Virus record (IMG/VR): IMGVR_UViG_3300034198_022187
Location: 1-24,314 of that record
Reading direction: 5' to 3' (one strand)
DNA length: 24,314 nucleotides
Source of the DNA: a virus
Below are positions 1 to 24,314 of this stretch, piece by piece. Made by a program: the position numbers and the translations under genes. Below the pieces are notes generated by a model. The model saw nothing but the letters and a program-made list of their open reading frames with translations. It ran no database searches and had not been told where the DNA came from. Numbering within the stretch: the first letter of the stretch is position 1; every line of letters begins with the position of its first letter.

Positions 1-660
1 CCAACCCACAGCAGTCATGCCTTTACATTCTTTTCCGTATTTTTCTTTCCAATCCAATACTTTTCTTGCATTGTTTCTAGCGGATTGTGGAGCATCATAG
101 CTTTCAGCAGATTTAGTAAAATATTTTTCAATATCTGAAGAAGCTTTAGTTTTTTCTTTTCTTTTTACAATTATATTTTTAATAGACCTTAAAAACTCAG
201 AATAATCAAATTCTTCATTTATCCAAGACGATGAAGATTTTTTTGTGCTTTTTGGATGACTACTTGGCAATAAATCATTGTCTTGTTTATAATTAGGGTT
301 AGACGGTCTTTTGTTTCGAAGCAAATATAAAAAAGCTCTAACTCTAGCTAAACCCCACCCTATTCTATTCATGTTTGGTGCATGGCTAGTAGAAAATGCT
401 CCAGCACCTCTTCTAAAAACAGATTTTAGTTGACCCATACTAGCTTTAAATTCTGGATCTTTATCATTATGTTTTTGCATTAAAGCTTTAATTTTATCTT
501 CGGTTTCTGAAGATAGCTCTATGCTTTTATTTGGTTTATTCGCAGAGTCTTTAGAGTTTTTTTTAGAACCTTTTTTTTGCTCTTCTGGTTTTGCTGGAGT
601 TTTCCTTGGATCATTTTTGTTCGGTTTTCCATATTGCAAACCTTCAGTTTTATCTGTCAT
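1..660 (-). CDS. Phage structural-type protein, 3' end beyond window
   Basis: Open reading frame from an ATG at 660 running off the left edge, so the C-terminus is missing (220 residues visible). The first ~60 residues are lysine-, proline- and serine-rich and look disordered. Residues ~70-110 contain RRGAGAFSTSHAP and a Leu/Arg-rich helix. The last visible stretch (ARNNARKVLDWKEKYG, then GMTAVGW) resembles a short domain I recall at the end of phage portal, protease or other head-associated polyproteins, where an 'NA.K.L.W..' segment precedes 'G.T.VG..RA..LA'. That resemblance is from memory and untested. It is followed 11 bp downstream on the upstream side by the C1 peptidase gene, so both are probably co-transcribed. 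A structural or head-assembly role is inference; the reading frame itself is secure. Confidence 0.72.
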   Translation of the reverse strand, partial: MTDKTEGLQYGKPNKNDPRKTPAKPEEQKKGSKKNSKDSANKPNKSIELSSETEDKIKALMQKHNDKDPEFKASMGQLKSVFRRGAGAFSTSHAPNMNRIGWGLARVRAFLYLLRNKRPSNPNYKQDNDLLPSSHPKSTKKSSSSWINEEFDYSEFLRSIKNIIVKRKEKTKASSDIEKYFTKSAESYDAPQSARNNARKVLDWKEKYGKECKGMTAVGW

Positions 661-671
661 ATTAAATCCTT

Positions 672-1595
672 CTAAATAAGCATGAATAATTTTTTGTCTA
701 TCAACTGTTCTGGAAATCCATCAAAATTACTATAAGCAAAAGTTTCGCCAGCCTTAATATGTTTTTCGGCATCTTTCTTCCTAACTCTAAGAACGCCTAT
801 AGGAAGATCTACGCCAGTATCAAAATCTTTAAGCTGACCATGAGCATCGCCCCAACTATTAACAATAATAGCATATGGTTCGGTAGCTCTATCATCAACA
901 CCGATAAAGCACATTTGATGACCCCAATTATCTGTCTGGCGATGAAAACCATCGTTAGCTGCTGTCATGCTGTAGCCAATATCACTAGCAGTTGTGCAAG
1001 GATAACCATTCACAATAGCTTCTACTAATTGATCCCAACTTTTAATTTGAGCAGCAGATTTTACTGGGTGTTTAGTTCCTTCTTCAATAAATTTTTTGTC
1101 TGGCCCTGGAGTATCGCCCCATTTTTTAGCTACGCTTCCTGCATATTTAGGAACGCCATCGAAATCACTACGCAGAACACCATATTTAATGATAGCATCT
1201 GCCATCCAACTACCAAGAGAACCGTCTTCTCCATTAAGCTGACCACGACCAACAAGAACCCTGCCTATTCCATAAAGATATGGAGGAAAAACAGGTTCAA
1301 ATTTTTCGTGATCGCCCTTCATTAATTTTTCAGTAGCCATTAAATATTCAACGGCATTTTTAGCGCCAAAGCTTACACAATCTCCAATTTGCTGCTCGTA
1401 GTTCTCGGTGTCCTTACCAAGAACCTTACGAACAACATCATACAACATCATTTTTTTGCCCTTAGTGTCTTGGCTTTTGCCATAAACATTAAAGTCTCTA
1501 AATGATCCGCCGTCTTTAATTAAATTAAACTCACTCTCAACAAGCGAAGGATTGTCTTTTCCTGCCCAACCATTAAGTTTTGATAATTCAGACAT
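672..1595 (-). CDS. Papain-like (C1 family) cysteine peptidase
   Basis: 307 residues. The papain catalytic order is visible: Gln69 and Cys73 in QQIGDCVSF, His226 in WGHQMCFIG, and Asn246 in IIVNSWGD. The Q-x3-C spacing is one residue shorter than the common papain Q-x5-C. Between them lie PPYLYGIGR, and DGSLGSWMADAIIKYGV, which fits the helix pattern after the active-site Cys in C1 peptidases. There is no signal peptide and no obvious propeptide, unlike eukaryotic papains, so it may act in the cytoplasm or inside a virion. The start at 1595 has AGGTG just upstream. It sits between a structural-type gene and a gene for a secreted protein. Possible jobs are capsid maturation, attack on host proteins or lysis; the sequence does not decide. 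Family call is fairly sure, role unknown. Confidence 0.85.
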   Translation of the reverse strand: MSELSKLNGWAGKDNPSLVESEFNLIKDGGSFRDFNVYGKSQDTKGKKMMLYDVVRKVLGKDTENYEQQIGDCVSFGAKNAVEYLMATEKLMKGDHEKFEPVFPPYLYGIGRVLVGRGQLNGEDGSLGSWMADAIIKYGVLRSDFDGVPKYAGSVAKKWGDTPGPDKKFIEEGTKHPVKSAAQIKSWDQLVEAIVNGYPCTTASDIGYSMTAANDGFHRQTDNWGHQMCFIGVDDRATEPYAIIVNSWGDAHGQLKDFDTGVDLPIGVLRVRKKDAEKHIKAGETFAYSNFDGFPEQLIDKKLFMLI

Positions 1596-1602
1596 ATTTC
1601 AC

Positions 1603-2382
1603 CTATTTAAATGATTTAAAACCAAGTGATATTTCTTTCCACGCAATAGAAAAATCTTCTTTTGTTTGCATCTTTCCGCTTTGATATAAAGAAAAAAGCT
1701 TTTCCTGTATATCAGTAAAAAGAGCTTCCCATTTTGCTCTATCTCCACCAGATCTCATTAATGCTGCTTTATTTGATTCTGCTGTTTTCTTCAGAATGTC
1801 TTCAAGGGTTGTTATAGTTCCGGCAGCAATTGCAGCTGCAATAGAATCAAAAGAAGATGCTATAGCAGTACATTGTTTGATCTTGTCTGATTTTGATAGT
1901 TTTACAGGTTTTAAACCATCATATATAAACTTTGAAAGCTGATATTTAGAATCAGTAAATTCTGGTTCTATCTCTGGAGAAGGAGGAACATCAGGTTCTT
2001 CTTCACCTATAAAAATATCGGTTGATATAAAGTTTGTTCTAATAGCTGTTTCTATTAGTTTATCGCCTTCTTTAACAACATATAAATGTGTTATAGAGAC
2101 AATAACTTTAAGCCTTTTGTTTTGAATTCCAGAACCAAAGAAAATACCATTCTCGTAATTTCTAATTCTTTTTTCAGCATATCCATCAAAAACTTTCCAA
2201 GAATACACTGTTGAAACTAAAAATTTCGGAGGATTCTGTATAGGGCTAACAGAAAGATCTACTAAATCGCCCAAAGCAATAGGGATTTCTGCCCCTACAA
2301 TCTTTTGTTCTGGAACTACAAAGTTTTCTGCAAAAACAAAATTACAGAAAAATAATAAACAAAGAATTGATTTTTTAAACAT
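1603..2382 (-). CDS. Secreted protein of unknown function with signal peptide
   Basis: 259 residues. A classical signal peptide is seen: MFKK, a hydrophobic core to residue ~17, and a VFA-EN cleavage site after residue 18. The Cys at residue 13 lacks a lipobox context, so it is probably not a lipoprotein. The body begins with a beta-rich segment (residues ~25-125), followed by an acidic/proline linker (GEEEPDVPPSPEIEPE). The C-terminal half is predicted helical, with Ala-rich and Lys/Glu-rich segments and two Trp near the end. GAGGC lies upstream of the ATG. A Sec signal peptide on a phage gene suggests a product exported to the envelope of the infected cell, for example for lysis or superinfection exclusion. 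No family is recognised. Confidence 0.75.
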   Translation of the reverse strand: MFKKSILCLLFFCNFVFAENFVVPEQKIVGAEIPIALGDLVDLSVSPIQNPPKFLVSTVYSWKVFDGYAEKRIRNYENGIFFGSGIQNKRLKVIVSITHLYVVKEGDKLIETAIRTNFISTDIFIGEEEPDVPPSPEIEPEFTDSKYQLSKFIYDGLKPVKLSKSDKIKQCTAIASSFDSIAAAIAAGTITTLEDILKKTAESNKAALMRSGGDRAKWEALFTDIQEKLFSLYQSGKMQTKEDFSIAWKEISLGFKSFK

Positions 2383-2384
2383 TA

Positions 2385-2642
2385 TTACGCCTCATTTTTT
2401 GCAACTTTAATTGCAAGTAGGAAATCTTCAGAAGTGATAGGTGTGTTTGGTTCAAATCTATTTATCAAAAAAGTAATTGCTGGAACTACCCAAGTTTCTT
2501 TAGATAGAGTAGCAAGAACATCTACAACTTTATCATCTGTTTCGCCTGGAATAAGCACAGATAACCATTTCATCGTAGAAATAATAAGAGATACAGTTTT
2601 TTGTACTTGTTCTGGACTTACCGCAGTTTTTACATCGCTCAT
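2385..2642 (-). CDS. Small hypothetical protein
   Basis: 85 residues, beginning MSDVKTAVSPEQVQ, with a strong AAAGGAG Shine-Dalgarno upstream of the ATG at 2642. It looks largely helical. A hydrophobic patch (MKWLSVLIPG, then WVVPAITFLINRF) could be a buried helix pair or weak membrane contact. It lies 2 bp upstream of the signal-peptide gene and is probably co-transcribed with it. It is the first gene after the 97-bp gap at 2643-2739, which carries a promoter-like site. Not recognised; a small virion or lysis-accessory protein is only a guess. Confidence 0.65.
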   Translation of the reverse strand: MSDVKTAVSPEQVQKTVSLIISTMKWLSVLIPGETDDKVVDVLATLSKETWVVPAITFLINRFEPNTPITSEDFLLAIKVAKNEA

Positions 2643-2677
2643 AATTTTCTCCTTTAGAATAAAAAGTAACTCATATA

Positions 2678-2685
2678 CATTTATA
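2678..2685 (-). promoter_or_regulatory. Late-promoter-like octamer
   Basis: In the gap upstream of 2385-2642, the minus strand reads TATAAATG. This matches seven of eight bases of the T4-type late promoter box TATAAATA and also resembles a bacterial -10. It lies ~36 bp before the start codon, ahead of the AAAGGAG site, a sensible distance. One short AT-rich match in an AT-rich genome is weak evidence. Confidence 0.3.
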
Positions 2686-2739
2686 TTCGTTTAAAATAAA
2701 TTGTCTAGTAAATAGATTGTTTTTTTTGAAAAAATATTT

Positions 2740-3303
2740 CTATATAGTCCAATTAGACCTTATAACATAAAGATTTTTATTTAATATTTCTTTCTTAACT
2801 TCAAAATCTGTTAATCCAATAACAGTTTCTAAATGTCCGTTTTTGTCAGAACAAACAGCCCAACATTTATTTTTAGATTTTATTATAGAGCAAAGCTTTT
2901 TTATTATTTTTGACTTTGCGTTTTTATGACTATTGCATAGTTTATTTTCTATTTCTATTTGAACTTTTTCTGGATCAAATAAATTTCCTATACCAAGCCA
3001 AAACCTATAGCGTGTCCACACCCTTAATATTTCAACGCCTTTAATATTTTCTATTTCAGAAACAATTTTAGCAGTTATGTCAAAATTAGTATGACCAACC
3101 CAAAGTTTATAGAGTCCGCTAGAAATACCATGTTCTGCAATAGGTATTAGTCCATAAGGTCCAGATATTAACCTTACATGCTTTGTTGTTTCGTCTTCTT
3201 CTTCAAAGCTATCTTTTTGTTCTTGGTATTGAGAATCGTCAACCTCTAATTTTTTATTAGGTTTTAATGGATCTTCCCATTTTAACCATTGGATTTTTCG
3301 CAT
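2740..3303 (-). CDS. Hypothetical phage protein
   Basis: 187 residues. The first ~40 are charged (Glu/Asp/Lys-rich) and probably disordered. The core at ~45-120 is aromatic and hydrophobic, with SGPYGLIPIAEHG, LYKLWVGHTNFDIT and VWTRYRFWLGIGNLFD in order. The C-terminal third contains a Lys-rich helix and NKCWAVCSDKNGHLETVIG. The core resembles an unnamed protein I recall from other large phages, but I know no function for it. The gene starts inside the end of thyX (22-bp overlap) with only a weak GGAAA upstream, so translation is probably coupled to thyX. Confidence 0.68.
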   Translation of the reverse strand: MRKIQWLKWEDPLKPNKKLEVDDSQYQEQKDSFEEEDETTKHVRLISGPYGLIPIAEHGISSGLYKLWVGHTNFDITAKIVSEIENIKGVEILRVWTRYRFWLGIGNLFDPEKVQIEIENKLCNSHKNAKSKIIKKLCSIIKSKNKCWAVCSDKNGHLETVIGLTDFEVKKEILNKNLYVIRSNWTI

Positions 3304-4106
3304 TTTCCATTTTCTTCTTTAAAAAATTTTCTATATTGTTTCCAGCCTGTAAAATTACCGTAAGATTTATCGCTGGAAAAACTAGGAGTAGCGCAATGCT
3401 CAAAAGGACTCCAATGACCAGATTCTTTTAATTGATCATGCAATGCATAATCTTTTTCGTAATCTATTACACCTTCGAATGTTAAATAGCTTACCCTAGC
3501 ACATCTAGCCACTCCAATCTTTAAAAGATTTTCTTCTTCTGGAACATTAGATATGTGTTTATCTGCAAAAGGTATATGCCAAGAACCAATGTCTATTTTT
3601 TTAGGAATAGACTCTAAAAGTTTGCTTTTCATTAAGCTGGCTAATTGAAAAATTTCAGGTTGGGCATTTTCATTTATTCTTAATTTAAAAAAATTATCAT
3701 AATCAGTAGCTGTAACAATAACGGTAACGCTAAACCAAGGTTCTAAAAGTCTATTTATTATCTGCTTGTGAACATTTAAAGACTGAAGCTCTTTTGCACA
3801 AAAAATCATTTTATCTCTAGCTTGCAACCATATAGTTTCTGCAACAGGAATATCAGACGGTGAAATCTCAGAGAATGCTTGCATACCAGATTGATTTTTG
3901 CCCCAATGAACAGGCATTACAGGGTCTTGTTCTATTTTTTCTATGAATTTTTTTGTAGGTATTGCTCTACTACTAGCAGCATTTCTAGAAAGCATTCTGT
4001 GTGTATTAAATTCAGCAAGAATAAATCTAGGAAATGTACATACAAAACTAGTTATTCTTTTATCTGATGGACTTATAGAATCTGCAACTATTTCAACTGA
4101 TATCAT
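3282..4106 (-). CDS. thyX: FAD-dependent thymidylate synthase ThyX
   Basis: 274 residues. It would convert dUMP to dTMP using methylenetetrahydrofolate with FAD/NADPH, feeding phage DNA synthesis. The ThyX signature appears as THRMLSRNAASSRAIP (residues 35-50), a variant of RHRxxSxNExSxR with Thr for the first Arg and Ala for the Glu. Further supporting segments are NVHKQIINRLLEPW (111-124), FFKLR near 140 and GHWSPFEHCATP (230-241). The C-terminus has WKQYRKFF. Length is slightly above the 220-250 residues usual for bacterial enzymes. The ATG at 4106 overlaps the upstream stop by four bases (ATGA). The Ala in place of the motif Glu appears to be a phage subtype feature, but I cannot verify activity. 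Confidence 0.93.
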   Translation of the reverse strand: MISVEIVADSISPSDKRITSFVCTFPRFILAEFNTHRMLSRNAASSRAIPTKKFIEKIEQDPVMPVHWGKNQSGMQAFSEISPSDIPVAETIWLQARDKMIFCAKELQSLNVHKQIINRLLEPWFSVTVIVTATDYDNFFKLRINENAQPEIFQLASLMKSKLLESIPKKIDIGSWHIPFADKHISNVPEEENLLKIGVARCARVSYLTFEGVIDYEKDYALHDQLKESGHWSPFEHCATPSFSSDKSYGNFTGWKQYRKFFKEENGKCEKSNG

Positions 4107-4435
4107 TGTTTTTCTCTTGTGATAAATGCTTCCGTTGGAGTTATAACGGCTCTTTCTCTTTTTTCTTTAGGAGAACCTAATTTTTTAAGAGCATCATCCC
4201 ACATTATTAATATTTTTTCGGTTATTTTTTTATTTTCTGAAACAATCCCATATTCTGCTATTCCGTGTGTAATTACAGGATCTAAAGAACCCAAACTTAA
4301 GAGAGCTAATAGATGCCCCATTCTCTCGGATAAACTGTTTATTTCAACAGAGGTTATTGCTTTTTCTAAATTGACTTTGCAATAAACTTCTTCATCGTCT
4401 AAATACAAAGTAACAGAAGATAAATTTTCATGCAT
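4103..4435 (-). CDS. Hypothetical protein upstream of thyX
   Basis: 110 residues, beginning MHENLSSVTLYLDDEEVYC. A short beta-rich start is followed by helices, including MGHLLALLSLGS and KKITEKILIMWDDALKKLG, and a charged tail. No Cys/His metal site, signal peptide or membrane span is visible. It overlaps thyX by 4 bp and the upstream acetyltransferase gene by 8 bp, which supports it as a genuine translated operon member. No family recognised. Confidence 0.65.
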   Translation of the reverse strand: MHENLSSVTLYLDDEEVYCKVNLEKAITSVEINSLSERMGHLLALLSLGSLDPVITHGIAEYGIVSENKKITEKILIMWDDALKKLGSPKEKRERAVITPTEAFITREKQ

Positions 4436-4850
4436 CTATTTTTTTCCTCATACATGTTCCACTTAATAAGAAACCATTTTTTTTATAAAAATCAATCATA
4501 TTAGCATCACAATTTAAAGATAGCTCATAACAATTGTTGTCTTTAGCAAAAGAATAGCAATGTTCTAATAAAATAGAAGCTATTCCATAACCGCTAAATT
4601 TTTTTTGAACACACAAATTGCTTATATAACCACACGGCATTGGTCTATGTTTTTTTTGATATATGTCTAATGTGACACTTCCAGCTATGTTTTTCTCTTT
4701 ATAAAAACAAAAAACATTACTTTTTTTTAAAGATAAAAAATCAAAATATCTTTCTAATTCAATTTTAGATATTAAAAAGATTCCAATTTCTTTTAAGCAA
4801 TCAGAATAACCGTCAAATATTTCTTTTTTTTCTAAAACTTTAATGCTCAT
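4428..4850 (-). CDS. GNAT-family N-acetyltransferase
   Basis: 140 residues, the usual size for a single-domain GNAT. The acetyl-CoA binding motif A is seen as ISNLCVQKKFSGYGIASILL (residues ~76-95), with the Q/R-x-x-G-x-G/A turn given by SGYGIA. Motif B follows as an FYKKNGF segment near residue 120, ending in a beta strand. The substrate cannot be told from sequence; a protein N-terminus, amino sugar or small amine are all possible. The gene begins 11 bp inside the end of the upstream glycosyltransferase gene, so a sugar-linked role is worth considering. A second, unrelated-looking GNAT lies at 8738-9220. Confidence 0.85.
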   Translation of the reverse strand: MSIKVLEKKEIFDGYSDCLKEIGIFLISKIELERYFDFLSLKKSNVFCFYKEKNIAGSVTLDIYQKKHRPMPCGYISNLCVQKKFSGYGIASILLEHCYSFAKDNNCYELSLNCDANMIDFYKKNGFLLSGTCMRKKIDA

Positions 4851-5904
4851 TTATGCACTCTATTATTTTTTCCGCTGTTTTTTCCCATGTATATTTTTTC
4901 ATGTGTTCGTAAGCATTATCGTTATTTAAAATGCCAGATTGTATTTTATTTTTTACGAGAATCATTTTTTCAGAAAGTTGAGCAATTGTTTTATCGTTTA
5001 GGTTAGGCCAGTATCCTTGTCCGTAAAACCATTTGTTATCATACGCCCTTACTAACTTATCAACTTCTACTAACTCACACACATCTTTATTTACAAATTC
5101 TTTATGGGCGGTTGCGTTTGTAGCTATGCAATGCTTTCCCATTGCTAACATCTCTGCCAACTCCATATTCCAACCTTCTGCTCTTGCTGGAAATATTCCG
5201 CAGTCACATCTTTTTATTAATCCCGCTAGTTCTTGCTGAGTTTTAAATCTATGGCTTATCTTTATCCTGTTGTCAAAAGAATAGTAAGACTCCCATTCGC
5301 TTCTTTCTTTTTCAGAAAGGAATGGATTATCACAGTGCATTATTAATTCTACATTGGTATCTTTAGGAAAAGCCTTTTTAAAAGCTTTTATAAGTATGTC
5401 ATGGCCCTTTCTAATTTCCCACTTGCCTATATTAATAAATGTTATTTTATCATTTTCTTTTATTTTGTTTTTTTCATAAAATATTTTGTTATCAACCCCA
5501 AAAGGAGTTTTGTATATTTTTTCTTTTTTTACGCCAGAATTAATTGCCACATCAACTGCCCAATCCGTAGGCAAAAAAATCTTGTCCATAGAATTCATTT
5601 GATGAACTTCTTCTTTTGTCAATGGCTCAAGTTCAAATATGGTCAACGCAAACCTATTGTTTTTAGAGGGATGCATAGACAAATCGTTTTGATGCCATAT
5701 TTTTAAACTTGGAGCATTACAATCATAAAAAGTGGTTTTTTTTCTTAATTCATTTATAAGAGTCAAATCTTCATTGTTGCAATCTGGCTCTCCCATACAC
5801 CACAAAAAAACATCTAATTTTTTAGAAAGTTCTTTGACTATATTTAATGAAACTAATCCATAGCCTAATTGGTTAATTGGACATACTATATTTATTTTAT
5901 TCAT
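4840..5904 (-). CDS. GT4-type (GT-B fold) glycosyltransferase
   Basis: 354 residues with GT-B organisation: an N-terminal half beginning INIVCPINQLGYG and a C-terminal nucleotide-sugar domain. Seen in order are TPFGVD (133-138), GKWEIRKGHD (160-169), the strand LIMHC, and RAEGWNMELAEMLAMG (241-256), which carries the E-x7-E signature of retaining GT4 enzymes (Glu243 and the Glu seven to eight residues later), followed by TAHKEFV. It would transfer a sugar from a nucleotide donor to an unknown acceptor. It lies ~4 kb from the main glycosyltransferase island, directly upstream of a GNAT gene that it overlaps. The start ATG at 5904 overlaps the upstream small gene by 8 bp. Confidence 0.88.
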   Translation of the reverse strand: MNKINIVCPINQLGYGLVSLNIVKELSKKLDVFLWCMGEPDCNNEDLTLINELRKKTTFYDCNAPSLKIWHQNDLSMHPSKNNRFALTIFELEPLTKEEVHQMNSMDKIFLPTDWAVDVAINSGVKKEKIYKTPFGVDNKIFYEKNKIKENDKITFINIGKWEIRKGHDILIKAFKKAFPKDTNVELIMHCDNPFLSEKERSEWESYYSFDNRIKISHRFKTQQELAGLIKRCDCGIFPARAEGWNMELAEMLAMGKHCIATNATAHKEFVNKDVCELVEVDKLVRAYDNKWFYGQGYWPNLNDKTIAQLSEKMILVKNKIQSGILNNDNAYEHMKKYTWEKTAEKIIECINEH

Positions 5905-6067
5905 CTTCGCTAGTCTTTTCTAATAAAACAACACCGGACATTTCTAACTCTATTAATCTAGCAGTTTTTTTCTCTGCTTGTTGCCACTTGTTTTCTTCAT
6001 AAGTTATTATAAGAGATCTTTTCTTCTTGTTAGGAAGAACTCCCCAAATTTCATAGTATATAGACAT
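5897..6067 (-). CDS. Small protein with YEIW motif
   Basis: 56 residues from the chosen start, MSIYYEIWGVLPNKKKRS. An ATG 36 bp further upstream exists, but AAGGAGG sits just before the one at 6067, so the shorter form is preferred. The sequence continues as a beta-like ITYEENKWQQAEKKTARLI, a helix and an acidic tail. The N-terminal pattern (aromatic-x-IW, then Lys-rich) recurs in the small genes at 9599-9880 and 21101-21343, which suggests a small phage-specific family. Function unknown. Confidence 0.65.
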   Translation of the reverse strand: MSIYYEIWGVLPNKKKRSLIITYEENKWQQAEKKTARLIELEMSGVVLLEKTSEDE

Positions 6068-6072
6068 AACAG

Positions 6073-6097
6073 CCTCCTTATAAAAAGCTGCTATTAA
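6073..6097 (-). promoter_or_regulatory. Hairpin presenting the Shine-Dalgarno of the 56-residue gene
   Basis: On the minus strand, AGCAGC and GCTGTT can pair (six pairs including one G-U). The loop between them contains the AAGGAG ribosome binding site, and the helix ends next to the ATG at 6067. Such a stem could expose or mask the site. It is short and could be chance. Confidence 0.3.
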
Positions 6098-6109
6098 ATA
6101 CACTATTGT

Positions 6110-6388
6110 TTAAGATACTGTTTTAATGAATTTTTCTAGTTTAATTCCAAATATTTCTTTTAAATATCCTTTATGACAAAGATTAGAAATACAAGAGTCA
6201 ATTTCTTTAAAACTAAGGCGTTTATTAATTTCTTCTGGTTTATTTTTTATATATACAAAAAGCTTATCTTCTATTTCGTTTTTCGTTAAAAGACAATCGT
6301 TTGGAATGATGTGATATAAAACACTTTCTATTTGTGTTTCAAATTTTTGTCCTGGTTTAGGATCTACCTTAGCGTAATGCGTTTTCAT
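6110..6388 (-). CDS. Small protein, possible winged-helix
   Basis: 92 residues, starting MKTHYAKVDPKPGQKFE with GGAGGT in good position upstream. The body alternates helices and short strands: IESVLYHIIPNDCLLTKNEI, a Lys/Glu helix, FKEIDSCISNLCHKGYLKEI. This order (helix, helix, 'S.I..L...GYL' helix, then strand) is like a winged helix-turn-helix, in which case it could bind DNA as a small regulator. That is inferred from pattern only. A well-formed promoter lies directly upstream (6413-6442), so the gene is probably the head of its own transcript. Confidence 0.62.
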   Translation of the reverse strand: MKTHYAKVDPKPGQKFETQIESVLYHIIPNDCLLTKNEIEDKLFVYIKNKPEEINKRLSFKEIDSCISNLCHKGYLKEIFGIKLEKFIKTVS

Positions 6389-6412
6389 AAAACCTCCATT
6401 TTAGATAAAGGT

Positions 6413-6442
6413 ATTATATAAAAAAGAAGTGTTAAATGTCTA
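6413..6442 (-). promoter_or_regulatory. Sigma70-type promoter
   Basis: The minus strand reads TAGACA (6442-6437), an 18-base spacer, then TATAAT (6418-6413). That is five of six and six of six matches to the bacterial -35 and -10. It sits 25 bp before the start of the 92-residue gene, whose ribosome site lies between. It is the best host-type promoter I found in the window. It overlaps the last codons of the gene upstream. Confidence 0.6.
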
Positions 6443-6602
6443 TTTTGTTATTCTTATTTTTGTTGATTATTTGAATTTTTATTTTGTTTAAATCCATTAT
6501 CAATTGCTGTAATTCATTTACATTTAATTTAAATATATATCTATTAATATTAAAAATTATATCTGAACTATCTTCTTGCAAAAGAATATTAAAATTATTC
6601 AT
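6432..6602 (-). CDS. Small hypothetical protein downstream of def
   Basis: 56 residues, beginning MNNFNILLQEDSSD. The start at 6602 is chosen because it overlaps the def stop by one base (TAATG) and has AAAGGA at proper spacing; in-frame ATGs further upstream lie inside def with poorer sites. The protein is Asn/Ile/Lys-rich, with a probable helix VNELQQLIMDLNKIKIQI and a basic tail. No domain recognised. Probably translated by coupling to def. Confidence 0.55.
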   Translation of the reverse strand: MNNFNILLQEDSSDIIFNINRYIFKLNVNELQQLIMDLNKIKIQIINKNKNNKIDI

Positions 6603-7093
6603 TACCATTCCTTTGGAGAGGGAGAGTTTTCCCACTGAAAATCATGTATTGTCTTTCCAAAAAGATGTGATATTTCATGCTGTATAAGGGAAGTTTCAAA
6701 TAAAGATTTATGATCAATGTCTGAGTTTGGATTTTGTCCAAAAAACATAGTCTCTTTAAAATTATCAGACTTTATAATTACCCAGTCATGTCTAAATACG
6801 GTAAGAACTTGATCGGGAAAGCTCAAGCACTGTTCTTCTTGTGCAAATTTACTTCTTGAAAAATCAATTATTACTGGGTTTATTAGTATTAAAGGTCTTC
6901 CTTTTATCATAGCCACAGCTACAGAAGCATTAATTCCAAGCTGATTAGCTGCTATTCCAGCAGCTTTAATTTTATTTTTTTTATTATGAGCGTATATAAA
7001 CAAAGTCATTCTTTTCGCAATTTTTCTTCCTTCTTTTAAATCTACTTGTTTACACTTTGTTTTTATAAGAGGATTATCTATTGTTATTTTCAT
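6602..7093 (-). CDS. def: Peptide deformylase
   Basis: 163 residues, the normal length. It removes the formyl group from the initiating Met of new proteins, using a metal held by one Cys and two His. All three motifs are present in variant form: GIAANQLG (46-53; usual GxAAxQ), EQCLS (87-91; usual EGCLS, with Cys89 the metal ligand) and QHEISHLFG (138-146; usual HExDH, with His139, Glu140 and His143). The catalytic residues are therefore intact, while Gln replaces Gly in motif 2 and Ser replaces Asp in motif 3. Phage-encoded deformylases are known, notably in cyanophages. The gene starts 20 bp inside the upstream gene. Confidence 0.92.
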   Translation of the reverse strand: MKITIDNPLIKTKCKQVDLKEGRKIAKRMTLFIYAHNKKNKIKAAGIAANQLGINASVAVAMIKGRPLILINPVIIDFSRSKFAQEEQCLSFPDQVLTVFRHDWVIIKSDNFKETMFFGQNPNSDIDHKSLFETSLIQHEISHLFGKTIHDFQWENSPSPKEW

Positions 7094-7559
7094 CGAAGTA
7101 CTCTTCTATATCCTTTTCTACTTCAACAGCGTTAACATAACCGTCTGGTATTACGGCAAATCTGCAAGCGCCATCCATTTCTATTTGTTGATCAATAATA
7201 AGACATGAGTTTTCTGATTTGTGCAATGCACAATTACCACATTTAACACCTATATTTTTTACAGGATTGCTTTCTCCGTTTTCGTAACCGACCCAAATAC
7301 CATTAGATTTATCAAGTGGTCCAATTTTTTGAGACAATGAGATAAGCGAGTTTGCCAAAGCTTTTTCATCTTCTGAAAGTTGTACATAAAGATCTTCATG
7401 TGATTGAGATTTTGTCATCTTATTAAATTTTTCTGGACCTTCAATAGCAATACCTTGTTTTATAGCTTCTTTTTTTCCGTCTTTGCCAGTATAACATTTT
7501 CCTTCATCTCCCCATTTCCAACCATCTTTTCCATTTTCAGAACAATTCTTTAAAGGCAT
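7074..7559 (-). CDS. Phage protein with C-terminal four-Cys domain
   Basis: 161 residues in two parts. The N-terminus (MPLKNCSENGKDGWKWGDEG, then KCYTGKDGKKEAIKQGIAI) is a Gly/Lys/Trp-rich module resembling short segments in phage head-protein neighbourhoods. After a helical linker, residues ~86-140 carry VKCGNCAL (Cys107, Cys110), NSCLI (Cys119) and GACRFAVIPDG (Cys132). That CxxC...C...C spacing could bind zinc or an iron-sulfur cluster; I recall similar HiPIP-like modules in phage proteins but cannot confirm it here. The start overlaps the upstream HNH-like gene by 10 bp. The biochemical role is unknown. Confidence 0.68.
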   Translation of the reverse strand: MPLKNCSENGKDGWKWGDEGKCYTGKDGKKEAIKQGIAIEGPEKFNKMTKSQSHEDLYVQLSEDEKALANSLISLSQKIGPLDKSNGIWVGYENGESNPVKNIGVKCGNCALHKSENSCLIIDQQIEMDGACRFAVIPDGYVNAVEVEKDIEEYFDENNNR

Positions 7560-7948
7560 TTTAAGCTCTCCCTTTTAGTTTGTTTTGCAATTAACTTACA
7601 AAGTTTTAAAAAATAACATTCTTTAAAATCCATTTTCATAAAATTTACATCTTTATGAACCCATTGAATATTGTTCTTAGTATATCCAAGATCACTATTT
7701 TTTCTGTCTAAAGAAGCTGTTCCCAAATTATAAAAAGATCTTTTATTCATTATCTTTGAATATTTTTCATGAGTTATTTTTAATCCTGAGTATGCACATT
7801 TCCCTTCTTGTTTTAAAAAAATATCCCAAGCTTCTTCAATGCTTACTGAAATTTCCACATTTATTCTTTTGGCGTTTTTTTTAACACGACTCCAATATCT
7901 TCCTGATATTTCTCCAAAAGTTTTATTATTATGGGATTTCCTTATCAT
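7550..7948 (-). CDS. HNH-like endonuclease
   Basis: 132 residues. An Arg/Lys-rich N-terminus precedes CAYSGLKI (51-58), then ASLDRKNSDLGYTKNNIQWV (78-97) and HKDVNFMKMD, with a later Cys-containing helix. The order 'C..SG', 'SLDR.....GY...N..WVH..VN.MK' matches a class of HNH-superfamily proteins common in phages, often free-standing homing endonucleases. The metal-site Asp/Asn/His residues are plausible in that segment, though the classical first H is replaced by LDR. It may nick DNA and mobilise itself, or act in packaging or recombination. It overlaps its upstream neighbour by 4 bp. Confidence 0.75.
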   Translation of the reverse strand: MIRKSHNNKTFGEISGRYWSRVKKNAKRINVEISVSIEEAWDIFLKQEGKCAYSGLKITHEKYSKIMNKRSFYNLGTASLDRKNSDLGYTKNNIQWVHKDVNFMKMDFKECYFLKLCKLIAKQTKRESLKCL

Positions 7949-8280
7949 TTGCCTTTATTGCAACCACACGATTTAGCGGGAGCATTTTGAGGGTTTTGTA
8001 ATGCTTGTTGATGCTGGTTAATCATTTCCTGAGAAACAGTAAATGTATCCCATTTTCCAGCAGGGCATTTTTCTGAAGCCCATGTATTTTTGATATTTAA
8101 AAAACAACCACATAATTGACATGTGTTTTCAGGTGTCTTGTTCTCACAGTTATTACAAATAGATGTTCTTTCATGAAAAACATTTAATGGAACTCTTTGA
8201 AATCCAGTAGCTGCGTGTTTGACTATAGCCTTGGTAAAATTAGCAGCCTTTTGAAAAATTCCTGGAACTGGTTCTGTCAT
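7945..8280 (-). CDS. Small zinc-ribbon-like protein
   Basis: 111 residues. Cys42/Cys45 (CNNC), Cys54/Cys57/Cys59 (CQLCGC) and Cys72 (KCPAGKW) form a probable zinc ribbon in the middle. The 'ER...C..C......TC..CGC.......W....CP.GKW' pattern is widespread in phage and bacterial small proteins of unknown function. The N-terminus looks helical. The Gln/Pro-rich C-terminus ends in KSCGCNKGK, three more potential ligands. It overlaps neighbouring nuclease genes by 4 bp on each side, so it may be a partner or regulator of one of them. This is inference. Confidence 0.7.
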   Translation of the reverse strand: MTEPVPGIFQKAANFTKAIVKHAATGFQRVPLNVFHERTSICNNCENKTPENTCQLCGCFLNIKNTWASEKCPAGKWDTFTVSQEMINQHQQALQNPQNAPAKSCGCNKGK

Positions 8281-8582
8281 GGTCTATACTCCACTTTTAA
8301 TCTAAATTCACGACAATCTTTTATAGCATGAATATTATATGACCGCCAGCTTCGAAGGTGGCAAAATGTATAATGGCAATCCTTACAAACAACAATTAAG
8401 TTAGATATTTCTAATTCTAAGTCTTTGTTCTTGCTAAAAGGTACTATGTGATGACAAGTAAGATCTTTTTCAGAACCACAGGCTAAACATTCTTTATCTT
8501 GTTCAATAAGCTTATCTCTAAGGGCTGGCCATTTCCCCGATCTAGGTTGTCCAAAGAAAAATTCTTTTAAAAATTTAATCAT
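8277..8582 (-). CDS. HNH endonuclease
   Basis: 101 residues containing a compact HNH/treble-clef nuclease: CLACG (Cys32, Cys35), LTCHHIVPFS (His44, His45), NLIVVCKDCH (Asn61, Cys66, Cys69, His70). This has the complete set of catalytic and zinc-binding residues. The preceding RSGKWPALRDKLIEQD and trailing FCHLRSWRSYN resemble small phage HNH proteins often encoded near terminase genes, where they aid DNA packaging, though no terminase is in this window. The alternative is a homing endonuclease. Together with the HNH-like gene at 7550 it makes two nucleases within 1 kb. Confidence 0.88.
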   Translation of the reverse strand: MIKFLKEFFFGQPRSGKWPALRDKLIEQDKECLACGSEKDLTCHHIVPFSKNKDLELEISNLIVVCKDCHYTFCHLRSWRSYNIHAIKDCREFRLKVEYRP

Positions 8583-8757
8583 TTGATACTCTTGACTCTT
8601 GAGTTTCTATTTTAGATAAAGAATTTGAATTTCTTTTATCTTTACATTTTTGGCAAAACCTAATGTTTATTGGGTCACTAGACAAAAAAGTTTTATTGCA
8701 CCAGCCAAGACAATTTATAACTTTTGAAAAACCTTTATCAAGATGTTTTTTTTTCAT
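8575..8757 (-). CDS. Small zinc-finger protein
   Basis: 60 residues from the start MKKKHLDKGFSK; an ATG 42 bp upstream is possible but has no better ribosome site. One four-Cys finger: Cys16 and Cys20 in CLGWCNKTF, then Cys35 and Cys38 in FCQKCKDKR. The CxxxC...CxxC arrangement is typical of small phage zinc-finger proteins. The tail is Ser/Asn-rich. It overlaps the GNAT gene by 20 bp and the HNH gene by 8 bp. DNA or RNA binding is likely, but no target can be named. Confidence 0.7.
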   Translation of the reverse strand: MKKKHLDKGFSKVINCLGWCNKTFLSSDPINIRFCQKCKDKRNSNSLSKIETQESRVSND

Positions 8758-9220
8758 TTTTATTTCTTTCAAAACAAATAGCATCTTTGCCTTTTCCAAA
8801 ATGATTACTTATCAATTTAGAAGAAAATCTTTTTCTTTTAAAAAACATTATACTTGTATCATCATGCTCGTCAACATAGCAAATTATTTTTGAAAAATCT
8901 AAACTTTTTACAAAATCTAATAATACTGTTGCAAAACCATTTTTTCGCAAAAGAGGGTCTATGACAAGCTTATCTATGTATAAAGTATCTTTTTCTTTAA
9001 AAAATGCAATATAACCTATTATGGTATTACTTATTTGACATATATGTATAGATGTGTTTTTTTTTCTTACATATTCAATAAAGTCTTCTTCTTTCCATCC
9101 ATATCCAGAGTGTACTATCCCAAAATCAACATCTTCAACAGTATTTGAATAGTATTCTATTCGCAACAAGTCTTTTATATTGCGCTTAAGTGCAATCTTT
9201 GTTTCTGCTATATTTTTCAT
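8738..9220 (-). CDS. GNAT-family N-acetyltransferase
   Basis: 160 residues. The GNAT fold is supported by IGYIAFF, then LYIDKLVIDPLLRKNGFATV (residues ~80-99) with the acetyl-CoA binding turn RKNGFA (92-97). It ends with a motif-B type segment, DTSIMFFKRKRFSSK. The substrate is unknown; RimI-like protein acetylation and small-molecule acetylation are both possible. It lies just downstream of the structured non-coding region. No clear ribosome site precedes the ATG at 9220, but a promoter-like pair (TTGGGG, 17 bases, TATAAC) is found at ~9244-9272 on the minus strand. That could give a transcript with a very short leader. Confidence 0.82.
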   Translation of the reverse strand: MKNIAETKIALKRNIKDLLRIEYYSNTVEDVDFGIVHSGYGWKEEDFIEYVRKKNTSIHICQISNTIIGYIAFFKEKDTLYIDKLVIDPLLRKNGFATVLLDFVKSLDFSKIICYVDEHDDTSIMFFKRKRFSSKLISNHFGKGKDAICFERNKNEKKTS

Positions 9221-9243
9221 ATTGCACCAAGCTTGCTTTGGTT

Positions 9244-9272
9244 ATATACACACCCAATAATTACCCCAAGTT
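9244..9272 (-). promoter_or_regulatory. Possible promoter upstream of the GNAT gene
   Basis: The minus strand reads TTGGGG, a 17-base spacer, then TATAAC, close to the bacterial -10 but poor in the second half of the -35. It would start transcription ~20 bp before the ATG at 9220. It may separate the acetyltransferase operon from the structured RNA region. Confidence 0.35.
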
Positions 9273-9313
9273 TTTTATTAAAAATGAATAGTTAAATAAT
9301 ATATTTTTGGCAA

Positions 9314-9600
9314 TAGCCACTTCTTTACCCTGATAGCATAGCATCAGAGTTTCTTTATGAGCCTTGGTTTGCTATGGACTATGACCAAACAAGACATTGA
9401 CTAAAGATTTTTTTGCTTCTATCAGGTCTAAGTGGAGAAGTGGTCACTCCGTTCTTAGAATTTATCTTTAATCAAACTTTTCGTGCCACCTGTTAAGAGT
9501 TTGGCTACTCTATGGCAGTCTTTGGGTCTATACCCTGGTGTTGTGGATGCTTCGGGGAAAGAACTGCGAAAGAACCGTTATTGAATTTGATAACGCAGTT
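9314..9600. ncRNA. Candidate structured non-coding RNA
   Basis: No credible coding frame lies between 9221 and 9598, yet 9421-9600 is ~42% G+C by hand count, well above the neighbouring genes. Nested inverted repeats fill it. Long-range pairs are CCTGATAG (9329-9336) with CTATCAGG (9419-9426), and CCACTTCT (9317-9324) with AGAAGTGG (9436-9443). Inside them CTTGGTTTG (9363-9371) pairs with CAAACAAG (9386-9393), one bulge. GGAG/CTCC (9434/9447) inside CTAAG/CTTAG (9428/9454) is an alternative fold. Next are AGAGT/ACTCT inside TGCCA/TGGCA (9484-9517), GGGT/ACCC (9524-9535), and GTTAT/ATAAC stacked on AACTGC/GCAGTT (9562-9600). The strand is unresolved. It matches no class I can name: not a tRNA, tmRNA, RNase P or obvious group I intron. 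Confidence 0.6.
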
Positions 9601-9880
9601 ACTTATCTCCACAATCTCGTACATAGCTTTCTAAATTTTCTTTACGCAAAAGAAATATATACTTAGAACAACTGTCCTTCAATCTAAAATCCTTTATTTT
9701 CTTTTTATTTCGTATTGGTCTTTTGTCGCAAAACAGAAATGCTTCTTTTAAAATCTCAATGGCTTCTTTATTTGACGAAGCACATAAAGCTAGACAACAA
9801 CTTCCTTCTTTATCTATACATGCTTTATATTTTGATTTTTTACTTTCTATACTAAGCCATATCTCATAAAGATATTTCAT
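9599..9880 (-). CDS. Small protein with YEIW motif
   Basis: 93 residues, starting MKYLYEIWLSIESKKSKYKA. A beta-like N-terminus is followed by DKEGSCCLALCASSNKEAIE, a helix, basic RPIRNKKKIKDFRLK and a C-terminal helix. Six Cys are scattered without clear CxxC pairs. The N-terminal 'YEIW...KK.K' pattern is shared with the small genes at 5897 and 21101. Its stop codon lies inside the last hairpin of the adjacent structured region. Function unknown. Confidence 0.62.
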   Translation of the reverse strand: MKYLYEIWLSIESKKSKYKACIDKEGSCCLALCASSNKEAIEILKEAFLFCDKRPIRNKKKIKDFRLKDSCSKYIFLLRKENLESYVRDCGDK

Positions 9881-9888
9881 AGGTGTGC

Positions 9889-10425
9889 CTATCTAAGTGC
9901 GTTGTAAGTAGATAATACTTTTCCTATATATTTTTTTGTTTGTGCTTCTTTATAGCATTCAGAAGCGAAAAGTCCATCGGCTTCATATATTTCAATATTC
10001 CATTTAATATTTTTTAAACAATTTTTAGAAACTATAAAATTATGACTATCTATTTTATTTAATTGTATTTTTTTTCCTTCTAATCTTATTTTTTTATTTT
10101 TAGATTCCTGCATAAAAGATATAAAGTCTTCATTCAAATCTTTAATGTTTTCCCATAAGTTTTCATGAATAACAGTATCATCATCGTTAAAATAAATATG
10201 TCCATCTTTAATTAGATTTAAAGCAAAATTTCTTTGTGCGTTTCCAACTACGCTTTTAGAATCTTTAAAACAATATGCTTCACAATTTTCTGGAATATTT
10301 TCTGGAATATTTAACATATCAAATACAATAATCCATCTATAATTTTCTTTTGGAATGTTAATACTTGAAGAAATAATTTGCAGGTTCTTAGGTCTAGAAC
10401 ATGGAGTTATTATATTTAAAAACAT
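9889..10425 (-). CDS. GT-A fold glycosyltransferase
   Basis: 178 residues. It begins LNIITPCSRPKNLQIIS, the typical first strand and turn of GT2-like GT-A enzymes, then YRWIIVFD. GNAQRNFALNLI (61-72) precedes HIYFNDDDTVIHENL (76-90), with Asp81-83 supplying the DxD metal/nucleotide-sugar site. The later IEIYEADGLFASE could contain the catalytic base. It is short for the fold but complete, with only the core domain. It abuts the methyltransferase gene downstream in map position (1-bp gap), part of the glycan island. Donor and acceptor unknown. Confidence 0.82.
   Translation of the reverse strand: MFLNIITPCSRPKNLQIISSSINIPKENYRWIIVFDMLNIPENIPENCEAYCFKDSKSVVGNAQRNFALNLIKDGHIYFNDDDTVIHENLWENIKDLNEDFISFMQESKNKKIRLEGKKIQLNKIDSHNFIVSKNCLKNIKWNIEIYEADGLFASECYKEAQTKKYIGKVLSTYNALR
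10289..10312 (-). repeat. 12-bp perfect tandem duplication
   Basis: The unit TCTGGAATATTT occurs twice back to back on the plus strand, adding four codons in frame (IPEN repeated in the protein). It is a recent in-frame slippage-type duplication within the glycosyltransferase at 9889-10425, between its first strands and the DDD motif. Confidence 0.8.
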
Positions 10426-10426
10426 T

Positions 10427-11014
10427 TTAATCCTTATTTTTTTTGTATGACCAAGAACTGTCTCTAAAATATTTTATCTCTTCTTTTTTAAAAAATTCAT
10501 CTACGGCTTTTTTAACTCCATCCATGCAATAGTCATGACCGCATATAATACCGCCCTGTTTTACTTTTTTAAACCAACTAGAGATATCTGTTTTTACAGA
10601 TCTGTATGAATGATCAGCATCTATATAAACCATATCAAAAAAATCATCTGCATATTCATTTGCTAGTTTGCTAGATTCTTTTTTTATTTCTATTATATTT
10701 TTATTTCTTTCTTTCGTTAGCAAAAACTCTTTATAAACTCTGCTTGCCCTACTTGGTGATGTAATGTACTGTTCCCAAATATCGCAACATGTTATTTCTC
10801 CAACATAATTAGATATTAATTCTGCTGATGCGCCAGCATAACTTCCTATTTCTACAACCTTCCATTCTTTATTTGCTTGGTAAAATTCTAATAAATCTTT
10901 TAATCCAAAAAGTCTATTTGTAGAATCCATTTCTTCGTTAAAATAATCATCATTATGATTTTCGCTTATTCTATACCTTGACAATACATTTTTTAATTTT
11001 TCATCATTATTCAT
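10427..11014 (-). CDS. Class I SAM methyltransferase (Methyltransf_24-like)
   Basis: 195 residues. SAM motif I is seen as VVEIGSYAGASAE (53-65). The acidic loop after strand 2 is TCCDIW (76-81). MVYIDADHSYRSVKTDI (128-144) and KQGGIICGHDY (152-162) are hallmark segments of the Methyltransf_24 group, common next to glycosyltransferases and often acting on sugars or glycan ends. It lies between two glycosyltransferase genes with gaps of 1 and 15 bp. The most likely role is methylating a sugar hydroxyl or amine on the glycan made here; the substrate is inferred. Confidence 0.87.
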   Translation of the reverse strand: MNNDEKLKNVLSRYRISENHNDDYFNEEMDSTNRLFGLKDLLEFYQANKEWKVVEIGSYAGASAELISNYVGEITCCDIWEQYITSPSRASRVYKEFLLTKERNKNIIEIKKESSKLANEYADDFFDMVYIDADHSYRSVKTDISSWFKKVKQGGIICGHDYCMDGVKKAVDEFFKKEEIKYFRDSSWSYKKNKD

Positions 11015-11029
11015 TTTTCATCCTTTAAG

Positions 11030-11827
11030 TTAAAATTTAATATTTTTAGATATAATATTTGGTATTTCTATAATATTTTCCATAAAAGTTTTATCAAGAT
11101 ATTCTTTTACAGAATCCTCTGTTTCAAACATTTGATGTACTGGAATTCTTTTATAAAGCAATTTACTTATTTTATAATTTTCAAGCATTGTTTTAATATC
11201 AAATCTTCCTAAATGAATTAAATATATTAAATTGTCTGTTGGTAAACCATGAGCATGTTTTCCGATTGATTTCCATATGTGTTCTTTTGAAACAATAGAA
11301 ACTTTATCATAATACGAATTATTTTTTCCTTGTTCAACAAATGAACCATATTTTCTTTGTTCTAATAAATTTTTAGATTTATCATAATCTTTTTCTATTT
11401 TATAATTATGAACTATGTCAAAACCATTCGTTACAATGTAATCTTTTTTATTATTTTTTAATATATCCATAAAATTTTCACAAATCAACAATTCGTCAAT
11501 ATCAACATATATCATTTTTTTATAATTTTTTAAAAACTTTTTTTGTATTTCTTGTTGAAAAATACCCATACTATTATTTACCATAAAATATTTTTCTCCG
11601 CAAAATATTTCAACAAAAATTATCTTTTCTTTATTTTTTTCTTTAAAAAAATTAATCACATCTTTTTTACATTTTTTATCTACAAAAATATAAAAATCTA
11701 AGTCTAAATCTATATAATTTTTTAACCAAAGTTCTAAATATATATTAACCCTATCAATAAATGTTGCTATGCAATAATCTGATTTAAACAAAATATTTTT
11801 TTCAATAAAATGTTCATATTTTATCAT
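11030..11827 (-). CDS. GT-A glycosyltransferase (GT92 / Glyco_tranf_2_4-like)
   Basis: 265 residues, extremely rich in Lys, Ile and Asn. A core around YKKMIYVDIDELLICENF (102-119) carries the D-x-D-E arrangement of GT92 and related Glyco_tranf_2_4 enzymes, which normally follow 'W...D.DEF/L'. Earlier, DFYIFVDKK and IIFVEIF give the alternating strands. Later, HAHGLPTDNLIYLIHLGRFD resembles the terminal 'H.H' and Arg segment of that group. A hand-counted line inside the gene (11041-11100) is only 15% G+C. Donor and acceptor are unknown. Confidence 0.8.
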   Translation of the reverse strand: MIKYEHFIEKNILFKSDYCIATFIDRVNIYLELWLKNYIDLDLDFYIFVDKKCKKDVINFFKEKNKEKIIFVEIFCGEKYFMVNNSMGIFQQEIQKKFLKNYKKMIYVDIDELLICENFMDILKNNKKDYIVTNGFDIVHNYKIEKDYDKSKNLLEQRKYGSFVEQGKNNSYYDKVSIVSKEHIWKSIGKHAHGLPTDNLIYLIHLGRFDIKTMLENYKISKLLYKRIPVHQMFETEDSVKEYLDKTFMENIIEIPNIISKNIKF

Positions 11828-11841
11828 GTTTATAATTCTTT

Positions 11842-12975
11842 TTAAAATTTAATATTTACAATACAATTAATTACTCTAATTTGATCTTCGTTTAAAAAAT
11901 CGTTATAAAAAGGCAATCTAACTAATCTTTCATTATACAATTCCGTTATAGGACAATCGCCTACTTTACCTCCAAATTTTAAACCCATTTCTGAAAGATG
12001 CAATGGTAAATAATGAAATACCGAATAGATTTTTTGAGTTTTTAAAATAGCAATAAATTTAGTTCTTGTTTCTAAACTAGGCATTAATAAATAAAATAAA
12101 TGATATGAAGGAACACAACCTTCAGGAACATGAGGTAAACCTATTTTATTTTCTTTGGCCCAATCAAAAAGTCGTAAAAAATACAAATCCCAAATTAATT
12201 TTCTTTTTTTTTGAATTTGTTTGTGTTTTTCAATTTGAGCATAAAGAATAGCAGCTAAAATATCCGAAGGAAGAAAACTTGAGCCAATATCAACCCAAGT
12301 ATATTTATCTATCATTCCTTGAAAAAACTTTTTTCTATTTGTGCCTTTTTCACGAATAATTTCTGCTCTTTCATTAAGATTTTGATCATTTATTAAAATA
12401 GCGCCACCCTCACCGCAACTAAAATTTTTAGTTTCATGAAAACTTTGTGCTGCAAGAGAACCTAATGTTCCAAGATAGCGACCTTTATAAAGCCCAAATA
12501 ATCCATGAGCATTATCCTCAACTACAGGTACACCATGCTCTGAAGCAATTTTAAGAATAGTATCCATTTCGCATGAAATTCCACCATAATGAACTGGAAC
12601 AATTGCCTTGGTTTTTTTTGTAATTAATCTTTCTAAATGCGTTTCATCCATATTCAAAGTATCCGAACGGATATCAATAAATATAGGTTTTGCACCTCTT
12701 AAAACAAATGCATTGACAGTTGAAACAAAAGTAAAGGAGGGAACAATCACCTCATCATCTGGCTTAATATCAAGTAAAAGCGCAGCCATTTCTAAAGCAT
12801 GAGTACAAGATGTTGTTAATAATACTTTTGAAACTCCTAAAACTTGTTCTAGTAAATATTGACATTTTTTTGTAAATTGCCCATCTCCAGAAAGATGCAT
12901 ATTGGAAATAGCTTTGCAAATATAATTGTTGCTATTTAAATCAATGTATGGTTTATTAAAAGGAATTTTTTTCAT
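11842..12975 (-). CDS. wecE: dTDP-4-amino-4,6-dideoxygalactose transaminase (WecE/RffA type)
   Basis: 377 residues, full family length. Aligned from memory with E. coli WecE, many blocks match: HLSGDGQFTKKCQYLLEQ, LLTTSCTHALEMAALLLDI, VPSFTFVSTVNAFVLRGAKP, VPVHYGG.SCEMDTI, IREKGTNRKKFFQG, DKYTWVDIGSS and VFHYLPLH. Lys183 in SFHETKN is the PLP-binding Lys and Asp154 in VVEDNAHG binds the PLP ring nitrogen. The enzyme converts dTDP-4-keto-6-deoxyglucose and glutamate to the 4-amino sugar (Fuc4N precursor). No rmlA or rmlB is in the window, so the substrate would come from the host. Two hand-counted lines give 35% and 40% G+C, higher than its neighbours, which suggests later acquisition. Confidence 0.93.
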   Translation of the reverse strand: MKKIPFNKPYIDLNSNNYICKAISNMHLSGDGQFTKKCQYLLEQVLGVSKVLLTTSCTHALEMAALLLDIKPDDEVIVPSFTFVSTVNAFVLRGAKPIFIDIRSDTLNMDETHLERLITKKTKAIVPVHYGGISCEMDTILKIASEHGVPVVEDNAHGLFGLYKGRYLGTLGSLAAQSFHETKNFSCGEGGAILINDQNLNERAEIIREKGTNRKKFFQGMIDKYTWVDIGSSFLPSDILAAILYAQIEKHKQIQKKRKLIWDLYFLRLFDWAKENKIGLPHVPEGCVPSYHLFYLLMPSLETRTKFIAILKTQKIYSVFHYLPLHLSEMGLKFGGKVGDCPITELYNERLVRLPFYNDFLNEDQIRVINCIVNIKF

Positions 12976-12978
12976 ATT

Positions 12979-13590
12979 TTAATTTTTATATATTTTATAT
13001 TTACTCAAATCTGAATATAATAATTCTAAGTCTTCGTTGTTTTCTTTTATTCCGGCCATAAGACCTATTCCTTTGGCTGCTATTTCTGGAAGCATATAAA
13101 AATTCCAACCTGTCATAGTAAAATTATCATCGTGATAGCTACACTCGCTTCTTCCGCTGAATCTTGCCTTCTTATACCACTTATAAGCTTCTATGTCATC
13201 GGTTAATATCATTCCGCCTTTACCAAGTTTTAAATGTTTGTGAGGACCGCTAAAAGACAAGCATTGAGTAAATCCATTTTTGTACATGTTAGAAGTAAAT
13301 CTAAGTGCGCTATCAAATATTTTTGTATTTAATAATCGATATTCACCTTTTATTTTTCCTTCTACTTTATAGAATTCTACTATTCCTCCTGCGTGAATTA
13401 TTTCGCAGGGAACAGATGGATATGTTCTTGACGGTATTCCTATTTTTTTTCGATTGATTCCTTCGTATGTAAGAGCTAAAAACAATGCATTACTGCAATT
13501 ATCAATAGCTACACAATAAGGAGCTTTAGTATAATCAGATATTACTTTTTCAAATTCTTCTGTTATTTTATGCGGTCCAATTGCTGACAT
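12979..13590 (-). CDS. Half-size DegT/DnrJ/EryC1-like aminotransferase
   Basis: 203 residues, against ~370 for the family. The PLP fold-type I core is recognisable: YCVAIDNCSNALFLAL (25-40) for the phosphate-binding turn, GIPSRTYPSVPCEIIHAGG (51-69), IFDSALRF (91-98) with Asp93 as the PLP-nitrogen ligand, and CLSFSGPHKHLKLGKGGMI (110-128), where Lys118 takes the catalytic Lys place. NFYMLPEIAAKGIGLM matches the 'N.RM.E..AA.G' dimer segment, after which the protein ends. The C-terminal small domain is absent, with no leftover frame downstream. It may be a natural mini form or one that pairs with another chain. It lies 3 bp from wecE. Confidence 0.75.
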   Translation of the reverse strand: MSAIGPHKITEEFEKVISDYTKAPYCVAIDNCSNALFLALTYEGINRKKIGIPSRTYPSVPCEIIHAGGIVEFYKVEGKIKGEYRLLNTKIFDSALRFTSNMYKNGFTQCLSFSGPHKHLKLGKGGMILTDDIEAYKWYKKARFSGRSECSYHDDNFTMTGWNFYMLPEIAAKGIGLMAGIKENNEDLELLYSDLSKYKIYKN

Positions 13591-14198
13591 TATATTACTA
13601 ATCCATTATGATAAAAACAAATTTGATTTAAAAGAAGAACATCTTTAATATCAATATTATTAAAACAAGTTATCCAAAATGGATGATCAATAGCGGTTGT
13701 TTTTATATCTAAACCATAATATTTATTCATTCCTGTAAAATCTTTAACTTTTTTAAAAATTTCCGTAGAACATAATACATTTCCCATATCAATTCCTCCA
13801 GGACAAGGATAATTTGCTTTTAATTTAATATTTCCGTCAGATCTTATTTGTTTTCCTATTATCATTTTGTAATTACTTTGTTTATATTCGTCATATATTT
13901 TATATATTTTTTCATGCATTTTATTGTCATCATCTAATATGTAAAAAAAACCATTTTCAACATTTTTAATACATTCATTTAATTTTAACATTAAATCAAA
14001 AGGAAATGAATGCGGTATATTTATTGTAGATATTATAACATTCACATCTTTACTATTTTTTATATAATTTGGAATTTTTCCATTCCATAAATCACTTTTG
14101 CATAAAATCCAATTTACATTTTTGTTTTTAGGAATATCTTCATATTGTTTTTCTACAAATTCAGTTCTCCACAAAGCAGTCAATATATTAAGTTTCAT
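13590..14198 (-). CDS. GT-A fold glycosyltransferase
   Basis: 202 residues. It opens with KLNILTALWRTEFVE, followed by NVNWILCKSDLW and VNVIISTINIPH, the strands of a GT-A Rossmann half. GFFYILDDDNKMHEKIY (83-99) holds the DxD site (Asp89-91). Then come KMIIGKQIRSDG, CPGGIDMGNVLCSTEIFKK and a late DHPFW. The 'PGGID.GN....' segment resembles the acceptor loop of phage and algal-virus-type galactosyltransferase-like enzymes, but I would not name a sugar. It shares one base with the half-size aminotransferase start/stop, so the two are translationally linked. Confidence 0.8.
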   Translation of the reverse strand: MKLNILTALWRTEFVEKQYEDIPKNKNVNWILCKSDLWNGKIPNYIKNSKDVNVIISTINIPHSFPFDLMLKLNECIKNVENGFFYILDDDNKMHEKIYKIYDEYKQSNYKMIIGKQIRSDGNIKLKANYPCPGGIDMGNVLCSTEIFKKVKDFTGMNKYYGLDIKTTAIDHPFWITCFNNIDIKDVLLLNQICFYHNGLVI

Positions 14199-14212
14199 AG
14201 TTTACCTTATTT

Positions 14213-14914
14213 TTAATTTACATAATAATTTTTTGTAAAATCAATTTTATCAATAAATTTTGTAGTTTCAACATTTTTATATCTTTCTTTTTGTGAATAC
14301 TCATGTGGACAAAATGGTTTCATTTCTTCTGTATTGTTAATAAGTCCAATCCAAAATTCATAATAATATCTATCAAGATTTGGTTTTTCAATAATTGGAA
14401 GTTTTTTAATGTAATCACATCTTGCCCACCAAAAATTACCACTAAAATGCAATGTTTTTTTAAAATTAACACCTCTTAAATACGAACCTACACAATTATG
14501 TGTTTCTAATACTTTCAAACAATTTTCCCATTTTTCTATAACCGTATACGACATAGTTGTATCCCATTCTTTTCTTGTTCCTAATTTTTCTTTAGAAGAT
14601 CCTTTTGTATGAAAATATAAAATAAATCCATCGTTGTTATCACCTATTTCTTTTACTAATTTTATAGATTCGTGTTCAAAATTGTTTTCTTCAGTTTTTA
14701 ATATTTTTATTTTTTTATTTAAATTATTTTTTAAACATTCTTTTTGTAGCCATTCAATGTCTTCATTTTTTGGTTTTACAATAACGCAATGCATTTCTAA
14801 AATTTTTTCAAACAATTTATATTTATTTATTTTATTAAATTTGTCTTGAACATGTTCTTTCCAAGAATTATGAGGATAAATGTGATAAACTATAAATATA
14901 GGTGTATTCATCAT
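14213..14914 (-). CDS. Glycosyltransferase-like protein
   Basis: About 233 residues from MMNTPIFIVYHIYPHN. Frames extend upstream to an ATG at 14947, but the peptide MSMFFLFIIS there would be an odd leader, so the adjacent ATGs at 14914/14911 are preferred, though the ribosome site is weak. The recognisable segment is GFILYFHTKGSSKEKLG, then EWDTTMSYTVIEKWENCLKV, GSYLRG, HFSGNFWWARCDYIKKLP and a final YYYEFWIGL. This set occurs in capsule/rhamnan-type and phage-borne glycosyltransferases. It is the first gene of the long minus-strand block and faces the plus-strand block across a 270-bp gap. Confidence 0.72.
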   Translation of the reverse strand: MMNTPIFIVYHIYPHNSWKEHVQDKFNKINKYKLFEKILEMHCVIVKPKNEDIEWLQKECLKNNLNKKIKILKTEENNFEHESIKLVKEIGDNNDGFILYFHTKGSSKEKLGTRKEWDTTMSYTVIEKWENCLKVLETHNCVGSYLRGVNFKKTLHFSGNFWWARCDYIKKLPIIEKPNLDRYYYEFWIGLINNTEEMKPFCPHEYSQKERYKNVETTKFIDKIDFTKNYYVN

Positions 14915-14986
14915 GTTGCTTATAATAAATAAAAAAAACATAGACATCTATTTAAAAATACACTTTTTTATTAATTTGACTAACCA

Positions 14987-15130
14987 ATGAAAAAAATATC
15001 ATTTGTAATTTTAAACTACAAAAGACCTAAAAATTTAACTAATTATATCATACCAAGTTTATTACAAAATCAATTTAATGTTTAAACTTTTTCCAGATTT
15101 AAAAAATATATTTAAATTAAATTATTGATT
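14987..15130 (+). pseudogene. Glycosyltransferase remnant
   Basis: A plus-strand ATG at 14987 opens a 32-codon frame ending at 15085. Its product starts KKISFVILNYKRPKNL and continues NYIIPSLLQNQF. This is the typical N-terminal strand and first helix of a GT2-like glycosyltransferase, which then stops. One base out of frame, the following bases encode KLFPDLKNIFKLNY and a stop, which reads like a natural C-terminal tail. The two pieces together suggest a gene that lost its middle. It is too short to be functional. It sits exactly in the divergent gap between the minus- and plus-strand halves of the glycan island. Confidence 0.55.
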
Positions 15131-15135
15131 ATAAT
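15124..15135 (+). promoter_or_regulatory. Repeated promoter-like 12-mer, copy 1
   Basis: ATTGATTATAAT, containing a perfect TATAAT, lies 53 bp before the Dps-like start codon. The identical 12-mer recurs at 16035-16046 upstream of the DUF5672 gene, with a near copy at 16024-16035. No good -35 is seen. Repetition in two plus-strand gaps suggests a phage promoter element. Confidence 0.45.
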
Positions 15136-15188
15136 TTCTGTTGTATTTATGTTTTTTAAATGGTGTACTATTTAATAAGGAGAATTAT

Positions 15189-15626
15189 ATGCAAAATACT
15201 GACATTACAAAACAGGTTCAAAAATACTTTTCAAAAGCTGCTGATGTAGCAATTGGTGCTACTATTACACAATCAGATTTTTTAAGAATTTTATCACAAC
15301 TTAAAGTTTTTCATTGGAATACAAAATCTTACGCTCAACATAAATCATTTGGCGAAGCATATGATGGTTTGTCAGATAGTATTGATGAATTTATTGAGCA
15401 ATGGCAAGGCGAATACGGATTAATGCCACACGGAGAATTTTTTAGCTACGGCGTTTTAAATAACACGCCACAAGAAATAACAAATTTTATAGCTAATGTT
15501 GAAAACTTTTTTATTACAGAAGTTCCAAAAAATATTAACGCATCAATAAATACAAATTTAATAAATCAAAGAGATGAAATGCTTAGTTCTTTATCTCAAT
15601 TAAAATATCTTCTTACATTAAGTTAA
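15189..15626 (+). CDS. Dps/ferritin-like phage protein (DUF5856 type)
   Basis: 145 residues from MQNTDITKQVQKYFS. This ATG is chosen because AAGGAGAA lies at ideal spacing; a frame upstream (from 15141) has no ribosome site. The protein is all-helical. FLRILSQLKVFHWNTKSYAQ, then HKSFGEAYDGLSDSIDEFIE, shows the Dps ferroxidase layout (HW, H, YD, D and E spaced along two helices). Dps proteins bind and oxidise iron and protect DNA. The phage DUF5856 versions are known mainly as conserved hypotheticals, so the activity is inference. First gene of the plus-strand block. Confidence 0.82.
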   Translation: MQNTDITKQVQKYFSKAADVAIGATITQSDFLRILSQLKVFHWNTKSYAQHKSFGEAYDGLSDSIDEFIEQWQGEYGLMPHGEFFSYGVLNNTPQEITNFIANVENFFITEVPKNINASINTNLINQRDEMLSSLSQLKYLLTLS

Positions 15627-15627
15627 T

Positions 15628-16020
15628 ATGAGTTTAAAAAAAGACATATATTTTTATTTTTCTAATGCAAATATAATTATTGTTGATATTGACAATACTA
15701 TTATTAGAAATGGAATATATCCAATTAAAAAAATGATAGATTATGTTAATGAATTAGCAAAAACTAATAAGATATATATAATAACTGGAAGGCCAGAATC
15801 AGATAGATCTAAAACAACAGAAACTTTAAAAAAGTCTGGCATTAAATATAATAAACTAATGATGAATAATATTGGCAACGATAAAAAATCTCAATTAGAA
15901 TCAAAAAGAAAACACGCCCAAAACATAAAAGAAAAAGTAATACTAGCAATTGATGACAATCCAAAAGCTAGGAATGTATATAAAGAAATTGGAATAAAAA
16001 CAAAATCTCCTATCAAATAA
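15628..16020 (+). CDS. HAD-superfamily phosphatase-like protein
   Basis: 130 residues. Motif I is IIVDIDNTI (Asp20 nucleophile, Asp22 acid/base). Motif II is IYIITGRPES (Thr53). Motif III/IV is VILAIDDNPKARNVYKEIGI (Asp109, Asp110). The compact form without a cap resembles the 3'-phosphatase-like HAD domain of phage polynucleotide kinases and small phage HAD proteins. The possible substrate is a nucleic acid 3'-phosphate or a sugar phosphate; no kinase domain is attached. It begins one base after the Dps-like stop, with no clear ribosome site, so it is probably coupled. Confidence 0.85.
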   Translation: MSLKKDIYFYFSNANIIIVDIDNTIIRNGIYPIKKMIDYVNELAKTNKIYIITGRPESDRSKTTETLKKSGIKYNKLMMNNIGNDKKSQLESKRKHAQNIKEKVILAIDDNPKARNVYKEIGIKTKSPIK

Positions 16021-16034
16021 ATCATTGATTATAT

Positions 16035-16046
16035 ATTGATTATAAT
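16035..16046 (+). promoter_or_regulatory. Repeated promoter-like 12-mer, copy 2
   Basis: This is the second perfect ATTGATTATAAT copy, preceded by the near copy ATTGATTATATA at 16024-16035. It lies 14 bp before the ATG at 16060, which lacks a ribosome site. If transcription starts here, the mRNA would be almost leaderless. Confidence 0.45.
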
Positions 16047-16059
16047 ATAATATTTCAAT

Positions 16060-16719
16060 ATGAAATCTTTTCCAAACATTACTATTTGTTCAGTAGATTG
16101 TTTAAATCATGAAAAAGCAATAGCTTCCATGCTTTATAGTATGAAAGACTGTTCTTTTGCAAAATCAATTTTTCTGTCTGATAAGCAAGAAGTACAATCT
16201 GATAAAATTACTTTTGTAAAAATAGATAAAATAACAAGTCGCCAGCAATACAGTTCTTTTATTTTAAAAGAATTAAATAATTACATAGATACTGATTTTG
16301 TGTTAATAGTTCAGCATGATGGATTTATAATTAATTCAAGTTCATGGAATGATGATTTTTTAAAATATGATTATATAGGAGCGCCTTGGAAGGGAAATGA
16401 AAACAAAAACAAAGTTGGTAACGGCGGTTTTAGTTTAAGATCAAAAAAACTTATAGATTTTATAAGTAATAAGTATAAAGACAAACATGTATTATTTAAC
16501 GAAGATCTAGAAATATGTAATGTTTCATACGATGAATTAATAAAAAACGGATTTAAATTTCCAGATACAAAAACAGCTTTTGAATTTTCGATAGAACATA
16601 AATCAGAAGGTTATAATGAATTTCCTTTTGGATTTCATGGTTTTCCATTTACAAAAATAGGAATGGAATCAAAAATAAAAATTTTAGAATGGCAAAAAAT
16701 AAAAGAGTATAAAATATGA
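16060..16719 (+). CDS. DUF5672-family glycosyltransferase-like protein
   Basis: 219 residues. The DUF5672 pattern is clear: FVLIVQHDGFIIN (80-92), SSWNDDFLKYDYIGAPWKG (94-112), VGNGGFSLRSKKLID (119-133), then FNEDLEICN (147-154). In this family the 'Q.DG' stands where other GT-A enzymes have DxD, and the final EDL motif resembles a catalytic acid pair. It ends in an HGFPF segment, also family-typical. It likely transfers a sugar in glycan assembly, as such genes neighbour other glycosyltransferases in phages and bacteria. There is no ribosome site; see the 12-mer just upstream. Confidence 0.87.
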   Translation: MKSFPNITICSVDCLNHEKAIASMLYSMKDCSFAKSIFLSDKQEVQSDKITFVKIDKITSRQQYSSFILKELNNYIDTDFVLIVQHDGFIINSSSWNDDFLKYDYIGAPWKGNENKNKVGNGGFSLRSKKLIDFISNKYKDKHVLFNEDLEICNVSYDELIKNGFKFPDTKTAFEFSIEHKSEGYNEFPFGFHGFPFTKIGMESKIKILEWQKIKEYKI

Positions 16720-17342
16720 ATTACTCAGAACACATTTATAACTGTATAAATAAAACATTGGCTGGTCACTCTAAGCTTAATGAAAAAGCAATAACAATGC
16801 GTGGCATGTCTAGCTTTAATGTAAGAAATCTTTTAAATCTTTTGTTAGAAATGCCAAATGCAAAATACTTAGAAGTTGGGGTCTGGAAAGGTTCTACATT
16901 TTACTCGGCATTGTATAAAAACAATCCTTATTACGCACTTGCAATAGATAACTGGAGTGAATTTAAAGGATCTGTAAAATTTTTCTTACAAACAATATCT
17001 GATTTAGAATGCGAGTACAATTTTTTAAATAAAGACAGCTTTCTTGTTGATGTTAATAGCGAAATAAAAGAAAAAATAAATATTTATTTTTATGATGGCA
17101 ATCATTCAAAAGAATCGCAGACATTAGCTATTACTCATTATATAGATGGTATGGAAGACGAATTTATTTATATTTGCGATGATTGGAATTTTGTTGGCGT
17201 TCCAGAAGGAACTTTAGAAGCAATACAAAAAGTTAATCTTTTAATAGAAAAATCATGGATATTAAAAGCTGATTATGCTGGAGATGTAAAAAATTGGTGG
17301 AATGGTTTATGGATAGCCCATTTAAAAAAAGGTAAAAAATGA
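16716..17342 (+). CDS. Class I SAM methyltransferase
   Basis: 208 residues. KYLEVGVWKGSTFYSAL (50-66) is SAM motif I. ALAIDNWSEF (75-84) has the Asp that would bind the ribose. INIYFYDGNHSKESQTLA (121-138) is the strand 4 region, with the DG.HS pattern of Methyltransf_24-type sugar methyltransferases, and IYICDDWN follows. The start overlaps the DUF5672 gene by 4 bp (ATGA), so the two are probably made together and may act on the same glycan. It is distantly similar to the methyltransferase at 10427-11014 in motif type, not in overall sequence. Confidence 0.83.
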   Translation: MNYSEHIYNCINKTLAGHSKLNEKAITMRGMSSFNVRNLLNLLLEMPNAKYLEVGVWKGSTFYSALYKNNPYYALAIDNWSEFKGSVKFFLQTISDLECEYNFLNKDSFLVDVNSEIKEKINIYFYDGNHSKESQTLAITHYIDGMEDEFIYICDDWNFVGVPEGTLEAIQKVNLLIEKSWILKADYAGDVKNWWNGLWIAHLKKGKK

Positions 17343-17782
17343 TAAATCTTCCTCTGTCTGATAGGCATTGTGGCGAATGTGATGTTTGTTGCACAATACT
17401 AATAGTTCAAGAACTTGACAAACCTGAATATACTAATTGCCATCATCAAAACAACGGCTGTATGATTTATGACACAAGACCAAGCATATGTAGAAAATGG
17501 TCATGCTCTTGGGTTTTAAATATAATACCTGGAGATGAAACTATCAGGCCAAACAATCTAGGACTTATGTTTTATCCTGCTCCAAAAGAAAACAATTTAG
17601 GGTTTGCCCATATGTTAGGTCAAGAGGTTTGGGAAGGCGCATCCGATTCAGAAATGGGAAAATCAGTAATTAATTATATTGCAAGCCACATGCTTGTATT
17701 AATAAGAAAGTACGGATCAAATACTATTAAATTTGCTGGTCCAAAAGATCAACAAGAACAGTTTTTAAAACTTTCTAAATAG
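17339..17782 (+). CDS. YkgJ-family Cys-cluster protein
   Basis: 147 residues. The N-terminus has the CxxCxxCC cluster of the YkgJ (zinc/iron-chelating) family: Cys11, Cys14, Cys17, Cys18 in HCGECDVCC. It then has Cys34, CMIYDTRPSICRKWSC (Cys41, Cys51, Cys56). 'KP....C.H....C.IY..RP..CR' is the family's main signature. Such proteins bind a metal ion or cluster; some bacterial members sit near glycan or lipid modification genes. The remaining half is helical. It overlaps the methyltransferase gene by 4 bp and the convergent fusion gene by 8 bp. Confidence 0.88.
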   Translation: MINLPLSDRHCGECDVCCTILIVQELDKPEYTNCHHQNNGCMIYDTRPSICRKWSCSWVLNIIPGDETIRPNNLGLMFYPAPKENNLGFAHMLGQEVWEGASDSEMGKSVINYIASHMLVLIRKYGSNTIKFAGPKDQQEQFLKLSK

Positions 17783-19025
17783 TGATCTCACCCGGAACTC
17801 TTATATTTAACTTCTTGTCTGGTATTTTTAACAGGTCTGCTTTTACATAAAGTATATTGTGAGTTTTGTGCCATTCGCTAGGATAGAAATTTTTGACTCT
17901 GTTTAACTGAAACCTTACTGGCGTTCCTATATATTTTGCCGTTTCTTCTTTTGTATAATACCAAAAGCTATTACTGTTCCAAAAACTTATGTGTGTTGGG
18001 TCTTGGAAGGCCCCTCTTCCATCCGTAGATGGCGTTTGTGTCAAAAACCAACCCAATGGCTTCAAACACCTGTAAGCTTCTTTCATCACATGTATTGGGT
18101 CCTTTAAATGCTCTAGTGCATCATGCGCTCTAATCAAACCCACTTCTTCGTTTTTAAATGGCCAAGGCTTGTTTAAATCGTGAATAATATCGCCGTTTAT
18201 TAAATCTACAGACTTATATCCATTTGGACTGTTAAATCCTCCGCACAGGTCTATTTTCAATAACCCATTTAAATCACACCATTTTTCAGCAAGTTGATAT
18301 ATGTACTTATCGTGCAAATTTAATGTTTCTTCTTGAATAAAAGCATTTTTTTCTCCATAGCAAGTATTATCTTTATGCCTATAGTATATGTAAAGACACT
18401 TATCTATATGATGTACATTGCCCTGTATGTATGTTTTGCAAAGAATGTCCTGATCGTCTAAGACTTCCATTTTCTCATTATGACCACCGATTTTAATATA
18501 AAAAGATTTTTTCCAAGCCCTTACATGATTTGGGGAAAACCAAATTTTAGAAAAAGAAGCTGCTGATGGTTCAAAAGATATTAGTTCTAAAAGCTTGCTT
18601 CCTTTGTATTCAAATTCTCTATTTCTCCAACCATAATAATCTGAATAAACAAAAGGTTTGTCGTTAAAATCTATTTCTGCACAGTTTGAGTAAACAAAAT
18701 CTATATTTTCATCTTTGCTAAAAGCTTTGTATAGTTCTTCTAAACAGTCTGGCGTTAATTCATCATCATGATCCATTTCTATAATTACATGACCTTCTCC
18801 GGCCATTGAAACTTCTTTTTTGAATAGTCCTATTAATTTTGAGTCTGGCTTAGAAGAAAAAACAACTCTTGGCTTTAATGCCAATGATTCCATGTCTATT
18901 TTTGCATTGCCATTTGGAAGAACCACCCACTCAAAATCTTTAAATGTTTGATCGTTGAGAGATCTAGCCAGCCTTGGTAAATACTGCGTGTTATTTGTAG
19001 GCGTTACTATTGAGAAGTATGGCAT
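17775..19025 (-). CDS. Glycosyltransferase-methyltransferase fusion
   Basis: 416 residues; the ATG at 19025 is chosen because it forms TAATG with the upstream stop and has GGA spaced before it (a TTG codon lies 9 bp upstream). Residues 1-~230 are a GT2-like domain: YFSIVTPTNN, FEWVVLPNGN, IIEMDHDDELTPDC (81-94, DxD-type site), then VLDDQDI near 190. Residues ~255-400 are a SAM methyltransferase of the Methyltransf_11 type: LLKIDLCGGFNSPNGYKSVD (255-274), LIRAHDALEHLKDP (297-310), LKPLGWFLTQ and QDPTHISFWN. One protein could both add and methylate a sugar. It overlaps the convergent YkgJ gene by 8 bp. Confidence 0.88.
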   Translation of the reverse strand: MPYFSIVTPTNNTQYLPRLARSLNDQTFKDFEWVVLPNGNAKIDMESLALKPRVVFSSKPDSKLIGLFKKEVSMAGEGHVIIEMDHDDELTPDCLEELYKAFSKDENIDFVYSNCAEIDFNDKPFVYSDYYGWRNREFEYKGSKLLELISFEPSAASFSKIWFSPNHVRAWKKSFYIKIGGHNEKMEVLDDQDILCKTYIQGNVHHIDKCLYIYYRHKDNTCYGEKNAFIQEETLNLHDKYIYQLAEKWCDLNGLLKIDLCGGFNSPNGYKSVDLINGDIIHDLNKPWPFKNEEVGLIRAHDALEHLKDPIHVMKEAYRCLKPLGWFLTQTPSTDGRGAFQDPTHISFWNSNSFWYYTKEETAKYIGTPVRFQLNRVKNFYPSEWHKTHNILYVKADLLKIPDKKLNIRVPGEITI

Positions 19026-19639
19026 TATTTCCAACTGCTTTCTTTTAAAATGTCTTCGTTTGCTTTAAGTTCTATTACTATAGAGTCAGGTATAGATGAG
19101 CATGGGATAAAAATTAACAGCTTGCCGTACTCTCTAGTATCTTTTCCTTCGTCTATTTTAAAACAAATTTCTGCATGTTTTGAGTTAGATTTTAAAAACT
19201 TGCTCTTGTTCTTTCTTGTTTTCGCATCGTTATATGTGTGCTGTATATTGTCTAAGTTTTCTGAACTAATAGATTTTTTTACAATTTCTTTTATTTTATC
19301 TGTTGTTGCTACAACTATTGTTCTTTTATCTGAAGATAGACATATATAAAAATCAGACTTAGTTCTAACATCTCTACCTTCTACTGTCTCAAAAACTCCA
19401 TTTTCTCTCGGAATAAATTTAAAAGCTTCGTAAATAATATCTGATTGATTATCACGACACTTAAACTGTGCAGTTTTATTATGTTTTGAACACCTATAAT
19501 CTATCATTAAATTTCTATCGTCTTCAAGACTTGCTTTTTCAAATTGATATCCAAATTTAGCGTTTAAGTAATTAGCTACTTTATCGGCTAGGCTATTGCC
19601 TTTTTCTATTCTCGCCATAATACTATCTTTCTTAATCAT
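19025..19639 (-). CDS. Hypothetical protein, faintly nuclease-like
   Basis: 204 residues. A helical start (ADKVANYLNAKFGYQFEKAS) is followed by DDRNLMIDYRC, then AQFKCRD. The D-x(10-12)-QFK spacing is faintly like a PD-(D/E)xK nuclease core, and GRDVRTKSDFYICLSSD with IVVATTDKIKEIVKK resembles alternating strands and helices of such a fold. I would not assert nuclease activity. The C-terminal part has KHAEICFKID, then KLLIFIPCSS. The first ATG is kept because GGGGATTT precedes it; a second at residue 8 is also possible. It overlaps the gene at 19632 by 8 bp. Confidence 0.62.
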   Translation of the reverse strand: MIKKDSIMARIEKGNSLADKVANYLNAKFGYQFEKASLEDDRNLMIDYRCSKHNKTAQFKCRDNQSDIIYEAFKFIPRENGVFETVEGRDVRTKSDFYICLSSDKRTIVVATTDKIKEIVKKSISSENLDNIQHTYNDAKTRKNKSKFLKSNSKHAEICFKIDEGKDTREYGKLLIFIPCSSIPDSIVIELKANEDILKESSWK

Positions 19640-20048
19640 AAATCCCCATTTTTTTGATATATTCTTCTTTTAAATCTGAAATGCTTCCTATTATGTCTTC
19701 AGTTTTTATATTTAATTCTTTTTTTCTTAATAAAAAGTATTCATATAAAGTCAATTCTTCTTTTTCTAGCAGTCTAACAAAGTCTTTTTCTTCTAAGTTT
19801 GGACAGATTTGAATTATTGTATTGTTTGTTCCGTCACTATTCAAAGAAAATCTTTTTCTTATTTCTAAAATGGAAAATGGATCAATACTAAGAACATCTC
19901 CGCCATTATCTAATACAGATTTCATAAAATCTATTCTGTCATCTTCATGTATACCAAACATTGCTTCTATTTTTTCTATTGGTATTACAACTAAAGATCC
20001 GCTTTCGCAAGAAATGGCATTGCATAAATCAGATCTTACTGTTTTCAT
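19632..20048 (-). CDS. Hypothetical protein
   Basis: 138 residues from MKTVRSDLCNAISCESG, start chosen for the AAAGGGAT site before the ATG at 20048 (an upstream ATG would add an unlikely hydrophobic leader overlapping the small membrane gene). It seems mostly helical with many acidic residues: IPIEKIEAMFGIHEDDRIDF, GGDVLSIDPFSILEIRKRFS, LEKEELTLYEYFLLRKKELN and a C-terminal helix. No family or motif recognised. It overlaps the downstream gene by 8 bp. Confidence 0.58.
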   Translation of the reverse strand: MKTVRSDLCNAISCESGSLVVIPIEKIEAMFGIHEDDRIDFMKSVLDNGGDVLSIDPFSILEIRKRFSLNSDGTNNTIIQICPNLEEKDFVRLLEKEELTLYEYFLLRKKELNIKTEDIIGSISDLKEEYIKKMGIYD

Positions 20049-20166
20049 ATATCCCTTTAAATAAATATTTAATATTCTTGCACATAAAACAAAGAACAAA
20101 TCCGCAAAGCAGACCGCTAATAATAGTTACAACGCATTGTATCATTAAGACAAGACATCGAATCAT
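20029..20166 (-). CDS. Possible small single-pass membrane protein
   Basis: 45 residues from MIRCLVLMIQCVVTI. One strongly hydrophobic segment of ~26 residues (through SGLLCGFVLCFMC) is followed by a positive tail KNIKYLFKG, a consistent inside/outside topology for a one-span membrane protein. GGAAG lies nine bases before the ATG at 20166. The frame overlaps the upstream gene by 50 bp and the downstream one by 20 bp, longer than usual but in line with this genome's overlapping style. It fills a gap of 68 bp that otherwise has no gene. Small phage membrane proteins include holins and exclusion proteins; nothing assigns this one. Confidence 0.42.
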   Translation of the reverse strand: MIRCLVLMIQCVVTIISGLLCGFVLCFMCKNIKYLFKGIYENSKI

Positions 20167-20692
20167 GTAGTATTTCTTCCGATGTTTTTTCTTCTTGTTC
20201 ACAACAAACATATTCCGTAAGACAATGGGATTGGTTTATTCTTAAATGAGATGGGTCTTTTTTCAAAAATGGATATATTGTTTTCATTTTATTTGTAAGT
20301 ACCACCACACACTTTAAATTATTAATACCAGAATAGACAAAATCAATTAATTCTTTCGATAATGTTTTACATATAGAGTCATCAAAGAAAATATCATGAT
20401 TATTCAGCATAATCACATGTGACTTTTGATATGTGCATGATAGTTTCATAAGAGAAAAGAAATCATCTAAAGAATTTTCCATGCTTACATACATAGGGCT
20501 GTTTTCTAATATAGACAGATTGTTTTCTTCTGAAAATGTTTTTATTGTTTTGAAAAAAAACTTTGATATTAAGTAATTTTTAGAAGTAACAAATAGTATT
20601 TTTTCGTGTCCTTTTCTTAAAGACACATCAAAATTACCTTTTTTGTTATCGTCTTCTATAAAAACTTTTAATTCTTCTATAAAATTATTCAT
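20117..20692 (-). CDS. Hypothetical protein
   Basis: 191 residues. N-terminal helix, then EKILFVTSKNYLISKFF, HVIMLNNHDIFFDD and KCVVVLTNKMK: three hydrophobic strands separated by helices, as in an alpha/beta nucleotide-binding or AAA-type small domain. No Walker A is present, so it may be a degenerate ATPase relative. The C-terminus has a Cys cluster (SHCLTEYVCCEQEE, later SCLNDTMRC). Its ATG has GAGGGAGAAG immediately before it, a strong site inside the previous gene's end (8-bp overlap). No function can be given. Confidence 0.6.
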   Translation of the reverse strand: MNNFIEELKVFIEDDNKKGNFDVSLRKGHEKILFVTSKNYLISKFFFKTIKTFSEENNLSILENSPMYVSMENSLDDFFSLMKLSCTYQKSHVIMLNNHDIFFDDSICKTLSKELIDFVYSGINNLKCVVVLTNKMKTIYPFLKKDPSHLRINQSHCLTEYVCCEQEEKTSEEILHDSMSCLNDTMRCNYY

Positions 20693-21101
20693 CTTCTCCC
20701 TCTACACAAATTGGACAAAAAACTCTTTTTACAAATTTATAATCATCCACTGTCGTATCCATTAAAAAAGAATGACCGCATTCTAATTTTGCAAACCATT
20801 TTCCAAATAGCCTAAGACTAAAGCTTGTTATCTTTTCATTACATGTAACTAAAAACATTTTTTTGTTATTGTGTTTTAAAGTTATTATAAAAAATGCTAA
20901 GTTTTCAATTTCATAAGAAAAAAGAACATGGTTATTGTTTGTTTCTGAGTTTATATCTTCAGATTCTGGAAATTCATCACTACATAAGGTTTTTAGTATG
21001 GTTTTCCAGCTATGTTTTAATAGTTCTTTATGTTTTTTAGCTGACTTTCCAGCAACAACATAAAATATTTCATTGTTTTGTTTAAAAGACGAACTTTTCA
21101 T
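20685..21101 (-). CDS. Hypothetical protein with C-terminal zinc-knuckle
   Basis: 138 residues. The N-terminal ~95 residues form an alpha/beta domain: EIFYVVAGKSAKKHKELLKH, HVLFSYEIENLAFFIITL, KMFLVTCNEKITSF. The C-terminus has LECGHSF (Cys108, His110) and VFCPICVEG (Cys129, Cys132), a C-x-H...C-x2-C set likely to bind one zinc. This could be a small RING-like or treble-clef knuckle; no E3-type partner is expected in bacteria. Translation starts at a TAATG overlap with the upstream gene. No function recognised. Confidence 0.63.
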   Translation of the reverse strand: MKSSSFKQNNEIFYVVAGKSAKKHKELLKHSWKTILKTLCSDEFPESEDINSETNNNHVLFSYEIENLAFFIITLKHNNKKMFLVTCNEKITSFSLRLFGKWFAKLECGHSFLMDTTVDDYKFVKRVFCPICVEGEDE

Positions 21102-21343
21102 TATTCACGCAATAAAAACAATTGATAATTTTGAAACACTGGTAATAGCCTTAAATCATTTCCAAAAGTATCCTCTAATATAACTACACACTTTGGCATA
21201 AACAAATATTCTTTTAAATATTCATCTAAAAATAAAATTTTAATAACATCTTCGTAATTTTTGGTTTTTTGTATAAATTTTCTTTTTTTCTTTTTATTAG
21301 CGCCTATATACTCAAGCCATATGTTAAAAAATATATTTTTCAT
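21101..21343 (-). CDS. Small protein with IW motif
   Basis: 80 residues, starting MKNIFFNIWLEYIGANKKKK. The ATG at 21343 overlaps the upstream stop by four bases (ATGA) and is preferred over a longer frame without that coupling. A basic stretch is followed by TKNYEDVIKILFLDEY, MPKCVVILEDTFGND and a C-terminal hydrophobic tail. The N-terminus resembles the small genes at 5897 and 9599 ('..IW' then Lys-rich). Function unknown. Confidence 0.6.
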   Translation of the reverse strand: MKNIFFNIWLEYIGANKKKKRKFIQKTKNYEDVIKILFLDEYLKEYLFMPKCVVILEDTFGNDLRLLPVFQNYQLFLLRE

Positions 21344-21693
21344 TTTTTTTCTTTTGGTATTTCGACTATATCTTCTGCATCCCATCCAGAATTATATCTA
21401 TTTTTTGCAAAATGATAATCTATTTTAACGATTCTGCTAAAATCAGACAATCTTATAATTTCATTATTGTATTCAATCCAAATTGTTTTTTCCGTTTCTT
21501 TTTTATTATATTTTCTTAAAAAATCTTTTTTAAAGCATCCACAACTTATAGTTCTTCCTGACATTATATTGTTTAAATATATTATCTTTTCTTTTCCGCA
21601 ATCGCAAATGGTTTTTACCCTTCTGCATTTTTGTTTAGATGGCATTATTACAGGTTCTAACTCTTCGATTATAGTTAGTCTTCCTATTTTCAT
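21340..21693 (-). CDS. Zinc-binding DNA-recognition-type protein (homing-endonuclease related)
   Basis: 117 residues. The first half, GRLTIIEELEP, RRVKTICDCGKEKIIYLNNI (25-44) and SGRTISCGC (45-53), matches a small two-CxC zinc module (Cys30, Cys32, Cys51, Cys53) found at the start of many phage HNH/AP2 homing-endonuclease proteins. The second half (IRLSDFSRIVKID, then AKNRYNSGWDAEDIVEIP) fits the DNA-binding repeat often attached. No HNH catalytic site is visible, so it is either a DNA-binding remnant or a nuclease without its catalytic domain. The ATG forms TAATG with the stop upstream. Confidence 0.72.
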   Translation of the reverse strand: MKIGRLTIIEELEPVIMPSKQKCRRVKTICDCGKEKIIYLNNIMSGRTISCGCFKKDFLRKYNKKETEKTIWIEYNNEIIRLSDFSRIVKIDYHFAKNRYNSGWDAEDIVEIPKEKK

Positions 21694-21938
21694 TATTTGG
21701 TATTAAACTCTTCTGCACATTCTTCGCACATTTCTTCCCATCCATCCCCAAGTATTTTTTGCGCTCGATCTACATTAGTCATTCCTATATTTTTATCGCA
21801 TACAGGACATAACATTAATGATGTTTTAATAGCACAATTTAGACAGGTATCAATTGTGACCCCATCTACATCTCTAAGCATCCACTCTGAAATTTGAATG
21901 CCACACTCAGAACAGTGATAATCTAATTCTTCTTCCAT
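21693..21938 (-). CDS. Small protein with four CxxC pairs
   Basis: 81 residues carrying CSEC (9,12), CLNC (32,35), CPVC (44,47) and CEEC (71,74), enough for two zinc fingers in ribbon or treble-clef form. The rest is acidic with DVDGVTIDT between the first pairs. AAAGGAG precedes the start at correct spacing. It lies 1 bp from the methyltransferase gene upstream and overlaps the next gene by one base. An adaptor or nucleic-acid binding role is likely, but no family was identified. Confidence 0.7.
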   Translation of the reverse strand: MEEELDYHCSECGIQISEWMLRDVDGVTIDTCLNCAIKTSLMLCPVCDKNIGMTNVDRAQKILGDGWEEMCEECAEEFNTK

Positions 21939-21939
21939 T

Positions 21940-22572
21940 TTAAAACTCCTTTAGCCAAATGTAAGCACGAAAATCGCCATACGCCCATATTAACTCAAAT
22001 CCTTCTAATTCCTTTTCGCTTAATGGATATTGCACACCACTTAGCGAAAGCTCTTTATTAATCACCATCTTTAAAGATTCACCGTTTTCAATTTTGTTAC
22101 GCCATGTAACTCTATTTAGTGCCGTTCCTAGATATCCGCCCTTAGATTTCATTTTTTCTAGTATTACAAAAGCACCGCCAATCATACAATTATTTTTTAA
22201 AGAATCTATAAACATTTCTCTTTTTGAAGGATGGACAAAACACAAAGATAAAATACAAGTAGCAAATGAAAACTCTTCCATATACACATTTAAAAAATCA
22301 TCAAGGACTACTTCGCTTTCGCCTTTGTATCTTTCAACCATCTCTTTGCACTTTTCAACAGGTATGAAATCTATATTTCTTGACTTAATCATACTTGATA
22401 AGGCTAATTCAACATTGCCTGTTGATGCACCAAAGTCATACACATTTGTTTCTTCTGCCATAAATACAGATGCAATCTCAGGCAAGAAATGATTAACGAA
22501 ATTGTTGTGCCAATATAATTGTCCAGACAAGTGTTCGTCAAATTTTTCTGCTATTTTTGAGAACTCAAACAT
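21940..22572 (-). CDS. CmoA-like SAM methyltransferase
   Basis: 210 residues from MFEFSKIAEKFDEHLSGQ. The ATG at 22572 has AAAGGAG at good spacing; one 21 bp further upstream lies before it. YDFGASTGNVELALSS (45-60) is SAM motif I, IPVEKCKEMVERYK follows strand 2, ILSLCFVHPSKREMFIDSL the active-site loop, and GGAFVILEKM strand 5. The overall order, including the Leu/Phe-rich ending, recalls CmoA, which makes carboxy-SAM for tRNA wobble uridine modification; no cmoB is in the window. It could instead act on tRNA, DNA or a small molecule. It begins inside the end of the C5 methyltransferase gene (22 bp). Confidence 0.78.
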   Translation of the reverse strand: MFEFSKIAEKFDEHLSGQLYWHNNFVNHFLPEIASVFMAEETNVYDFGASTGNVELALSSMIKSRNIDFIPVEKCKEMVERYKGESEVVLDDFLNVYMEEFSFATCILSLCFVHPSKREMFIDSLKNNCMIGGAFVILEKMKSKGGYLGTALNRVTWRNKIENGESLKMVINKELSLSGVQYPLSEKELEGFELIWAYGDFRAYIWLKEF

Positions 22573-23450
22573 TTGTGATACTCCTTTAAACATCTTGCTA
22601 TGTACTGTACTGAAGGTACATGCATACCATTGTATTTATATTTATCAGTATTTGAAGCATCTGGAATATGCCAATGGTCATGAAAACCCATAAGTCTAAG
22701 TCTCTCTGTAGGCGTTACTCTGCGTATATTCCCATCAGATACCACTAAATCTGTAAAAGATTTATAATCTCTTTTTGTCAAAGTTGATGAGACTCCGCAT
22801 TCATCAAATTGATCACTTCTTTGGCGAGTAAAGTAGGCAAAGGTTTCTTTGAACCACATGCTCTCTTTAAAATTCCATTCAAAGCTTTTTTTGACAAGTT
22901 CCACGCTTTGTTGACAGGTTCTAGTACTACGAGGGCCAAACTCGAATATATCGCTATTGGCGGGGATTCCATCACGGACTCCCAAAATGTAAATTCTACG
23001 CCTTCGTTGGGCTGTTCCGCAGTACTGTGCATCGAGTGTCGTATAAGTCGCATCGTACCCGATGGAGGCAAGGTCACTGAGAATCGTGTTAAGTCCTCTT
23101 CTAACGAGCATTTGGACATTTTCAATGACACAGTATTTGGGTTGAACATCTTTAACTGCTCTGAAGAACTCTTTCCACAAGAACGATCTTTTGCCATATA
23201 TTCCCTCCTTTGATTGACTTGCTATAGATATGTCTGTACAGGGAAAACCCCCAACTATTACATCAAATTGATCTTTTTCGTATTTTATTTTTGTGACATC
23301 GCCATAATTTGGAATGTTTGGAAAATTTTTTGCCAAGACTTGAGAAGGATACTTATCTACTTCTGCAAAAGCAGTTACTGCAAAACCTTCTTTTTGAAAT
23401 CCTAAAGCAAAACCACCTATGCCCGAAAACATGTCGTAAACTTTAAGCAT
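22551..23450 (-). CDS. C5 cytosine DNA methyltransferase
   Basis: 299 residues. All core C5 motifs are present: I DMFSGIGGFALGF (6-18), IV VIVGGFPCTDIS (64-75) with Cys71 the nucleophile, VI VIENVQ (108-113), VIII QRRRRIYI (148-155), IX RRVTPTERLRLMGF, and motif X near the C-terminus. The recognition region between VIII and IX is short (~80 residues), so specificity cannot be read. No cognate restriction gene follows, so it is an orphan, likely protecting phage DNA from host restriction or altering expression. AAGGAGG precedes the ATG at 23450. See findings for the leader hairpin and a GC-rich internal patch. Confidence 0.94.
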   Translation of the reverse strand: MLKVYDMFSGIGGFALGFQKEGFAVTAFAEVDKYPSQVLAKNFPNIPNYGDVTKIKYEKDQFDVIVGGFPCTDISIASQSKEGIYGKRSFLWKEFFRAVKDVQPKYCVIENVQMLVRRGLNTILSDLASIGYDATYTTLDAQYCGTAQRRRRIYILGVRDGIPANSDIFEFGPRSTRTCQQSVELVKKSFEWNFKESMWFKETFAYFTRQRSDQFDECGVSSTLTKRDYKSFTDLVVSDGNIRRVTPTERLRLMGFHDHWHIPDASNTDKYKYNGMHVPSVQYIARCLKEYHKCLSSQK

Positions 23451-23460
23451 TTAAACCTCC

Positions 23461-23492
23461 TTGTAAGAAATATGTATGCGTTTTTCTTACAA
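23461..23492 (-). promoter_or_regulatory. 10-bp leader hairpin abutting the methyltransferase ribosome site
   Basis: TTGTAAGAAA (23461-23470) and TTTCTTACAA (23483-23492) are perfect inverted repeats with a 12-base loop. In the minus-strand mRNA the helix ends directly at GGAGG (complement of 23456-23460), the ribosome site of the C5 methyltransferase gene. The stem could block ribosome entry, or be an operator bound by a protein. Confidence 0.55.
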
Positions 23493-23496
23493 AACA

Positions 23497-23523
23497 ATGG
23501 GGCTGTTTTTTACGCAACCCCAT
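23497..23523 (-). terminator. Terminator-like hairpin
   Basis: ATGGGG (23497-23502) and CCCCAT (23518-23523) pair, extended past one mismatch by two more pairs. On the minus strand the hairpin is followed by TTGTTTTG, a modest U-run. It lies just beyond the stop of the small gene at 23536 and would end its transcript before the C5 methyltransferase gene. Confidence 0.5.
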
Positions 23524-23535
23524 GTCTCGTATGTA

Positions 23536-23754
23536 TTAACGACATTTCTTTCTACTAAGAATGCCCTTAAACCTAGATTGTTTTTGCGGAGCAGCAACAA
23601 CAACTTTTGTTTCTGGTTTTTTCTTAGTTTCAACTGCAACAGGTGCAGAAGATGAACAAACGCCACCAGAACAACTGGACTTAGAACGAAGCCCAATAGC
23701 ATTAACAGATTCAGAACCAAAGGCAATCGATGTTGCCAAGAATAAATCCAACAT
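23536..23754 (-). CDS. Small Ser/Cys-rich protein
   Basis: 72 residues: a hydrophobic start MLDLFLATSIAFGSES, a Cys/Ser-rich centre SKSSCSGGVCSSSAPVAVE, a Lys/Pro/Ala-rich middle and a basic end FKGILSRKKCR. AGGAGG is well placed before the ATG at 23754. The N-terminus looks like a short signal or surface anchor without a classical cleavage site. Small GC-richer proteins with an SCSGGVC-type centre remind me of planctomycete genomes, but this is memory only. One counted line within it is 48% G+C, unlike the phage genes. Confidence 0.62.
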   Translation of the reverse strand: MLDLFLATSIAFGSESVNAIGLRSKSSCSGGVCSSSAPVAVETKKKPETKVVVAAPQKQSRFKGILSRKKCR

Positions 23755-23784
23755 AAAATCTTCCTCCTAAAGACACCACAAAGT

Positions 23785-23806
23785 GATCTGATAACATAAT
23801 CAGATC
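23785..23806. promoter_or_regulatory. Perfect 8-bp inverted repeat
   Basis: GATCTGAT (23785-23792) and ATCAGATC (23799-23806) are separated by a 6-base loop, in the leader of the small gene at 23536, 10-20 bp before its ribosome site. No U-run follows, so it is more likely an operator or leader hairpin than a terminator. The gap 23755-23932 holds otherwise only AT-rich sequence, including a weak hairpin with a T-run (23889-23910) facing the plus strand, where no gene precedes it. Confidence 0.5.
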
Positions 23807-23932
23807 GTAATTCATTATTCGAGTAAAGCTAACAATTATTCAATCATTAGACAATATATTTAATATAAAAATAAATACATTGTACTATCCATAAGAATAT
23901 GGGCTTTTTTAGTTATGACAAGCTTGATTGAT

Positions 23933-24314
23933 TTAGAATATGCTTAGTGCTTTACCATCAGATATAGGTATTGGTCGCCCTAAATTGTCTCTAATTTGAA
24001 ACATTGGGTCTAAACCTAATGCTTTGTATACTGTGGCATAAACATCTGAAATACTGCAAGGTTTGTCTTTAATGTCCATACCATCTGAGGTTGTAGATCC
24101 ATAAACCTGCCCACCTTGGATAGTACCACCCCCAAGAACCACAGACCAACATCTAGCCCAATGATCACGACCAGCATTCTGATTAATCTTAGGAGTACGA
24201 CCAAACTCGCCCATCCACATAACTACAGTATCTTTCCACATACCCATATCTACCAAGTCCTTGACCAAATATCCCATGCCCATATCAAGACGATTCCCAT
24301 TCCCACGCCTAATA
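23933..24314 (-). CDS. DUF1501 protein, C-terminal part
   Basis: The open frame runs in from beyond the right edge (in-frame codons precede the first Met at 24283), so this is the last 126 residues of a longer protein. Residues MGYLVKDLVDMGMWKDTVVM, then MGEFGRTPKINQNAGRDHW, VVLGGGTIQGGQVYG, SISDVYATVYKALGLD, and GRPIPISDGKALS follow the DUF1501 C-terminal half closely. DUF1501 proteins are alkaline-phosphatase/sulfatase-superfamily members, usually exported and abundant in Planctomycetes and related phyla, with unproven substrates. One counted line is 43% G+C, against ~15-30% in phage-like genes. It is either host DNA next to the element or a gene the phage has taken up. Confidence 0.9.
   Translation of the reverse strand, partial: IRRGNGNRLDMGMGYLVKDLVDMGMWKDTVVMWMGEFGRTPKINQNAGRDHWARCWSVVLGGGTIQGGQVYGSTTSDGMDIKDKPCSISDVYATVYKALGLDPMFQIRDNLGRPIPISDGKALSIF

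Follow-up and report, generated by a model that had tools for sequence, protein, structure and literature searches.

The window analyzed here is a 24,314 nucleotide stretch of virus DNA (IMG/VR record IMGVR_UViG_3300034198_022187, positions 1–24,314), and it contains a gap at bp 9221–9598 that is bounded on both sides by minus-strand ORFs. A first-pass annotation, made from the letters of the sequence, had described this gap as gene-free and raised in G+C, and so it is; most of bp 9300–9599 is 36–45% G+C, whereas its surroundings are about 20–33%. The predicted features of the locus are listed here in the order in which the minus strand would be transcribed, with each helix given as 5′ strand/3′ strand and with the number of pairs at which homologs show double changes (classes are defined below).

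9599–9880, minus strand: 93-aa ORF, immediately 5′ of the RNA, with a stop codon that overlaps H1
9316–9600, minus strand: structured RNA element, extending from H1 through the 3′ strand of PK2, recognized by its homologs in about 38 contigs, covariation and covariance model score
9594–9600/9562–9568, minus strand: H1, AACUGCG/CGCAGUU; double changes in 3 of 7 pairs
9567–9577, minus strand: H1 loop, conserved CGGUUCUUUCG; its CGG can pair with CCG at 9553–9555 (PK1)
9524–9535, minus strand: H2, hairpin GGGU/ACCC; double changes in 4 of 4 pairs
9484–9517, minus strand: H3; double changes in 6 of 10 pairs
9513–9517/9484–9488, minus strand: H3 outer part, UGCCA/UGGCA; UUCUG/CAGAG in class D
9507–9511/9496–9500, minus strand: H3 inner part, AGAGU/ACUCU; variant UUGGU/ACCAA
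9464–9475/9397–9408, minus strand: H6, UUGAUUAAAGAU/AUCUUUAGUCAA; double changes in 9 of 12 pairs
9428–9458, minus strand: H4, with loop UGACCACUU; double changes in 5 of 9 pairs
9454–9458/9428–9432, minus strand: H4 strands CUAAG/CUUAG, plus GGAG/CUCC at 9447–9450/9434–9437
9419–9426/9329–9336, minus strand: H5, CCUGAUAG/CUAUCAGG, pseudoknotted with H6; double changes in 4 of 8 pairs
9438–9443/9317–9322, minus strand: PK2, CCACUU/AAGUGG, joining the H4 loop to the RNA 3′ end
8738–9220, minus strand: GNAT acetyltransferase gene, which starts 95 nt past the RNA 3′ end

The single-sequence folding energy of the gap is unexceptional on both strands (z is −1.46 on the minus strand and −0.83 on the plus strand), so the inverted repeats are by themselves insufficient to identify a structured RNA, and the signal that rises above chance is the covariation among homologs. 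Relatives of the RNA are present in about 38 IMG/VR contigs and comprise 17 distinct sequences, which come from only two phage groups and fall into four classes: W (the window), B (in which a cupin gene follows), C (in which no gene follows on the RNA strand) and D (L118–L125), a distant version carried on phage contigs that reach 221 kb; within B and within C the sequences are closely related. A search with the 93-aa ORF gave 11 related contigs in which the DNA 3′ of the ORF aligns to the gap, the RNA-only pattern AGCCAAACN{3,9}AACAGGN{1,6}GCACGAA matched 28 contigs, a second RNA pattern added L040, and a profile of the 93-aa ORF matched 30 contigs, the same set. A profile of the GNAT neighbor matched 37 contigs, 35 of which carry the RNA (the other two end before the site). 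The RNA is present once per contig in each contig tested. Searches of phage isolates, of plasmids, and of 84,980 genomes of bacteria and archaea found no real match to it; BLAST against the phage and plasmid collections returned only short AT-rich chance pieces, and neither the four bacterial-genome hits of a pattern scan of genome contigs nor the 14 and 1 further candidates from two more scans fit the covariance model. The RNA is carried by a group of large phages from fresh water and by a marine-type group related to them, whose contigs are up to 221 kb long.

The helices were read from the homolog alignment, and pairing was then counted strand by strand. Compensatory double changes occur at 33 of the 57 helix positions, with every helix represented, and the two strands of a helix pair at a frequency of 0.90–1.00 when taken from the same sequence vs 0.50–0.76 when strands are mixed between sequences. 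Class D is detected at E ∼1e-10 by a covariance model from which its own sequences were left out. The predicted helices also recur in class D when the best helix per predicted region pair is compared with shuffles (combined Fisher p of 1.8e-5 and 1.6e-5), although these values are indicative rather than exact because the class D regions and anchors were chosen after the sequences had been seen. A structured RNA almost certainly exists at this locus. Rfam 15, which includes GOLLD, ROOL, HEARO, group I and II introns, tmRNA, RNase P, SRP and riboswitches, gave no match at the gathering threshold in the window or in the class B and D neighborhoods except to tRNAs elsewhere, and at E ≤ 10 it gave only sub-threshold hits to unrelated families that differ from class to class. 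The RNA thus represents a structured phage RNA family that is genuinely new and lies outside Rfam 15, as the first-pass annotation had surmised in placing here a structured noncoding RNA that it could assign to no class; neither an Rfam hit, nor an absence of covariation, nor a decayed coding gene, the outcomes it had named as speaking against such an RNA, was found.

The alignment shows a predicted fold made of H1, H2, H3, H4, and H6, to which are added H5 crossing H6 and the pairing of the 3′ end with the H4 loop. At the 5′ end, H1 is AACUGGG/CCCAGUU in L002 and AAUGG/CCAUU in class D, H2 appears across homologs as GGGU/ACCC, GGGG/CCCC, GAAC/GUUC, and UGGC/GCCA, and the AGCCAA loop of H3 is invariant in 17 of 17 sequences. 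The possible PK1 contact is 3 bp long in W and B, 4 in C, and 6 in D (UCCGGU/ACCGGA); it is weakly indicated, mainly by class D (p = 0.03). H6 encloses H4 and is crossed by H5; shuffles produced an equally good helix in 0–3 of 200 cases per sequence, and its variants include UUAAUUAAGAAU/AUUCUUAAUUAA, UUAGAAAGA/UCUUUCUAA, and AAUAGUAAAU/AUUUACUAUU. H4 has the variant UUGAG-GGAC/GUCC-CUCAA, and H5 is CCUAGAU/AUCUAGG in class D. The double changes in PK2 replace A-U by C-G, among others, giving CCCCUU/AAGGGG in class B and CCCCC/GGGGG in class D. Since H5 crosses H6 and the 3′ end pairs with the H4 loop, the 3′ half of this fold is a compact double pseudoknot in which the 3′ end is locked. Elements of this fold had already been seen in the first-pass annotation, whose long-range pairing of bp 9317–9336 with 9419–9443 corresponds exactly to H5 and PK2 and whose last hairpin, ending at the stop of the neighboring gene, is H1 (9562–9600). 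Its suggestion that the RNA switches between folds fares less well. The second AAGTGG copy on which it drew is indeed present in the window, as a second CCACUU at bp 9430–9435 that could compete for the RNA 3′ strand, but in the alignments of classes B, C, and D this copy lacks complementarity to the 3′ strand, which makes a conserved switch unlikely.

Gene order around the RNA is variable. The 93-aa ORF adjoins it in classes W, B, and C and is absent in class D, where the RNA is antisense to both neighboring genes; homologs of the GNAT gene lie beside the RNA in both phage clades. The 93-aa ORF has no match in Pfam or PHROG, and its AlphaFold model, which is of middling confidence (pLDDT 70), has no significant fold match in the PDB. 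L002 and L013 carry nearly the same RNA beside ORFs of only about 44% identity, and L118 and L122 have the first two thirds of the RNA in common and then diverge, with different downstream genes. Comparison of these loci indicates that gene modules on both flanks of the RNA are exchanged. Promoter and terminator scans around the RNA gave nothing that stands out, the promoter scans being at chance level. Three further observations concern these flanks. Between L118 and L122 (3560–3750) the divergence of the near-identical RNAs in their last third looks like a recombination seam located within the RNA or next to it. Classes B and C share, downstream of the RNA, a ∼92-aa ORF (MKNRIKESQ...DIASEEL) encoded by the other strand, and the window lacks this ORF (positions, as RNA offsets or locus coordinates, are L004 304–588, minus strand, and L070 5319–5597, minus strand). 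Upstream of the RNA, L070 has tandem similar glycosyltransferase-like ORFs (2185–2994 and 2960–3742) in a region rich in sugar-modifying genes.

Several explanations other than a structured RNA with a function of its own can be weighed against these results. The unremarkable folding energy is what a decayed gene or chance inverted repeats would give, but this explanation is contradicted by the covariation and by the hold-out test with class D; the longest open stretches over the element are 17–72 codons and lie in frames that differ between homologs, close relatives show one-base differences in length, no coding frame is conserved, and the explanation can for practical purposes be dismissed. 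It is very improbable that the element acts at the DNA level, as a recombination seam or as a replication element whose hairpins function in single-stranded DNA. The swapping of modules around it, upstream between L002 and L013 and downstream between L118 and L122, would fit such a role, but helices that nest and cross, together with loops that do not vary, are typical of RNA, and the covariance model distinguishes between the two strands, scoring 216 bits on the minus strand and 25 on the plus strand. Moreover, H6 in W, L030, and some class B members has interior G-U pairs, which would be G-T mismatches in DNA and are A-C on the opposite strand; the few A-C cells on the minus strand are located at helix ends. 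By these comparisons the RNA reads from the minus strand, a choice that the first-pass annotation had left open.

The main rival is that the RNA is a cis-regulatory leader, riboswitch-like or protein-sensing, in which PK2 hides the Shine–Dalgarno sequence of the downstream gene and translation begins once the 3′ strand is freed. In at least 15 class B contigs GAAGGGG lies 8 nt before the ATG of the cupin-like gene, and in L122 GGGGG lies 4 nt before a methyltransferase ATG; with the PK2 3′ strand placed in this way the pseudoknot would hide the ribosome binding site, and this spacing, which is exactly that of a translational leader, counts against an autonomous RNA. In classes B and D this strand resembles a Shine–Dalgarno sequence; in W and C, which have no gene start at that place, it reads AAGUGG. 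On the other hand, W, C, and seven of the eight class D contigs have no start codon directly downstream, yet compensatory changes keep the fold, and the gene downstream of the RNA differs in every class, being cupin-like in B, a methyltransferase gene in L122, and GNAT, 95 nt away, in W. We consider a leader unlikely as the general explanation and read the placement in class B and L122 as co-option. The 93-aa ORF might instead encode an RNA-binding partner, cotranscribed with the RNA as a two-part ribonucleoprotein system; the ORF is small and basic, the RNA begins at its stop codon, and all contigs found through the ORF family carry the RNA where they extend far enough. However, class D carries the RNA without this ORF, and the divergence of the ORFs beside the nearly identical RNAs of L002 and L013, together with the lack of a significant match for the middling-confidence structure, also speaks against a partnership, which seems improbable.

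An RNA that is autonomous and probably trans-acting, rather than the regulatory leader of one gene, is the reading that we prefer (probability about 0.6). It fits better than a leader because the fold is kept, with compensatory changes, where no gene follows on the RNA strand (class C and L118), because the RNA of class D has no 93-aa ORF beside it and runs opposite to the genes on either side, and because the genes that follow the RNA differ between classes. Such an RNA would act in trans, either as a folded molecule by itself or at the core of an RNA–protein particle. In classes W, B, and C it would probably arise by trimming from the tail of the transcript of the 93-aa ORF, and in class D it would probably have a promoter of its own; in class B and L122 its 3′ strand would additionally have been co-opted as the Shine–Dalgarno sequence of the gene that happens to follow. 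More tentatively, it could represent a new, compact class of autonomous phage RNA, a ribozyme or particle core based on the double pseudoknot, that this phage lineage needs during infection and that has no relation to RNAs described so far.

Parallels with described systems are partial. Riboswitches of the preQ1-II and SAM-II types sequester the Shine–Dalgarno sequence in a pseudoknot, and in class B and L122 the pseudoknot strand is likewise placed as a ribosome binding site; the RNA here is, however, much larger and is kept where no gene follows. Group I introns have crossing helices P3 and P7 in their core, which H6 and H5 resemble, with hairpin H7 lying like P8 between the 3′ strands, but a group I intron is rejected, as there is no P4–P6 between the crossing helices and the group I models of Rfam do not match even at E = 10. 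The HEARO/IsrB and IscB omega RNAs are similarly about 300 nt long and pseudoknotted, but they adjoin an RNA-guided nuclease gene, whereas the neighbors here are the 93-aa ORF, cupin, GNAT, or methyltransferase genes. Searches of 10 phage contigs for the TnpB zinc ribbon and of 10 possibly incomplete contigs for the reverse transcriptase domain RVT_1 (retron, group II intron, or DGR) found none while their controls matched, which lends no support to a relation with guide-RNA scaffolds, retrons, or group II introns; a search for RRXRR (IscB) matched neither the contigs nor its controls. GOLLD and ROOL are large, multi-pseudoknot phage noncoding RNAs that are present in single copy and have no known role (PMC12286853; PMC7567579). 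The RNA shares with them its orphan status in phages, single copy, and pseudoknots, but there is no similarity in sequence or model, and GOLLD and ROOL are far larger (GOLLD often over 800 nt vs ∼285 nt here), form cages, and usually lie near tRNAs; no tRNA gene is found in the window or, around the RNA, in the class B and D loci L070, L071, L072, L142, and L118. Phage ICP1 makes an abundant ∼800-nt noncoding transcript whose role is not known from a gap that lacks ORFs (PMC7567579), a comparable phage setting, although that transcript is longer and its expression is known, whereas the present case comes from sequence only.

The RNA can be placed beside GOLLD and ROOL as a further, smaller orphan phage family, with a fold that is well fixed by covariation, and almost all sampled members of one phage lineage carry it. 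Its short length brings cryo-EM, chemical probing, and in vitro work within reach, and the possible use of the class B 3′ strand as a ribosome binding site could be read out with a reporter. A 21-nt antisense match to the H1 hairpin lies in an unrelated gene of L070 (16935–16955, G003; E = 0.0013) and is probably due to chance.

The phage lineage is poorly represented among isolates, judging from its terminase, whose best isolate matches are ∼25% identical and belong to Bacillus phages and Microcystis phage MaeS. The C-terminal part of a DUF1501 protein is encoded at the end of the window (23933–24314, minus strand), and this gene is found in 10 of 14 related phage contigs; it is usual in Planctomycetes and other bacteria and odd for a phage. 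The window also has a second gene-poor gap of ∼190 bp (14948–15140), which lies between divergent genes and is likely a promoter region.
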